Shown: positions 1-64,000 of the stretch, one piece after another
Position numbering within the stretch: position 1 is the stretch's first letter
How the letters are laid out: every line of letters starts with the position of its first letter
Assembly (NCBI GenBank): GCA_017303455.1
Contig: JAFLBM010000003.1
Location: 186,001 to 250,000, forward strand
DNA: 64,000 nt
Direction of reading: 5' to 3'
From: Chitinophagales bacterium
GTDB lineage: Bacteria; Bacteroidota; Bacteroidia; Chitinophagales; Chitinophagaceae
Program-made: the position numbers and the translations under genes
The notes under the pieces: model-generated
Database searches by the model: none
The model's input: only the letters and a program-made list of their open reading frames with translations
What the model was told of the DNA's origin: nothing

Positions 1-1944
1 CTGGTGCTTCTCCGGCAGGGAAAGATCTCCAAATGGTTCAGTGGTATCGGGCAGGAAGCGATCTCGGTGGGTGCCACCCTGGCCCTGCAGGAAGATGAAT
101 GGATCATGCCTTTGCACCGCAACCTCGGGGTATTCACCAGCCGCAATATGCCCTTGAGTAAACTCTTTATGCAATGGCAGGGTGCGCAGGATGGATACAG
201 CAAGGGAAGAGAAAGAAGTTTTCACTTTGGCAATAAAGAACATCATATCTGCGGGATGATCTCGCACCTGGGCCCGCAACTGGCGATAGCCGATGGCGTG
301 GCGCTGGCGTATAAACTTCGTCATGGTTCGACAGGCTCACCATTAAAAGTATCCTTAGCGTTCAGTGGAGATGGTGGCACAAGCGAAGGTGATTTTCACG
401 AAGCATTGAACACGGCTGCTGTCTGGGATTTGCCGGTCATTTTTATAATAGAGAATAATGGCTATGGTTTAAGTACGCCGGTGAATGAACAATACCGCTG
501 CATCAGCCTCGTAGATAAAGCCAAAGGTTATGGTATGGAAGGGGTGCAGATAGATGGTAACAATGTGTTGTCTGTTTATGATACGATCAAAGGCGTAAGA
601 GAGTATTGTATCAAAAATCAAAAACCCTATTTAATAGAATGCCTCACGTTCCGGATGCGGGGACATGAAGAAGCCAGTGGTACCAAGTATGTGCCGCAGG
701 ATCTGTTCAAGCTATGGGAAATGAAAGACCCGATCAAAAACTATGAAGCATTTCTGCTGAAAGAAAATGTGCTCACAACAGAACAACTGGAAGGAATTAA
801 AGAAGAATTCAAAGAAAAAATTGATAGCGAACTGGCGGTTGGTTTTGCAGCAAGGCCGGTGCAGGTGAATACGGAGGAGGAACTGGAGGATGTATATGCG
901 CCGTCGTCTATCGTCCATCGCCCATCGTCTGTACGTCTCATAGATAATTCGCAACTCAATAGCGACCCCGGCCTCCCAACTAAAGAAGCCCGGCTGATCG
1001 ATGCGATCAAAGAAGGGCTTCAGCAGTCCATGCAGCAGCATCCCAATCTTATTCTGATGGGACAGGATATTGCAGAATATGGCGGTGCTTTTAAAATAAC
1101 CGAAGGATTTGTGAGTGAATTTGGAAAGGAAAGAGTGAGAAATACACCGCTTTGTGAAAGTGCGATCGTGGGTACAGCATTAGGATTATCGCTGGAAGGA
1201 TATAAGAGCATGATGGAAATGCAGTTTGCTGATTTTGTTACGGTAGGTTTCAACCAGATCATCAATAACCTGGCCAAGATCCATTACCGCTGGGGGCAAC
1301 ATGCTGATGTGGTGATCCGGATGCCAACAGGTGGCGGTGTTGGTGCAGGCCCTTTTCACAGCCAGAGCAATGAAGCCTGGTTTGTAAAAACACCGGGGTT
1401 GAAAGTAGTTTATCCAAGCACACCCATGGATGCAAAAGGATTACTGATCGCTGCGATCAATGATCCCAACCCGGTCTTATTCTTTGAACACAAAGCCCTG
1501 TACCGTTCAGTAAGCGGTGAAGTGCCAACAGGCTATTATGAAATAGAGATCGGCAAAGCCAGACATGTAAGAGAAGGCGATGAGATCTCGATCATCACTT
1601 ATGGCAGCGGGGTGCATTGGGCTGAGGATTATGCAGCAGAACATCCGGAAATCTCTATTGATATTCTTGATCTCCGAACACTGTTGCCATTGGATTACTT
1701 AGCCATTCGTGAAGCCGTGCAACGTACCGGCCGTGTATTATTATTGCATGAAGACACTCTGACAGGTGGCGTGGGCGGCGAGATCGCAGCCTGGATCGCA
1801 GAAAATTGTTTTCATTTATTAGATGCACCGCTGATGCGTTGTGCATCATTGGATACGCCAATCCCTTTTAATATTGAACTGGAAAATAATTTTATGGCGA
1901 AAGCGAGATTGCATGAATCAGTACAAAAACTGATCGGCTATTAA
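1..1944 (+). CDS. 2-oxoacid dehydrogenase E1, fused alpha and beta subunits (5' end outside window)
   Basis: This is the thiamine-pyrophosphate-dependent E1 component of a 2-oxoacid dehydrogenase complex, probably the branched-chain type, which decarboxylates the oxoacid and passes the acyl group to E2 lipoate. The reading frame is open at base 1, so the N-terminus is missing. The alpha part carries the TPP motif GDGG at residue 123 and NN at residues 152-153, a spacing normal for this fold. The beta part starts near residue 327 (TKEARLIDAIKEGL) and runs to the end. Alpha and beta are separate genes in many bacteria, but single-chain fusions are familiar in Bacteroidota. The linker near residues 300-315 is encoded by a short repetitive DNA stretch. 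Substrate (branched-chain oxoacids or pyruvate) is not settled by the sequence. Confidence 0.9.
   Translation: MVLLRQGKISKWFSGIGQEAISVGATLALQEDEWIMPLHRNLGVFTSRNMPLSKLFMQWQGAQDGYSKGRERSFHFGNKEHHICGMISHLGPQLAIADGVALAYKLRHGSTGSPLKVSLAFSGDGGTSEGDFHEALNTAAVWDLPVIFIIENNGYGLSTPVNEQYRCISLVDKAKGYGMEGVQIDGNNVLSVYDTIKGVREYCIKNQKPYLIECLTFRMRGHEEASGTKYVPQDLFKLWEMKDPIKNYEAFLLKENVLTTEQLEGIKEEFKEKIDSELAVGFAARPVQVNTEEELEDVYAPSSIVHRPSSVRLIDNSQLNSDPGLPTKEARLIDAIKEGLQQSMQQHPNLILMGQDIAEYGGAFKITEGFVSEFGKERVRNTPLCESAIVGTALGLSLEGYKSMMEMQFADFVTVGFNQIINNLAKIHYRWGQHADVVIRMPTGGGVGAGPFHSQSNEAWFVKTPGLKVVYPSTPMDAKGLLIAAINDPNPVLFFEHKALYRSVSGEVPTGYYEIEIGKARHVREGDEISIITYGSGVHWAEDYAAEHPEISIDILDLRTLLPLDYLAIREAVQRTGRVLLLHEDTLTGGVGGEIAAWIAENCFHLLDAPLMRCASLDTPIPFNIELENNFMAKARLHESVQKLIGY
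902..935 (+). repeat. CATCG-type microrepeat inside the E1 linker
   Basis: A run of imperfect copies of TCGTCYATCG lies in frame within the fused E1 gene and encodes the low-complexity linker (PSSIVHRPSSV) between the alpha and beta halves. Its antisense reads as a run of DDG-type residues, which produces shadow reading frames on the other strand. Confidence 0.6.
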
Positions 1945-1972
1945 CCGCCTCGTTATTCCGTAAAATTTCCTG

Positions 1973-1997
1973 GCCTGTTTCACTCACTGTAACAGGC
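1973..1997 (+). terminator. Rho-independent terminator after E1
   Basis: GCCTGTT pairs with AACAGGC over an 11-base loop and is followed by a T-rich tract (TTTTCTTTT), 29 bases after the E1 stop codon. Confidence 0.7.
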
Positions 1998-2101
1998 TTT
2001 TCTTTTGGCGGTATAATTAAATAGTTTATCTTAAAATATCTTTCCGCCCCTCTGTAAGGTTTTCACCGCCCTGATTTATTACCCACCAAAACGAAACCAA
2101 C

Positions 2102-3454
2102 ATGTCATCCAATCCGGAAACGGCATCTGCTGCGCCAGTATTGCAAAACGAACGCATTACCATTATTGATTCACTGCGGGGCTTGGCACTACTGGGCATC
2201 CTGCTGATGAATATTCCTTATATGGGATTGCCGGAACCTTCTTTTGATCACCTGTTACTGAATAATGAACTGGGTACCATTAACCAAGAGGTTTGGTTCT
2301 TTGTCAACTGGATACCGGAAGGAACACAGCGGGCTATCTTTTCGATGTTATTTGGAGCCGGTATTATTTTGTTTGTAACCCGGCTGGAGAAAAGAACAAC
2401 CGGTCTATGGCCGGCTGAATATTTTCTGCGCCGCCAGTTATGGTTGCTGGTCTTTGGTTTGTTTAATGCCTTCGTATTGCTGTGGCCCGGTGATATTTTA
2501 TTCCAGTATGCTATAATTGGGATTGTGGCTTTTGCATTCCGGAGGCTTCCGGTAAAAGGGTTATTGATCGCTGCCGGTGTTTGTTTACTCCTGATGACAG
2601 CAAGAGAGAACAGGGATCTCTACCTGCAAAAAGGAAAAATTCAAAAAGGGGAACTGGTGGCAAAGATCGATACCACAAAAGTAAAGCTTACCGACATGCA
2701 GCAGGAACAACTGGGTGCCATGACTTCGATGAAAGAAAGATCAGATACGGCAGGCTTGCGGAAAGAAATGAAGAAAAACATACAAAAGGCAACCGGCAGT
2801 TATGGTGAATTGTATGAGTATATCAGTAATGTGAGTGCCATGCTGGAATTTAATTATACCTATTACGGCATCTGGGATGTATTATTATTTATGCTGATCG
2901 GTATGGCTTTTTATAAATCGGGTATATTGACGGGTGCTGCATCAGCAAAAGTCTATTGGGCATTGTTCATCGTGGGAATGGGCGCCGGGCTTACGCTTAC
3001 CTGGTTCAAACTGCAGTTCATGCTGCATCACCAGTTCAACCAATTCCTGATTACAAAATTCAAATCCTTTGAATATTATGAGATCGCCAGGACATTGCGT
3101 TCGCTGGGTTTATTTGGGCTAATCATGCTGCTCTATAAGTCAGGATGGTTTAAATGGTTGTTTGCGTTAGTAAGACCGGTAGGACAAATGGCTTTTACCA
3201 ATTACCTGATGCAATCGTTCATGTGTGGAATGTTCTTCTTTGGAATAGGATTTGGTATGCTGGGTAAACTGCAACGGTACGAGATCTATTATGTAGTAGG
3301 AGCTGTGTGGGTCATTGAAATAATATGGAGCCATGTCTGGTTGCGGTACTTCCGCTTTGGTCCGCTGGAATGGTGCTGGAGAAGCCTGACCTATTGGAAA
3401 AAACAACCGCTTAAAAAGGAAAAATCGGACGAAGGCATCATAGGAATGGTTTAA
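2102..3454 (+). CDS. DUF418 family inner-membrane protein
   Basis: A 450-residue polytopic membrane protein of the DUF418 (YeiB-like) family. The N-terminal motif DSLRGLALLGILLMN at about residues 22-36 and the C-terminal block with FGPLEWCWRSLTYWKKQP near residues 420-437 are family hallmarks. Several hydrophobic helices are visible. The region around residues 170-230 is a polar, Lys/Glu-rich loop. The family's biochemical role is not established, though a transport or acyltransferase-like role has been suggested. A decayed copy of the C-terminal tail of this family lies at 25.6 kb on the other strand. Confidence 0.85.
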   Translation: MSSNPETASAAPVLQNERITIIDSLRGLALLGILLMNIPYMGLPEPSFDHLLLNNELGTINQEVWFFVNWIPEGTQRAIFSMLFGAGIILFVTRLEKRTTGLWPAEYFLRRQLWLLVFGLFNAFVLLWPGDILFQYAIIGIVAFAFRRLPVKGLLIAAGVCLLLMTARENRDLYLQKGKIQKGELVAKIDTTKVKLTDMQQEQLGAMTSMKERSDTAGLRKEMKKNIQKATGSYGELYEYISNVSAMLEFNYTYYGIWDVLLFMLIGMAFYKSGILTGAASAKVYWALFIVGMGAGLTLTWFKLQFMLHHQFNQFLITKFKSFEYYEIARTLRSLGLFGLIMLLYKSGWFKWLFALVRPVGQMAFTNYLMQSFMCGMFFFGIGFGMLGKLQRYEIYYVVGAVWVIEIIWSHVWLRYFRFGPLEWCWRSLTYWKKQPLKKEKSDEGIIGMV

Positions 3455-3512
3455 ATTAGTAAATGTAATGCGCTTGTTGCTATAAATATATTTTCATTTT
3501 AAAACTGCATTT

Positions 3513-5519
3513 ATGAAAAAGACCCTGGTAATCCTTAGTATTTTGTTTTTTGCATACAACAGCTCCGCTCAAACAAACTGGAGTCCCGAACAATGTTTGA
3601 AAATAAAAAATATAACAGCTGCCCGTGTATCACCTGATGCAACCAAGCTGCTATACACTGTCCGGGAAGCAGTGATGACGGATGACCGGAGTGAATATAT
3701 AAACCAGGTATGGCTTTGTAATGCAGATGGGAGCAATGCGGTTCAGTTAACCAAGGGCGATAAAAACTCTTCCAACCCCAAATGGAGCCCCGATGGCAAG
3801 TTGATCGCTTTTACTTCATCCCGGGAGGGTAAAAACAATTTATACATCTTACCTGTTGGTGGTGGAGAGGCAGAAAAAATAACCGATGTGAAATCGGCGG
3901 TAGGTGAGTATGAGTGGCGCCACGACGGTAATGCTATTGCATTTGTAATGATCGATCCGGCAGAAAGTAAAGAAGAGAAAGATAAAAAGGCAAAGAATGA
4001 CTGGTATTATATGGACGAAGAAGTAAAACAAAACAGGTTGTATGTTTTATGGTTGAATCAGAAAGACACGGCTGGAAAATATGTACAAAAGAAACTAACC
4101 AAAGAGAATTACAATGTTAATGCCTTTGACTGGAGTGCTGACGGGAAAAGCATTGCTTACAGCCACGGTAAATCCCCGGAGGTCAATGATAATGTTTACA
4201 GTGATATTTCATTGATAGAGGTGGAAAGTGGAATTATAAAATCAATAGCCGCTACGGGTGCAGGAGAAACAAACCCTTTATTCAGCCCGGATGGAAAATT
4301 GATTGCTTACTACTGTACCACTGACCCTGTTGACTGGTCGGGTGCACGGCATGCAAAGATCTATTCGCTGGCGGATGGGAAAAGCTGGCGGCTGAAAGCC
4401 ACACCGGATGAGAATGGAGGTATTGGTGCTAACGGCATCTTTGGCTGGACAGCCGATGGGAAAAATGTATTATGGGCAGAAGCCAATAAAACGTTGAACA
4501 GTGTTTATTTGTTGAGTGCAGACGGGAAATCAATTACGGAATGGACAAAGGGTTCAAAAGATTTTTTGGGTGCAGTTTCAATTAACTCCACCGGTACTCA
4601 TATTGCTTTTACGTTACAGAATACAGCAAAGCTGCCGGAGGCCTATATCAGCCCGGTGGCTGCCTTTTCTCCCGCAAAAGTTACGGATGTCAATGCGGCC
4701 TGGGCCAGTAAACCATTACCCAAAACTGAACTGGTAAAATGGAAGGGGCCGGATGGAAGGGAAATTGAAGGATTGCTTACTTACCCTGTCAACTATAAGC
4801 CCGGGCAAAAAGTACCCTTTCTATTAAATGTACATGGCGGACCCGCCGGTGTTTTTTCACAAACCTGTATTGCAGCCAACCAGGGCACTTATCCCATTGC
4901 TGCTTTTGCAGAAGCTGGTTATGCCGTGCTGCGGCCCAACCCCAGAGGTTCGTCCGGCTATGGTACTGAATTCAGAACGGCTAACCGCGAAGACTGGGGT
5001 GGCAAAGATTACCTGGACCTGATGGCAGGTGTTGATCTTGTAATAAAAATGGGAGTAGCTGATGAAAACAGGATGGGTGTAATGGGCTGGAGCTATGGCG
5101 GGTTTATGAGCAGCTGGATCGTTGGGCATACCGATCGTTTCAAAGTAGCTTCTATTGGTGCACCGGTGGTTGACCTGGCCCATCAGAACCTTACAGATGA
5201 TATAGAAGGATTCTTACCCTCTTATTTCAAATCCAATCCCTGGGATGACTGGAGCAAGTATGATGCACATTCCCCCTTGCGGTTTGTACAAAATGTAAAG
5301 ACCCCGGTGATGCTGCAACACGGTGAAGCCGATCTGCGGGTTCCTTTCAGCAACTCGGTCATGTTTTATAATGCGCTGCGCCGCAGAAATGTACCGGTTC
5401 GGTTACTGGCCCTGCCAAGACAACCACATGGCCCGCAGGAACCCAGAATGGTATTAAAAACCATGCAGACCAACCTGGAATGGTTTGACAGTTATATCGG
5501 GGAGAAGAAAGGATTTTAA
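3513..5519 (+). CDS. S9 family prolyl-oligopeptidase-type serine peptidase
   Basis: A 668-residue exported peptidase with a signal peptide (about residues 1-19, ending SSAQ), an N-terminal beta-propeller of TolB/WD40-like repeats (SPDGK, SADGK, TADGK motifs up to about residue 390), and a C-terminal alpha/beta hydrolase domain. The catalytic Ser is in GWSYGG (Ser527), with Asp607 in HGEADLRVP and His639 in RQPHGP. The likely role is cleaving short peptides in the periplasm (dipeptidyl or acylaminoacyl peptidase). A serine hydrolase follows 28 bases downstream on the same strand, so the two are probably co-transcribed. The exact substrate is unknown. Confidence 0.92.
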   Translation: MKKTLVILSILFFAYNSSAQTNWSPEQCLKIKNITAARVSPDATKLLYTVREAVMTDDRSEYINQVWLCNADGSNAVQLTKGDKNSSNPKWSPDGKLIAFTSSREGKNNLYILPVGGGEAEKITDVKSAVGEYEWRHDGNAIAFVMIDPAESKEEKDKKAKNDWYYMDEEVKQNRLYVLWLNQKDTAGKYVQKKLTKENYNVNAFDWSADGKSIAYSHGKSPEVNDNVYSDISLIEVESGIIKSIAATGAGETNPLFSPDGKLIAYYCTTDPVDWSGARHAKIYSLADGKSWRLKATPDENGGIGANGIFGWTADGKNVLWAEANKTLNSVYLLSADGKSITEWTKGSKDFLGAVSINSTGTHIAFTLQNTAKLPEAYISPVAAFSPAKVTDVNAAWASKPLPKTELVKWKGPDGREIEGLLTYPVNYKPGQKVPFLLNVHGGPAGVFSQTCIAANQGTYPIAAFAEAGYAVLRPNPRGSSGYGTEFRTANREDWGGKDYLDLMAGVDLVIKMGVADENRMGVMGWSYGGFMSSWIVGHTDRFKVASIGAPVVDLAHQNLTDDIEGFLPSYFKSNPWDDWSKYDAHSPLRFVQNVKTPVMLQHGEADLRVPFSNSVMFYNALRRRNVPVRLLALPRQPHGPQEPRMVLKTMQTNLEWFDSYIGEKKGF

Positions 5520-5547
5520 TAATAAATAATCAATACAGATTCAACGC

Positions 5548-7134
5548 ATGAAATATCTCCTGTTTTCTTTTTTAGTAAGCTCATTATTTTTTTCCTGTCA
5601 ACAAACCAAACAGGCAGAAAAGATGGCCGCCGTTCAGTATGATAGTGCCTACCAACCGGCTGTATTTACCGATGCGGCCAGGATGGAAAAGATCAAGAAA
5701 TATTTACCGGTCATTGACAGTCTCTATAAAAATCATGCGCTGGAAAATCATTTCCCGGGTATTGCTTTTGGCATCGTGGTGGATGGTAAGCTGATCTATA
5801 AGAATGCGTATGGTTATACGGATATTGACAAGAAAGTAGCAGCCAGTACTTCTTCATTATTTCGTATTGCTTCTATGAGCAAGAGTTTTACAGCGATGGC
5901 GATTTTAAAATTAAGGGATGAAGGGAAGCTGAACCTGGATGATCCTGCTTATTTCTACATTCCCGAATTAAAGAGTATAAAATATCCAACAGCGGATGCC
6001 CCGCATATTACTATCCGTCACCTCCTGACACATGGGGCTGGTTTCCCGGAAGATAATCCCTGGGGTGACCGGCAACTGGCGGATACCGATAAAGAACTGA
6101 TGGAATTTATTGGTAAACAAATTACTTTTTCCAATCCACCGGGTATTGCTTTTGAATACAGTAATCTTGGTTTTGCTTTACTGGGAAAGATCATCACGAA
6201 TGTTTCCGGTCAGCGTTACCAGGATTATATCAAAGAAAATATCTGGCAACCGTTGGGGATGCAGAATGCGGAATGGGAATATGGAAATGTACCGGCTGAT
6301 AAACTGGCACATGGTTACCGCTGGCTGAATGAGAACTGGGTGGAGGAAGAATTATTGCATGATACACCTGATGGCAGTTGGGGAGCGATGGGCAGCATGA
6401 TCAGTTCTATAGATGAGTTTGCCAAATACATGGCGTTTCATTTATCAGCCTGGCCACCCAATAATACAACTGATGACGGGCCGGTAAAAAGAAGTTCGGT
6501 ACGGGAGATGCATCATCCATGGAGATGGAACGGATTTAATCCCAATTTTAAATACCCGGATGGAAGAAATTGTGCTGTTACTTCTGCTTATTGTTATGGG
6601 TTGGGGTGGATGAAAGACTGTGACGGTAAAACGTATATTGCCCACAGTGGCGGGCTGCCCGGCTTTGGCAGTCAATGGCGCATTATGCCTGATTATGGAA
6701 TTGGTGTAGTGGCATTTGCCAACAGGACCTATGCACCATTCGGTGCTGTGAATTTAAGAGTATTGGATACGCTGATCAAACTGGCAGAACTGCAACCAAG
6801 AGAATTACCGGCTTCAAAAATATTAGAGCAACGAAAAAATGAACTGGTTAAAATTTTACCCGATTGGGACAAGGGAAAACAGAGCGGCATCTTCGCCGAG
6901 AATTTCTTCCCGGATTATCCCATTGATACATTAAAAAAATATGCGACTGACCTCTTAGGCAAAGCCGGGAAAATAGTTTCTGTCAGTACGGTAAAACCCG
7001 AGAACCAGTTACGGGGTTCGTTTATTATCAAGGGTGAAAAGACGTCCTTTGAGATCTATTTCACTTTATCACCCGAAAATCCGCCGCTGATACAGGAATA
7101 TCATATCCGGGAAATACCAAAAGAAGAAAAGTAA
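5548..7134 (+). CDS. Serine hydrolase of the class C beta-lactamase/PBP-like family, lipoprotein
   Basis: A 528-residue protein with a lipoprotein signal (SSLFFSC, Cys near residue 17). The beta-lactamase domain carries the nucleophile motif S109-M-S-K112, the Tyr motif EYSNLG near residue 205, and HSGG near residue 369 in place of KTG. These are typical of the broad family that includes D-alanyl-D-alanine peptidases, esterases and beta-lactamases. A C-terminal extension of about 120 residues follows. It lies just after the S9 peptidase, which suggests a shared role in extracytoplasmic peptide turnover. Whether it acts on beta-lactams cannot be told. Confidence 0.88.
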   Translation: MKYLLFSFLVSSLFFSCQQTKQAEKMAAVQYDSAYQPAVFTDAARMEKIKKYLPVIDSLYKNHALENHFPGIAFGIVVDGKLIYKNAYGYTDIDKKVAASTSSLFRIASMSKSFTAMAILKLRDEGKLNLDDPAYFYIPELKSIKYPTADAPHITIRHLLTHGAGFPEDNPWGDRQLADTDKELMEFIGKQITFSNPPGIAFEYSNLGFALLGKIITNVSGQRYQDYIKENIWQPLGMQNAEWEYGNVPADKLAHGYRWLNENWVEEELLHDTPDGSWGAMGSMISSIDEFAKYMAFHLSAWPPNNTTDDGPVKRSSVREMHHPWRWNGFNPNFKYPDGRNCAVTSAYCYGLGWMKDCDGKTYIAHSGGLPGFGSQWRIMPDYGIGVVAFANRTYAPFGAVNLRVLDTLIKLAELQPRELPASKILEQRKNELVKILPDWDKGKQSGIFAENFFPDYPIDTLKKYATDLLGKAGKIVSVSTVKPENQLRGSFIIKGEKTSFEIYFTLSPENPPLIQEYHIREIPKEEK

Positions 7135-7143
7135 TCCATTCAG

Positions 7144-8424
7144 TTAATCAATGATGGCCTGGTAGGTCAGTGCCCTGAATTTTTCGACTACTTCTCCTTT
7201 AGTACTATTTTGCAACTGGCGGTAGAACAGCATTACTATTTTTTCTTTGGGATCCACCCAATAAGAAGTGGCGAAGGCACCACCCCAGCTAAAAGTACCC
7301 ACTTGGGCGGGGGTCCTGGCACTGCCACGTTCCGTAACAATTTGAAAACCGAGACCGAATTTATCATCGCCCCTTGCCAGGTCGCCGATCTGATTCATCG
7401 TCATCATCCGGACACTGTTGCGGCTTAAAATTCTTTTGCCATTGTATTGCCCTTCATTCAATAACATTTGTAAAAACACTGCATAATCATAAATAGTGGA
7501 GGACAAACCGGCACCGCCGGAATAATAACTAAATGCAGTAAGCGGGTAATCGGCAGTGATCGTTTTCCCGTTGAGCATATCTGCTTTTGCCCTTACAAGT
7601 TTCCCGGTTGAATCTTCCCGGTAAAGATTGACCAGCCGGTTGGCTTTTTCAGCAGGAATATGAAAATAGGTATCCTTCATACCCAAAGGTTCAAAGATGC
7701 GGGTCTTAAAAAAATCATTCAATGTCATACCGGAGATAATTTCTACCAGGCAACCCAGCAGGTCGGTATTCAACCCGTAAGTCCATTTTTCACCGGGCTG
7801 GTGCATCAGGGGAAGTTTACCCAGCCGGGTCATTGCATCCAGCAGTTTATCGTCCTGTACACCGATACCGGCGGTAAGATTGCTTTTGGCATAAATGGCA
7901 TTGGCTTCTTTGGAACCAATTTGTGCATAGCCCAGGCCGGAGGTATGCGTTAACAACTGCCGGATCGTGATATCACTTTTAGCGGGTATTGTAGTATACG
8001 TTGTATCAGCAGGATTGAACTTATCCAGCACCTGTTGTTTCCTGAAAGCAGGGATATATTTGGAAACGGGGTCGTCTAATAATAGTTTCCCTTCTTCAAA
8101 CAATATCATAATGGCCACACTGGTGATGGCCTTGGTTTGTGAAGCAATGCGGAAGATATGTTCTTTCTGCAGGGGTGATTTTGTATCCAGGTCATTATAA
8201 CCAACAGCTTTATAATAAGCGATCTTGCCATTGCGGATGATCAGGGCAGCACCGCCATTCATCCAGCCTTTATTCACCCACTCATTCATTTCCCGGTCCA
8301 GTCGTTTCAGTCTTTCGGAGGAGAAGCCGGCCGCTTCAGGTTTGGGAACAGCCACAATTTGCTGGGCAACAACAAGAGAAAATTGAAATACTACAACCAG
8401 GAGAAGGAAAGCATATTTACGCAT
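7144..8424 (-). CDS. Secreted beta-lactamase-family serine hydrolase
   Basis: A 426-residue protein with a signal peptide (cleavage near VVAQQ), the S-x-x-K motif in RIASQTKAI, the Tyr motif in WTYGLNTDLLG and a C-terminal WGGAF motif at the usual third-motif position. The stop codon lies 9 bases from that of the preceding plus-strand serine hydrolase, so the two genes are convergent. It differs from that neighbour in length and in its third motif, so it is not a recent duplicate. The probable activity is an esterase, D-amino peptidase or related transpeptidase-like hydrolysis outside the cytoplasm. Confidence 0.87.
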   Translation of the reverse strand: MRKYAFLLLVVVFQFSLVVAQQIVAVPKPEAAGFSSERLKRLDREMNEWVNKGWMNGGAALIIRNGKIAYYKAVGYNDLDTKSPLQKEHIFRIASQTKAITSVAIMILFEEGKLLLDDPVSKYIPAFRKQQVLDKFNPADTTYTTIPAKSDITIRQLLTHTSGLGYAQIGSKEANAIYAKSNLTAGIGVQDDKLLDAMTRLGKLPLMHQPGEKWTYGLNTDLLGCLVEIISGMTLNDFFKTRIFEPLGMKDTYFHIPAEKANRLVNLYREDSTGKLVRAKADMLNGKTITADYPLTAFSYYSGGAGLSSTIYDYAVFLQMLLNEGQYNGKRILSRNSVRMMTMNQIGDLARGDDKFGLGFQIVTERGSARTPAQVGTFSWGGAFATSYWVDPKEKIVMLFYRQLQNSTKGEVVEKFRALTYQAIID

Positions 8425-8472
8425 ATAACAAGTTTAAGTCCTTTAAAGTTACTGGTCGTAATTAACACCCGC

Positions 8473-8497
8473 AAAAAAAGCAACCCGGAGGTTGCTT
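8473..8497 (-). terminator. Terminator of the lectin-like gene
   Basis: Stem AAGCAACC/GGTTGCTT with a CGGA tetraloop. In minus-strand direction it is followed by a run of T. It lies 25 bases beyond the stop of the 8523-9683 gene. Confidence 0.75.
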
Positions 8498-8522
8498 CTA
8501 TGATCGTTTTCAGGGGATGTTA

Positions 8523-9683
8523 TCAGTTCTTTTTACAAGTGAATTTGATCCAGATATTATGGGTATCATCTGCCCGGGCAAAAATGGCAGATGGAATGAT
8601 ATGCCCCAGCAGGATCATATCAGCCGTGGAGCCGGCAGACCGGGATGCCAGGTCGGTAATGGTTTGAATCGTCTCAGTCCTTGTGCTGCGATAATCCAGT
8701 ATATAAGTGTTCTGAACCACTTCACCCATCCTCAGTGCATCATAGCTGGCAAAATCATTATCCTTATGACGGGTGCCTATATAAGTTTTCACCACCAGCA
8801 TCAGTTTCTTTTCTTTCAGCAGGATTTCAGGGATATTATAAGTTACTTTTCCCATCTGGTTATTAGCGGCTGCGTTGATATTATCCTGGTAATAACTTAA
8901 GGCGGCGGTTGGCGGACCATCATGATTGGTCTGGTTATAGATCATCTCCGGCATATTGTTATAAGACCTGAGCCTTGTCTTCATTTCATTATTCTCATCC
9001 AGTTCCCAAAGCTCTGTACTTACCTGGCCAAAGACCCTTTTACAATCACCATTATCAATCCTGTTACGGGTGGCTTCGGACACAGCGATATAATTCAGGG
9101 TTACATCAAATAATACTTTTTTACCGGTTGCAGCAGAATTACCTGATCCGACCGTTTCAAATTGCCATTCCGTATCGGGTTGTCCCTGGTCGGCCCATTG
9201 AATAAGTTTTGAATTATTGTTGACCCCGCCGCCTTCCACGGCAGCAAGAAGGCCGGAGTTTTTATTTTTTAGTTTAAAGCCGGTGGCTGTTTTTTCAAGT
9301 TTCCAGTACAGATCTTCATTGTTGATAGGTGTTACATTCATGGGCCTGGGTACCATTTCGTTTTTCTGGCAAATAAACCCATATTGCTCTTTGCTCCTGT
9401 TGAGTACACCCAGGAATTTATTCGTTGCAAGATTTTGAAACTTAAAATAGCCACCTGCTACTGCAATCGCTTTCCATTTCATCCGGGCATCTTCACCAAG
9501 AGTATATAAAACAACCTGTGCATTCACTTCTTGCGCTGCGGGTACACTGGTTGGTTTGGCATATTTACCACTCTTTACGTTTTTGATCCGGATGATCTCA
9601 CCATCTTTCAACTGGGCGTGGACGGCCATAGCTGAAAAAAGGCACAATAAAATTGTTGTGATATAAATACTGCTTCGTTTCAT
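8523..9683 (-). CDS. Secreted protein with a ricin-like beta-trefoil domain
   Basis: A protein of about 386 residues; the ATG at 9683 (MKRSSIY) is preferred to an upstream TTG. A signal peptide ends near VHAQ. Residues of about 25-175 resemble a ricin-type beta-trefoil: repeated blocks ending in W and F (MKWKAIAV, YWKLEKTATGFKLKNKNSG, TEWQFETVG) with K/N-G-K/L elements. The C-terminal half (DVTLNYIAVSEATRNRIDNGDC onward) is not recognised. A carbohydrate-binding secreted protein is a reasonable guess, but no catalytic motif is visible. It is followed by a clear terminator and is probably a single-gene unit. Confidence 0.7.
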   Translation of the reverse strand: MKRSSIYITTILLCLFSAMAVHAQLKDGEIIRIKNVKSGKYAKPTSVPAAQEVNAQVVLYTLGEDARMKWKAIAVAGGYFKFQNLATNKFLGVLNRSKEQYGFICQKNEMVPRPMNVTPINNEDLYWKLEKTATGFKLKNKNSGLLAAVEGGGVNNNSKLIQWADQGQPDTEWQFETVGSGNSAATGKKVLFDVTLNYIAVSEATRNRIDNGDCKRVFGQVSTELWELDENNEMKTRLRSYNNMPEMIYNQTNHDGPPTAALSYYQDNINAAANNQMGKVTYNIPEILLKEKKLMLVVKTYIGTRHKDNDFASYDALRMGEVVQNTYILDYRSTRTETIQTITDLASRSAGSTADMILLGHIIPSAIFARADDTHNIWIKFTCKKN

Positions 9684-9779
9684 AGCTGACAAGTTTTTTA
9701 ATTTGAACCATAAAAGTAGCTATTGGGGAAAGCCCCGGCAATTACACATTTGTGTAATAGAGAAACAGGTACAGTTAAT

Positions 9780-11348
9780 TTACAGCTCTTTGTGGAGCAA
9801 CGCTTTACCAGCTCTTATACCCAGGTGTTTTTCATTTTCAACAGTAAGTACACCGTTTACGATGACGAAATGAAAACCTGTAGAATAAGCATGTGGCTTT
9901 TCAAAAGTGGAAACATCTCTTACTTCTTTTTCATTGAAGATGATAATATCTGCCGCCATACCTTCTTTCAGCAGGCCACGGTCTTTGAGTTGAAATTTTT
10001 GTGCCGGTAAAGAAGTCATCCGGCGGATGGCTTCTTCCAGGGAGATCACTTTTTCTTCCCGTACATATTTTGCCAGCACTCTTGCATTCGTTCCATACCC
10101 TCTCGGGTGCGGCATACCGGCATTCAATACCCTGATGGTGGCATCGCTGGCAAACATATTGAAGGGATATTGCATGATGCGTTTCACATCATCTTCACCC
10201 ATACCATGAAAAACAGCACTGGCACCGCCGTTCATCATGATATCCATCACGGTTTCTGCTTCAAACTTCGCTTTATGTTTTCTTCCTTTCAACAAGTTGA
10301 TCTGTTCAATGCTTTTACCGTTATAAGTTGTGTCTGGTCCATAAAAAGCAACTACAGCATAACTGAGGTGCTTTAGCTTTCTTTTTTTCAGTCTTGCCAA
10401 AATGTGATTGGTGACCTGTTTCCTTATTTCGGGCCGTAGTAATCTTGCTTTAATGGAGTCTTGTCCATCGGCCAGCACTTCATCCGGCAGTAATGTACTG
10501 ATCGAAGTACTGCTGGCGGTATAGGGATACTGATCAATGGTTACTTCCAGTCCTTCTTCTCTTGCTTTTTTGATCATCGCCACAGTTTCCTTACTTCTGC
10601 CCCAGTTATGCTGGCCGCTTAATTTGAAATGAGAGATCTCCACAGGTATATTGGCTTCTCTCCCGATCGTAAGAGCTTCTTCAATGGCATAGGTAACACT
10701 ATCACCTTCATCCCGCATATGCGTGGCATATACACCATTATATTTAGCAGCCACTTTGGCGAGTGCAACGATCTCGGGTGTTTTAGTATAAGTACCGGGT
10801 ATATAGATCAGCCCGGTGGATAAACCAACCGCCCCGTCTTTCATGGCTTTGTCCAACAGTGTTTCCATTTGTTGCAATTCAGCAGCACTGGCATCCCGGT
10901 TGGCCCGGCCCATTACTGCTTTACGGATATCGTTGTGACCAACGAGTGTGGCTACATTGATGGATAACTTTACAGAATCAATCCAGCGCAGGTAGTTGCC
11001 AATATCCACATTGGAAGAACCACAGTTACCGGTAATGCAGGTGGTCACACCATCGAGAATAAAATTGGCAGCCCTTGGATCTTTTGTTTCATCACCTTCC
11101 AAATGTGTGTGTACATCTATAAAGCCTGGTGCAACAATCAGGCCTGCGGCATCTATTGTTTTAGTAGCAGGTGCATTGATGTTTCTGTTGATGAGGGCAA
11201 TTTTCCCGTCTTTAATGGCCACATCTCCGTAATACCAGTTGTTGCCGCTCCCATCAATTATTTTTCCGTTGCGGATAATAATGTCATACCCGGCCTGAGA
11301 AAACAGGGCGAGGGGAATCAAAAAAAGTACAATAAATAAAAAACGCAT
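9780..11348 (-). CDS. D-aminoacylase-type amidohydrolase (N-acyl-D-amino-acid deacylase family)
   Basis: A protein of about 522 residues with a signal peptide (MRFLFIVLFLIPLALFSQ); the ATG at 11348 places that signal at the N-terminus, and upstream extension would overlap the divergent Crp gene. The amidohydrolase metal motif PGFIDVHTHLEGD is followed by GNCGSS, the typical D-aminoacylase Cys motif, EISHFKLSG, and the C-terminal GMAADIIIFN block. The family deacylates N-acyl-D-amino acids. Secretion suggests use of D-amino-acid peptides from cell walls. A paralogue is encoded at 16768-18318. Confidence 0.88.
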   Translation of the reverse strand: MRFLFIVLFLIPLALFSQAGYDIIIRNGKIIDGSGNNWYYGDVAIKDGKIALINRNINAPATKTIDAAGLIVAPGFIDVHTHLEGDETKDPRAANFILDGVTTCITGNCGSSNVDIGNYLRWIDSVKLSINVATLVGHNDIRKAVMGRANRDASAAELQQMETLLDKAMKDGAVGLSTGLIYIPGTYTKTPEIVALAKVAAKYNGVYATHMRDEGDSVTYAIEEALTIGREANIPVEISHFKLSGQHNWGRSKETVAMIKKAREEGLEVTIDQYPYTASSTSISTLLPDEVLADGQDSIKARLLRPEIRKQVTNHILARLKKRKLKHLSYAVVAFYGPDTTYNGKSIEQINLLKGRKHKAKFEAETVMDIMMNGGASAVFHGMGEDDVKRIMQYPFNMFASDATIRVLNAGMPHPRGYGTNARVLAKYVREEKVISLEEAIRRMTSLPAQKFQLKDRGLLKEGMAADIIIFNEKEVRDVSTFEKPHAYSTGFHFVIVNGVLTVENEKHLGIRAGKALLHKEL

Positions 11349-11382
11349 ACTGCAATTTCGCTGATTTATTTTACTTTTCAGT

Positions 11383-12012
11383 ATGCCGCTGGACATATCT
11401 GAGATAAAGCCCTATTTACCCACCTTCAATAACGAGCTACTGCAGGAAATTGCCGGCAACGGGATTATTCAGGATATGCCTTTGGGAATGGAAATATTAA
11501 AAGAAGGCCAGTATGTAAAAATGATACCGATTGTACTGGAGGGATTGGTAAAGGTGTTTACAAGAACGGAAGAAAAGGAGTTGCTGCTTTACTACATCGG
11601 TTCTACACAAAGTTGCATTATGTCTTTTTCCGCAGGGCTTACTAATTCGCCCAGCCGCATTTATGCTATTACTGAAGAACCGTCCATGCTGTTGCTGCTC
11701 CCCACGGATAAACTAAACAAGTGGGTTAAACAATTTCCTGCCATTAATGATTTGTTTTACCACCAGTACAATTTGCGCTACACAGAAATGCTTGACACCA
11801 TTAACTCGCTGCTTTTTGGCCGCATGGACTACCGCCTGTACAACTATTTGCTGGAGAAGAGCAAACTAAAGGGAGAAAAAATTCTTGACATCCGCCACAA
11901 GCAAATAGCCACTGAACTGGGTACAGCAAGAGAAGTGGTAACCCGGGTATTAAAAAAACTGGAGCAAGAAGGAAAAATAAAACAAACCGCTGCTGGTATA
12001 GAAATCAGTTAA
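11383..12012 (+). CDS. Crp/Fnr family transcriptional regulator
   Basis: A 209-residue regulator with an N-terminal cyclic-nucleotide-binding-like beta-roll (about residues 20-115, including ILKEGQYVKMIPIVLEG) and a C-terminal winged helix with the recognition region ELGTAREVVTRVLKKLEQEG near residues 182-201. No Fe-S cysteine cluster of the FNR type is seen, so the sensed signal is unknown. The gene diverges from the amidohydrolase with only 34 bases between. A Crp-type palindrome, GGTGA-N6-TCACC, lies 3 bases after its stop, and the next genes are a small membrane peptide and a DUF2892 protein. These are the likely targets. Confidence 0.9.
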   Translation: MPLDISEIKPYLPTFNNELLQEIAGNGIIQDMPLGMEILKEGQYVKMIPIVLEGLVKVFTRTEEKELLLYYIGSTQSCIMSFSAGLTNSPSRIYAITEEPSMLLLLPTDKLNKWVKQFPAINDLFYHQYNLRYTEMLDTINSLLFGRMDYRLYNYLLEKSKLKGEKILDIRHKQIATELGTAREVVTRVLKKLEQEGKIKQTAAGIEIS

Positions 12013-12015
12013 ACT

Positions 12016-12031
12016 GGTGACTGCGGTCACC
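12016..12031 (+). promoter_or_regulatory. Crp/Fnr-type operator, copy 1
   Basis: GGTGACTGCGGTCACC is a perfect GGTGA-N6-TCACC palindrome, matching the half-site layout of Crp-family operators (TGTGA-N6-TCACA in E. coli). It lies between the Crp/Fnr gene and the peptide/DUF2892 module, 21 bases before a TTAGTTTTACA box. The same arrangement recurs at 25818. Confidence 0.7.
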
Positions 12032-12052
12032 GCATGACGCTGTCACTCCGGG

Positions 12053-12063
12053 TTAGTTTTACA
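12053..12063 (+). promoter_or_regulatory. Probable -7 promoter box of module copy 1
   Basis: TTAGTTTTACA is shared with the second module (25854). TAGTTTTA fits the Bacteroidota -7 consensus TAnnTTTG in 7 of 8 positions. The palindrome upstream would sit near -45, a class II activator position. Confidence 0.5.
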
Positions 12064-12079
12064 TTACAAAACCAACAGC

Positions 12080-12166
12080 ATGAAAAGTAAGTGGCAGAAG
12101 TTGGCAGTGGTTTGTATCCTTTGCCTGGCCATTGTTGCTGGATTGGTATTCATTTTTAAACATTAA
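12080..12166 (+). CDS. 28-residue single-span membrane peptide, copy 1
   Basis: A short frame starting MKSKWQKLAVV, with one hydrophobic helix over most of its length (VCILCLAIVAGLVFIF) and a basic end. It is supported by a homologous frame in the same position before the second DUF2892 gene (25868-25966). Both begin with (M)xSKWxxxxxVC and keep a Cys pair and the VAG motif. It ends 10 bases before the DUF2892 start. The function is unknown; it could be a small partner of the DUF2892 membrane protein. Confidence 0.6.
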   Translation: MKSKWQKLAVVCILCLAIVAGLVFIFKH

Positions 12167-12176
12167 AATAATTTTT

Positions 12177-12386
12177 ATGAAACCAAACATGGGAACTGCT
12201 GACCGTATTATCCGGGTGCTGCTTGCGGCTGTATTTGCTTACTTGTATTTTAGTGGTACTGTAACCGGAACATGGGGCTTGGTACTGGTGATACTTGGTG
12301 CTGTATTTGTTTTGACCAGTGTAATAAGTTTCTGCCCGTTGTACCCTCTCGTGGGTATTAACACCTGCCCGAGAAAGAATAATTAA
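12177..12386 (+). CDS. DUF2892 (YgaP-like transmembrane) protein, copy 1
   Basis: A 69-residue protein with two hydrophobic segments (IIRVLLAAVFAYLYFSG and GLVLVILGAVFVLTSVI) and the family ending FCPLYPLVGINTCPRK, which has two conserved Cys. The ATG at 12177 is chosen because it aligns with the start of copy 2 (MKxNMGxADRIIR). DUF2892 domains are found in YgaP-type sulfur-handling proteins and in stand-alone form. It follows the Crp/Fnr gene and operator. Confidence 0.8.
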   Translation: MKPNMGTADRIIRVLLAAVFAYLYFSGTVTGTWGLVLVILGAVFVLTSVISFCPLYPLVGINTCPRKNN

Positions 12387-12565
12387 AGGCGATTGCATTC
12401 ACAAAACAGCGGCCTTATAATTAACAGAGCAAACCCCGGCCCGGTAACTATAGGAAAAGCCGGGCTACTTTCAGGAAGAACAGGCAGGGTTAATTTGCAT
12501 TCCAGCAAGGATGAGCTATACCATTGTATATATGTCTGTAAACTATAGCTTAACTGGTTGTATCG

Positions 12566-13759
12566 TTACAAATAACTCAGCCACCATTTTTCTTTATGAT
12601 TGGTTTTATACCGGTCATACCATTTGCATAGCGGATACAGGGCAATAACGACAGCTATCCAAACTATATAAACAATACCCAGGCTATAACCTTCGCCGGG
12701 TACAGCAAATTTAAACGGAAGACCGGGCACCCCCTTCACTCCTTCTGTGATGGTATGGCCCCGCTGCAGGTATAAGACAATGGTGATAATATGCAACAGG
12801 TAAAAATGCAGGATATAATAAAAGAAGGGAACCCTGCCGTATACGGAAATGATTTTTGAGAACCTGCCGCTTGTATTTTTTACCAAGGCCATAAAAAGCA
12901 GTGCAACACCAATAGTCACAGCGAGGAATAATAAAGAGGGCGGGTATTTGGTCACATTCATAAATGATAGAAAAGTAAAGAGACTATTCTCCTGCTGGCT
13001 CCATGGAGAAGGATCTCCGTATATATTCAATAACCTCAATGCAATAAAGAAAACCAGCAGGCCAATACCTGTCCACAGCACTATTTTATTTCTGCGGGGT
13101 GGATCGATAGTTGTGAAAACTCTGCCGAAGCAATAGCCCAGTATCATTAACCCTGCCCAGGGAAGAAAAGGATAGAATATGCCCAAAAAATGGCCGCCAC
13201 CCAATGGCACTACAGTTGGCAGGTGTAGAAAATTCCAGAACAGGGGTACATTTCCCTGCCGGTCCGCTTCTGCAAAATCCAGACTGTTATGCCCGATCAC
13301 AATCAATAAACCGATACTGAGTATCACTTTAAACGGCAACCAGATCACCAGGCCAAGAATGATCATACTGATGCCGATAGACCAGATGGTTTGTAGAATA
13401 AAAAATCCAAAATGAATATCCGCTGTTATGCCGAACGTGATGACCGTTATTTCCAGGAGGATAAGCCAGAGCCCACGGGTAATTAAAAAGCCACTGAGTT
13501 CTTTGGTTGTTTTACGGCCATGCTGCAGCCATGCTGATACGCCAGAGAGGAAAACAAATGTGGGAGCACATAAATGGGTGATCCAGCGGGTAAAGTATAA
13601 AAAGGGAGTGGTGCTGGCAAGGTTGAGCGGATCACCCGTGAAAGCTTCCCGGTGAAAAAAATCACGGGTATGATCCAGGGCCATGATGATCATCACTGCT
13701 CCGCGAAGCAGGTCGATGGATGCAATTCGTTTTGAAGTGAGTGTTGCAGTTGGTTGCAT
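12566..13759 (-). CDS. DUF1624/heparan-alpha-glucosaminide acetyltransferase-like membrane protein
   Basis: A 397-residue polytopic membrane protein beginning with RIASIDLLRGAVMIIMALDHTRDFF near residues 11-35, the signature of DUF1624. Later blocks LCAPTFVFLSGVSAWL and the HFYLLH helix fit the family, which is related to the transmembrane acyltransferase HGSNAT. It may acylate a cell-envelope glycan, but this is by homology only. It is the last gene of a minus-strand run starting at 20177, with a gap of 27 bases to the TPR gene upstream. Confidence 0.82.
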   Translation of the reverse strand: MQPTATLTSKRIASIDLLRGAVMIIMALDHTRDFFHREAFTGDPLNLASTTPFLYFTRWITHLCAPTFVFLSGVSAWLQHGRKTTKELSGFLITRGLWLILLEITVITFGITADIHFGFFILQTIWSIGISMIILGLVIWLPFKVILSIGLLIVIGHNSLDFAEADRQGNVPLFWNFLHLPTVVPLGGGHFLGIFYPFLPWAGLMILGYCFGRVFTTIDPPRRNKIVLWTGIGLLVFFIALRLLNIYGDPSPWSQQENSLFTFLSFMNVTKYPPSLLFLAVTIGVALLFMALVKNTSGRFSKIISVYGRVPFFYYILHFYLLHIITIVLYLQRGHTITEGVKGVPGLPFKFAVPGEGYSLGIVYIVWIAVVIALYPLCKWYDRYKTNHKEKWWLSYL

Positions 13760-13786
13760 AGAACAATAATTTTAGTTGACCGGTAT

Positions 13787-15178
13787 TCATTTATTTTTTT
13801 CCAGCTCTTCAATTGTTTTCTTCGCTGCTGCCAGCCGTATTGTTTTATTTTTCTCCACCAGTTTATGCGTAGCCCATTTTTCTAATTTATGATGCAGCGG
13901 AACCAATAAGGCAGCTATACAAACTAATCCGAGCAACATTAATATTGGATTGTGATGAGTGATACGTTCTAAAAAGGGATGAAGTAACAGATTTAGAAAC
14001 TCAAATACCAGCAATAAAGCTACGACACCGAGAAACTGAATCAGCTTTGTATTGGTAATATGGCGACGGCTGAGGAGTAAGAAGGTGATGATGAAAGTGA
14101 TGATACCAAGGGCCAGTAAAGCATACTGGATATTTTGCTTTCGTTGCTGTGCTTCTTTTATTTTTTCTGCTGCTGCTTCCTGCTGCCTCAAATCTTCTTC
14201 AAAGGTCATTAACAATATTTGCTGGTTGGTTTTGCTGCTGGATAGCGAATCGTTGGCTGTTTTTATAAGCTTTGCATATTTTAGTGTGCTGTCGCAGTTT
14301 GTTTTTTCATACATATCAGAAAGCAGTTTTGCCGGTTTACTGCTCAGGTAAAAGAAGGGTGTATTGTTTACCGTTTCAATCGCCTTTCTTGCATAAAATG
14401 CACAGGAATCTGTTTGATTATTCCGTTGAAAATGCTCTGCCAGGGCTGTGCATGTCAGATTGCGGTACCTTATATTATTGGCACCTTCACTTCGGTTGAG
14501 AGCCATATTAAAATAGCCCATAGCCAGCGGGGTATTACCCAATTTACTATGTACGCCACCGAGGTTTATAAATACATAAGGATTATTGGAAACTATTTTT
14601 AGCCGGGTAAAAATTTCATAAGCCCTTTGTGAATACATCAACGAGGAATCCAGGCTGTTGGTAGCAAGATATACAGCCCCCAGGTTTGAAGGAGCCCAGG
14701 CTTTCATTTTTTCGTTGTGTCCTTTATCAGCATGTGCTGTGGATGACAGGTAAATGCTGGCAGCCTTATCGTATTCCTCCCTGTCCCTGTAAATATGCGC
14801 TGTTTGATTTTCTGCGGAAGCCAATAAAGACAGATTATTGGTTTTTTCTGCGATAGCAATGGCTTTATGGTGATAATCGAGGGCTTTGATAGGGTTGCCC
14901 AGCAGCCGGTAACCCTGCCCCAAAAATGAATAGGCCATTGTCTGTCCAATGTTATCATTTTCTCTTTGTGCCTGGTTTAATATTTTCAATCCGGTCTCAA
15001 TGCACCATTTCGGGTCATTGTTAATTTCTGTACCCACCATGCTTATGAATAAGTCAAATCTTTTGTTTTCGTCTTTTTCCACAGCCACTTTTTGCAATAT
15101 GGAATCTACATTTGCTTTTTGTGCAAAAACTAATTGCATACTTGCAGCAAAACAAAAAAGGATTATTATTTTTTTCAT
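13787..15178 (-). CDS. Secreted/membrane TPR protein
   Basis: A 463-residue protein with a signal peptide (ending VFAQ), about six tetratricopeptide repeats between residues 60 and 300 (for example QTMAYSFLGQGYRLLGNPIKALDYH), a coiled-coil stretch around 325-345, then three transmembrane helices (about 348-440) and a short Lys/Glu-rich cytoplasmic tail. The architecture resembles Bacteroidota TPR sensor proteins that normally continue into a histidine kinase or a LuxR-type output, but here no kinase or DNA-binding domain follows. It may be a truncated sensor or a scaffold. It lies between the NTF2-like and DUF1624 genes. Confidence 0.75.
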   Translation of the reverse strand: MKKIIILFCFAASMQLVFAQKANVDSILQKVAVEKDENKRFDLFISMVGTEINNDPKWCIETGLKILNQAQRENDNIGQTMAYSFLGQGYRLLGNPIKALDYHHKAIAIAEKTNNLSLLASAENQTAHIYRDREEYDKAASIYLSSTAHADKGHNEKMKAWAPSNLGAVYLATNSLDSSLMYSQRAYEIFTRLKIVSNNPYVFINLGGVHSKLGNTPLAMGYFNMALNRSEGANNIRYRNLTCTALAEHFQRNNQTDSCAFYARKAIETVNNTPFFYLSSKPAKLLSDMYEKTNCDSTLKYAKLIKTANDSLSSSKTNQQILLMTFEEDLRQQEAAAEKIKEAQQRKQNIQYALLALGIITFIITFLLLSRRHITNTKLIQFLGVVALLLVFEFLNLLLHPFLERITHHNPILMLLGLVCIAALLVPLHHKLEKWATHKLVEKNKTIRLAAAKKTIEELEKNK

Positions 15179-15199
15179 CAGTCAATTAAAATGTTTTTT

Positions 15200-15649
15200 C
15201 TAACTTCTTTTAATAAGTGTTGAATGCAGGTGTTTTACTTTCCACTGTTTTCTTTCTCTCACTAAAGCTACTGTTTCCAGCCATTGTACCGTTGACTGTT
15301 TTCCATCTTTAAAAATTACTGACTGTAGCCGATAACTTACCCACGCCACTGTTTTATCTGCCGTGGTATTGATAAATTCAAAACTATTGGTGCGTTTAAA
15401 AACTGCTGATTGATTCAATGTAATGGCCTTCAGGATAAGTGTATCTATATTCCACACCTGGCCATATTCGTACAAGGTAATATCTGCTGTGCTGCAGGCT
15501 TTCAGGCTGACAGAATCCCGGTTGGATAAAGCATCAAAGAATTTTACAACAGTTTGCTGCACGGCTTGCTGATTTGCTGTTGATCGCCTCTGTGCATATA
15601 ATTGTCCTGTCAATACAATTGCAATCAAAATGAGTATTATTTTTTTCAT
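15200..15649 (-). CDS. Secreted NTF2/SnoaL-like protein
   Basis: A 149-residue protein with a signal peptide (cleavage near LYAQ) and an NTF2-like cone-shaped fold suggested by VVKFFDALSNRDSVSLKACST, followed by strands ending in WKVKHLHST. Such proteins (DUF4440-like) bind small ligands or act as enzymes. No catalytic residues can be assigned. It sits between the DUF3500 and TPR genes with short gaps. Confidence 0.7.
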   Translation of the reverse strand: MKKIILILIAIVLTGQLYAQRRSTANQQAVQQTVVKFFDALSNRDSVSLKACSTADITLYEYGQVWNIDTLILKAITLNQSAVFKRTNSFEFINTTADKTVAWVSYRLQSVIFKDGKQSTVQWLETVALVRERKQWKVKHLHSTLIKRS

Positions 15650-15702
15650 TTTAATTTACTTTCTATCCACCTGTTAATTTTTGTTTTCAAAAATAATCAT
15701 GG

Positions 15703-16752
15703 CTATTTATGATGATGCTTGCTTTTTTTATAATGCTCATTTAAAAGGTCAATCCCAAAATCGCCATCGAAATCACGCCAAACAATGTGTATATGATTGG
15801 CATTGTGAGTAGTATTATCAAACTCAATTAAAAATGTTTTTCCCTGTATTCTATAATAGTGTGGAACTCCCTTTACTAAGCCTCCTGCCCAACCAAAGCG
15901 TATTTGATTAAAATCTTCCGCAACAATTCGCTTCATTCTCAACTCTGCAATAGCAGCAGGCATAGAAGAAAGATGACTGACAATTAATTTGTTTAAAATA
16001 GTTTTTTGTTGATTGGTAAGGTTTTTTGCTGCTATTCCAACTGGTGTAAGCGGCCCCACCTGAATAGCATTTGCAGTTACAATGTCGTTAAATGCTTTTG
16101 ATTGAAAAATTGCTTTTGCCTTTTGTTCACTGGTAAGCATATTTACTAAGTCAAAGCCAATATCTTCTTCGTCTTTTATGATGCGCCTTCCCTTATTTTT
16201 TCCTTCTTTTATTTCTGCCGGATAAACGCCAAAAAAGATAGGGGTTAATGCTAATTGATTATTTACGATTGTAAAATTCAATGCAATATGATGGCCGCTA
16301 AATTTCCATCCCCAAACACTGTCTTTTCCCGGCATACCATAAAATGCGACGAAATAATTTTCAGGTATCCGATGTATCATAGTTGGCTCTAACTCTTTCA
16401 GGTAATACTCATTGTTCATGATATCCTGCGTTCTTAAAAAACCTTTGTCACTTAAAAAGCTTTTAAGTAAAGCATATACATTTTTCTTTTGTATGCTATC
16501 CAGGTCTTTTACACAAACCCCTTTTCTTGGAATTAAACTGGCAGGAAGATAGTTCCAATCGTATCTGGACATATCATCAAAAAGAAAAATTGCTTTTGCT
16601 CTTTGTGTGCTATCTAAAGAATTTACAACTCTCAATGCAGGTGAAAAGTCCACAGTATTTTCCTGTGCTGTCAATGATAATGGAACGAAAAGCTGCAAAG
16701 AAAATACATTCATCAAAATAATATATACCAGAGCTGTTTTTTTATTTTTCAT
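15703..16752 (-). CDS. DUF3500 family secreted protein
   Basis: A 349-residue secreted protein. The C-terminal part (GWAGGLVKGVPHYYRIQG, then THNANHIHIVWRDFDGDFG) is the conserved DUF3500 region, rich in His, Asp and Trp, which suggests metal binding. The extreme C-terminus is KHHHK. A signal peptide ends near LTAQ. The gene is 15 bases from the amidohydrolase upstream, so the two are probably translated from one transcript. The function of the family is unknown. Confidence 0.82.
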   Translation of the reverse strand: MKNKKTALVYIILMNVFSLQLFVPLSLTAQENTVDFSPALRVVNSLDSTQRAKAIFLFDDMSRYDWNYLPASLIPRKGVCVKDLDSIQKKNVYALLKSFLSDKGFLRTQDIMNNEYYLKELEPTMIHRIPENYFVAFYGMPGKDSVWGWKFSGHHIALNFTIVNNQLALTPIFFGVYPAEIKEGKNKGRRIIKDEEDIGFDLVNMLTSEQKAKAIFQSKAFNDIVTANAIQVGPLTPVGIAAKNLTNQQKTILNKLIVSHLSSMPAAIAELRMKRIVAEDFNQIRFGWAGGLVKGVPHYYRIQGKTFLIEFDNTTHNANHIHIVWRDFDGDFGIDLLNEHYKKSKHHHK

Positions 16753-16767
16753 TTTAAGAAGTTTCAG

Positions 16768-18318
16768 TTATTTTTTAAACCTCCCATACACTGCCTGTCC
16801 CGGAAAATTATTGCTTACTGTTTTTCCATTCTTCAACACAAAAATTCCATTTACCATTACATATTCAATACCGGCAGAAAACTCCAGGCCTTTTTCAAAA
16901 GTAGCTTTGTCAATAATCGTATCGGAGTTAAAAATAGTAATGTCTGCATCGGCACCTACCTGTATCCTTCCTTTAAAACGCATCACAGGAGCAATACTCT
17001 CCAAACGTTTTGCTGGCAGCAAAGTCATTTTTTCAATCGCAGTATTCAAATCAATTACTTTATCCTCTCTTACATATTTACCCAACACTCTTGAGAATGT
17101 GCCAGCAGTACGTGGGTGTGCCAGTTTTGCATAAGACGAACCATCTGATGCAATGATTACACCCGGTGCTGCAATACCTGTTTTAATCCATTCCGGTTTC
17201 ATCAAGTGTATGATAACTGACCCTCCTGTTTTGCGATAGGCATCAAATGTTTCTTTGGTTAACCGTTCGCCGGTGGCCACCCATTGCAAATCGCCATAAC
17301 TGATACCCAGCCGTTGCTGCCATCCATCAGAAAATATGGCACTTTGTAGCGCTGTTGAAGCTGCGGTATATGGATATAGTTCGGTAGTAATATCAAACCC
17401 TTTGTTCTTTGCGGCTGTTATCATATCTATTGATAGCTGAATATTGCCGAGCGACATACTATTAATATGAAGAATGTGCAGCGGTGCATGGGTGAGCACA
17501 GCATCGGCAATAACTTCCTGTATAGAAATAATATCGGGGTTTCTTACATGTGAAAACACAACGACTTGCAACTCTCCCGCTAGTTTATAAGCCTGGTACA
17601 TTTCATTGGGATTTGTTTTGGGCAAATAGCCAATAGGTGCAGCAATGCCAATACCGCCTTCATTCAACGATGTTTTAATATTTACCAATGTTTGATTTAA
17701 TGCATCAGCAGTAATCGTTTCATTGGCAGCCCTTAAAATAGTGTTGGTCATTGCGCCAATATTTGCTTCTCCCTTTACAGTAAGCTGTAATAAACTATCT
17801 ACAGCTATTTGATATTTTCCTATTGCTTTAAACCGTTCAAAAGGCCAGTTTACACTGGCACCATAATTAATCAATGCTTTGCCTTTCCTGGATTCATACC
17901 ATTTACCCAAATGCTCAATGCCCCATTCCAATTCTAAAGCAGTTGTTACACCATCATGCAACTGGTATTCCTGCTCCACATTGCTGCGGCCATGAACATG
18001 CATATCAATAAAACCAGGGGCTACCACCAAGCCGCTTACATTAATGGTTTGTTTTCCTTTTAATGGCTCGTTAGAAATTTGTGCAATGCGGTTGTTGAGG
18101 ATGCCCACATTTTTTATGGCATCTAATTTTGTTTCGGGGTCAATTACCCGGCCACCGGAGAGTACAATGTCATACTCAATGGTGGATTGTGCTTTTGCGT
18201 TTAGGCAAACAAGAATTAAAAACAGCCAGAAATAATGTGCACCTGCCTGTACGGCAGACAGGCGTTTTTTCCGCTGTCCTGAGCCTGGTGATGGATGAGA
18301 GTGCTGATGTGCTTCCAT
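16768..18318 (-). CDS. D-aminoacylase-like amidohydrolase with a chimeric N-terminus
   Basis: A 516-residue amidohydrolase: PGFIDMHVHGRS metal motif near residue 105, FSHVRNPD, HILHINSMS, SDGSSYAKLAHPRT and a C-terminal GADADITIFN block. It differs from the 9780 paralogue in lacking the GNCGSS motif (it has ALELEWG). The first 45 residues look borrowed: MEAHQHSH and HYFWLFL match the start of the next gene upstream (MEVHAHTH and HYFWEFL) at protein and DNA level. An 8-residue in-frame insert, LSAVQAGA, between RKKR and HYFW is encoded by a palindromic repeat. No later Met could supply a signal peptide. It is probably exported and acts on D-amino-acid derivatives. Confidence 0.85.
   Translation of the reverse strand: MEAHQHSHPSPGSGQRKKRLSAVQAGAHYFWLFLILVCLNAKAQSTIEYDIVLSGGRVIDPETKLDAIKNVGILNNRIAQISNEPLKGKQTINVSGLVVAPGFIDMHVHGRSNVEQEYQLHDGVTTALELEWGIEHLGKWYESRKGKALINYGASVNWPFERFKAIGKYQIAVDSLLQLTVKGEANIGAMTNTILRAANETITADALNQTLVNIKTSLNEGGIGIAAPIGYLPKTNPNEMYQAYKLAGELQVVVFSHVRNPDIISIQEVIADAVLTHAPLHILHINSMSLGNIQLSIDMITAAKNKGFDITTELYPYTAASTALQSAIFSDGWQQRLGISYGDLQWVATGERLTKETFDAYRKTGGSVIIHLMKPEWIKTGIAAPGVIIASDGSSYAKLAHPRTAGTFSRVLGKYVREDKVIDLNTAIEKMTLLPAKRLESIAPVMRFKGRIQVGADADITIFNSDTIIDKATFEKGLEFSAGIEYVMVNGIFVLKNGKTVSNNFPGQAVYGRFKK
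18242..18262. repeat. Short palindromic repeat inserted in coding sequence
   Basis: Arms CCTGCCTG and CAGACAGG (7 of 8 pairing) around TACGG. It is in frame inside the N-terminus of the amidohydrolase gene and encodes the extra residues not found in the related upstream gene. A similar element is at 33475-33494. Confidence 0.6.
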
Positions 18319-18328
18319 AAATTTAGTT

Positions 18329-19099
18329 TTACTTAAACCTGTATTCCTCTTTTATCATTTCAATAAGCCTCTTTGCCCGGTTTTGAAGGGCAATAGCATT
18401 ACGGATATAAAACTTAATGGTAGTGGAATAGTAATGATAGTTCAGCGATACGGTGTTTATATCCTTTACATCAGCAGAAAGCAGGAATGGCTTTACCAAA
18501 GGTTTGCTGATAGTTGTTCTCTGTCCACCCACCCCGCTATTACTGATAATCTTTATACCCGTCGTCATTTGCTGAAATACATAGCCGTCAAAGAGCCTGG
18601 TATTTCCTTTGTGAACTTCATCCATCTTCAGGCGTAACAGATCTATTTGATTAGACAACCACTGAAAAGACGCATAATAAGAACCGGTACTATCCAGCAA
18701 TTCTTTGTTTTTTATATAACGAAGCAATCCTGCAGTCTTAAGCTGATCAAAAGACTTGGAGTTGGTATAGTAATACCCAAGATTGGCAGTAACAATTCTG
18801 GCAGCAAAATAAATATCAGTGGTATTTGTAATATCGGAGTGTAACAACTCCACCAGGGAGTCGGCCATCTTTGCTCCATAACTGTTGCGGTCTGTTACCG
18901 AATCAAAAAGACTGATATCTGATTGCAGGTCGGATAACATAGAGTTCAACTGTGTTTTCACTTCTTTTTTGTGAAGAATACCCTCCCGGGTGTTTTCCGC
19001 ATAAAATCCCAATGAGACGGCCAGGAATAACATTAAAAATTCCCAGAAATAGTGGGTCCATCTTTTCCGGGCGGTGTGAGTGTGTGCATGTACTTCCAT
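18329..19099 (-). CDS. Membrane-anchored protein of unknown function (MEVHxH...HYFWEFLMLFLAV type)
   Basis: A 256-residue protein with a His-rich start (MEVHAHTHTARKRW), a single helix (HYFWEFLMLFLAVSLGFYAEN) and a long soluble part with predicted coiled coil (KKEVKTQLNSMLSDLQSDISLF). This layout is common in Bacteroidota proteins of unknown function related to DUF6090. There is no enzymatic motif. It lies 10 bases upstream of the amidohydrolase, and its 5' end appears to be the source of that gene's N-terminus. Confidence 0.65.
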   Translation of the reverse strand: MEVHAHTHTARKRWTHYFWEFLMLFLAVSLGFYAENTREGILHKKEVKTQLNSMLSDLQSDISLFDSVTDRNSYGAKMADSLVELLHSDITNTTDIYFAARIVTANLGYYYTNSKSFDQLKTAGLLRYIKNKELLDSTGSYYASFQWLSNQIDLLRLKMDEVHKGNTRLFDGYVFQQMTTGIKIISNSGVGGQRTTISKPLVKPFLLSADVKDINTVSLNYHYYSTTIKFYIRNAIALQNRAKRLIEMIKEEYRFK

Positions 19100-19127
19100 T
19101 GTCTTTATTTAAAGTGCTTAGGGAAGT

Positions 19128-20177
19128 TTATTTGTTTCGGAAATAATAATCTGATAAAGCCCTTACAATAGCTCCCGGGTTTGCCTCATCTGTATTGGTC
19201 ATAACTATGATAGACAAACCATCATTTACAAAACGGGTATAGTAAGAACGAAAACCAACATTGGCACCGCCATGTTCAACAACTTTATGGCCGTTACGTT
19301 CATCTATCACCCATCCAAATCCATAGTAAGCTTTAGATTCAGGTTTATCCGTTGTTTTTATAAAGGGTTGCCAGAGCAGTTCCCAGTTTTCTTTTTGCAG
19401 GATGATCTTTTTCTCCCTCAGCACTTTGTCCCATAATATCATATCCGTGCCGGTAGAAAGAAAACCGCCGCTGGGCCGCACGGCATACATGGCATCCGCA
19501 TTAACCAGCACCCCGTTCCTGTGCATATAACCACTGGCCCGGTTGGGTATAATGAGATAAAAATCTGTCATGCCGCTGTTCTTCATACCGGCAGGAATAA
19601 ATAATTTTTCCCGTATATAATCCTGCCAGGGCATACCGCTTATTTGTGTGATGATTTGCGCCAGCATATAATAAGCAAGATTGCAGTACTGGTATTTTTC
19701 GCCGGTTTTAAAATCCAGCGGCAGCGGATAGGCCGCTTTAATAATTTCAAGGTCGCTTATCATTTTATGGTTATCATAGGCAGGACTTTCTCTTTTCAAC
19801 CCCGAAGTATGCGACATTAAGTGCTTGACCAGGATCGGTCTCCAGGTTTCCGGGGCATCGGGAAAAAATGTATGGACAGAATCTTCAATGCTCAGTTTTC
19901 CTTCCTCCTGTAATTTCAGGATGGCCGTAGTAAAAAATTGTTTGCTTACCGAGCCAAGCCGGATGACGGTTTCAGCAGTTACGGGGACATTGTGTTCTGC
20001 ATTGGCTAAACCATATCCTTTATTTACGATTGGCTTGCCGTTTTTTACAACAGCAAGAGAAAGACCAACAATTTTCTGCTCTTTCATCATTTTCTGTACA
20101 ATAACATCAGTACTGTCCGCTTGCCCGTAAACAAATACACGAACAAAGAGAAACAGGAGGATCCATTTACTTTTCAT
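19128..20177 (-). CDS. Secreted beta-lactamase-family serine hydrolase
   Basis: A 349-residue protein with a signal peptide (ending FVYGQ), S-x-x-K in RLGSVSKQF near residue 75, the Tyr motif in YQYCNLAYY near residue 167 and HGG in VVEHGGANVGF near residue 298. It is the third family member in the window and the first gene of the minus-strand run 20177-12566. Probably it acts on D-Ala-containing peptides or esters in the periplasm. Its own promoter should be in the gap before 20344, but no box is convincing. Confidence 0.87.
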   Translation of the reverse strand: MKSKWILLFLFVRVFVYGQADSTDVIVQKMMKEQKIVGLSLAVVKNGKPIVNKGYGLANAEHNVPVTAETVIRLGSVSKQFFTTAILKLQEEGKLSIEDSVHTFFPDAPETWRPILVKHLMSHTSGLKRESPAYDNHKMISDLEIIKAAYPLPLDFKTGEKYQYCNLAYYMLAQIITQISGMPWQDYIREKLFIPAGMKNSGMTDFYLIIPNRASGYMHRNGVLVNADAMYAVRPSGGFLSTGTDMILWDKVLREKKIILQKENWELLWQPFIKTTDKPESKAYYGFGWVIDERNGHKVVEHGGANVGFRSYYTRFVNDGLSIIVMTNTDEANPGAIVRALSDYYFRNK

Positions 20178-20343
20178 AAAACTGGTTTGAAATTTATTGA
20201 CTGGTAATTGAATAGCTATGCAGCCTGCAATCAGGAATAAAAGAAAATCCTCAAAGACGAATGATAGCCAGCAAAAGATAAGATTTTTTAGCAGGGAAAC
20301 TCATCTGGATATTAGTTTGTCCGCACACCGTTATAATAAGGAA

Positions 20344-20363
20344 GGAGTGATTTTACTCACTCC
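20344..20363 (-). terminator. Terminator of the 20426-21169 gene
   Basis: GGAGTGA and TCACTCC form a 7-bp stem with a 6-base loop. In minus direction it is followed by TTCCTTATT. It separates this gene from the serine hydrolase run. Confidence 0.6.
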
Positions 20364-20425
20364 CCCGGAGGTATAACGGTTTAAGGCTAAAAACTGGTTG
20401 TCTCCATATTATTACCAGCACAGTT

Positions 20426-21169
20426 TTATTTCGAACTCAAATCCTTTCGTAAAAAAAGTAACTCACTCCAGCTTTCCTGTACATACTCGGCCACATCTTT
20501 CAGGTATTGGGCATAAGAACCTTCGCCGTTTACAGCCTCATAGGTTTCTTTAAATGGCTTACGAAATCCCGAAGCTCTTTCTTTTAAACCCTGCTTGTAC
20601 CTTGTAACTAACGTGTATTGTCCCGGACCGGAAGAACTGGCTGTATAAACCGCAACGGTAACCCCTGCGGCGATCCAATTTTTTTTCAGCTTCTTAATGA
20701 TTTTTACTACTTCATCTCCCTGCCCCACTTTTGGATACACATGGGTGATATTGATTTTATCCGAAAAATCGCCCAGCGCCACCGTACTTAACGAATCCTG
20801 GTAAACTGAATATCCGCCGGATTGCCTGTCGGTTAAATAGATTGCTACATTTTTATTCCAGTCCGTTTGATGTTCAGGGCTTATATCTCCTCTTGCATCT
20901 TCTGAATCCCAGCTTTTAGGGCCTTCGGTAATATGATAACCGCCAATATCAGGACCCGATTGAATAGCGAACACCCTCCAATGAACATCACCGCTGTGAT
21001 ATTTTTGGGCATGTGCCGCCAATGCCTTTTCAAATTCCATTACTTTATCCATTTTTGGGAACACCCGGTGGGTGGAAATCACATTCTTTGTTTGGCCAAT
21101 ACCGCAAAACGGTGCCAGCATAATAAAAAGCAGGAATGTGCTGAGCTTTGCATTAAATCTGTGTCTCAT
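20426..21169 (-). CDS. Secreted protein of unknown function, possible dimeric alpha/beta-barrel repeat
   Basis: A protein of about 247 residues; the ATG at 21169 (MRHRFNAKL) is chosen over a TTG further out. A signal peptide ends near CGIGQ. Two similar halves can be seen: VISTHRVFPKMDKVMEFEKAL and INITHVYPKVGQGDEVVKIIKKL, each followed by a strand-helix pattern, as in two fused ABM/NIPSNAP-like ferredoxin folds. No function is assigned. It is divergent from the hybrid sensor gene and ends at its own terminator. Confidence 0.6.
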   Translation of the reverse strand: MRHRFNAKLSTFLLFIMLAPFCGIGQTKNVISTHRVFPKMDKVMEFEKALAAHAQKYHSGDVHWRVFAIQSGPDIGGYHITEGPKSWDSEDARGDISPEHQTDWNKNVAIYLTDRQSGGYSVYQDSLSTVALGDFSDKINITHVYPKVGQGDEVVKIIKKLKKNWIAAGVTVAVYTASSSGPGQYTLVTRYKQGLKERASGFRKPFKETYEAVNGEGSYAQYLKDVAEYVQESWSELLFLRKDLSSK

Positions 21170-21402
21170 GTTAGAATTTTTTTGGTGAATGAATGGTAGT
21201 GATTGCGGTTGCAATACTGTACAAAGCTCACTTCAAATGAAAAAATTTGTGAGTACAAACCAACCATTAAAGACTACGGTTTCACCAATTGATGGGACAA
21301 ACTGTGCGGCGACGGGATAAATTCGTCATTTTTAGCAAATGGGTCCGTTTTGTTTTAATCTTTTAAAGGATAAAAATCTGTTACAGTTAACTTTATACCA
21401 GC

Positions 21403-24400
21403 GTGGCCACCAACCTTAACCATATTAAACTACTGCTTACCAGTACTCTTTTCGGCATAGCCGTGGCTGCTTTTGGCCAAAAAGAGAAGGACTACGAAAG
21501 CATTTCCATCGCACAAGGCCTGTCCCAGGGCATGATATATGATATTTTGCAAGACAAAGAAGGATTTATTTGGGTGGGCACAAAAGACGGGCTTAACCGG
21601 TATGATGGGTATACGTTTAAAGTATTTACGAACGAGCCCTCTAATAACAAGAGTTTAAGCAGTAATAGCATAAACAAACTTTTTGAAGACAGTAAAGGAA
21701 GAATTTGGGTGGGTACAGAAAATGAAGGATTGAACGTTTACGATAAGAAAAGCGGTAATTTTCTAAGAATCAGACATAGTTCCACAAATGCCAACGGACT
21801 TTCGGGTAATATTATAAAATTCATGGAAGAAACGCCGGATGGCAGAATGCTGGTAGCTGCTGATGATGGCAAACTGAATATTATCACACTGAAGGATAAT
21901 TTTTTTGATAAAGGTGTAGTTCCGCTTATTACTGTGGTAGCAATGCCAAACAATACCAATGTATATGGAATTGGTAATGATAAAAACAAAAATACCTGGA
22001 TTGGCGGTATGGATGGCACCGTGCATAAATTTGATGCAACAAAAAACAGTTTCACCTTATTGCCCAATGCGCAATTATTAAACAACGGATATTTGACCAA
22101 TAGCGGAGATATTTTAATTAACAGCAACCTGTACTTATATAGCGGAAACGACGTAATACCTTTATTTAATACCAATAAAAATCCGGAAGGCAATATTATT
22201 TTCAGACCCAATAGTAATTTATGGGACAAACACCACAGGGAAACATATTTTTATGATGTAAGCACCTGGGGACCAGGCAAACCAATTCAATGGGGGTTAA
22301 AGCTGCCTGAAAAAAGAATTATCTACCCGTTTATATTTGACAAGTCTGGTTTAATATGGTGTGGTACTGTAGGCTATGGGTTAAGAAAATATAATGTGGA
22401 CAATGATAAATTCAATACCCAGCTTTATGGGTATAGCACTTATAACATACTGCCTGACACAGATGAGGATTTTTTTATAGGAGATGTTGGATACCGGTGG
22501 AAACGAAGTAAAAATAAAGTAATCGAAGAAAATGCTTTTGCAGACCTGCCACAGGTAACACAAATCGATAATTTTTTAATTGCAAAAACCGGTGACTATT
22601 GGCTCAAAAGCGACGATAAAGGATATTTTAAATATAACCCTGTTACTAAAAGATTAACACCTTATCCAAACATCAATAATTACAAAGGAATGGGTTCCAA
22701 ACAACCCATGCTGGAGGATAGTAAAAATCAAATTTGGTTCACCGGCTTAGGTGGTAATATAACGTTGCTGAATACAGTTACTGAAAAATTAACTACGATA
22801 AATATTAATACCCATGCCCCTAAAAAATTATCAGAATTTGCCATAGCTACAGCCTTATATGAAGATAAAAATGGAACATACTGGATCGGTACGGTAGATG
22901 GTTTTGCTACAGTGCAATTGGGTAAAACACCGGATGCCGGAATACAAACCCAATGGTATTATACAAACGGCAATCCCAATTCTCTTAACTACAATCATGT
23001 GTCCTGCTTTTTAGACGACCCGGCTAATTCCAATTATTTATGGATAGGTACGAAAGGCGGAGGACTGAACCGGTTGGAAAAATCTACCGGCAATTTTTTT
23101 CATCTTACCGTAAAGAATGGCTTGCCTGATAATGTGGTGTATGGCTTGTTAACGGATGATGCCGGCAATATTTGGGGTAGTACGAACAAAGGAATTTTTT
23201 GTTTATCCAATTCTAAGAATGGCAATAAAGAAAGCTGGACTTTTAGAAATTTCACCAAAGAAGATGGCTTACAGGATAACGAATTTAATACCAACGCCTA
23301 CAAAAAAATGCCCAATGGAAACCTTGCATTTGGCGGTGTAAACGGATTAAATATTTTTAATCCCAAAGAAATACTGGCAAAAAATTTTAAGCCTCAGGTT
23401 TTTATTACAAATATTTTAATAGGCAATCTGCCTGTGCTGCCCAACGATGAAACTGGTGTTTTAAAAAGTTCAATTGAACAAACACCATCCATTACATTAA
23501 ACCATTTACAGGATATTTTAACATTGGAATTCTCGTCACTCGACTTTACAGCACCTACTCAGAATAAATATCGTTACCAGTTAGCAGGAATTGATAAAGA
23601 TTGGGTCGAAAGTGGCACGAGGCGTACAGCCACTTATTTACACTTACCATCGGGCAGTTATGTTTTTAAAGTGCAGGGCAGCAATAGCCAGGGCCAGTGG
23701 AGCGATAAAATAGCAGAGTTAAAAGTTATTGTAAAGCCTCCCTGGTGGCGTACCTGGTGGGCTTATCTTACTTATTTGCTGTTGATAGGATTTGCAGTGA
23801 GAATCTACTTTACATTCAGAATAAATAAAGCAAAACTGCAATCCCAATTGCATTACGAACAGCAGGAAGCAAAACGGGTAAAAGAATTAGACACGGTTAA
23901 AACACAACTGTATGCCAACATCACCCATGAATTCAGAACGCCGCTTACTGTCATTTTGGGCATGGCCAACCAGGTTAAAAATGACCCGGAAAAGCACCTG
24001 CATACCGGTGTGGATATGATCGTAAGAAATGGAGAAAATTTACTGAACCTGGTCAATGAGATGCTTGATTTGTCGAAACTGGAAGACGGCAAAATGACGC
24101 TGAACCTGATAAATGGGGATATTGTTGCATTCCTGCGATACATCGTGGAGTCGTTTCAGTCATTAGCCGCCAGCCAGCAAAAGCAGTTTCATTTTTTAGC
24201 AGATACCGACGAATTAACAGTAGCATTTGATGCGGAGAAAATAAGGCAGATCATTACCAATTTGTTCTCCAATGCGTTGAAATTTACGCCGGCATCGGGG
24301 AATGTATATGTAAGTATTTCACAGCAGGCCGCCGGCAATAACGATCAGACAACATTGGTATTAAAAGTAAAAGATACCGGTATTGGCATCCCCGAAAACC

Positions 24401-25500
24401 AGGTGCCGCATATATTTGACCGTTTTTATCAATTAGACAACAGCCATACCCGTAAGGCAGAAGGAACGGGCATCGGGCTTTCACTCACCCGGGAGTTGGT
24501 CAAATTAATGAATGGGACCATTGCTGTTAAAAGCCCGCCGGTGGGGGCAACCAAAGGAACAGAATTTATTATTACTATCCCGTTAACCAAAGTCAACCCG
24601 GCAGATGCTGAAAGCCTTGTACTACCGGCATACAAAGAAAACAGTAGGGCAGTAATGACAGAAGAAAAATCAATGACCCGTTTCATTCAACCTGAAAATA
24701 CCGGTAGTGCCAATCCGTTAGTTTTATTGGTGGAAGATAATGCTGATGTGGTAGCCTACACCGCAAGCTGTTTGCAGGATTATAAATTAGCGGTCGGCAA
24801 AGATGGAAGAGAAGGCTTTGAAATTGCCGTAGATATCATCCCCGATTTGATCATTACCGATGTAATGATGCCTTTTGAAGATGGTTTTGAAATGTGCCGC
24901 AGGCTTCGCCAGGACGAACGGACAAGCCATATACCGGTAATCATGCTTACTGCTAAAGCGGATATGCAAAGCAAACTGGAAGGATTGGAAAAAGGGGCGG
25001 ATGTATATTTGGAAAAACCTTTTCATAAAGAAGAACTGTTGCTGCGGATAAGAAAATTATTGGAACTCCGGAAGAGTTTGCAGCAATATTACAGCAGGCA
25101 GATTGGTATAACCGATAGCAGTGGGGTTTCGGTAAAGCAGGAAGTTGAGCCGGTTACAGAAGAAAAAACGGAACATGCGTTTGTAAAAAAAGTCAGGGAA
25201 ATCGTGGAGGCGAATTTTACCAATTATGAATTTTCAGTAGAGCAACTATGCAAGCTCGTCTTCATGAGCCACTCACAACTGCATCGTAAACTGGAAGCAC
25301 TTACCGGCTGCTCACCCAATAAATTTATTCGTATAGTCCGATTAAATAAGGCAAAAGAATTATTAGTCAATCCGTCGTTAAGCATTGCAGCCATTGCACT
25401 GGATTGCGGGTACAACGATCCTGGTTATTTTGCACGGATATTTAAGCAGGAATATGGCATTACTCCGCAGGAATGGCGGAATAGTAAAGCCGGTCAATAA
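21403..25500 (+). CDS. Hybrid two-component system protein (propeller sensor, kinase, receiver, AraC output)
   Basis: A 1365-residue one-protein signalling system. In order: signal peptide (1-25), ligand-sensing propeller of Reg_prop repeats (LWIGTKGGGLNRL, WVGTENEGLNVY) to about residue 690, a Y_Y_Y domain, a transmembrane helix (about 785-800), HisKA with phospho-acceptor His842 in ITHEFRTPL, an ATPase domain (NLFSNALKFTP, GTGIGLSL), a receiver with Asp1153 in ITDVMMP, and an AraC-type double HTH at 1265-1360. Such proteins usually control polysaccharide or nutrient loci, but no SusCD pair is next to it here. The start is GTG, chosen because the signal peptide follows directly. Confidence 0.95.
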   Translation: MATNLNHIKLLLTSTLFGIAVAAFGQKEKDYESISIAQGLSQGMIYDILQDKEGFIWVGTKDGLNRYDGYTFKVFTNEPSNNKSLSSNSINKLFEDSKGRIWVGTENEGLNVYDKKSGNFLRIRHSSTNANGLSGNIIKFMEETPDGRMLVAADDGKLNIITLKDNFFDKGVVPLITVVAMPNNTNVYGIGNDKNKNTWIGGMDGTVHKFDATKNSFTLLPNAQLLNNGYLTNSGDILINSNLYLYSGNDVIPLFNTNKNPEGNIIFRPNSNLWDKHHRETYFYDVSTWGPGKPIQWGLKLPEKRIIYPFIFDKSGLIWCGTVGYGLRKYNVDNDKFNTQLYGYSTYNILPDTDEDFFIGDVGYRWKRSKNKVIEENAFADLPQVTQIDNFLIAKTGDYWLKSDDKGYFKYNPVTKRLTPYPNINNYKGMGSKQPMLEDSKNQIWFTGLGGNITLLNTVTEKLTTININTHAPKKLSEFAIATALYEDKNGTYWIGTVDGFATVQLGKTPDAGIQTQWYYTNGNPNSLNYNHVSCFLDDPANSNYLWIGTKGGGLNRLEKSTGNFFHLTVKNGLPDNVVYGLLTDDAGNIWGSTNKGIFCLSNSKNGNKESWTFRNFTKEDGLQDNEFNTNAYKKMPNGNLAFGGVNGLNIFNPKEILAKNFKPQVFITNILIGNLPVLPNDETGVLKSSIEQTPSITLNHLQDILTLEFSSLDFTAPTQNKYRYQLAGIDKDWVESGTRRTATYLHLPSGSYVFKVQGSNSQGQWSDKIAELKVIVKPPWWRTWWAYLTYLLLIGFAVRIYFTFRINKAKLQSQLHYEQQEAKRVKELDTVKTQLYANITHEFRTPLTVILGMANQVKNDPEKHLHTGVDMIVRNGENLLNLVNEMLDLSKLEDGKMTLNLINGDIVAFLRYIVESFQSLAASQQKQFHFLADTDELTVAFDAEKIRQIITNLFSNALKFTPASGNVYVSISQQAAGNNDQTTLVLKVKDTGIGIPENQVPHIFDRFYQLDNSHTRKAEGTGIGLSLTRELVKLMNGTIAVKSPPVGATKGTEFIITIPLTKVNPADAESLVLPAYKENSRAVMTEEKSMTRFIQPENTGSANPLVLLVEDNADVVAYTASCLQDYKLAVGKDGREGFEIAVDIIPDLIITDVMMPFEDGFEMCRRLRQDERTSHIPVIMLTAKADMQSKLEGLEKGADVYLEKPFHKEELLLRIRKLLELRKSLQQYYSRQIGITDSSGVSVKQEVEPVTEEKTEHAFVKKVREIVEANFTNYEFSVEQLCKLVFMSHSQLHRKLEALTGCSPNKFIRIVRLNKAKELLVNPSLSIAAIALDCGYNDPGYFARIFKQEYGITPQEWRNSKAGQ

Positions 25501-25561
25501 TGTACTACTATGAACTTTTATTGGGTTAAGTATCCGTAGCAGATTACCGTTCAGTACTTTC

Positions 25562-25680
25562 TTATTGTCCTCTTTTTTTCATGGGCTGCCATTTTTTATA
25601 AGTAGCACTTCTCCATAGCCATTCCACGGGCCCATAATTAAAATATTGCAGCCAGAGGGTTCTCAGGATGATCCGTTCAG
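25562..25680 (-). pseudogene. C-terminal remnant of a DUF418 gene
   Basis: The minus strand here encodes LWLQYFNYGPVEWLWRSATY and KKWQPMKK, clearly homologous to the C-terminus of the DUF418 protein at 2102-3454 (LRYFRFGPLEWCWRSLTY). Nothing upstream resembles the other 400 residues, so only the last ~35 codons survive. The rest of the stretch 25681-25817 shows no gene. Confidence 0.75.
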
Positions 25681-25817
25681 TTGCCTGGACGGGGCTAAAG
25701 CCTCCATGTCGTTGGTTTTGGTGGTAAAACGGGTAGTCCGAACAGGAACGGAAGGCATCTGAATATAGTGATACTGAGGCGGCAGAGCAAAAAACCCGGC
25801 CAAAAATCATGGAGATT

Positions 25818-25833
25818 GGTGAGTAAAGTCACC
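25818..25833 (+). promoter_or_regulatory. Crp/Fnr-type operator, copy 2
   Basis: GGTGAGTAAAGTCACC has the same GGTGA-N6-TCACC layout as the site at 12016, here with no neighbouring regulator gene. It lies 20 bases before a TTAGTTTTACA box identical to that of copy 1. Confidence 0.7.
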
Positions 25834-25853
25834 ATGAGCAGAAATAGCGGCTA

Positions 25854-25864
25854 TTAGTTTTACA
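25854..25864 (+). promoter_or_regulatory. Probable -7 promoter box of module copy 2
   Basis: TTAGTTTTACA is identical to the box at 12053 and lies 3 bases before the ATG of the small peptide, so the transcript would be nearly leaderless. Confidence 0.5.
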
Positions 25865-25867
25865 ATC

Positions 25868-25966
25868 ATGATGAGCAAGTGGAAGAGAATGGTCCTGGTT
25901 TGTTTGACTTGTATTGCGATGGTGGCCGGGATTGTGTGGCTGGTGAAATGGTTAGATAAACGATAA
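25868..25966 (+). CDS. 32-residue single-span membrane peptide, copy 2
   Basis: Starts MMSKWKRMVLVC (the second ATG at 25871 matches copy 1) and continues as one hydrophobic helix (CIAMVAGIVWLV) with a basic C-terminus. Homology to the 12080-12166 frame, with conserved SKW, VC, C and VAG positions and the same place before a DUF2892 gene, supports it as a real gene. It ends 9 bases before the DUF2892 start. Function unknown. Confidence 0.6.
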   Translation: MMSKWKRMVLVCLTCIAMVAGIVWLVKWLDKR

Positions 25967-25975
25967 ACCAAGTAT

Positions 25976-26191
25976 ATGAAACAAAACATGGGCGGAGCGG
26001 ACCGCATTATCCGCATTGTACTGGCAGCGGTATTAGCTTATCTCTATTTCAGTGGTACTGTAACCGGTACACTTGGATTAGTATTAGTGGTATTGGGCGG
26101 GGTCTTCCTGCTGACCAGCTTTATGGGTTTCTGCCCTTTGTACACGTTAGTTGGATTAAATACCTGTCCCCGGAAAGAGGGACCTAAATAA
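25976..26191 (+). CDS. DUF2892 (YgaP-like transmembrane) protein, copy 2
   Basis: A 71-residue protein highly similar to the 12177-12386 product (MKQNMGGADRIIRIVLAA; ending FCPLYTLVGLNTCPRK). Two membrane segments and two C-terminal Cys are kept. Together with the preceding peptide it forms a duplicated module under a Crp-type operator. It is followed by a bidirectional terminator. Confidence 0.82.
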   Translation: MKQNMGGADRIIRIVLAAVLAYLYFSGTVTGTLGLVLVVLGGVFLLTSFMGFCPLYTLVGLNTCPRKEGPK

Positions 26192-26242
26192 GAACTTATT
26201 CTGCCATCTCTATGGCAGATGTCGTTGGTTGGTGATAAAACA

Positions 26243-26272
26243 AAAGCGGGACTATGGTTATAGCCCCGCTTT
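26243..26272. terminator. Bidirectional terminator
   Basis: AAAGCGGG pairs with CCCGCTTT, with A-rich and T-rich flanks. It lies between the convergent DUF2892 and ATP-grasp genes. Confidence 0.7.
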
Positions 26273-26311
26273 CTTGTTATTGTTCGTTACTATGGCTAAC
26301 AACACCTGTAA

Positions 26312-27355
26312 TTAAAAGGCCTGTAACTTTTTTACCACTTCCTTATGCTGCCGAAGCATTGTCAGACCTTCCCGCCAGGACATATGCGGAAAGCCACGCT
26401 GATGATTTTTCATACTGATCTCCCATAACAACCGGTAATGACGGAGTATTTCTTTCCAGGCAAAAAAGATGGAATGCGCAGGATCATAAATATGGGTGGG
26501 TTCACTGCCGGCACCATTCAGTTCGATGATGCAAAAATTCTTTCCCTGTTTCAGTTCTCCGATTGTATTATACTTTATATCCAGCCGGCCATAATAAAAT
26601 TCCGGCACCTGCCGGCATAACTGATCAATGAATGTTACGAATTGTGCATCGGCATGGGCAGAGCTGTCGGTAAACTTTGCTCCTCTTGCATGATTGCCAT
26701 AAGGCACAAGATCTTTGATCTCTCCGCGGCGGGGTATTTCTGCAAGACCGCCTCCATATATTTTTCGCAGTGCCGGGATCTGAAACTGGTAGCGGGGATC
26801 TTTATGAAGTAATTCTTCAATCGAACTGCTTCCATCACCGGTAATGCTGAGTAATTCTTTGTGTACAATACCGGAGATACCACCTGTAGCTTCACCAGGC
26901 ATCCTGTAATAAAAAACACCCATTTCATTTGGTAAACGGATATACTCCTGTATCAAAAAATCGAGTTGGATCTTTTTTAAATAGATGTTGAGATCCTGCT
27001 CATTGTCCAGCCGGGAAACAGCCAGTCCTTTCATTCCAATATCCGGTTTGGCAATACAGGGGAAACCGATACCGGCTTCTTTCATTTTTTCCAGTATATA
27101 ACCGCTATCGCTGTGTTGCGGGAACAATAATGTTTTCGGAATAGCAAACGCAGGGATGCTGTCATAGATCTCTTTTTTTGACTCCAGCAAAAAACCAGCA
27201 TTCTTTATACGTGGATTGGCGGGTAAAAAGAAGAACCAGGTTTTTGCTTTAGCTGCATAATAGAGCCAGGCAAAATACATGGGGAAGTACACGATGCCAA
27301 AGGGCCAGTATTCCCAATGTGTCAGCTTATGCAGCAAGAGTTTAAACTTACTCAC
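26312..27355 (-). CDS. ATP-grasp domain protein
   Basis: A 347-residue protein with an ATP-grasp fold: FPCIAKPDIGMKGLAVSRL near residues 95-113 (phosphate-binding lysine region), QEYIRLPNE, and CIIELNGAGSEPTHIYDP near residues 275-292 with the metal-binding E/N pair. The N-terminus has a membrane-associated aromatic segment (YWPFGIVYFPMYFAWLYYAA). It resembles D-alanine-D-alanine-ligase-type carboxylate-amine ligases; the substrate is unknown. Its start overlaps the end of the NRDE gene by 8 bases, so the two are translationally coupled. Confidence 0.8.
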   Translation of the reverse strand: MSKFKLLLHKLTHWEYWPFGIVYFPMYFAWLYYAAKAKTWFFFLPANPRIKNAGFLLESKKEIYDSIPAFAIPKTLLFPQHSDSGYILEKMKEAGIGFPCIAKPDIGMKGLAVSRLDNEQDLNIYLKKIQLDFLIQEYIRLPNEMGVFYYRMPGEATGGISGIVHKELLSITGDGSSSIEELLHKDPRYQFQIPALRKIYGGGLAEIPRRGEIKDLVPYGNHARGAKFTDSSAHADAQFVTFIDQLCRQVPEFYYGRLDIKYNTIGELKQGKNFCIIELNGAGSEPTHIYDPAHSIFFAWKEILRHYRLLWEISMKNHQRGFPHMSWREGLTMLRQHKEVVKKLQAF

Positions 27356-28076
27356 GGGTCGTTATTCTTTTTTGTAGCTGAATTAATTGTTCCTGTTGCT
27401 GCCTGCTGATAAGATCCTTGTGTATTAAAATTAGTTGCTCCTCCTGCACAACAGCCTGTGTTATACTTTGGGTTTGTATGCCGTTACCCCGGTTAATGAT
27501 GAACCCGTTTTGATCATCACCATGGTTATCGTTGTGAAAATTACGGATAAGTTCCGCATTCAGCTGCGGGTGTGCGGCTGTAAAGTCCCGGAAGAGCTGC
27601 TCTCTATTCTTCATCGCTGCTGCATCATACAACGTGGCAGATGACCAGATATGATTTTTATCCGCCGCCAACTGCTTGCTGAATTTCCGGCTGCCATCCC
27701 AGCGAAATTCAACTAACCGGTCATTGCTGAACAAAATGATAGTAAAAGGTTCGATGCGGGTAAGATCATACTGTTCAAAGAATTCATGTCCGTACTCTTC
27801 AGCAACTATCTCCAGCAACAGCAGACCCCGGCTTTTCCGGTAGGGGTAGACCGGGATATGCTTTTCAAAAGCACCGTTCAGTAATATCCCGATGGTGCCG
27901 GTTTGAGTAACGGCAAACCAGGTGCCACCGGCATGCGGGTCCCTTGGAAAGGTTATATGCTCTCCTTTACGTGTAATGGTTTGGGGCATGGCCGCAGCAG
28001 GCCGCAATTTATTTTCATCCCTGTTGGATGTAAAATATTTCTCCCTTCCCTGTACGATATAACTTACTGTGCACAT
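27348..28076 (-). CDS. NRDE (TANGO2-like) family protein
   Basis: A protein of about 242 residues. The ATG at 28076 gives MCTVSYI and the NRDE motif (TSNRDENKLRPA), which in this family lies at the very N-terminus, with Cys2 as the presumed nucleophile. RDPHAGGTWFAV follows. The family (eukaryotic TANGO2) is predicted to be an N-terminal-nucleophile hydrolase or to handle haem; bacterial roles are unclear. It overlaps the DinB gene upstream by 13 bases and the ATP-grasp gene downstream by 8. Confidence 0.85.
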   Translation of the reverse strand: MCTVSYIVQGREKYFTSNRDENKLRPAAAMPQTITRKGEHITFPRDPHAGGTWFAVTQTGTIGILLNGAFEKHIPVYPYRKSRGLLLLEIVAEEYGHEFFEQYDLTRIEPFTIILFSNDRLVEFRWDGSRKFSKQLAADKNHIWSSATLYDAAAMKNREQLFRDFTAAHPQLNAELIRNFHNDNHGDDQNGFIINRGNGIQTQSITQAVVQEEQLILIHKDLISRQQQEQLIQLQKRITTRE

Positions 28077-28552
28077 TGTTGCCGGTATTGAATAGTGGAA
28101 GGAGCCACCCCAAATTGCTCCGGAACAGCATGGATCTGCAGGGCCAGCAATCCCACTTTGATCAATGCCTGGTGGTGGATACAATGCTCCAGGTTATAAT
28201 ATACTTCCCGGAAATAATTGGACACAATGAACAAGGGCGATTCATACACTTCATATTGTATAGCTATTTCCTTATCCGGTTGTTCCAGGTTTGAACTGAT
28301 AAACTGGAGCGCAACAATCGCTGCATCACGATCAGTTTCCAGCAACTGGTCTCTTTTGCGGTTATCATAATTGACTACTCCTGCCTCATACCCGCTGAGC
28401 AGGCATTGGTATAGTTCAATGATATGCCGGGTATGCTGGCCAATGCTGGCTCCGCTGAGTGATTCCACCGGGTAGAGATAAGCGTTATTGTCCGGCAGAT
28501 CTCGCAGCACATTTATTAACTCACCGAGAGCATTTCTTGCTATGCTGAACAT
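28064..28552 (-). CDS. DinB-like four-helix metalloprotein
   Basis: A 162-residue DinB/YfiT-type protein. The metal-binding histidines are seen in IGQHTRHIIE near residue 37-42 and in LEHCIHHQAL near residues 125-131. Bacterial members are putative metal-dependent thiol or damage-response enzymes. It overlaps the NRDE gene and lies 4 bases from DoxX, so it is part of the same transcript. Confidence 0.82.
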   Translation of the reverse strand: MFSIARNALGELINVLRDLPDNNAYLYPVESLSGASIGQHTRHIIELYQCLLSGYEAGVVNYDNRKRDQLLETDRDAAIVALQFISSNLEQPDKEIAIQYEVYESPLFIVSNYFREVYYNLEHCIHHQALIKVGLLALQIHAVPEQFGVAPSTIQYRQQCAQ

Positions 28553-28556
28553 ATGA

Positions 28557-28946
28557 TCAGAATTTTAATTGTAATAACCGGAGAATATCCTTCCTGTGCA
28601 GCAGCACCAGTATAGCGCAAGCTATAAAAACAATCACCGCATAGCTGAATAAAAGAGCATCACCGCCAAAATTGATCCCCAGTTTGGTGAGGTGAAAAAA
28701 GATAGCACCACTCATCAGCCCGGCTCCGAGTAACGCACCGATTAAAGTGGTGCGGGGTATCAATAGCAGGATGCTGGCAACCAGTTCCAGTACACCGGTA
28801 CCGATGCGTCCCCAGGGTTCCATCCCCAGTGCCGTAAATAATTGCACGGATTCTTCCTGTGCTGTGAATTTGAAATAAAGTGTTTGCAGCATGATGACGG
28901 CTGCAACCAGGCGAAGCAACCAGCTAATGATATTTGTTTTGTTCAT
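28557..28946 (-). CDS. DoxX-like membrane protein
   Basis: A 129-residue protein with four hydrophobic segments. LLRLVAAVIMLQTLYFKFTAQ at the start and GTGVLELVASILLLIP in the middle are characteristic of DoxX/DoxD-like proteins. The family is linked to thiosulfate oxidation and redox homeostasis, but the substrate here is not known. It follows the decayed YHS gene by 21 bases. Confidence 0.82.
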   Translation of the reverse strand: MNKTNIISWLLRLVAAVIMLQTLYFKFTAQEESVQLFTALGMEPWGRIGTGVLELVASILLLIPRTTLIGALLGAGLMSGAIFFHLTKLGINFGGDALLFSYAVIVFIACAILVLLHRKDILRLLQLKF

Positions 28947-28967
28947 GATGTGGAGTTGAATAATTGA

Positions 28968-29408
28968 TTATTTGTCTTTAATGAGTGGCCAGTTTGTATC
29001 AGCTTTACTGATATAACCAGCCTGGTCCTTATCTCAACTGGCTTTTACTTTCAGGTTGTAATTGAAATATAGTTTGCCATTCACAATTGCCCAGGCATCA
29101 GGTTGTGTAGGTGCTTTATAGCCGCCGGCAGTGCCGTAAGCACAGTAACCACCATATTGCGGCGCATACTTCTCCGGGTTTTGCCGGAACAGTTCCAGGT
29201 TAGCTGGGGAAGAAAATAACCAGGTACTGTTGCTCCATTAAAAGGATAAACTGTCATTGCCTTTTACTGGTTGGCCCGCATTGTAATAAGCAACCACATC
29301 ATACCCATTGATGGCCTTTCCTCGAGTTTGGAAGATGACCGGTTGCTGACCATATACAGCCATGCTGCTGGTAATAAGTATATAGACAGCCAGTAGTATT
29401 TTTTGCAT
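28968..29408 (-). pseudogene. YHS-domain protein gene with two in-frame stops
   Basis: One uninterrupted frame of 147 codons reads as a homologue of the adjacent YHS protein: signal peptide (MQKILLAVYILITSSMAVYG), INGYDVVAYYNAGQPVKG, APQYGGYCAYGTAGG and a closing ADTNWPLIK. It is broken by TAA at 29238-29240 (after DSLSF) and TGA at 29034-29036 (KAS-stop-DKDQ, where the paralogue has SWNKDE). The reading frame is otherwise kept, so decay is recent. Confidence 0.85.
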
Positions 29409-29427
29409 TTGTTATGCTGTTTGCTAT

Positions 29428-29895
29428 TTAATGAAATAAATTTTTCCAGTTATTATCCGCTTTTGCTTTCAGGTTATTTTCATCCTTGTTCCAGCTTTTG
29501 AGTGTGTTGTTGAAAAATGAATTGTAAAAGAGGTAGAGCTTTCCATTGATGATCTTAAAAGTTTCGGGATCTACCTCCACTTTTTCACCCCTGGCACCCA
29601 TGGCATAAGCACACCAGCCACCATATTGCGGTTCATAAGCGGTATAATTTTTTTTGAAGAGCTCTTTGTTTTCTACTGTGGAGAAATAATAGGTGACACC
29701 ATCGGCCAGTGCCGGCATTTCTTTTTTACCCTTTACGGCTTTGCCTTGCGTAAAATAACTCACGGGGTCATATCCCTGGATGGCGACTTTATTTTTTTCA
29801 AGATTGAATTGCTGGCTGCGTAAAGCAGCGGCCTGTGAAAAGGCGGTTGCCTGCAGGGCGATCATTACTATTATAGTCGTCAGGAGCTTTGTCAT
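29428..29895 (-). CDS. Secreted YHS-domain protein
   Basis: A 155-residue protein with a signal peptide (ending TAFSQ) and a YHS domain: VAIQGYDPVSYFTQGKAVKG, then YEPQYGGWCAYAMGARGEKV. YHS domains bind metals or sit in copper and haem proteins. It is encoded between the beta-barrel and the decayed second YHS gene, within the cluster led by a sigma factor. Probably periplasmic or outer-membrane associated. Confidence 0.88.
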   Translation of the reverse strand: MTKLLTTIIVMIALQATAFSQAAALRSQQFNLEKNKVAIQGYDPVSYFTQGKAVKGKKEMPALADGVTYYFSTVENKELFKKNYTAYEPQYGGWCAYAMGARGEKVEVDPETFKIINGKLYLFYNSFFNNTLKSWNKDENNLKAKADNNWKNLFH

Positions 29896-29944
29896 GTTTT
29901 TTTTAGTTTATAGACGCAGGCTTGTTTAAATCCTTACACGGATT

Positions 29945-30859
29945 TTAAAATCCGAAAAGATAATTAACCCCGATGGTCAGCGACCGGGTAAGTCCGTCGG
30001 GACGAATATCTCTTACTATAACCGGCGCTGCCACAGAGAAACCAATGGCCCTTGCGCCGGAGAGTTTATATTGGGCCTGCAGATTCAGGTTGAGTGTAAG
30101 ACCGGATGAGCCCCTGAGATCCTGCCGTTTTCCGAAAATATCTTCATAGCTGTCTTCCCCCAGATGATAAATGGCCAGTGCATTGGGCCTGAACAGCCAT
30201 TTTTTATTCGTACTGTTCAGGATATAACCGAACCGCAACAGGGCATCGGGTTTCCGTTTGAAATTATTCGTGGTTTCAAAACGGGTATCGGTAGCAAAGT
30301 CTTTGATGAATGTATTTTTATTACTGTTGATCACCGGTACCTGAAAAGCGGCATTGATATCAATTTTCTGATTGAGCACCCAGGCAGTTCCGAGCAACAG
30401 GTCATAGGTTCCGAGGCTGGTTTGATAAGCCATCGGCAGCGGTTGTCCTTTTATTTTATCATTGGCACTGGTCATGGGAATTTTTATACCCGCTAAAAGA
30501 TTTATTTCCTTTTTGTTTTGACGGGGCAGGGCATAATTGACGGTGGAATACCAGTCGCCGGCATTAAAAATATTTCCCAGTGAACCGGTGATATAAGAAG
30601 CCGTCACTTTCGTATCCCAGGAAAACCGGCGGCCGAATTTCCGGCTGTATAATATTGATGGAGTCAGCAATTTGGTGTTTCCATCTCCCAGGCCGAAAGT
30701 AATATCGGTGGTAATGCTGTTGCGTAATGAGTGATCTCCTTTTGTTGTTTGTTGCTGGTGATACTGCAGAGTGCAGAAACCGGCATCGCTGCATCCCTGG
30801 GCTGTGATTTTGCTGATCAGTAATAATGTAAAGCAGCTTAACAGGAGTAGTTGTTTCAT
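29945..30859 (-). CDS. Outer-membrane beta-barrel-like protein next to DM13
   Basis: A 304-residue secreted protein with a signal peptide (ending KITAQ) and alternating amphipathic strands (DITFGLGDGNTKLLTPSILY, FSWDTKVTASYITG), ending in an aromatic residue (VNYLFGF), as expected of an outer-membrane barrel. It contains CSDAGFC just after the signal peptide, a possible metal or redox Cys pair. It starts 3 bases after the DM13 stop, so the two are coupled. The partner or substrate is unknown. Confidence 0.7.
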   Translation of the reverse strand: MKQLLLLSCFTLLLISKITAQGCSDAGFCTLQYHQQQTTKGDHSLRNSITTDITFGLGDGNTKLLTPSILYSRKFGRRFSWDTKVTASYITGSLGNIFNAGDWYSTVNYALPRQNKKEINLLAGIKIPMTSANDKIKGQPLPMAYQTSLGTYDLLLGTAWVLNQKIDINAAFQVPVINSNKNTFIKDFATDTRFETTNNFKRKPDALLRFGYILNSTNKKWLFRPNALAIYHLGEDSYEDIFGKRQDLRGSSGLTLNLNLQAQYKLSGARAIGFSVAAPVIVRDIRPDGLTRSLTIGVNYLFGF

Positions 30860-30862
30860 TAT

Positions 30863-31315
30863 TTATGGTTTTAGTTCTGCAATACCAAAAAGATGGTTGA
30901 ATTGCTGACAGTGAATCAATGCATATTTATAAACAGAAAAATCGGGCTGACCCGGTATTATATACAATTGTTGTCCCGCTATGGATTGCAAGGCCCCGAG
31001 ATTGATGAAGTTAGCAGGCGGGTATTCCTTGCCCAGGTACACTTTCAGATCAGGGCCATTGCTGACACGAAAACTGTCTAAAGCCAGTTGGTACTGTCCA
31101 TTTATAAGGTACACTTTTGCAGATCCGGCAATCGTAATACCGGCGGTGGGTTGAAAAGTGCCGCTGTATTTTAGTACAGCAGTGCTGTCCGGCGTTTCAT
31201 TCAGCGGAATGCTGACCGTATTTTGTTTGGTGCAGGATAAAAGCAGCAGTGCAAACAAGGCGGAGGAAAAAAGAAGCACCCTGGAATACAGGGTAGAAAA
31301 CGTCGTTATGCTCAT
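30863..31315 (-). CDS. DM13-domain lipoprotein
   Basis: A 150-residue lipoprotein (LLLLSC, Cys28) with a DM13 domain: YSGTFQPTAGITIAGSAKVY, SNGPDLKVYLGKEYP and a closing KYALIHCQQFNHLFGIAEL, which has the family Cys. DM13 domains are predicted electron-transfer or haem-associated modules. The gene immediately precedes the barrel protein and follows the putative anti-sigma gene by 88 bases, suggesting that the cluster is under the ECF sigma factor. Confidence 0.85.
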   Translation of the reverse strand: MSITTFSTLYSRVLLFSSALFALLLLSCTKQNTVSIPLNETPDSTAVLKYSGTFQPTAGITIAGSAKVYLINGQYQLALDSFRVSNGPDLKVYLGKEYPPANFINLGALQSIAGQQLYIIPGQPDFSVYKYALIHCQQFNHLFGIAELKP

Positions 31316-31403
31316 ACCAGGCAGATTTGATGATAACGATATAGTCGTGCAGGCTGATAGAACCTTACAGGAACTGTGTTAAGAAAATGACAAGGAAAAC
31401 CGG

Positions 31404-31679
31404 TCAACTGGCAGCATCCAGTTCTTGTTGAATCTTTTTCCGGGTTTCTTCCGGTAAAGAATGAACAGGCTGGTCATACAGCATCTCGTCGCAATGATGT
31501 AAGGAGTGATCGATAAAATCGGATTGTTTGACGAATCGTTTGCAGGGATCACAAAAAAGCAGGTGAATAAATAAACGGGCCCTCTCAGTGATAGAAAGCC
31601 TGCGGTCCTTCTTTTTAAGGATGAACAGGGTTGCCTGCTTACAGTTATAAATACTATTTCTGACCGATACAAAAGCCAT
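31404..31679 (-). CDS. Putative zinc-finger anti-sigma factor
   Basis: A 91-residue protein; the ATG at 31679 lies 11 bases after the sigma stop. C-K-Q-A-T, RRLSITERARLFIHLLFCDPCKRF contains the H-x3-C-x2-C motif of ZAS anti-sigma domains near residues 39-46. There is no transmembrane helix, so it would act as a soluble anti-sigma factor, or the sensor may be elsewhere. Size and position directly after the sigma gene support the assignment. Confidence 0.72.
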   Translation of the reverse strand: MAFVSVRNSIYNCKQATLFILKKKDRRLSITERARLFIHLLFCDPCKRFVKQSDFIDHSLHHCDEMLYDQPVHSLPEETRKKIQQELDAAS

Positions 31680-31690
31680 GTGTTCTGTTA

Positions 31691-32275
31691 TTAAGCACCA
31701 AACCAGTTTTTTTCCAGGCAACTGCGCATCAGTAGTTTGGCCCGGTGGATGATGACCCAGTAATTGGACGAAGAAATATTGAATTCCTTACAGATTTCAT
31801 CCGCATTTTCCTGGTCAACAAACCGGGCCAGGAAAACGGGTACCAGTTTGGGAGGCATTTTTTGAATGCAATACTGGAGGATTTGGTAGAATTCACGTTC
31901 GTTTACCGGGTTGTCGGCATTCTCCGTGTGCCATTCTTTGGGTGCTGTTGCCGGGGTCCAGTGCCCGGCCTTGTCGCCGGTAGTAAAAAAGGAGTCATGA
32001 AAACTTTCATCGGTAGCTGCCAGGTAATCACCGGTATTTTTCAGCACATCTTTTTTCCGGTAATGATCAACGATCTTATTTTTCAGGATAGTCGCCAGCC
32101 ATGTTTTTTCTGAACTGATTCCTTTAAAACCTTCCCGGGCTTTAAAAGCAGCAAGAAAAGTATCCTGCACCAGGTCTTCCGCTATTTCCTTATTCCCGGT
32201 TTTCAGCAGGGCCAGGGAATACAGGTAATCACCATATAAGTTGATCCAGTCAGCAGGATGAAGGGTATTGCTCAT
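31691..32275 (-). CDS. ECF-type RNA polymerase sigma factor
   Basis: A 194-residue sigma-70 family protein: region 2 (EIAEDLVQDTFLAAFKA and TWLATILKNKIVDHYRKKD, residues about 30-78) and region 4 (LVPVFLARFVDQENADEICKE, HRAKLLMRSCLEKNWF). The linker is long and rich in Pro, Thr and Trp. It heads the minus-strand cluster with the anti-sigma, DM13, barrel and YHS genes and probably directs their transcription. Confidence 0.9.
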   Translation of the reverse strand: MSNTLHPADWINLYGDYLYSLALLKTGNKEIAEDLVQDTFLAAFKAREGFKGISSEKTWLATILKNKIVDHYRKKDVLKNTGDYLAATDESFHDSFFTTGDKAGHWTPATAPKEWHTENADNPVNEREFYQILQYCIQKMPPKLVPVFLARFVDQENADEICKEFNISSSNYWVIIHRAKLLMRSCLEKNWFGA

Positions 32276-32336
32276 CAGGGGTATTAATAAAAAATTTGCC
32301 GGCCATAAAACTACGGAACTTGTGTTTGATCAGGAT

Positions 32337-32819
32337 TTAATCCAGTTTGTAAATATATTCTTCTGTTTCTTCCTGCCGGGCATTGGCAAAACCTTTGTCC
32401 GTACCGATTTTTATAAAATGGCAGTTGGTTAATACTTTTTGTGAACCGATATTATCAAAAGCCACTCTTCCGTAAATGGGTCTCGTGGTTTCATTGTTCA
32501 GAAACAGAGTCAGTGCTTTGGTGCCAATGCCTTTGCCCCAAAATTGTTTATCGATCCAATAAGTGATCTCTGCACGGCCTTCCATTTCAAATTTGGAGAT
32601 GCTTCCGGCAATGATCTCACCCACCAGGATGGTCTGCATGTTGATAGCCGGATCGTTCACCAGTTTGCTGTATTTCTGCAGGTAGGCTGTTTTGTCAGTG
32701 GGGTCTTTTGCGGTGAAGGCAGCTAAATAATTGGCTTCCTCATCCAGTTGGAACAGGAAGAAGAATTCCAAATCAGGAAGGACGGTCTTTCGTAAGGTTA
32801 TTTCGCTATAGTGTATCAT
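32337..32819 (-). CDS. GNAT family N-acetyltransferase
   Basis: A 160-residue GNAT protein. EITYWIDKQFWGKGIGTKAL carries the acetyl-CoA pyrophosphate-binding Q/RxxGxG/A-type motif (FWGKGIGTKAL), and NIGSQKVLTNCHFIKIG matches the C-terminal N..S..L...GF pattern of the RimJ/RimL-like group, with Cys-His in place of the usual Gly. The acceptor substrate is unknown. Confidence 0.85.
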   Translation of the reverse strand: MIHYSEITLRKTVLPDLEFFFLFQLDEEANYLAAFTAKDPTDKTAYLQKYSKLVNDPAINMQTILVGEIIAGSISKFEMEGRAEITYWIDKQFWGKGIGTKALTLFLNNETTRPIYGRVAFDNIGSQKVLTNCHFIKIGTDKGFANARQEETEEYIYKLD

Positions 32820-32863
32820 TTCCTGGGGTTGTATTTTTTACATAGCTCATCTTGACTGTAGCT

Positions 32864-33277
32864 TTATCTGTGAGAAATTCTAGGTTTAATAAAATCAACG
32901 GCGTCAGTTATATTGTCTACTGTGTAAATGTACTCTGTTGGCCAATTTTGGCATTTTGAAGATATTATTGCAACGCATGGAATTTCTGAACCTGCCATAT
33001 ATGAAAGCGGCTCTAAAATAGCGTTTCCCCAAGAGTAGGTCATTTCTTTAAAATCAGTAATTAAGCCCCGGGTCAAGTGAGATTCCAATTTGCATATGAT
33101 CGTATCTCGTATAAAGTCTGCGTCAATGTTTCCTTGTGATCCTCTTTTGTAGATGCCTATAAACTGTAAAATAAAAACACCATTGTCGTTAGGCAATTCA
33201 GATACAATACACTGAACTGTTACCTTTTCTTCTGGCAATTTTTTTGAAAATATTCGGAGTACTTTTTTGAAAAACAT
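32864..33277 (-). CDS. Orphan protein preceded by an attC-like half-site
   Basis: A 137-residue protein that I do not recognise. It starts with a basic helix (MFFKKVLRIFSKKLPEEK), has no signal peptide, and is probably a compact alpha/beta protein (FILQFIGIYKRG; CVAIISSKCQNWPTEYIYTV). About 23 bases upstream of its ATG lies sequence matching the second half of the attC-like site at 37467, so it may be another cassette cargo gene, though no matching downstream site was found. Confidence 0.6.
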   Translation of the reverse strand: MFFKKVLRIFSKKLPEEKVTVQCIVSELPNDNGVFILQFIGIYKRGSQGNIDADFIRDTIICKLESHLTRGLITDFKEMTYSWGNAILEPLSYMAGSEIPCVAIISSKCQNWPTEYIYTVDNITDAVDFIKPRISHR

Positions 33278-33299
33278 TAGAGTCTAACTAAAATTACAG

Positions 33300-33379
33300 C
33301 CAATGGGAACAGATTTGAGTTCGGCAGTGCATTTGAAAAACGCCATGCCCGCAGCCGGATAGAATTAATAATGCTGAAG
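33300..33379 (-). repeat. attC-like half-site upstream of an orphan gene
   Basis: TTCGGCAGTGCATTTGAAAA matches TTCGGCAGGGCATTTGGAAA of the full site near 37481-37500, and CTGAAG at its far end matches too. The core reads GGGAAC/GTTCCC. The first half of the site is missing; a different palindrome lies beyond it. Confidence 0.5.
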
Positions 33380-33474
33380 ATAATTACAAAAGCTGAATTA
33401 TAAAATTCAAGCCCGACCGCTTCTGATAGCAAGCAAAACAAACATATATGTGTATTTATTTCACAATTTATTTA

Positions 33475-33494
33475 CCTGTCGGCCTGCAGACAGG
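33475..33494. repeat. Short palindrome of the CCTGTC...GACAGG type
   Basis: CCTGTC and GACAGG arms flank an 8-base centre; 1 base beyond the stop of the 33496 gene. Related in sequence to the element inside the amidohydrolase gene at 18242; it could act as a terminator hairpin here. Confidence 0.5.
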
Positions 33495-33495
33495 C

Positions 33496-34035
33496 TCAGC
33501 AACCGTCTTTGCGGGGGACACGTTTATAAATTATTTTACCATCCCGTTCTACATAGTCGCCCGCTACTATTGGATAGGCATACTTGGGCGCATGCGATAC
33601 ATTACGGCTTCTTATAATTATTTTGTCGTTAACTTTCAGGCTATGCAATTGCTCCAATTGAGACTTTTCCGGCGCAAAGTTGAGGATATAATCGTCACCA
33701 TTAATCCTGACCATCACTCCGAAACCTAACCGTGAGCCCGGCGGAAGAGAAAGGGAGGTTACAACAGCCTCCATATTGGTAGAATCTGTAAGGTGCTTTC
33801 TTATTTTAGCTTCAGCGGCATACACTTTTTGACCTGCGGGAGATGCTTCCCATTCTTTGAACTTTATACCAGCTGGGGTAGCCTCCCATTGTTTCATGGC
33901 AGCTTCCCTTTCAGCAGCAGAGATTGGCTTTGGGGTTAATTTTTCAGGCGTTTCATTTTTATATCCGCGATTAGCAATTACTACTCCGCTTACCACAACC
34001 AGTGCTACGATCAGCGCATACATAATTTTTTTCAT
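33496..34035 (-). CDS. Membrane-anchored protein with a WEAxPAG duplication
   Basis: A 179-residue protein with an N-terminal signal anchor (MYALIVALVVVSGVVIANRG), a polar linker containing the tandem motif KQWEATPAGIKFKEW and EASPAGQKVY at about residues 48-72, and a C-terminal beta-rich domain (FGVMVRINGDDYILNFAPEK). The protein is not recognised. It follows the BNR-repeat gene at 34142 on the same strand by about 105 bases and ends at the short palindrome. Confidence 0.6.
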   Translation of the reverse strand: MKKIMYALIVALVVVSGVVIANRGYKNETPEKLTPKPISAAEREAAMKQWEATPAGIKFKEWEASPAGQKVYAAEAKIRKHLTDSTNMEAVVTSLSLPPGSRLGFGVMVRINGDDYILNFAPEKSQLEQLHSLKVNDKIIIRSRNVSHAPKYAYPIVAGDYVERDGKIIYKRVPRKDGC

Positions 34036-34141
34036 TCTTTTTTGCAGGTTTAATTAACATAGATATGTCTCCTGGTAAACCAGGTCCGTTTAAGGTATTA
34101 CTTTTATTTTGCTTCTGCTGCCACGTCTGGTTGTCAATGCC

Positions 34142-35155
34142 TCAGCATCCTCCCGCACTGGGTATGGCATAGATCACATTGCCTGAACTATATAAATGGA
34201 AGACCTTTCCTTCTATGGAAGGAAGAACCAGTTTCCATGTTTTCCCCTTATCTGCTGATCCGAAAATGCCTTTCGGATGACCACAAAAGAAGTTTTCACC
34301 CACCTGGATAATGGAAGAAATATTCATACTCGGTGGAAGACCTGCATCGATGGCCTGCCAGGTTTTACCACCGTCGTAAGAGGTTCGCACCCGCCTGCTG
34401 TCCGACTGTGTATTGAACGTAATTGCAGCGAATCCGCCTTGAATACTTTCTACCGCTATACCCACACCGCCCTCGCTAATCACTGCTTCCCAGGTTTCAC
34501 CCCGGTCAGCAGACCGTATTATACCAAGCTGGCTGGTAGCCAGGAGAATACCGTTTGACTCAACCAATTTCATTGCCCAGCCACCCGCCTGAACTTGTTT
34601 CCAGGTCTTTCCACTGTTCGTGGATCTAAAAAGGCCCCTGTTGCAGCCGATGAAAACTGAGCCGCCGGCAGTTTCAAAAATCGTACGTATCTCTTTCTCC
34701 CGGAAATTCGTGTACGCTGGCAACCAGGTGCCCGTTCCGTTTATTTTTTGTAAAAATTGACCCTCATAGTTGTAAGCCAATATTCCGGTCCTGCCAGGCG
34801 CTATCCTGCTCTGTTGACCAGGGAAAATCTCTTTTACCCAAAATGGAACTGTGGAATTTCGTTGACTGTGATATAGTCCATTGCCGGTACGCAAATAGAA
34901 TCCATTATCGTTAGCAAAGAAACCATCTCGCTGAACATCATCTTCCCGAAAGTTTTCAGGCAGCCCTTCGCTGATGTCCTGCCAGGTTTGTCCGCCATCC
35001 GCAGATCTGAAAACGATGTTTGCAGTTCCGGTCTTATCTTTTTTTTGTTTTTGCTGACTACCCGGTAGCGGAGACGGCTGTGGTGATTCCGACGCCTGTT
35101 TACAGGAAAGGAATTGAAAAAGGAACAATACAGCAAGGTTAAAGATGATCTTCAT
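34142..35155 (-). CDS. Lipoprotein with BNR/Asp-box repeats
   Basis: A 337-residue lipoprotein (FLSCKQ, Cys18) built from Asp-box/BNR repeats: SADGGQTWQDI, STNSGKTWKQV, SADRGETWEAV, SYDGGKTWQAI and SADKGKTWKLV, about 50 residues apart, giving a five- or six-bladed propeller. Such proteins include sialidases and YCF48-type photosystem factors, but the catalytic residues of sialidases are not seen, so this is probably a non-enzymatic propeller. It is divergent from the OmpR-type regulator across a 127-base gap with repeats. Confidence 0.8.
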   Translation of the reverse strand: MKIIFNLAVLFLFQFLSCKQASESPQPSPLPGSQQKQKKDKTGTANIVFRSADGGQTWQDISEGLPENFREDDVQRDGFFANDNGFYLRTGNGLYHSQRNSTVPFWVKEIFPGQQSRIAPGRTGILAYNYEGQFLQKINGTGTWLPAYTNFREKEIRTIFETAGGSVFIGCNRGLFRSTNSGKTWKQVQAGGWAMKLVESNGILLATSQLGIIRSADRGETWEAVISEGGVGIAVESIQGGFAAITFNTQSDSRRVRTSYDGGKTWQAIDAGLPPSMNISSIIQVGENFFCGHPKGIFGSADKGKTWKLVLPSIEGKVFHLYSSGNVIYAIPSAGGC

Positions 35156-35225
35156 GACATTGATTGATGGGGTGAAACAATAAAGTAAATATATTCAGCG
35201 TCAACTACCGGCAGGCTTTTTACCG

Positions 35226-35261
35226 GTAAAGAGTTGTAAAAGATGCGTAAAAGCTTGTAAA
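35226..35261 (+). promoter_or_regulatory. Array of four GTAAA repeats spaced 10-11 bases
   Basis: GTAAA occurs at 35226, 35236, 35247 and 35257, that is at intervals of 10, 11 and 10 bases, one DNA turn each. OmpR-type regulators bind such phased direct repeats. The array lies 21 bases upstream of the gene for a membrane-tethered OmpR-type regulator. Confidence 0.6.
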
Positions 35262-35282
35262 ACCCCCGGAAACCTGGGTTTA

Positions 35283-36170
35283 ATGGATAATTTTGCTGTC
35301 ATGAAGCCATTTATCCTGTTCGGATCTTCCATGCTGGTAGTTGTTATTTTGATGGCTGCTGTTGCATTTAACAATAAAAAGAATGAGATCCCGGAGAAGC
35401 ATGTAGAGGTTGTACTAAGGGATATAGGACACCAGTTGTTGCTTTCAGCCAACGATTCGTCCTCCCGGGTGCTGCCGGTTAAGAAATTAAATTCAACTAC
35501 CTACCAGGTCTCCTTTCAGAAGAACGTTGGTTTTATTTCCGATACACTCATCAATATAGTGCAGCGAACCTTTCAAAAAAATGTGCTGGCCAGGGAGTAT
35601 ATCGTGAATTTGAGGAATTGTGAACAAAAGGAAACCGTCCTGGCATTTGAAATAAATGGTAAAACAGGCGATTTAACACCCTGCAGGGGCCGTAAGCTGG
35701 AGGTTGGTTGTTATGTTATTGAATTTGATCTTTTGAAGGAAACTACCTTTAATTTCCTTTGGTTGTTGCTGCTGCTTATTCCATTGGGCTTTGCCGGCTT
35801 TTATATGAAAGAGAAGTTGCAGAAAAAAGAAGCCAAAGAACCAGTGGCTGCTGATGCGGAATATATACAAGTAGGGAGATTTCAATTTTATACAGGGAAT
35901 AATCTGCTTAAAAATGAGCATACAACCATTACCCTTTCGGAAAAAGAAACAAAAGCACTGAAAATATTTACCCAAAACATCAACCAGGTGGTGGAAAGGG
36001 AAAAGCTGATGAAGGATATCTGGGAAGAGGAAGGCATCGTGGTGATCAGCAGAAATGTGGATGTACTGGTGTCTAAATTACGTAAGAAATTAAGTGCTGA
36101 TAACTCCCTTAAATTTATTAACGTACATGGAAAGGGGTATAAATTTATTATTGAGCAGGAGCCGGTTTAA
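35283..36170 (+). CDS. Membrane-tethered OmpR-type winged-helix regulator
   Basis: A 295-residue protein: N-terminal signal anchor (FILFGSSMLVVVILMAAVAF), a periplasmic domain (residues ~30-150), a second helix at about 160-178 (FLWLLLLLIPLGFAGF), and a cytoplasmic OmpR-type DNA-binding domain at about 205-295 (LSEKETKALKIFTQN, DVLVSKLRKKLSADNSLKFI, VHGKGYKFI). The order is the reverse of ToxR/CadC, where the DNA-binding domain is N-terminal. Two ATG starts are possible (35283 or 35301). Phased repeats upstream suggest autoregulation. Confidence 0.85.
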   Translation: MDNFAVMKPFILFGSSMLVVVILMAAVAFNNKKNEIPEKHVEVVLRDIGHQLLLSANDSSSRVLPVKKLNSTTYQVSFQKNVGFISDTLINIVQRTFQKNVLAREYIVNLRNCEQKETVLAFEINGKTGDLTPCRGRKLEVGCYVIEFDLLKETTFNFLWLLLLLIPLGFAGFYMKEKLQKKEAKEPVAADAEYIQVGRFQFYTGNNLLKNEHTTITLSEKETKALKIFTQNINQVVEREKLMKDIWEEEGIVVISRNVDVLVSKLRKKLSADNSLKFINVHGKGYKFIIEQEPV

Positions 36171-36187
36171 AACCCGGTAAGTGTTAA

Positions 36188-36361
36188 ATGAAATTATTAG
36201 ATCAGTATTACAATATGCCCGGCCGGCTGTCCCTGATCAAAAATATCCTATTTACCATTATAGGCATATCTTCGTTTACTTATATTATGGTTGTACAGTT
36301 GCCGCTGCTGAAAGGGCAACAAGGAGAAAACGGGAAGACCATACCCTGCAGCCATAAGTAA
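36188..36361 (+). CDS. Small single-span membrane protein (57 residues)
   Basis: A 57-codon frame starting MKLLDQYYNMPGRL, with one hydrophobic segment (NILFTIIGISSFTYIMVVQL) and a polar tail with a Cys near the end. It lies 17 bases after the regulator gene and likely shares its transcript. Not recognised; called on position, good start context and composition. Confidence 0.5.
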   Translation: MKLLDQYYNMPGRLSLIKNILFTIIGISSFTYIMVVQLPLLKGQQGENGKTIPCSHK

Positions 36362-36390
36362 ATAATTTCACTAACCTTAAATTTAATTGT

Positions 36391-36486
36391 ATGCCAAAAA
36401 AGACAGCTGAACCCAGGAAGAATAAGCCTACTAAAAAGAAAAGTTCAGCACAAAAGAAAGCGAATCCAAAGAAAAAACTACGCTAA
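36391..36486 (+). CDS. Lysine-rich 31-residue protein
   Basis: A 31-codon frame, MPKKTAEPRKNKPTKKKSSA and onward, that is almost half Lys plus Arg and lacks hydrophobic residues, as in short histone-like or nucleic-acid-binding tails. It sits 29 bases after the 57-residue protein and ends just before a strong terminator, supporting a real small gene at the end of the regulator transcript. Confidence 0.5.
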   Translation: MPKKTAEPRKNKPTKKKSSAQKKANPKKKLR

Positions 36487-36500
36487 GATCAAAACGCAGA

Positions 36501-36523
36501 AAGCCCGGTTCACAGCCGGGCTT
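36501..36523 (+). terminator. Rho-independent terminator
   Basis: AAGCCCGG and CCGGGCTT form an 8-bp stem with a 7-base loop, followed by CTTATAT, after the lysine-rich protein gene. Confidence 0.75.
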
Positions 36524-36589
36524 CTTATATAAAGTAACTCACAAATAGTGGGGAACATCGCATTTCTTTCTGTAATTCTTCCACGAGCT

Positions 36590-36706
36590 GGGAATATACG
36601 CTGTCACTCATCTGTGTTGGGTCAGTCCGATATGTAGCTGAAAGTAGTACTAAGATGAGGATATGTTCGTCGCCCCGTGCTGACGCAAAACTGCCTGTTG
36701 CCTGCT
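36590..36706 (-). repeat. attC-like site after cassette 2 (first half)
   Basis: On the minus strand it starts with AGCAGGCAAC, then a block conserved with the site at 37658: AGGCAGTTTTGCGTCAG and TCCTCATCTTAGT, then CTGACC-AACAC. AGCAGGCAAC is the perfect complement of GTTGCCTGCT at the start of the same cassette (37466). The second half of the site is diverged or lost. Confidence 0.6.
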
Positions 36707-36723
36707 GTGTTTCGTCACGAGCC

Positions 36724-37416
36724 TTATTTTGTAACTAAATTATATTTATAGAGGTCATGTTTTTTTAGCACTTCGAGCACCGGTTTGAATTTATTGTCAG
36801 GAATTTCTCTTGTTGTGATAATAATTATCTTCCTAATATCCTGTTTATGTGCAGTGACAAAAGTGTCAAGGTCGTTTGTTGTTTTAAGTTTTGTCTCTTG
36901 TCCGAAGAGCTTGACATCAATACCCTTGTCGAGGATTGTTATCGAAAAATAGGTTGAATCATTTTCGTTGTATGTGGTTACAACCGAAGTCGGTGTTTGA
37001 ATGGTTACTGGCTCAGGCGGAGTGAAATATTTCTGAATATTAATCACCTTATAATTTGCTACTTGGTTTTTAGTTAGGATATCAATAACTGCTAATGTTC
37101 TTTTAAAGTCAGTAGTGCTATCCATTAATACATAAAACAAGTCTTTTTTGATTTCTTCTTTATTTGAAACTATTAGTTTTTCTACTTCGGTCAGCGCTTC
37201 AACATCTGTTTCCTTGTCGTTCAATATCAGGGCGTAGCCTTGTTGTACAACTGCAATAGACCTTTTAAACATATTCATATCACTGGCACCTGCGTTGTCA
37301 GGATGACCGTTAGGATTAAATAGTTTAACCGTATCTATTTTACTTTGTTTGTCTGTGTTTTGCTGTCCCGAACAACCGGTCACAATTAGTACGAGGAAAA
37401 AAAGAAAGTATCGCAT
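36724..37416 (-). CDS. Cassette-borne lipoprotein with two ExbD/TolR-like domains
   Basis: A 230-residue lipoprotein (VTGCSG, Cys15). Both halves resemble the periplasmic domain of ExbD/TolR: residues about 60-125 (DLFYVLMDSTTDFKRTLAVI then DILTKNQVANYKVI) and about 155-230 (ILDKGIDVKLFG, IIIITTREIPDNKFKPVLEV then LKKHDLYKYNLVT). The transmembrane helix and catalytic Asp of real ExbD are absent, replaced by a lipid anchor. It sits between complementary 10-bp ends, 18 bases before its attC-like site. Function unknown. Confidence 0.65.
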   Translation of the reverse strand: MRYFLFFLVLIVTGCSGQQNTDKQSKIDTVKLFNPNGHPDNAGASDMNMFKRSIAVVQQGYALILNDKETDVEALTEVEKLIVSNKEEIKKDLFYVLMDSTTDFKRTLAVIDILTKNQVANYKVINIQKYFTPPEPVTIQTPTSVVTTYNENDSTYFSITILDKGIDVKLFGQETKLKTTNDLDTFVTAHKQDIRKIIIITTREIPDNKFKPVLEVLKKHDLYKYNLVTK

Positions 37417-37466
37417 TGTCGGAATGAAGATTTGATTTTAAGGTCTATCATAACATAGCAGGCAAC

Positions 37467-37658
37467 GTTAGGGCTTTGCGTTCGGCAGGGCATTTGGAAA
37501 ACGTCCAGCTGGGAACTGCGGCCGATTAAAGATACTGAAGTCGAAAATATATTTTGTAGCTCATTCGTGTTCGGTCAGCCGGATATGCAGCTGATAGTAG
37601 CACTAAGATGAGGATTTATTCGTCGCCCCCGCTGACGCAAAACTGCCTGTTGTACGCC
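37467..37658 (-). repeat. attC-like folded recombination site after cassette 1
   Basis: Reading the minus strand: GGCGTACAAC next to the stop codon of the 37660 gene, AGGCAG, TTTTGCGT, CAG, CGG, GGGC, a central region, then GCCC, TG, CCG, A, ACGCAAA, GCCCTAAC and the junction GTT. The paired blocks TTTGCGT/ACGCAAA, CGG/CCG and GGGC/GCCC make a long hairpin of about 192 bases. The outer pair is the cassette's own start, GTTGTACGCC at 38223. Confidence 0.6.
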
Positions 37659-37659
37659 G

Positions 37660-38196
37660 TTATCTTGTCTGTCGTTGCGATTTGTCCACTGCGATTTTAT
37701 ATTTTTTCAAATATGATTCGGGAAGCAAATCCTTTTCTGCTCTGTCAATGCACTTTATAAAATTTGCATAGTCTTTCTGAGTCCAGGCTTTGTCCGCCCC
37801 TTGAATATTTTGCAAGTGAATTATTCGCCTTGTATATTCTCTTGATTGACCGTCCGAAAATTCATTAAGCTTCTTAAATATCTCTTTGTCGCCTGACACA
37901 ATAAGCTTTCCTGAAGTTTTCAAAAATGAAATCAGATTCTCAATTGTCAGCGTCGATTGAAGTTGAAACCTGTCGTCTTTAAAAACTTCTTTTACTACAA
38001 TTGGTGTCAACTCAACTAAGGATTTTGAGTCTTGTCCAACGTGAGTATAAAATAGGTATTCGAGGTTGGCGTATGCAATAGTTATAATTGCTGATTTTGA
38101 GGAATACTCAATAAAGTGCTGTTCTTTTTTTGTCACTGAAAAATTATTGTCAGTAAGAAATTCAGTGAGTGGATATGTTGACTGGTCAAAGTTCAT
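37660..38196 (-). CDS. Cassette-borne orphan protein
   Basis: A protein of 178 residues starting at the ATG at 38196 (MNFDQSTYPL); longer starts would run across the recombination core at 38214-38223. It has no signal peptide. It is not recognised: a mixed alpha/beta first part (HFIEYSSKSAIITIAYANLE) and a helical end rich in Lys, Glu and Tyr (DYANFIKCIDRAEKDLLPES). The stop codon is 1 base from the attC-like arm, an arrangement typical of gene cassettes. Confidence 0.65.
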   Translation of the reverse strand: MNFDQSTYPLTEFLTDNNFSVTKKEQHFIEYSSKSAIITIAYANLEYLFYTHVGQDSKSLVELTPIVVKEVFKDDRFQLQSTLTIENLISFLKTSGKLIVSGDKEIFKKLNEFSDGQSREYTRRIIHLQNIQGADKAWTQKDYANFIKCIDRAEKDLLPESYLKKYKIAVDKSQRQTR

Positions 38197-38213
38197 AAGG
38201 GGTCTGTCCGAAT

Positions 38214-38236
38214 GGCGTACAACGTGTGTATTTGCG
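38214..38236 (-). repeat. Cassette 1 boundary (recombination core)
   Basis: On the minus strand: CGCAAATACACAC then GTTGTACGCC, 17 bases before the cassette gene ATG. CGCAAA-N6-AC-GTT resembles the end of the attC-like site at 37467 (CGCAAAGCCCTAACGTT). GTTGTACGCC is complementary to the arm next to the gene's stop. Confidence 0.6.
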
Positions 38237-38401
38237 AAACTACGAACTGTTTTTCTTGATAAGCTCAAAAAATTGTCGATGTGATTGTCAGTAGCTTAGG
38301 CCAGTTTATGCAAGATTTTAAGGAGTTAAACCGGGTTGCGGCAATACCCGATTGTAAACGTTTAGAAATGTTTGCACACGGTTTCGCTCCGCATAATCTC
38401 C

Positions 38402-38914
38402 TCACTCCTCCTTCCCACCCTTTTCTCCCACAAACCAATGCTCTTTGTTTTTAAACAATACATTAAAAGTGGTAAGGGAGCCATAGCAACGGGTGATATA
38501 TTGCTGCAGGTTCACTTTTTCTTCATCACTCAATTTTTTATGGCTGTTGATATTTTGTTCCAGCACCCGCAACCGGTCCCGCAGTAGCACGATCTTGTGA
38601 AAGAAATCATCAATGGGAATTTCTTTTGGCTACAGGCTTTTATCGGCAGGTTGTATCAGTAAAGTGCCATTGAGCCATTTTTCACCCAGGGGTACTGTTT
38701 CAGTAAGTCCGCCCCAGAGCCGCAGAATTTTTAATAATGATCGTTCCACTTCTGAATGGGTTTCTATTTCTGCCGTTATATTCTCGGCGATGATCTCATC
38801 TAATTGTGTATCGGTCTTGTCAATTTCTTTGATACCGTGGTTGATAAAAGAAATAAGATACGTGGCATATTTTATACCCACAATAACGCCGGGGCCGTAT
38901 AAAGTGTGTTGCAA
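38402..38914 (-). pseudogene. Hypothetical protein gene with an in-frame TAG and no clear start
   Basis: One minus-strand frame encodes GVIVGIKYATYLISFINHGI, EIDKTDTQLDEIIAENITAE, then a TAG at 38630-38632, and continues PKEIPIDDFFHKIVLLRDRL to a Lys/Glu-rich end (GEKGGKEE). Frame and composition are continuous across the stop, consistent with a CAG to TAG change. The 5' end runs into a different truncated gene near 38911, so the N-terminus is lost or altered. Not recognised; helical. Confidence 0.7.
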
Positions 38915-39393
38915 CCGGGTGCCGGCGAACGTCCATCATCGGGGGTTACACATTGGGCTATTTAGGGCTTGCCACCCTACAGGCAGCAGCGGTACTGTTT
39001 GAATCGCTCTGGCTCTTTAACCTGGATTACAGCGGGCAAACCATTTTTATTTTATTTCTTGTTATCTGGCTGCTGGCTGTTGTATCGGTGATGCTCGGCA
39101 TTTTTATCTCCACCTTTGCACAAAACGAAGGGCATGTGTTTCCGTTTATTCCGCTGGTCATTCTCCCTTCCGTATTTCTGACCGGTTTAATTATTGACAC
39201 CAATTCACTGCCGGCCTGGGCGGCCTTTATCGGGAAATGTCTTCCCCTGCATTATGCCGTGAATATTATTCATGAGATCATCAAGCCTGAATACTCTCTG
39301 TATGATACCTGGCTTGATTTTACCATCCTCACCGGGTATATTTTTCTTTTATGGGTTCTTGCTTCACTGACATTAAAAGAAACTGAATCATAA
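38911..39393 (+). pseudogene. C-terminal fragment of an ABC-2 type permease
   Basis: From about 38911 the plus strand reads RRTSIIGGYTLGYLGLATLQ, matching the region of ABC-2 permeases after the PVRR-type motif, then four hydrophobic segments ending ASLTLKETES. Full permeases have about 370 residues; roughly the first half and any ATPase partner are missing. The sequence begins where the opposing broken gene starts, marking a rearrangement junction. Confidence 0.75.
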
Positions 39394-39648
39394 CTCAGGC
39401 GGTTATCTTCGTTTCTCCTCAACAACTGAATGTTGGGGCAGATACCATGATGAGAAAGAAAGCCCTGGTTATTGAAACCAGTTTCATACATCAGTGTTGG
39501 GGCATGCAGATTTGCTCACCTGGTAAAAACAAAAAACTGCCAGGAAAAAATGTTTTATTTTCAGGACGGTTTTACGACTGTATGGTTAGCGGAATCCGTT
39601 GGCAAGCGCTGTACAGTAACCCCGGGGTGCCGGTTAATTGTTGTAAGT

Positions 39649-40692
39649 ATGAAATTAATTTCGTGTGCCTGTTGCTTGTTATTCCTTGTGCCGGCAGTGG
39701 CGCAAGACAGTTCGGCTGCCAGTAAGATCAGTATTTCCGGCTTCCTGGATGTGTACTACCAGCATGATTTTAATACCCCGGCCACCAAAGAAAGGCCCTC
39801 TTTTTTATATAACCATAAACAGCATGCAGCTTTTGCTGTTAACCTGGCCCTGCTCCGGGTGGCGTATCAGGATAAAAAACTGAAAGCAACTATCGGCCTG
39901 ATGACAGGTGATTATGCCCAATACAATCTCGCAGCCGAACCCCGTCTGTTGCAACATGTTTATGAGGCCAATATTGGCTACCATTTTTCGGATAAGATCA
40001 GTATGGAAGCCGGAATACTGCCTTCTCATCTTGGTTTGGAAAATGCCATCAGTAAAGATTGCTGGAACCTCAGCCGTAGCCTGCTGGCAGAAAACTCCCC
40101 CTATTTTGAAACCGGCCTCCGGATGAATTATGCTCCCGGGGAAAAATGGCAATTCTCATTGCTGGTATTAAATGGCTGGCAGAATATAAAGGAAACAAAT
40201 ACCAGTAAAGCCATCGGGACACAGGTACAGTTTAAGCCTGATGATACATGGTTATTCAATTCCTCCGGTTTTGCCGGCAATGAACGAACTGATTCAATCG
40301 CACAGGCAATACGCTATTTTCATAATTTTTATGTCACCTGTGCAGTTAGCGATAAACTGAAAACAGCTTTGTTGGCTGATGTTGGTACAGAAAATAAAAA
40401 GACCTGGTGGGGTACAGCCTTCTTACTACATTATAAGGCTGCTGCAAAGTTCGCCACAGGTCTCCGGTTTGAATATTATAAAGACAGGAAAGGAGTGATT
40501 GTTACCAGTTATCCACCAGGGGAAGCCGCTTTCACCGGCATTTCCTGCAATGCGGACTATACTCCATCTTCACAATTATCATTCCGGGCAGAAGCCAGAT
40601 GGCTACGGGCCGCTCTGCCGGTATTTGAAAAGAACGGTGATCTGAAAAATACCAATTTCTGCCTGCTGGGTTCGATTGCAGTGTCATTTTAA
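39649..40692 (+). CDS. Outer-membrane porin-like beta-barrel
   Basis: A 347-residue secreted protein starting MKLISCACCLLFLVPAVAQ (signal peptide; the ATG at 39649 is chosen for this reason). Strand-like repeats follow (ISGFLDVYYQHDF, GLMTGDYAQYN, ISMEAGILPSHLGLENAIS), as in the BBP2-type barrel porins of Bacteroidota, closing on IAVSF. The 255 bases before it (39394-39648) hold no convincing gene; they contain two TGTTGGGGCA direct repeats and a CTGGTT/AACCAG hairpin. Confidence 0.75.
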   Translation: MKLISCACCLLFLVPAVAQDSSAASKISISGFLDVYYQHDFNTPATKERPSFLYNHKQHAAFAVNLALLRVAYQDKKLKATIGLMTGDYAQYNLAAEPRLLQHVYEANIGYHFSDKISMEAGILPSHLGLENAISKDCWNLSRSLLAENSPYFETGLRMNYAPGEKWQFSLLVLNGWQNIKETNTSKAIGTQVQFKPDDTWLFNSSGFAGNERTDSIAQAIRYFHNFYVTCAVSDKLKTALLADVGTENKKTWWGTAFLLHYKAAAKFATGLRFEYYKDRKGVIVTSYPPGEAAFTGISCNADYTPSSQLSFRAEARWLRAALPVFEKNGDLKNTNFCLLGSIAVSF

Positions 40693-40739
40693 TACTAACA
40701 AGATGGGCAACCCTGTATATTTGTAAAAACCCGCACTAT

Positions 40740-41618
40740 ATGAAATGGCTTGCCTTACTGATACTAAATTTCACCTGCTTTTCTCTAACCGCCCAGGACA
40801 GCATGGCGGTGCATTATAAGATCTACGATACAAGAGCCCAACAGGTAGTTTCTATTGACAAGATCGTGACCGATATGGCCAATGCCGATGTCTTATTCTT
40901 TGGAGAAGAACATAATGACAGTGCCGGGCATTATTTAGAAAATAAACTATTCCGGGCCCTGCATGCTGCTTATGGCAACCAGGTGGCCCTGAGCTTAGAA
41001 ATGTTTGAGACCGACGGGCAGTTGGTATTGAATGAATACCTGGAAGGGAAAATTGATGAAAGCCGGTTTGCCAAAGATGTGCGCCTCTGGAGTAATTATA
41101 AAGATTACCGTCCGATGATCGAATATGCGAAACAAAACAAAGTGGCTGTGATTGCTGCGAACCCGCCCCGCCGTTATGTAACGATGGTGAGCCGCAAAGG
41201 CATGCGATCATTGGACAGTTTAAGTAAAGACGCTAAAAAATTATTACCGCCTTTACCGTATGACACATTAAGCGGCCGCTACCGGGAAAAATTCCAGGAG
41301 ATCATGAAAGGAAGTCCCGGCTCCGGTAGTTCTAACATTTACCACAGCCAGAGTTTGTGGGATGCGGGCATGAGTTACAGCATCTATGCTTACCTGAAAA
41401 AGAACAGGCATAAAAAGATATTCCATTGCGTGGGCAAATTTCACAGTGATGAAAAGCTGGGTACTGCGGCACAGTTGCAGCAGCGGAATAAAAAATTACG
41501 GATACTGAACATCAGTTGTTTCCCGGATAAAAGTTTTGCCAATCCCGACTGGGCCGCTTTTACTCCATTGGGAGATTATGTGATACTGACCAACCCGGAG
41601 TTGAAGAAGACGTATTGA
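40740..41618 (+). CDS. ChaN-family secreted protein
   Basis: A 292-residue protein with a signal peptide (ending LTAQ) and a ChaN/Tiki-type domain: DVLFFGEEHNDSAGHY near residues 57-72 (the EEH metal-type motif), LSLEMFETDGQLVLNEYLEG, and HKKIFHCVGKFHSDEKLG near the end with a second His motif. Members bind haem or are EreA/ChaN/Tiki-like hydrolases. Transcription probably follows the porin gene 47 bases upstream. Confidence 0.85.
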   Translation: MKWLALLILNFTCFSLTAQDSMAVHYKIYDTRAQQVVSIDKIVTDMANADVLFFGEEHNDSAGHYLENKLFRALHAAYGNQVALSLEMFETDGQLVLNEYLEGKIDESRFAKDVRLWSNYKDYRPMIEYAKQNKVAVIAANPPRRYVTMVSRKGMRSLDSLSKDAKKLLPPLPYDTLSGRYREKFQEIMKGSPGSGSSNIYHSQSLWDAGMSYSIYAYLKKNRHKKIFHCVGKFHSDEKLGTAAQLQQRNKKLRILNISCFPDKSFANPDWAAFTPLGDYVILTNPELKKTY

Positions 41619-41695
41619 TGTCAATACTTACAATGTTGTTTGACCTGATTAAATTTGGAATAACAAAGTTTCAGCCTTAACCATAAGATATTGTT

Positions 41696-42109
41696 ATGAA
41701 ATACATTCTTGTAACAATTTTAGGGTTTATAGTATTCAGCTGTAAACAAAATACAAAACCAGAAGGTCTTAGTGCTGAAGAAAATGAAATTTGTGGCGGC
41801 TGGAGTATGTGTGCCTATTTATCAGGAGAAACGGTTATTCAGAGCAATGTCTGCAAGGGCATTTTTTTTAATACAGACGGAAGCGGTAGTATTTCACTTC
41901 AAAATGATGGATCGCCTGTAAAACAGCTTTTCAACTGGAAGCTCAACAAGAATCTTCTGACACTTACCTATTATGGGCTTGATATTAATAAAGCACTGCC
42001 CGATTCTGACTATATTTTCCTTCAAAACCAGGAGGACAATTCACAAAATATGAATATCCACAGTACAGATGGATTTAGTGCTTTTTATTTATCAAGGTCT
42101 TCAAAATAA
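41696..42109 (+). CDS. Small lipoprotein of unknown function
   Basis: A 137-residue lipoprotein (VFSCKQ, Cys16) with a beta-rich body containing ICGGWSMCAY and KGIFFNTDGSGSISL, resembling the lipocalin-like small proteins seen in Bacteroidota. The stop lies 4 bases from the stop of the convergent outer-membrane gene. No specific family recognised. Confidence 0.65.
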   Translation: MKYILVTILGFIVFSCKQNTKPEGLSAEENEICGGWSMCAYLSGETVIQSNVCKGIFFNTDGSGSISLQNDGSPVKQLFNWKLNKNLLTLTYYGLDINKALPDSDYIFLQNQEDNSQNMNIHSTDGFSAFYLSRSSK

Positions 42110-42113
42110 TTCA

Positions 42114-44927
42114 TCATCTCGTTATTACCCTTACTCCGCCACCACCATTATTTAAACCACTCTTGCTTAAGCTATAGGTGAAACTCAGCAGGAAGAACCG
42201 TCGAAGCGTATTCACTTCTTTGTCTTCAATGAAGAGCTGGTTGCTGGTCCGGTTGATACTGATATTCCGGTTCAGCAGGTCGGTGGCAGCGAATTTGATT
42301 TCTCCCCGGTTGTATTTCAGGAACTGCTTGCTGATGCTCGCATTCCAGATCGGGATCTTCGCATTGAAACCGGAAGACAACTGGTTGTTGATGGTATAAT
42401 TGAATTCCGTCGCCAAAAAGAATCCTTTGGGCAACTGCCAGTCGGCTGATACATTGTATTCCTGCGACACATAATTATTGTTTTGCGTGGGCTGTGCCGA
42501 ATATTTTGCATCATTATAATCAAAATTGGCAGCCACTCCTAAATTCAGTTTATCGGTGGGGTTAATATCTAACCGCAATTCGGGTCCCCAGGAAAAGGTT
42601 TTGATCTCGTTGGTTACCGTGTTGAAGAACTGTTTGCCTTTATTATAGCGCAGGCGGTTGCCTATCTCCAGCGAGGCTTTCATAAATTTCAGCGGGAAGC
42701 TGTAATTGATATTCGCATTCAGGTTATACACTCCATCCACGTTCACGGGTTTGGAACGGCGGATACCCGTAGAAAGATCAAGCGTATCATAGCTGACAAT
42801 CTTTTTCTGTGTCAGCATGGCGGTAAAGAACATAAAGAAGTTCTTGTTCTTATAGGGGCTCAGCAGGTTCAGGTTACCGCGGAAAGTATGACTGTATTCC
42901 TGTTTCAGGTCGGGGTTACCTTCCCGTATATACAATGGGTTGCTGTTATCGGGCACAGGTTGCAATTGCGACATATTCGGCTGGTTGGTAGAAGCCGAAT
43001 AGTTCAGCGAGAAATTTTTGAACCGGGTGAAATTGTATTTGAAACTGGCATTCGGCAGCAGGTTGGTAAAATCCTTGCTGATCAGGGAATCTTTCACACC
43101 GCTGATGATCTTTCCTTTCAGTTCGGCCTGCTGCCAGGTAAGGCCCAGGGAGTAATTATATTTCCTGGCCTGTTTGCGCATACGGATACCGGCCGTTGTA
43201 TAACCATAAGTATTCTCAAAATCATTACTCAGGTTTTCATTCAGCTCATCGTATTTACTGTTGTTGTTATTATAATCATAGGTTGTTTTCCGGGACGTAC
43301 TGGTATTCTTATTGTTGCTCACACTGAGTTCCAGCAAGGTTCTTTTCCAGAGTGGTTCGGTGTACACGGCTCTTGCCATATACCCTTTTAAATCACTTTT
43401 GGTTTCACTACGCTGGTCCAGGGTGTCTCTCCTGTTAATGGTGCCTGCATTATAATAGTTGATAATGGAGTTTAAACTTCCTGTACCCTTGCTTTCGTTG
43501 AAACTGTTTTGCAAACTCAGCGACAAGGTTCTTCCCTTACGGGCAAATTTTTTGCGGAAGGTCAGGTCGTTCCTGAAATTATAGCCTTCGCTTTCGGAGT
43601 TGCTGTTACTGAAACCTTTATTGATTGGATTCCCATCCGCATCCGTAGTGCTATAATTCCGCTGTGACCGGTTCCTTGTATTTTGAAAACCAAAACTGGG
43701 ATTAATACGCAGGGAATGAAGTGAATCAATCTGCCAGAGATTATTAAGGTTGAACCGGTGCGAATTGTTCAGGTTATAGGAATTGGCATTCTCATTATAA
43801 AAATTGGTAGCGCCACCGAAATTATTCTGCCGGAAGATCCTGCTTTTGATATTCGGGTTAAACCGGTTGTAGAAATAGTTGCTCTGGAAATCATGCTTGG
43901 TGCCGATGATATTATTATAGTTCACGCCGCCGCCAAACACGGTTTTGATACCTGCATTACCCGCTCCACCTAATCCCAGTGCCGCCGCCTCATCGGCCGA
44001 GACATTGATATTAAGATTACCGCCGCCATTCTGACGCATCTGGCTCAATGCCCCGCTGAAGTTGAGCATATCCATGAAAGAGAATCCTTCTGCATTGGTG
44101 TTATTGCCCAATCCAATCGCCGACAACTGTCTTGCTCCTTTGAAGGAGTTCACATTGAAGCGGCCTTCATAGCGTTCTTTATCACCGGCACCAGCCATCA
44201 CTTTTCCAAACACCCCTTTCTTTTTATCCTTCTTCAGTTTCAGGTTGATCGTTTTTTCGTAATTACCATCTTCAAAACCCGTCAACTGCGCCTGGTCACT
44301 TTGTTTATCGTAGACCTGTACTTTATCTACTGCATCAGCCGGTAAATTTCTTGTGGCGATCTTGGGATCATTTCCAAAGAATTCTTTACCATCCACCAGC
44401 ACCCGGTTCACTTTTTCTCCCTGTGCCTTGATCGTTCCGTCTTTTTCCACTTTCACACCGGGCAGTTTTTTTAATAATTGCTCCACACTGGCATTGGGCT
44501 GTGTTTTAAAAGAACCTGCATTGTATTGTACGGTATCACCCACTAAGGTTACCGGCGGCGCTTCATTACTGATGATGACTTCACCCAGCACTTTGGCCAC
44601 ATCATTCATTGTGATACGACCGAGGTCTTTATTCTTATTGTTATCATCAATAGTAAAAAGGGTATTACTGTTATGATAGTTAACATGGGTGATCATGAGG
44701 CGGTAATCGCCGTTGGGAATTCCTTTCAATTCAAAATGGCCGGCATTATCCGTCAGCGTAAAACTGACCAGCGAAGAATCTTTGCGGTCCAGCAGTGAAA
44801 TGGTGGCAGAACCTACCGGCTGTTTGGCAATGGTATCAAAAGCGATTCCCTTAACGCTTCCGTTCTTTTGGGCCGATACAGAAATCGTTGCCAATACCAG
44901 CACTAACAAAAAGTAAAGCTTCTTCAT
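42114..44927 (-). CDS. Outer-membrane beta-barrel protein with carboxypeptidase-regulatory and plug domains
   Basis: A 937-residue TonB-receptor-like protein. In order: signal peptide (ending SVSAQ), CarboxypepD_reg-like domain (VKGIAFDTIAKQPVGSATIS, about 25-110), a plug-like domain with [20 protein letters not shown] near residues 165-190, and a barrel (OMP_b-brl_3-like) to a basic C-terminus. Its length and architecture match the 960-residue paralogue at 45997. No SusD gene is adjacent, so it probably is not a glycan SusC and may act in other import or export. Confidence 0.88.
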   Translation of the reverse strand: MKKLYFLLVLVLATISVSAQKNGSVKGIAFDTIAKQPVGSATISLLDRKDSSLVSFTLTDNAGHFELKGIPNGDYRLMITHVNYHNSNTLFTIDDNNKNKDLGRITMNDVAKVLGEVIISNEAPPVTLVGDTVQYNAGSFKTQPNASVEQLLKKLPGVKVEKDGTIKAQGEKVNRVLVDGKEFFGNDPKIATRNLPADAVDKVQVYDKQSDQAQLTGFEDGNYEKTINLKLKKDKKKGVFGKVMAGAGDKERYEGRFNVNSFKGARQLSAIGLGNNTNAEGFSFMDMLNFSGALSQMRQNGGGNLNINVSADEAAALGLGGAGNAGIKTVFGGGVNYNNIIGTKHDFQSNYFYNRFNPNIKSRIFRQNNFGGATNFYNENANSYNLNNSHRFNLNNLWQIDSLHSLRINPSFGFQNTRNRSQRNYSTTDADGNPINKGFSNSNSESEGYNFRNDLTFRKKFARKGRTLSLSLQNSFNESKGTGSLNSIINYYNAGTINRRDTLDQRSETKSDLKGYMARAVYTEPLWKRTLLELSVSNNKNTSTSRKTTYDYNNNNSKYDELNENLSNDFENTYGYTTAGIRMRKQARKYNYSLGLTWQQAELKGKIISGVKDSLISKDFTNLLPNASFKYNFTRFKNFSLNYSASTNQPNMSQLQPVPDNSNPLYIREGNPDLKQEYSHTFRGNLNLLSPYKNKNFFMFFTAMLTQKKIVSYDTLDLSTGIRRSKPVNVDGVYNLNANINYSFPLKFMKASLEIGNRLRYNKGKQFFNTVTNEIKTFSWGPELRLDINPTDKLNLGVAANFDYNDAKYSAQPTQNNNYVSQEYNVSADWQLPKGFFLATEFNYTINNQLSSGFNAKIPIWNASISKQFLKYNRGEIKFAATDLLNRNISINRTSNQLFIEDKEVNTLRRFFLLSFTYSLSKSGLNNGGGGVRVITR

Positions 44928-45035
44928 AACTGTTTTGATTTACAGCTACGAAAATATTCTTAGCCCCCCGGTAAGGCGGTTAATTTGGATTGCTTTAATG
45001 TTAATGAAGGTTAATGTTTGAGTCCGGAGCCGGGA

Positions 45036-45063
45036 GTCATTAGTCGTAAGCCAGGCTAATGAC
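45036..45063. repeat. Intergenic inverted repeat
   Basis: GTCATTAG and CTAATGAC flank a 12-base loop between the barrel gene and the 45070 gene. It could be a terminator for the gene at 45070-45666, but the T-run is weak. Confidence 0.4.
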
Positions 45064-45069
45064 TACAGA

Positions 45070-45666
45070 CTAACGACTTTCATCTCTCGGTCCCCTTTCA
45101 TCATCTTCCCGTTCCTTATCATAGACCAGCACTTTCACTTTCCATTCCATCGGTTCGTAGACCATTTGCAGTTCCACTTTGAGTTTCTTCAATTTATTGC
45201 CGCCGTTATCAACGGAGAAAACAACCGTGGTAAATTTCTTTTCTTCCACCGGCTCCTCGTAGTTGCCTTTTAACTGGAAGTAAACTCCTTCTTCCATCCG
45301 TACAGAAAGATTGTTGAGTTCTTTGTACAGCGATTTGAATTTCTTTTTTGCCTCTTCAAAGTCTTCAGTTGTCAGCAACCTGGCCTGCCAGCTCATAATA
45401 TCATATTGATTGGCTGCACTGTATTTGGTGATGGATGCTTCTTCTGCACCCTTCATTTTAAAGTTGCAGGCATAGACAGTTGATTGCGGATTCTGAACAA
45501 TCACTTCTCCCATCAGGTTATGAAATTGCCGGGGATAATCCTGTATCACCTTCTTAATATCAGGTGCAATACCATTTACAGCCGCCAGTTTTAATTGGGA
45601 TCGGGCAGCACTGCCCAGGCACAGGGAGATAGTAATAATCACAAGTACTTTTACGGATTTTTTCAT
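45070..45666 (-). CDS. Secreted protein of unknown function
   Basis: A 198-residue protein with a signal peptide (ending AARSQ), then a mixed alpha/beta body (LMGEVIVQNPQSTVYACNF, LLTTEDFEEAKKKFKSLYKE) and a charged C-terminus (DKEREDDERGPRDESR). Not recognised. It sits between the two large paralogous outer-membrane genes on the same strand. Confidence 0.65.
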   Translation of the reverse strand: MKKSVKVLVIITISLCLGSAARSQLKLAAVNGIAPDIKKVIQDYPRQFHNLMGEVIVQNPQSTVYACNFKMKGAEEASITKYSAANQYDIMSWQARLLTTEDFEEAKKKFKSLYKELNNLSVRMEEGVYFQLKGNYEEPVEEKKFTTVVFSVDNGGNKLKKLKVELQMVYEPMEWKVKVLVYDKEREDDERGPRDESR

Positions 45667-45775
45667 CTGTATGGATTTAACGGGTTAGTAACAAAGCCCA
45701 ATATTATAAAATCTTATTTTTAATTTGTACTTTATACATTCATTTTTTCGTTAACCCTTTCTAAAACCAATCAAT

Positions 45776-45934
45776 ATGAAAAACAGGAATATCGTTCATG
45801 CCCGTGAAGAAGCAAAGATCTACCACCAGTATTACAAGCCTTCTTTCAATTTTCTCCGTTTAATGAAGTCTGTATTGTGTGTATTTATCTCCGGCACCTC
45901 TCCGGCGGCAGGTACTTATGCAAGAAGAAAATAA
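45776..45934 (+). CDS. Small orphan basic protein (52 residues)
   Basis: A 52-codon frame, MKNRNIVHAREEAKIYHQYY and onward, ending TYARRK. It lies in an otherwise empty stretch on the plus strand, divergent from the 45070 gene and followed by a bidirectional terminator. Aromatic and basic composition; no family recognised. Called on frame, start context and terminator only. Confidence 0.45.
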   Translation: MKNRNIVHAREEAKIYHQYYKPSFNFLRLMKSVLCVFISGTSPAAGTYARRK

Positions 45935-45965
45935 GATCGTCTCTTACTAACCCCCATTATATTAA

Positions 45966-45991
45966 AAACCCTGACCGATTGGCCAGGGTTT
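45966..45991. terminator. Bidirectional terminator
   Basis: AAACCCTG pairs with CAGGGTTT with A-rich and T-rich flanks. It serves the 52-residue protein gene and the convergent outer-membrane gene. Confidence 0.7.
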
Positions 45992-45996
45992 CTTAA

Positions 45997-48879
45997 TTAG
46001 TTGATGCGGATATTCCGCATGTTCCGCTGCATACCCGGTGGCATAGGCGGCATACCCTGCTGCATTCCTTTACCTCCCATCTTGTTCAGGTTGAATAAGA
46101 GGCTGACCATAAAATAGCGGCGCAGCACCATACTTCTCGTATCCTGGATATAGTTGTCGCCGGTAGAACGGGTGATGCTCTGGTTCTGGTTCAGGATATC
46201 ATTGATGGAGAATTTGATCTCGGCATTCTTCTTTTTAAATACCTGCTTGCTCATACTCGCATTCCACAGAGGAATATTTTGATTGAACCCTTCTGCACGA
46301 CCCGTATTGATCAGGTAATCAAAATCGGTGGAGAAAATAAAATTACCCTTAAAGGTATAAGAGAAATCACCTGAATACGTTTGTGTGAAATAGTTTTCAT
46401 TCAGTGATGTGTTGACAGAATATTTTACATCGGTATAGGCAATGTTCAGTTTTACTCCAAAATCAATTTTCTCTTTATTGATATTGATACCCGCACCCTG
46501 GTTCACCGAAATAGTTTTACCAATGTTTCGCTGTTTATACAGTAAACTTATATCCCGGGTATAGGAAATATTATTAGTGAAATTGATACTGGAACCTTTC
46601 AGTTTGGGGTTCTTGAAAGGTAGTCCTAATGTGATAAATGAAAACCCGCGGTAATACCCGTTTACATTATCAGGCACTGTCAGCTGCACACCACGTCCCA
46701 GTGTATCAATGCTGTTTACGATCTTATTGCTGGTGGCACTGAAATTGATACTGGCGGCAATAAATTTAAACGTAAGAATATTAAAACTGTTATAGTTAAT
46801 ATTGAAATTATGGTTGAATTCCTGTTTTAGTTCCGGGTTACCGGATCTCACGTTCAGCGGATCAGAGTTATCAATTACATTCTGCAACTGGGAAACAGAA
46901 GGCTGGTTGGTTCTTCCGTTATAAGCAATACGGAAATTTTTTCCGCGGTTAGGCGTGTAATTAAAATTCGCTGTGGGGAAGAAGTTGGTAAAACTCTGGC
47001 TGGTTAAGGAATCCTTTCCGGTCATAGCCAAATAGCTGTCGCTTTCCAGGGTGGCCCGCTGCACACCCACTCCAAACTGGTAATTATATTTCTTTTCCTG
47101 CACCCGGAAGTTCATACCTACCCGGTGAGCCACAAATGTGTTTTCAAAATCGTTGGTCAGTTGCAGGTTAGGGTTGTCATATTTATCGGTCGCAGAATTA
47201 TAGTTATATGTCTTTCTGTCGGAAGTACTGAGATTATGTGTATAAGCATAATTGATTTCTAATAATTTGTTCAGCCCGAAAGGTTCGGTGTAGGAGGTAC
47301 TGAATACATTATTATTCGTACTTGTCTTTTGCTGGTTCTGCTGATTCTGCTGAATGGTTCTGTAGGGAGTCCCATCCGGCTGGTAGAAAATATTCCTCGA
47401 CAAAGTGAAGCCATCACTTTCACTGTTGCCGATGGTTCCGTTCCAGCCGAGGGTTAAAGTGCGGCCGGTTTTACCAAACTTATGACGGAATAAAAGATTA
47501 TTTCCCCAGTTCAATCCATCCCGTTCATTACTGTTATTCGTTCTGCCGGTAATAGAAAGATAAGCATCAGAAGGAATTGTTGAATTGGTAAATGAAGTAT
47601 CCTGGCTGTAATTTTCGGAATGTTGTAAAGTAAGAGTTGGTGTATAAAGAATTGAATTCATCGAATCAATCTGGTATTCAAACCGCAGGTTGAAACGATG
47701 GTTGGTATTTTTATTATTCGAAGAAGATTCTTTGGTAAGCGCCACCACAGAATCCACAAAAGTAGTACGGCGGAAAATACTTTGTTCCTGGTCAGTATTA
47801 CTATTGGATAAAAAATAGCTGCCGGTTACTTTGATCCTGCTGCCCCACTGGTCGGTATAATTAAGACCTGTTGACAAGGAACGGATCAGGCCGGTGCTGC
47901 CGCCGCCAAAACCACCAAAGCCGCCGCCGCCACGGGAAGAGATCATTTGCATTCCACCGCCTCCGCCCATGCCGCCGCCACCACCAAAACCACTGAAGCC
48001 GCCCATCGAACTGATGATATCAGAAAAAGAGAATCCCTGCTTATTGATATTATTGGCATTGAATAAAACAGAGAAGCGTTGATTGCCTTTGAATTTATTG
48101 AAACTAAGATTGGTCTCGTATCGCCCATTATCACCATAAGAAGCCAGGGCCCGGGCGAAATAACCTTTGTTACGATCCTTTTTTAGTTTAATGTTTAATG
48201 TCTTGCTGCGGCTGCCATCATCTATCTTGGTAAACTTGGCCTGGTCACTCATATCATCAAAGACCTGTACACTTTCGATCATATCAGCGGTTAAGTTCTT
48301 CGTGGCCAGCTTGGGATCGGTACCAAAAAATTCTTTCCCATCCACATACACTTTTTGTATCTGCTCCCCCTGTGCTTTCACATTTCCTTCCTTATCCACT
48401 TCCACACCGGGCAGTTTTTTCAGCAGATCTTCAGCCGTTGCATTGGGTTTTGTTTTAAAGGCGTCGGCATTAAATTGTACAGTGTCCCCCTTCACCGTAA
48501 TTGGCACCGTGTTGGTAACCACCACTTCGCCGAGTGATTTAAAATCCTTGGCCACGGCTATATCACCGAAGTCGGCTGTCTTTTTATCGGCTGTAACGGT
48601 CGCCAGTTTCTTAAATGGCTGGTAGGCCTGGTGCGAGAAGACTAATTGGTACTCCCCGTCCGCCAGTCCTTTGATCTCAAAAACACCCTGCTTATTACTC
48701 AGGGTAAAAGTGACCAGCGAGGAATCTTTGGTATTAATAACGGAGATAGTGGCCTCCACAATGGGCTGTTTAGCAGCGGTATCTGTCAGTTTACCTTTAA
48801 TGATACCATCCGATTTTTGTGCTTGTGCAATGGTGAACAAGGATAAGGTCAGAACGACCAGCGTCAGTATTTTCTTCAT
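45997..48879 (-). CDS. Outer-membrane beta-barrel protein with carboxypeptidase-regulatory domain, paralogue 2
   Basis: A 960-residue relative of the 42114-44927 product: signal peptide (ending IAQAQ), CarboxypepD_reg-like domain ([20 protein letters not shown]), plug with [20 protein letters not shown], then barrel. It differs by a long Gly-rich loop near residues 295-330 ([13 protein letters not shown] and similar) and a Met/Pro-rich tail ([19 protein letters not shown]). The Gly-rich DNA gives a Pro-rich shadow frame on the other strand. Substrate unknown. Confidence 0.88.
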
Positions 48880-49000
48880 AAACGGTTACAATGTGTACGA
48901 AGTTAGACGTAAGAGTCTCAATTAACCTTCGCCGGGCGGGTAATAATGCCGAAAAATGGATGAACGGGCCGGGAGAGCCGATGAACTGCAAAAAATTACC

Positions 49001-49711
49001 TTACCGCTTTCCGACAGGAATTTCCTTTGCATTTTTTTCCCAGGCAGCAAAAACACGAAGCTCTTCAGCTGTAAGAGAGTTTGAAATATAATCAACTTCT
49101 TTTGATGCAACCGGTGCTGTTATTCCAATTTTATACGCATAATACTTTGCCATCCTGCAATTCAGGCTTCTGCTATAAGCTTTTTCTAAAGAAAACATAT
49201 TTCCTTTACCATCACATCTGAAATATCCAATAATGAAATCTTTTTGAAGGTTATGCCAGGTATAGCTGAACCGGGCTCGTTTATAATTTACGTTTCCAAT
49301 CATAGTATCAGAGAGGCTTTCCGGAATACCGTGAATAATGGGTGCTTTTTCAGAGTAAAAACTCCAGCCGATATCTGTCATTAATGAGTCCGGTAATATT
49401 GCTTTGTTAATTAATGCTGCTGTATCAGAAAAGGTTTTATAGTCATACAGCATTTTATTTTTTAAATCAATAAACCGGTATGAAATTATAGGATAGGTCA
49501 CGGTTGTTTTGTTTTTTTCATCCGTAACAGTATTAACACCAGTATTTTCTTCAATAACAATACTGTCTTTATACCATATCCTAAGGTAATGTGTAAAAGT
49601 TATCTGGCCATTTTTATCATAAAAATGGGTTGTTACCAGTAGCTTACCTTGGGAATATAAACAATCACCGAAGTTGCAAAAAAATACAAGGAATACCAGA
49701 AACTTAATCAT
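49001..49711 (-). CDS. Secreted protein of unknown function
   Basis: A 236-residue protein with a signal peptide (ending DCLYSQG) and a beta-rich body (YLRIWYKDSIVIEENTG, VTYPIISYRFIDLKNKMLYD) reminiscent of GLPGLI or DUF4412-type secreted proteins of Bacteroidota. The C-terminal part ends in a charged helix (TAEELRVFAAWEKNAKEIPV). No enzymatic motif. It begins a run of four small secreted genes on the minus strand up to 51648. Confidence 0.6.
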   Translation of the reverse strand: MIKFLVFLVFFCNFGDCLYSQGKLLVTTHFYDKNGQITFTHYLRIWYKDSIVIEENTGVNTVTDEKNKTTVTYPIISYRFIDLKNKMLYDYKTFSDTAALINKAILPDSLMTDIGWSFYSEKAPIIHGIPESLSDTMIGNVNYKRARFSYTWHNLQKDFIIGYFRCDGKGNMFSLEKAYSRSLNCRMAKYYAYKIGITAPVASKEVDYISNSLTAEELRVFAAWEKNAKEIPVGKR

Positions 49712-49732
49712 ACTACTGCTTTATATATTGGT

Positions 49733-50272
49733 TCAATTAAGAATACCGGAAGACAGTATCGCATCAATAAATCCTTTCCATATCGTATATATTTTATCAG
49801 GCTCATGACTTGGGGGATAAAATATATGTTGCCTTATTCTCAAAGAAGTATCGCCTGGTGGCATTAAAACAACATTCCACATCACACTGTCTATATAGGC
49901 CCCGTTATTTTTTTCGTTTGCAAATACTCTAATTCCCAGCCTGGAGCACACGGGTTTTTTCATTGATTGTTCTACCAGGTCAGTAATTTCGTTGTCGGAA
50001 GATGGCCTTCCGTTTTGTATTTTATTCATAATGGAAGCATTCGAATTACTCATTATCATCTCCATGGCTTCTTTCATTCCGATAATAGTAAATTGTTTTG
50101 ACTGTAAATACAGCTTCGTAAAATCTTGTATGCTGTCAGGTACCGATTTAGAATATTCAATCCAAACAGGAAGACTGGGTTTCCCGGGAATAGGATTAAG
50201 ATTACTCCTGGCAGCCTCTTTAGGAGACGTGCATCCTAAAAAAAATAATATGGTTACGATTCTAAATATCAT
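49733..50272 (-). CDS. Small lipoprotein of unknown function
   Basis: A 179-residue lipoprotein (FFLGCTS, Cys14). Body: VPDSIQDFTKLYLQSKQFTI, a helical middle (GMKEAMEMIMSNSNASIMNK) and a closing segment PDKIYTIWKGFIDAILSSG. Not recognised. It lies 21 bases upstream of the 49001 gene in transcription order and is probably co-transcribed. Confidence 0.6.
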   Translation of the reverse strand: MIFRIVTILFFLGCTSPKEAARSNLNPIPGKPSLPVWIEYSKSVPDSIQDFTKLYLQSKQFTIIGMKEAMEMIMSNSNASIMNKIQNGRPSSDNEITDLVEQSMKKPVCSRLGIRVFANEKNNGAYIDSVMWNVVLMPPGDTSLRIRQHIFYPPSHEPDKIYTIWKGFIDAILSSGILN

Positions 50273-50361
50273 ATGCCCTAATAAATAGATTTTGCTAAGG
50301 AAGGAATACCCGATTCCAAAATTAGCAACGGCAAGCTGGTAAACTACAGTTTACAAAAGCT

Positions 50362-50886
50362 TTAGTCGAAATACTTATTGGCAACACAGGTATCAATTGT
50401 TGCCCTGATACAGTCAATCATCAATGTGCCTTTTGGATGAATAATCGCTCTTGTATGGCTGGTATTATCTTTTTGATTATAAGGAAACGAAGAAATAGCT
50501 AAACGGGTAGAATCAGGTAAGCCGGGTTCGGTAATGTAAAAAGTAAGCTCCGCTTTCCGGACAATTTCTGGTATGGATAATAGCTGATCCTTTGCCTTTT
50601 TTTGCTTTTCTTCGAGGTCTCCGGGCTTAAACATGCTTTCAATAATTTCCTTCAGCTTTCTGTCATACTCGCTTTTTACTGCCTCCTCCGTAATAAGGGT
50701 TATACTTTTTTCTTTACAATAATTTTTAACCGCCTTCTGATCTTCTTTGTTCAATAGAAATGCTTTCTCTTGTCCATCCATTTTAAAGATAAACTGAACC
50801 CTGGGTTTAAAAAATCCAGGAGTATTAACATCTTTATGGTTCACTAAATAAGGAATGAATAGCAGGATCCATAAAACTGGTTTCAT
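50362..50886 (-). CDS. Secreted protein of unknown function
   Basis: A 174-residue protein with a hydrophobic N-terminus (MKPVLWILLFIPYLV), a Lys/Glu-rich helical middle (KLKEIIESMFKPGDLEEKQK) and the pattern IIHPKGTLMIDCIRATIDTC near the end. Not recognised. Part of the run of small exported genes on this strand. Confidence 0.55.
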   Translation of the reverse strand: MKPVLWILLFIPYLVNHKDVNTPGFFKPRVQFIFKMDGQEKAFLLNKEDQKAVKNYCKEKSITLITEEAVKSEYDRKLKEIIESMFKPGDLEEKQKKAKDQLLSIPEIVRKAELTFYITEPGLPDSTRLAISSFPYNQKDNTSHTRAIIHPKGTLMIDCIRATIDTCVANKYFD

Positions 50887-50955
50887 AATCTTCGGTTTAA
50901 TTCAGTATCCAATAACTCAAGCTATAGTTACAATAGAAATCGGGATATTAAGTTT

Positions 50956-51648
50956 TCATTTGCGCTGACCGTTCTCACTCCAGTAGTCCACCGTAATTTC
51001 TGTAGCTATTACATGAAATTTATTATTTCCTGTTCCCTCCGCTTCCAAAATTGCATAGGGGAACGATACCAGGCCTGTAACCGGAATGATAGTAGGGAGA
51101 AGCTTATCAGTGGCCCAAACAATAATATCTTCTCCACTTCCTTTTGCAGTAATGTACTGAATACAATCAAACCCCTGGATAACTTTATGTAACCCTGTAC
51201 TGATGAAATAAATTTTCTTTTCCGGAATCCTTCTGCTTACTCCGTCTTTTTTACTGGTCCACTTATCCCCCGAGAACAAAATCGTATCGGGTATCGTCAA
51301 AGTCAAATTGACTCCCGTTCTTTTCTCCGGGGAAGATGAATTCTTATAGATCATCATTGACCTTCCCGGTTCTGCGATCAGGCGGAAATTAATTTCAAAG
51401 CTAAGTCCCCCTTGAAAAAAAGTACTTATGGGGATAGAATCAATGGATGTATTCTTTGTCCCGTTTTCAGATTCGATACTCACTTTAACTGCTGTTTTCC
51501 CGGATTTCGGGGAATCTTCACCCCCTGCACCATTCATATCAAATGACTGCATGGATTTAAAATTAATATACACAACCCTTGGTGATTGCTGGCAAAATGA
51601 AAAGAGGGGATATAAGCATATACCGAGTATAAGAAACAAATATTTCAT
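50956..51648 (-). CDS. GLPGLI-like secreted protein
   Basis: A 230-residue protein with a signal peptide (ending FSFCQ). The C-terminal part (GLHKVIQGFDCIQYITAKGS, then IIVWATDKLLPTIIPVTGLV) follows the pattern of GLPGLI-type proteins: a conserved Gly-x-x-Cys, an aromatic-Ala-Thr segment and a closing LPG-like motif. The function of such proteins is unknown. It is the most upstream of the four exported genes. Confidence 0.6.
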   Translation of the reverse strand: MKYLFLILGICLYPLFSFCQQSPRVVYINFKSMQSFDMNGAGGEDSPKSGKTAVKVSIESENGTKNTSIDSIPISTFFQGGLSFEINFRLIAEPGRSMMIYKNSSSPEKRTGVNLTLTIPDTILFSGDKWTSKKDGVSRRIPEKKIYFISTGLHKVIQGFDCIQYITAKGSGEDIIVWATDKLLPTIIPVTGLVSFPYAILEAEGTGNNKFHVIATEITVDYWSENGQRK

Positions 51649-51723
51649 TTCATATAGTTACATCAAATGACCCTATTAAAAAATACCACTAAGTGGTATA
51701 ATAAATAAAATAAGGGTAACTGC

Positions 51724-54700
51724 TTAACTAAACAAATACTCCACATCTTCCCTCGTCAATGCTTTCACAAATGAGGTATCATCGGAGATAATGTCTTTGG
51801 CTAAGGCCCGTTTCTTTTCCTGCAACTGGATGATCTTGTCTTCAATGGTGTCTTTACAGATCATGCGATAAGCAAAGATATTTTTGGTTTGCCCGATACG
51901 GTGTGTACGGTCAATGGCCTGTTGCTCCACGGCAGGGTTCCACCAGGGATCAACAATATATACATAGTCGGCCGCTGTCAGGTTAAGTCCCACACCACCG
52001 GCTTTGAGCGAGATCAGGAATACCCGCACTTCATCATCCTTCTGGAAACTCTGTATGGCTTTCTCCCGGTCGGGTGCCGCCGTACTGCCATCAAAATATT
52101 CATACTTGATACCGAGCTCTTCGAGTTTGGCTCTTATCAATGCCAGCATGCCGAGGAATTGCGAAAACACCAGGGCTTTATGATCACCGATATTCTCCAC
52201 GATCTCTCTTGATAATTCATCAAGCTTGATAGAATGGTTATCAAATTTTTCCTGTTCATTGAGTATCGCCGGTGAATCACAGATCTGCCGTAGTTTCATC
52301 AGTCCCTGTAAGATCGTGAGCTGTGATTTCTGGATACCCTGCTCCTGTATCGTCCCTAATATCTTATCCCGGAAATCATTCCGGTAGGCATCATAAATTT
52401 TGCGTTGCTCATCTTCCATCTCGCACCACAGGATCATCTCCTGTTTTTCCGGCAGATCTTTCGCCACCTGTTCCTTGGTCCTTCTTAAAATAAAGGGATA
52501 TAATATTTTCTTCAAATGCTCTTTGCGGTCCTGTTCGCCAAACTTATCAATCGGGATCGCAAATTCCTGGCGGAAGAATTCCATGGTACCCAGCATACCG
52601 GGGTTCAGGAAATTCATTTGTGCAAACACATCAAAGGTGTTATTCTGCAATGGCGTACCACTCATGCACAAACGGTGTTTGGCATTGAGCAATCCCGCGG
52701 CTTTGGTTACTTTACTCGCCGGGTTCTTGATGGCCTGGCTTTCATCCAGTATCACATAATCAAATTCCACACTCAGTAATAGTTTGATATCACTTCTCAA
52801 AGTTCCGTATGTAGTGATCGTTACATCATGATCAATTAATTCTTCTCTTACTCTTGTCCGCTGGCCACCATGATGAATGCGGTATGTCAGCTTCGGGGTA
52901 AATTTTTTGATCTCGTTCTCCCAGTTATAAATAAGTGTTGTCGGGCAAACCACCAATGCTTTCAGGTTACCTTTTTCCAATTTATAATGATCCATGAACG
53001 ATAAGGCCTGCACAGTTTTACCCAAACCCATATCATCGGCCAGGATACCACCCCAGTTGATATCTTTCAGGTAATTCAGCCATTGATAACCGGCCACCTG
53101 GTAAGGACGGAGTATCATTTTCAAATGATACGGTGGTTCAATTTCTTTAATGGTATTAAACTCTCTTAGTTTCTCATATTTTTCTTCCAATTGCACGGAG
53201 AGTTCTTCCTCATCCCGCTGCTCATAGAGTTCATCCACGACGCTGAGGTGGTAGCGGGATAGCTTGAGTGAGTTATTCTTGCCTTCACCCACCCTGAACA
53301 GCAATGAATATTTTTTGATCCACTCTTCCGGCAGGATCCCCAATGTACCGTCACTCAGTTGTACAAACTGCTGTTTATTGGCCAATGCTCTCTTTACTTC
53401 GGCCACCGTTACTTTCTGGTCGCCAAACACAATATCTACTTTGGCATCAAACCAATCGGTATTGCTGCTGATAAAGATCTTTGTTTGCGGCTTGGCGGTG
53501 TTGAAACGGAAATTTTTCAGGGCTTCAAACCCAAAGACCGGCGTCTTCATCTCTTTCATAGCATCCACGAACAGGAAGAACCAGTTATTCTTCAATACAT
53601 CTGTTCCTTTTAAGGCCAGTGACCCGTTCTCTTCATTAAAAATAAAATTGGAATGCAGGTTTTGTAACTGCTGTACAAATTCGTTTTCCTTTTCCCGGTT
53701 GCGGTGAACGATCAGCACCCGGTCGCCCTGTGGTACCACGATCTCATCCCGGTCCCTGGTCCTGGTTTCAAAACCTTTATAAGAATAGGAAGGTTGAAAA
53801 ACGAGGTAATCCCCTTTCTCTACCAAAAACAGTTTCACTTCCGGGTCACCATCTTTTATTTCCTGTACCAGTGATTTATCAAAATCAACTTTATGTTCCT
53901 TTGCTAAGGGCAAAACAAATTGCTGTAAGGTTTTGCTCCAGTCTTCTTCTTTCACTTCCATTTTACCCTTGGGTAAAAACTGCTCCACCAAATGGATCAC
54001 TTCATTATTCTTCCAGAGATGAATCTGTTCATTGTATAAAAAGAAAAGAGGGCTGGGGCTTTCATTTTCGCCCAGGTCATATTCCATGCTGCCCAGGTTC
54101 ACCCGGCAGTGGATGGTATAATGCGAATTCTTTTTAATAATAAAATGCGGCCGGGCTTCTTCCGCTGCGAGTTGTACTGTTCCAAGATTACCGGTCTTGA
54201 AAGGTTTCTTATCCGGTAATAAAAATACCAGTGCATTACCTGCCGCTTCCGTAAATAATTTCTTCAATTTGGGCAGCAGGTATTCCGCCATCAGTTCTTT
54301 GGTCTCACCCGGAAGATCATCCTCTTCCTGGTGAATGATATTTTCCCAGATCCCGGAGAACGGGGAATTACGGCTGATATATTTATTGATCTCTGTTTCC
54401 TGCAGCTTGCGCAGCATGGTGAGTAATTCCTTATCCGTATCAGCGAGTTTATCTGTTTCCACGTAGCGGCCGATATCGAGTTTTTCCACCTTACCGGTAA
54501 AAGCGGTTCCTTCATCATTCCCTTCACCGATCACCACATCCACCGTGAACTGCGGGTAATTTTTTTTATTAAAATTGAAAACAACTCCTAACCGCTGTGT
54601 GGGTTTCACCACTTCCGCCTGAACAAAATCCGGTTCGGGTTCTTCTTCTGTTTGTCTTTCTTTAATGGGTAATAAAACAGGGCGGCTGGGCTGGGCTGCG

Positions 54701-55494
54701 GGAGCCACTCTTTTGATAGAAGTATCCAGCACCCTTAAAAAGGGTTTTCCTTCCTTATAAGCAAATTCAAATTTTCCTTTCAGGTCATCACTCAATGAAT
54801 ACCCGTAGGCTTCTAATAATTTATTTTTTTCTTTATCCCAGTTCCGGATACTGTCGAAATAACTCGCACCATAAGAATTTAATAATTGCACCAGCACAAT
54901 GATCTTGGGCAAACACAAGGGATGCTCCGGGTCTTCATAATCACAACTGGTATCAAAATTTCGTTCTTCGTTTTTGCGGATGATCACTTTGTATTCCTGG
55001 CCATTCAGTTTTACCGTTGCTTTCACCGTTTCATTTTCTGCAAAATCGATCTTGGCCTTCTGTGTTCTTAAATAGGTTTCGGCTTCCTGTATTGTTTCCT
55101 GGGAAGAAAGTAAACGCAGGGTTTTCAGGTCTATGGTTTTCATCTTGGCAACGGTATGCCGCTGATCGTATTTTACTTCACCGGTTTGTAAATGACCCCG
55201 GTCAATGAGTTCCTGTAACTGAAAAAGAGAAGCCGCTTCATGCCGGCAGATATCACCGAGGTTATACGGGCAGGTGCAGCGCAGTGAAACACCCTTAGGG
55301 TCTTTGAACTTCTGAATATATACTTTGTAAAAAGTAGAATAGATATCATCTTTTACCCGGAAGATCGCAGAACCAAAAAGATCATCATATTCCACCAGTT
55401 CACAAAAACCAATGGCATGGATCTTTTTGCCGCGGCGGATCACTTCATCAGTTCCATGGGTGTACACATATTTGATAAGGTGCGGTAAGGCCAA
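51724..55494 (-). CDS. SWIM-finger SNF2-family helicase
   Basis: A 1256-residue protein. An N-terminal SWIM zinc finger (CTCPYNLGDICRHEAASLF, about residues 73-91) is followed by a long middle region and a SNF2 ATPase: GILADDMGLGKTVQAL (Walker A, about 817-832), DESQ (about 915; a variant of DEAH/DEGH), LCMSGTPLQNN, and the helicase C block with QAIDRTHRIGQTKNIFAYR. These are double-stranded-DNA translocases of the Swi2/Snf2 type. The likely role is DNA repair or chromosome remodelling. Confidence 0.93.
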   Translation of the reverse strand: MALPHLIKYVYTHGTDEVIRRGKKIHAIGFCELVEYDDLFGSAIFRVKDDIYSTFYKVYIQKFKDPKGVSLRCTCPYNLGDICRHEAASLFQLQELIDRGHLQTGEVKYDQRHTVAKMKTIDLKTLRLLSSQETIQEAETYLRTQKAKIDFAENETVKATVKLNGQEYKVIIRKNEERNFDTSCDYEDPEHPLCLPKIIVLVQLLNSYGASYFDSIRNWDKEKNKLLEAYGYSLSDDLKGKFEFAYKEGKPFLRVLDTSIKRVAPAAQPSRPVLLPIKERQTEEEPEPDFVQAEVVKPTQRLGVVFNFNKKNYPQFTVDVVIGEGNDEGTAFTGKVEKLDIGRYVETDKLADTDKELLTMLRKLQETEINKYISRNSPFSGIWENIIHQEEDDLPGETKELMAEYLLPKLKKLFTEAAGNALVFLLPDKKPFKTGNLGTVQLAAEEARPHFIIKKNSHYTIHCRVNLGSMEYDLGENESPSPLFFLYNEQIHLWKNNEVIHLVEQFLPKGKMEVKEEDWSKTLQQFVLPLAKEHKVDFDKSLVQEIKDGDPEVKLFLVEKGDYLVFQPSYSYKGFETRTRDRDEIVVPQGDRVLIVHRNREKENEFVQQLQNLHSNFIFNEENGSLALKGTDVLKNNWFFLFVDAMKEMKTPVFGFEALKNFRFNTAKPQTKIFISSNTDWFDAKVDIVFGDQKVTVAEVKRALANKQQFVQLSDGTLGILPEEWIKKYSLLFRVGEGKNNSLKLSRYHLSVVDELYEQRDEEELSVQLEEKYEKLREFNTIKEIEPPYHLKMILRPYQVAGYQWLNYLKDINWGGILADDMGLGKTVQALSFMDHYKLEKGNLKALVVCPTTLIYNWENEIKKFTPKLTYRIHHGGQRTRVREELIDHDVTITTYGTLRSDIKLLLSVEFDYVILDESQAIKNPASKVTKAAGLLNAKHRLCMSGTPLQNNTFDVFAQMNFLNPGMLGTMEFFRQEFAIPIDKFGEQDRKEHLKKILYPFILRRTKEQVAKDLPEKQEMILWCEMEDEQRKIYDAYRNDFRDKILGTIQEQGIQKSQLTILQGLMKLRQICDSPAILNEQEKFDNHSIKLDELSREIVENIGDHKALVFSQFLGMLALIRAKLEELGIKYEYFDGSTAAPDREKAIQSFQKDDEVRVFLISLKAGGVGLNLTAADYVYIVDPWWNPAVEQQAIDRTHRIGQTKNIFAYRMICKDTIEDKIIQLQEKKRALAKDIISDDTSFVKALTREDVEYLFS

Positions 55495-55665
55495 AGCAAA
55501 TTCGATTTTATTACAGGAATCACGAAGCCATAAACCCGGTATTCCAAAAAAGGTTAATCGGCAAATCTAAAGGAATACAGGGCGGATTTCCATGCAAAAC
55601 GGGAGAAATAAAAAATAATTTTTTGAGCAGGAGGGTGCAAAAAAAATAAAGTATCTTAGTAGATT

Positions 55666-56391
55666 TTATTTTGCCGTCAGCTTCCCTTCTTTATATAACG
55701 GCAATACATTCGCCAGGTCTGCTGTCAAACAAAATTTGATATCTTCTATCAAACCAAATCTTTCCACGAGGCGATGATAGTGTGTGAGCCTGGGTGCAAA
55801 ACCGGCTAAGTTATTTTTATGCTTACTATACATGGATTCTGCCATCAGTGAACTATCGCAATGGATCGTAAAATCTTTTTTCAACCGGCTGATCACTGCT
55901 CCGGCAAACAAAGTGTCTTCCAAATTGAAACGATCTTTCCAGCCGGCACAACCTAATACCACGTTCTTTTTTTCTGCAGTGAGATAATCGCAAACAGCAG
56001 AAAGATTAGGAAAAGAACCGGAGATGATCGTATCGGCACCTTTGTCCAGGGCCATTTGTAATAAGCGGGTGCCATTCGTAGTGGTCAATACCAATGTCTG
56101 GTTCTCAATAAACTCACGGCCATATTCTAATGGCGAGTTGCCATGCTGCAGCCCTTCCGCTATCATGCCATCTCTTTCACCGGCTGCAATACCGCCAATA
56201 CTCTTACTGATCTCAATGGCTTTGGGGACCGAATCAACCGGTATCACACATTTGGCCCCGTTGTATAATGCAGAAGCAATGGTGGACGTAGCACGGAATA
56301 CATCAATGATCACCACCACGCTGTTACTGAGATCATATAAATGAAGCAGGGCAGGGGAGAGAGAAGTATTGAGGGTTGGTTTGTTGCTCAT
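55666..56391 (-). CDS. comB: 2-phosphosulfolactate phosphatase
   Basis: A 241-residue ComB. ATG at 56391 (MSNKPTLN) preferred over an upstream TTG. Motifs VVVIIDVFRATSTIASAL, GERDGMIAEGLQHGNSPLEY and TTNGTRLLQMA are typical. In coenzyme M biosynthesis it dephosphorylates phosphosulfolactate, but in bacteria lacking coenzyme M its role is unclear, perhaps sulfolactate-related. Confidence 0.88.
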   Translation of the reverse strand: MSNKPTLNTSLSPALLHLYDLSNSVVVIIDVFRATSTIASALYNGAKCVIPVDSVPKAIEISKSIGGIAAGERDGMIAEGLQHGNSPLEYGREFIENQTLVLTTTNGTRLLQMALDKGADTIISGSFPNLSAVCDYLTAEKKNVVLGCAGWKDRFNLEDTLFAGAVISRLKKDFTIHCDSSLMAESMYSKHKNNLAGFAPRLTHYHRLVERFGLIEDIKFCLTADLANVLPLYKEGKLTAK

Positions 56392-56436
56392 ATAGTGCTG
56401 CAAAAATAAGAGAACATTTGCTAACGGTCAGTTGCG

Positions 56437-56913
56437 CTATTTCTGCAACAGCTTCTTCCATTTACCGGTCTCTGCATAATCTTTGATGACCTGGTTACGG
56501 TGTTCTATCAGGCGGCGCATATAAGCAGTGAGATAAAAAGAATTGAAGAAGCGTCCTATTGCTCCATAAGGACTTTCAAAATGCAGCAGGTCGATCATAA
56601 TAGTTCCATTATCACAGGGCTTGAAATGATGTTCATGTTTCATCATTTTAAAATCTCCTTCCGCCTGTTCATCGGTAAACATCTCGGGCTTTTTCATCTC
56701 GGTGATCTTTGCCCGCAGCAGCCGGTTCTTGAATAAATGCCTTGCCCGCCAGGTAACGGTCTCATCTTTTTCAATTAACCCGAAGCGGATACCCGCCACC
56801 GCTTCTTCTTTATGTTTTGACATGGACTCGGCATGTAAACCAATATGACGGCTGAGGTCAAATACAATATCGGCAGGTGCTGCGATAAAAGTGGTCAGGT
56901 GGATAGTTGGCAT
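56437..56913 (-). CDS. SRPBCC family ligand-binding protein
   Basis: A protein of about 158 residues; ATG at 56913 gives MPTIHLTTFIAAPADIVFDL, the usual SRPBCC start. Later blocks TVTWRARHLFKNRLLRAKIT and FESPYGAIGRFFNSFYLTAY (C-terminal helix) fit the START/polyketide-cyclase-like fold. No substrate known. Confidence 0.78.
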   Translation of the reverse strand: MPTIHLTTFIAAPADIVFDLSRHIGLHAESMSKHKEEAVAGIRFGLIEKDETVTWRARHLFKNRLLRAKITEMKKPEMFTDEQAEGDFKMMKHEHHFKPCDNGTIMIDLLHFESPYGAIGRFFNSFYLTAYMRRLIEHRNQVIKDYAETGKWKKLLQK

Positions 56914-57055
56914 TGGTGTAAGTACGAGGTTATTAAGTACAAAGTACAATCTATCCTCATAAAACAAAAATCGGGCCCCGGTAAATTAAAAAGTAAAAAT
57001 GCTGAAAGCAGGGGCTGTGCAAAGATGGCCTCCCCTTCAGGGGATGCCGGAAGGG

Positions 57056-58141
57056 TTATGCAAAGGGGATCTTCGCCACTTTGGCCTGTAGTAGTTTATC
57101 CCGCACTTTAATATATATCGGCGAATCAATGGCTGCACAAGCGGGGGTCACATAGCCCATACCAATGGCTTTGCCCAAACTGGGTGCTTGTGTACCCGAT
57201 GTTACATGCCCGATAGTCGTCCCGGAGAAATCTTTTATCTCATACCCATGACGGGGAATTCCTTTATCGATCATTTCAAAACCTACCAGTTTCTTTTGTA
57301 CCCCTTCGGCTTTTTGTTTGGCAAATATTTCTTTCGATGTAAACTCTTTGGTGAATTTAGTGATCCAGCCCAAACCAGCTTCAATTGGCGAAGTGGTATC
57401 ATCAATATCGTTGCCGTATAAACAGAAGCCCATTTCCAACCGCAGTGTATCTCTTGCACCAAGACCTACCGGTTTTAATCCCTGTGGCCCACCCACTTCA
57501 AAAATGGCATTCCATATTTTATCCGCAGCGCCATCCTTATCTTCAAAATAGATCTCCACCCCGCCGGCACCGGTATAACCCGTAGCACTGATCAGTACAT
57601 TTTCCACACCGGCAAATTTTCCCTTGGTGAACGTGTAATATTTCAAATTAAGAATATCCATCTCTGTCAACGGCTGCAAGATCTTCGTGGCATTGGGACC
57701 CTGTATCGCTAACAAACAAGTTTTTTCTGAGATATTATGCATCTCTGCATTGTTGGTATTGTGTTTACTGATCCAGTTCCAGTCTTTTTCAATATTGGAA
57801 GCATTTACCACCAGCATATATACGTTGTTCTCTTCCACACAATACACCAGCAGGTCGTCAACTATACCGCCATTTTCATTGGGCAGGCAACTGTATTGGG
57901 CTTGCCCGGCTTTCAGTTTAGAAGCATCATTGCTGGTTGTTCTTTGAATAAGATCTAATGCATGTTCCCCTTTTATAATGAATTCCCCCATATGGCTCAC
58001 ATCAAAGATGCCGGCATTCTTTCTTACCGCCGCATGTTCGTCATTGATACCGGAATAAGAGATCGGCATATTATAACCGGCAAATTCCGCCATTTTAGCA
58101 CCGAGGGCTATATGTTTTTCAGTAAAAGGAGTATTCTTCAT
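57056..58141 (-). CDS. gcvT: Aminomethyltransferase of the glycine cleavage system (T protein)
   Basis: A 361-residue T protein: [20 protein letters not shown] at the start (folate-binding N-terminus), [29 protein letters not shown] block ([20 protein letters not shown]) with the catalytic Asp, and a C-terminal [20 protein letters not shown]. It transfers the methylene group to tetrahydrofolate. Other glycine-cleavage genes are not in the window. ATG at 58141 chosen. Confidence 0.93.
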
Positions 58142-58287
58142 TGCAATTCGTTTTATAATCCCTTCGACCTCCCGAAGGGTCCGCAAATGTAGAGCAAAAA
58201 GCTAAGAGGGTAAAACAAACAAAAAGTACCAGTAGAAAAGAGTTTACAGGTTTCGTTTTAACTCATTTCCTCTTTGATCTATCAACC

Positions 58288-58317
58288 AAAAAGCCCCGCT
58301 GTATAAACAGGCAGGGC
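58288..58317 (-). terminator. Terminator of the PspC gene
   Basis: GCCCTGC and GCGGGGC (one mismatch) with a TTTTT run after it in minus direction, 34 bases beyond the PspC stop. Confidence 0.65.
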
Positions 58318-58350
58318 GTTCCCGGTTTGCCGGGTCCAACTTCAACCGAG

Positions 58351-60594
58351 TTAAAACCAGTTGAGCAACGATAAAACAGGAGATGGTGAAGAATTACCAG
58401 TAACGGCACCTTCCGTTTCATCCTCCATCGTTTCCATTTTATGCGTTACGGGTTTGTTTTGTTTTTGTTTTTCTTCCAGGTCTTTGATCCGTTTATCACT
58501 CTCTTCCCTTAATCTTTTTTCTTCCTTCAACTGCTCTTCCAGTTGGAGTGAATCACTCGTTTTGCTATCATAGCGGTAGTTCACATCATTCACTTTTTTA
58601 CCATTCATATCTTTCAAAGTGCCATCAGCATCCATGATATAATCTTTATTCGTATCAAAATAGAAGGAGTCATGATCTTCAAAATCAGTAATAGTAATAC
58701 CATTCCGTTTGTATTTCCTGTTGATGCGGAAACTGACCATATTCAGCTTATCCGTAACCGATTCATCAAAGTTGATCCGCTTGCCGACAGGCACCTGTAT
58801 CTCGATCTCCACATGCTGCCACCTGAATTTGCTGTTCTTGTCAATCGCATAACCGCTGGCCAGGTCCAGGATGCTATCTTTTGAAAACACTTTGTAGTTT
58901 ATTTTTTCGGCCCGGGCCCGGGCTTCCTGTTCGGTTCTGCCATTACTTTTTCTTACCACCAGCACATGGTATTGTGCATCTTCACTTTTACTGACCCTGA
59001 TTTTTACAAAGGAGAGCTTCATGGTATCCTCACTCAGGTTCCAGCCCATTCCTTCATCATTTACCCAACTGAAATTACCATTATACTTAAGCTCGGGTTG
59101 AGAAACAGCTACGATCATTCTTCCATTAACGGGTTGTGTTATCTCCGCCACTTCAGGAATCTCACTCTCCTGCCTGAAGTCTTTAGTGATACTGGCCACC
59201 AGTAATACTGCCGATACCCAACCTACTGTCCAAAGGAAACCGAATGTCCAGCCCAGGTAACTGCTCCGCGAACGTACACGGACGATGCGGCGTATTACCC
59301 AGGTAATAAAAGCGATCAGCGGTACAGCAAAGAAAAATATCAGCGTACCCCATGCATAGATCTGCTGCCATTTACTGGTCCATAAAAAATTATTGACCGG
59401 CCACCAGGCCACACCGCCAAAGATGAACCCGATGAGGGCCACAAATAAGGCAAAAGCAATGGTTCCAAAAATGAACAGGAAGAAGGCTTTGAACACCACG
59501 CCGATCGCATGTCCAATACCACCACCCGTTCTTCTTGCTGTTTCATTGAATTCACGGGTAAATTCTTTTCCTCGGGTATTGCCAAATTCTTTTGCTTTAT
59601 TACTGAAATTTTGTGCGGAAGCTTTTACTTCTTCACTCCATCCTTTCATCCGGTCCTTCATATTATCAACTCCTTCTTTCACATTCTGACGGATACTGTT
59701 TACATCTACTTTCTCTCCCCGCATTTCCATTTTTTCATAAGGACTTCTTGCCTCCGGCAATACCATCCATAAGATCACATAAGCGAGGAAAAAGGTTCCG
59801 CTCAATGAACCCGAAACAATATTGGGGAAGAAATCAAAATCATACCCGTAACTAAATCCCCGCAGCATACTAAAGAGTATGCTTAATATAAATGGTGCTG
59901 CAAAAATGAGCCTGATGGTTGTTACACTCCTGTCGAAATAAGCCGCCAAACCACCGGCCACACCGCCAATTACTTTATCATCCGGATTCCGAAACAATCT
60001 TTTGCCTCCGTAGGGTTCAATATCTTTTGCCGGCAGGATCATCCACATTAAGATATAGGCCAGGAAACCGATACCAAAACCACCAAAGGTTACAATCGCA
60101 AACAAGATCCTTACAATAGCAGGATCCACATTGAGGTAGGCAGCGATACCGCTGCAAACACCACCAATGAATTTATCACTGGTATCACGGTACAAACGGC
60201 CTCTTGAAGTTTTTGTTTTTTCTGAATAGCCACCACTAAATTGTTGCTGTTGCTGGCTTTGCTGTGAGGAGGAGGAAGACGATGAAGAAGCAGATGTCTT
60301 TGCTCCCGCTGCACCGGCATCCATGGTTTCTTCAGCCTCAAAATCTTCCGGTCTTCCCATGGAAGTGGCAATATCATCCACATCAGCATCCGTGATGCTG
60401 TCTGCCCCTTTGCGGACTCTTTCGCTCATCAGTTCTGCAATACGGCTTTCGATATCATTAATGATCTCATCACGGCTCTCTTCTTTGGCAAAATAGCGGC
60501 GCAAACTTTCTATATAGGCCTGCAATTTTTCGTAAGCCGAATCTTCGATCGGTATCACCCGGCCGCTGAGGTTTATGTTAATGATCTTTTTCAT
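58351..60594 (-). CDS. Membrane protein with two PspC domains
   Basis: A 747-residue protein. A short N-terminal soluble part (RVIPIEDSAYEKLQAYIESL; a helix-rich PspC-associated region) precedes two PspC domains: DKFIGGVCSGIAAYLNVDPA (about 142-200) and DDKVIGGVAGGLAAYFDRSV (about 207-285). Then come further transmembrane helices, a periplasmic beta-rich domain (about 490-660) and a C-terminal coiled coil (EEQLKEEKRLREESDKRIKD). PspC proteins respond to membrane stress. A PadR regulator gene lies 24 bases upstream. Confidence 0.88.
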   Translation of the reverse strand: MKKIININLSGRVIPIEDSAYEKLQAYIESLRRYFAKEESRDEIINDIESRIAELMSERVRKGADSITDADVDDIATSMGRPEDFEAEETMDAGAAGAKTSASSSSSSSSQQSQQQQQFSGGYSEKTKTSRGRLYRDTSDKFIGGVCSGIAAYLNVDPAIVRILFAIVTFGGFGIGFLAYILMWMILPAKDIEPYGGKRLFRNPDDKVIGGVAGGLAAYFDRSVTTIRLIFAAPFILSILFSMLRGFSYGYDFDFFPNIVSGSLSGTFFLAYVILWMVLPEARSPYEKMEMRGEKVDVNSIRQNVKEGVDNMKDRMKGWSEEVKASAQNFSNKAKEFGNTRGKEFTREFNETARRTGGGIGHAIGVVFKAFFLFIFGTIAFALFVALIGFIFGGVAWWPVNNFLWTSKWQQIYAWGTLIFFFAVPLIAFITWVIRRIVRVRSRSSYLGWTFGFLWTVGWVSAVLLVASITKDFRQESEIPEVAEITQPVNGRMIVAVSQPELKYNGNFSWVNDEGMGWNLSEDTMKLSFVKIRVSKSEDAQYHVLVVRKSNGRTEQEARARAEKINYKVFSKDSILDLASGYAIDKNSKFRWQHVEIEIQVPVGKRINFDESVTDKLNMVSFRINRKYKRNGITITDFEDHDSFYFDTNKDYIMDADGTLKDMNGKKVNDVNYRYDSKTSDSLQLEEQLKEEKRLREESDKRIKDLEEKQKQNKPVTHKMETMEDETEGAVTGNSSPSPVLSLLNWF

Positions 60595-60618
60595 TGTATA
60601 AAAGTTTGGTTGAGGTTG

Positions 60619-60966
60619 TTATTGGTTAAGCGGTTGGCCATCTTTCCGGGCCAGTGCATTCACGGCGTTGGATAATTCGTTCCATGTTTGCTCCAGCTCT
60701 TTGTAAAAATCATCTCCCTTTTCTGTCAGGGAAAAATATTTTCGGGGCGGACCTGAATTACTTTCCACCCAGCGGTACGTCAGCATACTTGCATTCTTCA
60801 GGCGGGTGAGCAACGGGTACAGGGTACCTTCCAGTATCTGCAGGTTGGCTGCACGCATTTCTTCCACAATATCACTGGGATAGGCTTCGCCCCGGCGAAT
60901 GATGGAAAGAATGCAAAACTCCAGTATCCCTTTCCGCATCTGGCTCTGTGTGTTTTCAATATTCAT
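60619..60966 (-). CDS. PadR family transcriptional regulator
   Basis: A 115-residue winged-helix protein: KGILEFCILSIIRRGEAYPS, DIVEEMRAANLQILEGTLYP, LLTRLKNASMLTYRW and PPRKYFSLTEKG. It is directly upstream of the PspC gene (24-base gap), the usual arrangement in which PadR controls the membrane-stress gene. It probably represses the pair. Confidence 0.92.
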   Translation of the reverse strand: MNIENTQSQMRKGILEFCILSIIRRGEAYPSDIVEEMRAANLQILEGTLYPLLTRLKNASMLTYRWVESNSGPPRKYFSLTEKGDDFYKELEQTWNELSNAVNALARKDGQPLNQ

Positions 60967-61013
60967 ACTTCCTGGATTTGAAATTTTTTGATGTCTCCGC
61001 TTTTACTGTTCGC

Positions 61014-61508
61014 TCAATGATCATAACTGATGATCCGGGTGATCTTCCATTGTCCATTCTTTATTTGCCACAGGTGAATGAACTTGAACGTCCCTCCCAA
61101 TACTTCTGGTCCTTTCTCCGTATTATAAAAACGATGTGACCCGATCTGCACGGCACCATAATTGTTGATCGGGTAAACTTCAGAACTGTCTGTTACTAAT
61201 TCCCTCCTCGCTTTCCAGGTCCGTTCACAAGTGGTTTTCATAAAATCAACCGTGTGAGCATAATTGGTCAAACCACCTTTATCATGATAGAACTCGAGGC
61301 CGGTTGCAAAAAAGCTATTGAACTTTTCCAGCTGGCAGGTATTGAAGGCATTGAACAAAACGCTGTCCATGTAAAGAACTGAATCATATAAGACCTGATC
61401 AACGGGTAATCTTTTAGGACTGCTCTTGCTATTCGTTTGGGTTGCAGAACAAGCCGCCAGCAAAACCGTTACAAAAAGCCATATTATGATTACCAGATTC
61501 CTCATCAT
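61014..61508 (-). CDS. NTF2/DUF4440-like lipoprotein
   Basis: A protein of 164 residues; the ATG at 61508 gives MMRNLVIIIWLFVTVLLAAC (lipobox LAAC, Cys20). The body has LFNAFNTCQLEKFNSFFATG and a closing FKFIHLWQIKNGQWKITRII, the pattern of DUF4440/SnoaL-like NTF2 folds. It lies 47 bases upstream of the PadR start and on the same strand. Function unknown. Confidence 0.75.
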   Translation of the reverse strand: MMRNLVIIIWLFVTVLLAACSATQTNSKSSPKRLPVDQVLYDSVLYMDSVLFNAFNTCQLEKFNSFFATGLEFYHDKGGLTNYAHTVDFMKTTCERTWKARRELVTDSSEVYPINNYGAVQIGSHRFYNTEKGPEVLGGTFKFIHLWQIKNGQWKITRIISYDH

Positions 61509-61736
61509 TTTATCTTTCTGAATCAAAGATAGGGTGATATTTGGTACTATGCAACACAAAGTACTGTATTTTTTTAGGTAACTGCTTTTAACGAGCCCCC
61601 TAAATTTCCCGGAAACCATTGACAGCATTGAGTTTGCAGCTATTTGCGGGTAGTAAATTTCTCCCAACCTCATTTTACAAACGGCTTATAGAACGGATGA
61701 AAAGCAGATTTTGCCGTAATTGAGTTATTTTGCTTT

Positions 61737-62762
61737 ATGCGCCATTTTTCACCTGTTTTCACCCTCTTTTTGGTCATTTTCCTGCTTTCCTGCAATAAAT
61801 ACAAAGCTTTTCAGGGTCGCTATTCTTTTAAAAGCGAAAGCGGCCGACCGGTCTATGATAGCCTGAACTACTGGGCCGCTCACCCCTGGAAATGGGACCC
61901 TTCGGATAGTGTTCCGAAACCCCTGCGCAATGAAGTGCGGGATTCCATGGTGGATGTTTTCTTTTTGCACCCCACCACTTACACCACAAAATCAAAGAAT
62001 AAGAGACTGAATGCGGCGATCGATGACAGCTATATCAATGCAAAGACAGACTATTCTACCATTCTATACCAGGCCAGTGTATTTAACCAGCAGTGCCGGG
62101 TTTTTGCACCAAGGTACCGGCAGGCGCATATCGGCAATTTTTTCAGTACAGATGAAAACGCAAGGCAAGAAGCCTTTGCTATTGCCTATGCAGATATCAA
62201 AGCCGCTTTTACACATTACCTTAACTATTGGAATAATGGAAGACCCATTATCATTGCCGCACACAGCCAGGGAAGTTTTTTAGCCGAAAAATTATTGAAA
62301 GAATTTTTTGAAAACAGCCCGCTGAAAAACAAACTGGTTGCTGCTTATATCATTGGCTGGCCTGTACCGAAAGAATATTTTATTGCTTTAAAAATGTGCA
62401 GCGATTCTTTGCAAACCGGTTGTCTTTGCAGCTGGCGTACGCTGAAGAAAGGATATATTCCGTCTTATCTCAGGGAAGAGAATGGAAATTCTTATGCCAC
62501 CAATCCGCTGACATGGACAACAGACAGCAACTATGCATCCAGGGAATTAAATAAAGGAAGTGTGCTGACCAAATTCAATAAAATATACAAACACACCACT
62601 GATGCACAGATCAATAATGGTTTGCTGTTTGTTAAAAGACCCAGGTTTCCCGGCAGCTTTTTATACTTCTCCAAAAACTACCATCCCGGTGATATCAATT
62701 TGTTTTATCTCAACATGAGAGCAAATATTAAACAACGTATTGATCTTTTCTGGAAACACTGA
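61737..62762 (+). CDS. DUF3089 alpha/beta-hydrolase-like lipoprotein
   Basis: A 341-residue lipoprotein (FLLSCNK, Cys19) of the DUF3089 family: YWAAHPWKWDPSDSVP and VFFLHPTTYT early on, then an AHSQGSFLAEKLL nucleophile elbow near residue 180 and RYRQAHIGNFFS. The Ser in HSQGS suggests esterase or lipase activity. The stop codon abuts that of the convergent ExbD gene. Confidence 0.85.
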   Translation: MRHFSPVFTLFLVIFLLSCNKYKAFQGRYSFKSESGRPVYDSLNYWAAHPWKWDPSDSVPKPLRNEVRDSMVDVFFLHPTTYTTKSKNKRLNAAIDDSYINAKTDYSTILYQASVFNQQCRVFAPRYRQAHIGNFFSTDENARQEAFAIAYADIKAAFTHYLNYWNNGRPIIIAAHSQGSFLAEKLLKEFFENSPLKNKLVAAYIIGWPVPKEYFIALKMCSDSLQTGCLCSWRTLKKGYIPSYLREENGNSYATNPLTWTTDSNYASRELNKGSVLTKFNKIYKHTTDAQINNGLLFVKRPRFPGSFLYFSKNYHPGDINLFYLNMRANIKQRIDLFWKH

Positions 62763-63317
62763 TCAATCCCGCCTGTTTACATAATCAACCTCTTCTTTTT
62801 CCTGTTTCAGTAAGGCGTATTTTTTTACATTATTGATCATGGCTTCGTCCAGCATATCGATGACATTCTGGTAAGATGCATGCTCTCCCGGTTTGATCAG
62901 GAGCATCAGCCCGTCTTTCCCTTCACTGCTGGCAGGGTTATTTGCCAGTTGCTTTTGCTTATCCCGGATGATATTCCCGATACCTTTATCAACTGCAAAA
63001 CTGGTTTTATAGATCTTCCCTTCAGCGAACGCTTTAACCGGGTTGCCATGATAATAATAAACTGCATCGTTCTTTCCCAGCAGCACGGTTAATGCATCCG
63101 ATTCGCCAAGCGTTGTTCGCCCGCCTTCTGTTGGCATCACCAGTTTGGTAACAACGGGTTTGCTCAACTCGGCTGTAAAAATAAAAAAGGTAATGAGCAG
63201 AAAGCCCAGGTCCACCATCGGCGTCATATCTGTACGCAGGGAATGTTTTTTAACCCGGTGTACTCCCGGCCTGCTCTTTGCAGATACAGGAGTGTTGCTG
63301 GTAACAATAGCAGCCAT
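62763..63317 (-). CDS. exbD: ExbD/TolR family biopolymer transport protein
   Basis: A 184-residue ExbD. ATG at 63317 is preferred (MAAIVTSNTPVS). The N-terminal helix TDMTPMVDLGFLLITFFIFT carries the essential Asp (in VDLGF), and the periplasmic domain ends in MLDEAMINNVKKYALLKQ. It converts proton flow into energy for TonB-dependent import. Partner exbB is not in the window, though it could be immediately outside or elsewhere. Confidence 0.9.
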   Translation of the reverse strand: MAAIVTSNTPVSAKSRPGVHRVKKHSLRTDMTPMVDLGFLLITFFIFTAELSKPVVTKLVMPTEGGRTTLGESDALTVLLGKNDAVYYYHGNPVKAFAEGKIYKTSFAVDKGIGNIIRDKQKQLANNPASSEGKDGLMLLIKPGEHASYQNVIDMLDEAMINNVKKYALLKQEKEEVDYVNRRD

Positions 63318-63440
63318 AAGCAAGGTTTACAATTAGATACATGGGTAACCTTTATTCCATAACGAAATCATCCGGGCATCTGACCCGAATCATGGTACTT
63401 CGATTCATATCCGGTATAACTTTACATACAACTTACAATC

Positions 63441-64000
63441 ATGAAAACGATAATCATTCCAACCGATTTTTCCCCGGCAGCTACCAATGCCATGAATTAT
63501 GGATTGGATATGGCCAAAGCCATCAACGCCAGTGTGATGCTGTTTCATGTGTATAATGTGCCGGTCAGCATGTCGGATGTGCCGGTACTGCTGGTATCTG
63601 TAGAAGAGTTGAAACATGATGCCGAGGCAAAAATGAAAGAAGTGAAAGCTGCGGCTGAGCATGTGACTTCCGGCAAAGTGAAAATTTATAGTGAAACACG
63701 TTTGGGAGATGTGATGGATGAACTCAAAGCTCTTTGTAACCACCTGCAGCCATTTGCAATTATTATGGGCAGCCGCGGTTCATCCGGCCTGGAGAGAGTG
63801 ATCTTTGGCAGTACCACCCTTTCTGCTATCCGTCATATTACTTACCCTGTCATTGCTGTTCCCCCGGGTAAAGAATACGGGAATGGCATCCGGAAGATCG
63901 GCTTTGCCTGTGATTTCAGGAATGTGGTGAAAGAAACGCCTGCACCTGCTATCAAAATGATTGTGAAGGAATTCAATGCTGAGCTGCATGTACTGAACGT
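63441..64000 (+). CDS. Universal stress protein (3' end outside window)
   Basis: The frame starts at the ATG at 63441 (MKTIIIPTDFSPAATNAM) and is open to the window end. It has the UspA fold and the ATP-binding motif G-x2-G-x9-G-S/T: GSRGSSGLERVIFGST near residues 112-127. A second domain begins near KIGFACDF, so it is probably a tandem Usp protein. Role: stress adaptation. Confidence 0.9.
   Translation, partial: MKTIIIPTDFSPAATNAMNYGLDMAKAINASVMLFHVYNVPVSMSDVPVLLVSVEELKHDAEAKMKEVKAAAEHVTSGKVKIYSETRLGDVMDELKALCNHLQPFAIIMGSRGSSGLERVIFGSTTLSAIRHITYPVIAVPPGKEYGNGIRKIGFACDFRNVVKETPAPAIKMIVKEFNAELHVLN

Follow-up and report, generated by a model that had tools for sequence, protein, structure and literature searches.

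The window analysed here, a stretch of 64,000 nt of a Chitinophagales bacterium genome of the family Chitinophagaceae (positions 186001-250000 of its contig C23), carries two neighbouring minus-strand genes, each of which lies between a pair of complementary arms. The four arms are found exactly where a sequence-only reading of the stretch had placed them. Both cassette ends are adjoined by a 27-nt repeat, 93% alike in its two copies (36674-36700 and 37626-37652), behind which lies an 84-nt repeat that is 82% alike between the two sites, and AACAGGCAGTTTTGCGTCAG is present in 2 copies in the window vs 0.02 expected. The features as we read them, R1 being the covariance model described below, are:

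38224-38243, minus strand: attI-like site, abutting the GTT at 38223-38221 (GTAGTTTCGCAAATACACAC, then GTT), ranked first among 2230 window GTTs
37467-38222, minus strand: cassette 1, which begins with the TT of its GTT and includes its entire attC, with arms GTTGTACGCC / GGCGTACAAC and a corresponding unit in two other genera (genomes G198 and G149)
38214-38223, minus strand: start arm of cassette 1, GTTGTACGCC
37660-38196, minus strand: gene of cassette 1, 178 aa, no known family (by translation, Pfam and homologue searches)
37649-37658, minus strand: end arm of cassette 1, GGCGTACAAC, 1 base after the stop of the gene (end 37660), on the R'' side of the attC
37455-37661, minus strand: complete attC-like palindrome belonging to cassette 1, which has the stem AGGCAGTTTTGCG... 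/ ...CGCAAAGCCCTAAC and extends to the following GTT (37466-37464); its R1 match of 195 bits holds by construction, because the site is one of the 12 model rows
36586-37465, minus strand: cassette 2, with truncated attC; arms GTTGCCTGCT (37466-37457) / AGCAGGCAAC (36706-36697)
36724-37416, minus strand: gene of cassette 2, 230 aa, a lipoprotein as predicted by eye, with an ExbD match below the cut-off
36586-36709, minus strand: truncated attC of cassette 2 (R1 match 36484-36709, 62 bits), the 3' half of which is absent, since homology to the first site breaks off near 36593
33293-33483, minus strand: second, degenerate attC-like site (R1 50 bits, E 3e-9), with the second-best attI-like score at 33439
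32864-33277, minus strand: gene of 137 aa, ascribed to the second, probable cassette site from the comparison with the congener G167

No Pfam family was matched above its cut-off by either cassette protein, and an Rfam scan of 36-39 kb of the window gave no match. The genes are not orphans, as had been proposed, since searches at E<=0.001 rendered 44 proteins for the 230-aa product and 81 for the 178-aa product, the query's own entry being counted in each. At 38402-38914, adjacent to the cassette site, a gene that forms a single 181-aa frame in G167 is broken into two frames.

Perfect 10-bp GTT-anchored inverted pairs are not rare by themselves: the window has 8 per strand vs 0-5 per strand in 20 shuffles, and six of them are others than the two cassette pairs. 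Complementary arms alone, which had been taken as the hallmark of cassettes, are thus within reach of chance, and the case for cassettes rests on the coincidence of the arms with the repeat, with an attI-like site and with the same rule in other arrays. These counts would speak for chance pairs around two ordinary genes, but in two other genera the 178-aa gene has homologues whose end arm is identical and whose start arm is either identical or differs by one base, and the arm rule followed by 95 cassettes, the linkage to an integrase and the rank of the attI-like site, all given below, leave this explanation with next to no probability.

A search of the genome itself with the 192-nt site rendered 20 matches, of which 12 reached E<=0.01 and most had 70-90% identity. 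Twelve copies were aligned (64% mean column identity) and the covariance model R1 built from them, which detected 21 sites in the genome at E<=0.01, including 37455-37661, 36484-36709 and 33293-33483 of the window; because R1 was made from those copies, the matches of the 12 rows are there by construction. Five sites lie on a single strand of another contig, C24, where GTTAGGCGTTGGCTA and AGCTAACGCCTAAC are examples of the cassette ends. Two other search procedures were discarded: a hairpin finder with a strict score, in place of which the covariance model was used, found 3 sites in loci of this genome and none in the window, and AACAGGC alone was too common to serve as a landmark. In a scan with stricter filters, reporting at most 8 matches per genome, 191 of 294 Chitinophagaceae genomes, belonging to 80 of 101 genera, had R1 matches at E<=0.01. 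Among 296 genomes drawn from the phylum, 34 had matches at E<=1e-5, many of them by a shorter match. A search for palindromes that made no use of the model, carried out on 20 loci, rendered 29 pairs vs 0 in shuffles (palindromic sites may count on both strands), and linked sites of the short form turned up in three loci that lack R1 sites (L240, L244 and L245) as well as in three that have them (L205, L222 and L243).

The two arms of the stem pair with each other in 252 sites, with a score of 23.2 vs 11.4 for shuffled arms (the largest of 300 shuffles reaching 12.2). The distance from AAC to GTT is 180-199 nt in 182 of these sites and 110-129 nt in 49; it is typically about 185 nt, or ~121 nt in other groups. 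Folded as single-strand DNA, the two sites of the window were no more stable than shuffled sequences (z -0.34 and 0.38); another site of the genome had a z of -2.39, and the RNAalifold covariation term was weak for the aligned sites.

The arm rule was assessed in 95 cassettes for which both sites were called less than 3 kb apart; the underlying set was 141 sites at E<=1e-7, and the regions of relatives had been chosen for their R1 matches in the family scan. Between the start and the end arm of one cassette 5.36 of 6 variable positions are complementary, and 67 of the 95 pairs are perfect; with shuffled partners the mean is 2.86 (maximum of 10000 shuffles 3.34), with 3.5 perfect pairs on average. 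The left and right arms within one site, which belong to neighbouring cassettes, match at 2.82 of 6 positions (121 sites). Fewer than 5 matches were found in 14 of the 95 cassettes, all of them longer than 1.2 kb (the median of the 95 is 698 nt), so that a missed site in between is likely. The sequence-only reading, which had named repeat copies without arm covariation as the finding that would speak against it, had taken the two units for integron-type cassettes of a divergent attC class or with another recombinase, and both the rows of sites in this genome and its relatives and the covariation of the arms, cassette by cassette, bear it out. It was also right that the core departs from the strict GTTRRRY: the consensus over the 95 cassettes is GTTRNNNGYNA, vs the R' core GTTRRRY of classical integrons, although some single arms fit the latter, such as GTTAGGC on contig C24.

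The ends of the units also bear on whether each might be a MITE- or IS-like element with terminal inverted repeats that acquired a gene. Complementary ends and a palindrome in every unit would be expected of such elements; however, the ends vary by unit, 46 different 6-nt arms being present among the 95 cassettes, which leaves no common terminal repeat, and the units stand head to tail in one orientation. We therefore regard this origin as extremely improbable.

The anatomy of the cassettes was examined in 183 of them (gaps of 150-2500 nt only, duplicate loci being removed by hand). In 176 of these the largest ORF has the sense orientation, with a median of 203 aa, a median start ~35 nt past the GTT and a median stop ~7 nt before the site match. 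A Pfam scan of 120 proteins, 119 from this set plus the 178-aa protein of the window, matched 63 families; among the 25 families listed are hydrolases, Mrr-type restriction endonucleases, TPR proteins and several DUFs, most of them represented by 1-2 members. With PADLOC, cassette proteins matched 9 models, for type IV restriction enzymes and a small number of candidate defence proteins.

There is no integrase in the window, as had been noted before; a genome search found none within the 64 kb. In the arrays that were retrieved a tyrosine recombinase precedes the first site and shares its strand, in line with the earlier proposals that a tyrosine recombinase linked to arrays should be sought in relatives and that the cassette system might use another recombinase than IntI. 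The linkage was quantified in two overlapping sets of loci. The first comprises the first 40 of 46 usable loci among the first 60 integrase matches, 14 having been dropped with the contig end less than 1.5 kb downstream. Of the 40 loci, 29 had sites downstream, including 26 of the 27 whose downstream sequence reached 2 kb or more; all 131 downstream sites are on the integrase's strand, and only 2 sites were found in 149.6 kb upstream. In the second set, 80 named loci of many genera, 34 loci contain 106 R1 sites: 99 are downstream on the same strand (30 loci), 7 are upstream in divergent arrangement (4 loci), and none is in either of the two other arrangements. Downstream sites are present in 24 of the 44 named loci in which the downstream sequence is 2 kb or longer, divergent ones in 4, and 16 have no R1 site on either side. 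The predominance of the same strand differs from classical integrons, in which the integrase gene is usually divergent from the array.

An array-type integrase was detected in 112 of the 294 Chitinophagaceae genomes. Sites are present in 103 of these 112 and in 88 of the 182 without it (the lists having been transferred by hand from the site and integrase scans); thus, 9 integrase genomes have no site, and 88 of the 191 site-bearing genomes no integrase at E<=1e-50. The genome studied here has its integrase on contig C10, together with an attI and a cassette. That first cassette (L069 3239-318) is ~2.9 kb long and appears to hold RNase H-like and UvrD-like helicase genes. Between the integrase and the attI (L069 3390-3240), TTGTATTTGCGAAAGTGCC was seen by eye twice in direct repeat, and GCGAAAGT / ACTTTCGC as an inverted pair; these repeats are possible candidates for recombinase binding sites. 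Two loci from more distant records may also be mentioned: L246, in a record titled Phycisphaerales, has a Bacteroidota-type integrase and sites, and is possibly a mis-binned contig, and L152, from a genome of another class (G310), has two classical IntI matches, two long R1 sites and a non-IntI recombinase divergent near them.

The array integrases are tyrosine recombinases that stand close to IntI but apart from it. The classical IntI model TIGR02249, which had no match over its cut-off in this genome, gave 165-189 bits with seven array integrases (cut-off 265), each in two stretches, which in the integrase of this genome correspond to model positions 2-180 and 240-315. The best NCBIfam model was in all seven NF040815 (XerA/integron integrase), at 192-219 bits (cut-off 220). 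The IntI-specific segment, comprising 39 alignment columns, is filled in 12 of 12 IntI sequences and empty in 42 of 42 array integrases. These 42, out of at most 81, were included in a tree in which they form a clade sister to IntI (0.93), apart from sequences labelled XerC and XerD by similarity. The array integrases share the catalytic fold with XerA, XerC and XerD (NF040815, TIGR02224 and TIGR02225); unlike XerC and XerD, they group with IntI and stand beside cassette arrays. The catalytic residues R, K, H, R, H and Y are present in 43 of 43 close relatives, and a predicted full-length structure, compared with the PDB, had IntI4 (2a3v) first with XerA (5hxy) practically tied. Many loci encode an additional N-terminal domain of ~90 aa (26 chosen loci were aligned), for which a PDB sequence search gave only three chance-level matches and Pfam matched DUF5710 weakly in 14 of the 26 members. 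This domain may resemble HARP, a likeness considered prior to the fold search; the XPB N-terminal domain and the HARP domain of SMARCAL1 are a lead for this part of the integrase only.

That the locus could be a CALIN, a cassette cluster left behind by a classical IntI integron, has to be weighed against these results. CALINs, in the sections available of the paper on IntegronFinder 2.0 (PMC9024848), are attC clusters without integrase, and the window locus is alike in having no linked integrase within 64 kb, as are, at the threshold used, the 88 site-bearing genomes of the family without an array-type integrase. However, another contig of the genome encodes an array-type integrase accompanied by attI and attC, and in the window an attI-like site marks the beginning of the cassettes. 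A classical IntI over the TIGR02249 cut-off was found in only 1 of the 294 family genomes, in a copy with an internal stop. In ten regions (175 kb) at classical IntI genes of the wider phylum, taken as a control, R1 gave only matches of E 0.15 and 0.67, and the linked sites, findable in 5 of the 10, have stems that differ from the R1 class. A derivation from classical integrons is accordingly judged very improbable.

The attI-like sites were characterised in 42 arrays in which the GTT of the first cassette could be located through its partner arm. It lies 93-249 nt past the integrase stop in 32 of them, mostly after a motif like CRTAWATTTAYGA. A matrix was derived from 39 of the 42 sequences, 3 being dropped by eye as far from the integrase stop; two sequences also more than 1.1 kb from the stop were kept, and the lowest training score was -10.4. 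The training set included the C10 site of this genome and nothing from the window. Over the 2230 GTTs of the window, the matrix placed that of cassette 1 (38223) first with a score of 12.3 and that at 33439, in the second site, second with 9.5, followed by a third at 3.8, the training median being 15.7; the GTT at 33439 is not followed by R. Across the genome the attI pattern is only a guide, because it had 14 matches vs 8 for a reversed control. In our reading the arm consensus follows 9 of these 14 matches, one of them behind the C10 integrase. A partner arm is present within 1.5 kb for 3 of the 14, and for the matches on C10 and C31 we read it at about 2.8-2.9 kb. Attachment sites of this kind are probably scattered over the genome, in which case one integrase would have to act in trans.

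A comparison with other genomes shows where the locus changes. In the congener G167 the left flank is shared at 92% identity up to CACACGTTG, past which other genes follow (GTTGGCAGC..., a 334-aa ORF), and on the right the similarity resumes within the truncated attC. G167 also has other DNA in place of the stretch after the second site (33293-33483) that includes the gene 32864-33277. The terminal attC (36586-36709 in the window, L168 10517-10742 in G167) has its 3' part in common and a different 5' stem arm, as if there had been a switch inside the palindrome, which simple cutting at GTT does not explain. Another congener, G091, is alike only outside about 36178 and 38402, with ~1.5 kb of other DNA in between, in which a weak site (17.5 bits) precedes GTTGGCAGAA; these breakpoints are not at GTT, so the change there is wider than the cassettes. 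In the congener G219 the flanking gene of the locus was not found. The expectation that strains would differ by a unit bounded exactly at GTT is therefore only partly borne out: in G167 the left flank runs to the GTT and then differs, while the breakpoints in G091 lie elsewhere.

The 178-aa gene was detected in 8 of 394 family genomes, this one included, and was not found in G167 or G091. In the window and in G149, of another genus (58% identity), it follows an attI-like motif and its cassette starts with GTTGTACGCC; in G198, of another genus as well (95%), it follows an attC and has the start arm GTTGAACGCC, one base different. All three units end with TAAcGGCGTACAAC and have an R1 site behind, and the outer flanks in G198 and G149 differ from those of the window. 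Of the more loosely bounded homologues, that of G219 (78%) has the end arm and no clear start arm, and that of G070 (34%) an R1 site ahead and AGCACACAAC behind, with no matching start arm; no arms were found around those of G665, G663 and G183.

Several of these observations would also be consistent with palindromes that are inert repeats, between which genes are exchanged by homologous recombination only, the integrase being a bystander: the sites of one genome are alike, as the identities of the aligned copies and of most matches show, the terminal attC of the window and G167 differs by a switch inside the repeat, and G091 differs at other breakpoints. Against it stand the arms outside the palindrome, the complementarity of which within each cassette is not created by homologous recombination, the start of the window cassette behind an attI-like site, which is not the repeat, the left junction with G167, which falls at GTT, and the linkage to the integrase together with the strand bias of the sites. 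Inert repeats are thus an improbable explanation.

It is very likely that the two genes are integron-like cassettes placed in tandem at an attI-like site, probably by the tyrosine recombinase encoded on another contig. Judged by sequence, a GTT arm and a matching AAC arm enclose one sense-strand gene in each cassette, a palindromic attC-like site fills the space between the AAC of one cassette and the next GTT, arrays follow an attI-like motif, mostly on the strand of the integrase, and one cassette can be recognised in different genera, with almost conserved ends between altered outer flanks. On these grounds we infer a new class of integron-like system. The recombinase, with its predicted catalysis, would cut at the GTT core and join the GTT cores of attC and attI, with the corresponding polarity. 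The cassette would leave as a circle, in which the joined arms would rebuild one attC, and the circle could enter attI-like sites, also far from the integrase, in trans. As in integrons, recognition of the attC would probably involve a folded single strand; this step rests on the analogy and on the stem-arm test, since the folding energies and the covariation term give little.

With classical integrons the system would share head-to-tail cassettes with one gene in one orientation, a GTT/AAC core with arms complementary within a cassette and different between cassettes, a palindromic site with paired inner arms, and a tyrosine recombinase with a putative attI-like site at the head of the array. 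It differs in its arm rule, in its AAC-to-GTT distance, in the prevailing orientation of the integrase gene, and in the integrase itself, which has no additional IntI segment (0 of 42), scores far from the TIGR02249 cut-off and in many loci carries the ~90-aa N-terminal domain. We lean towards the broader reading that the Bacteroidia have an integron class of their own, on a branch as old as IntI, with sister recombinases that do without the IntI-specific domain, an attC/attI grammar of their own, often an XPB/HARP-like domain that reads DNA structure, and one gene serving many scattered attI-like sites, the cassettes being spread genome-wide.

In the accessible part of PMC9668308 the additional IntI-specific domain is a defining feature of integron integrases; if the recombinase works as predicted, this domain is not needed for cassette capture. 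Bacteroidota are among the phyla with integrons in the portion available of a review (PMC8618304), and the sections of PMC9024848 referred to above mention few integrons from Bacteroidetes, namely In0 and one complete integron in Salinibacter ruber, vs cassette sites in 191 and an integrase in 112 of 294 Chitinophagaceae genomes found here. Among the papers listed in searches of the open-access published literature, none was on a non-IntI cassette system in Bacteroidia. The cassettes may also represent a large mobile gene pool, including type IV restriction enzymes and defence candidates, that tools based on IntI and classical attC sites may miss, and the array integrases could serve as an outgroup for the origin of IntI from Xer-type recombinases.

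The attC sites of this class also appear together with insertion elements. An element end, GTCAGACTGTGAAAAAAC..., replaces the GTT core at the right end of four attC sites, three in this genome and one in G291 (L003 1667 and, on the minus strand, L014 1553, L069 11875 and L082 8007), and the element is probably an insertion sequence whose targets are attC sites of this class. On contig C24 (L021 17330-18900), a transposase gene lies inside the right end of an attC; by its look we take it to be IS110-like, and the target choice of IS1111/IS110 elements has reportedly been the topic of published papers.
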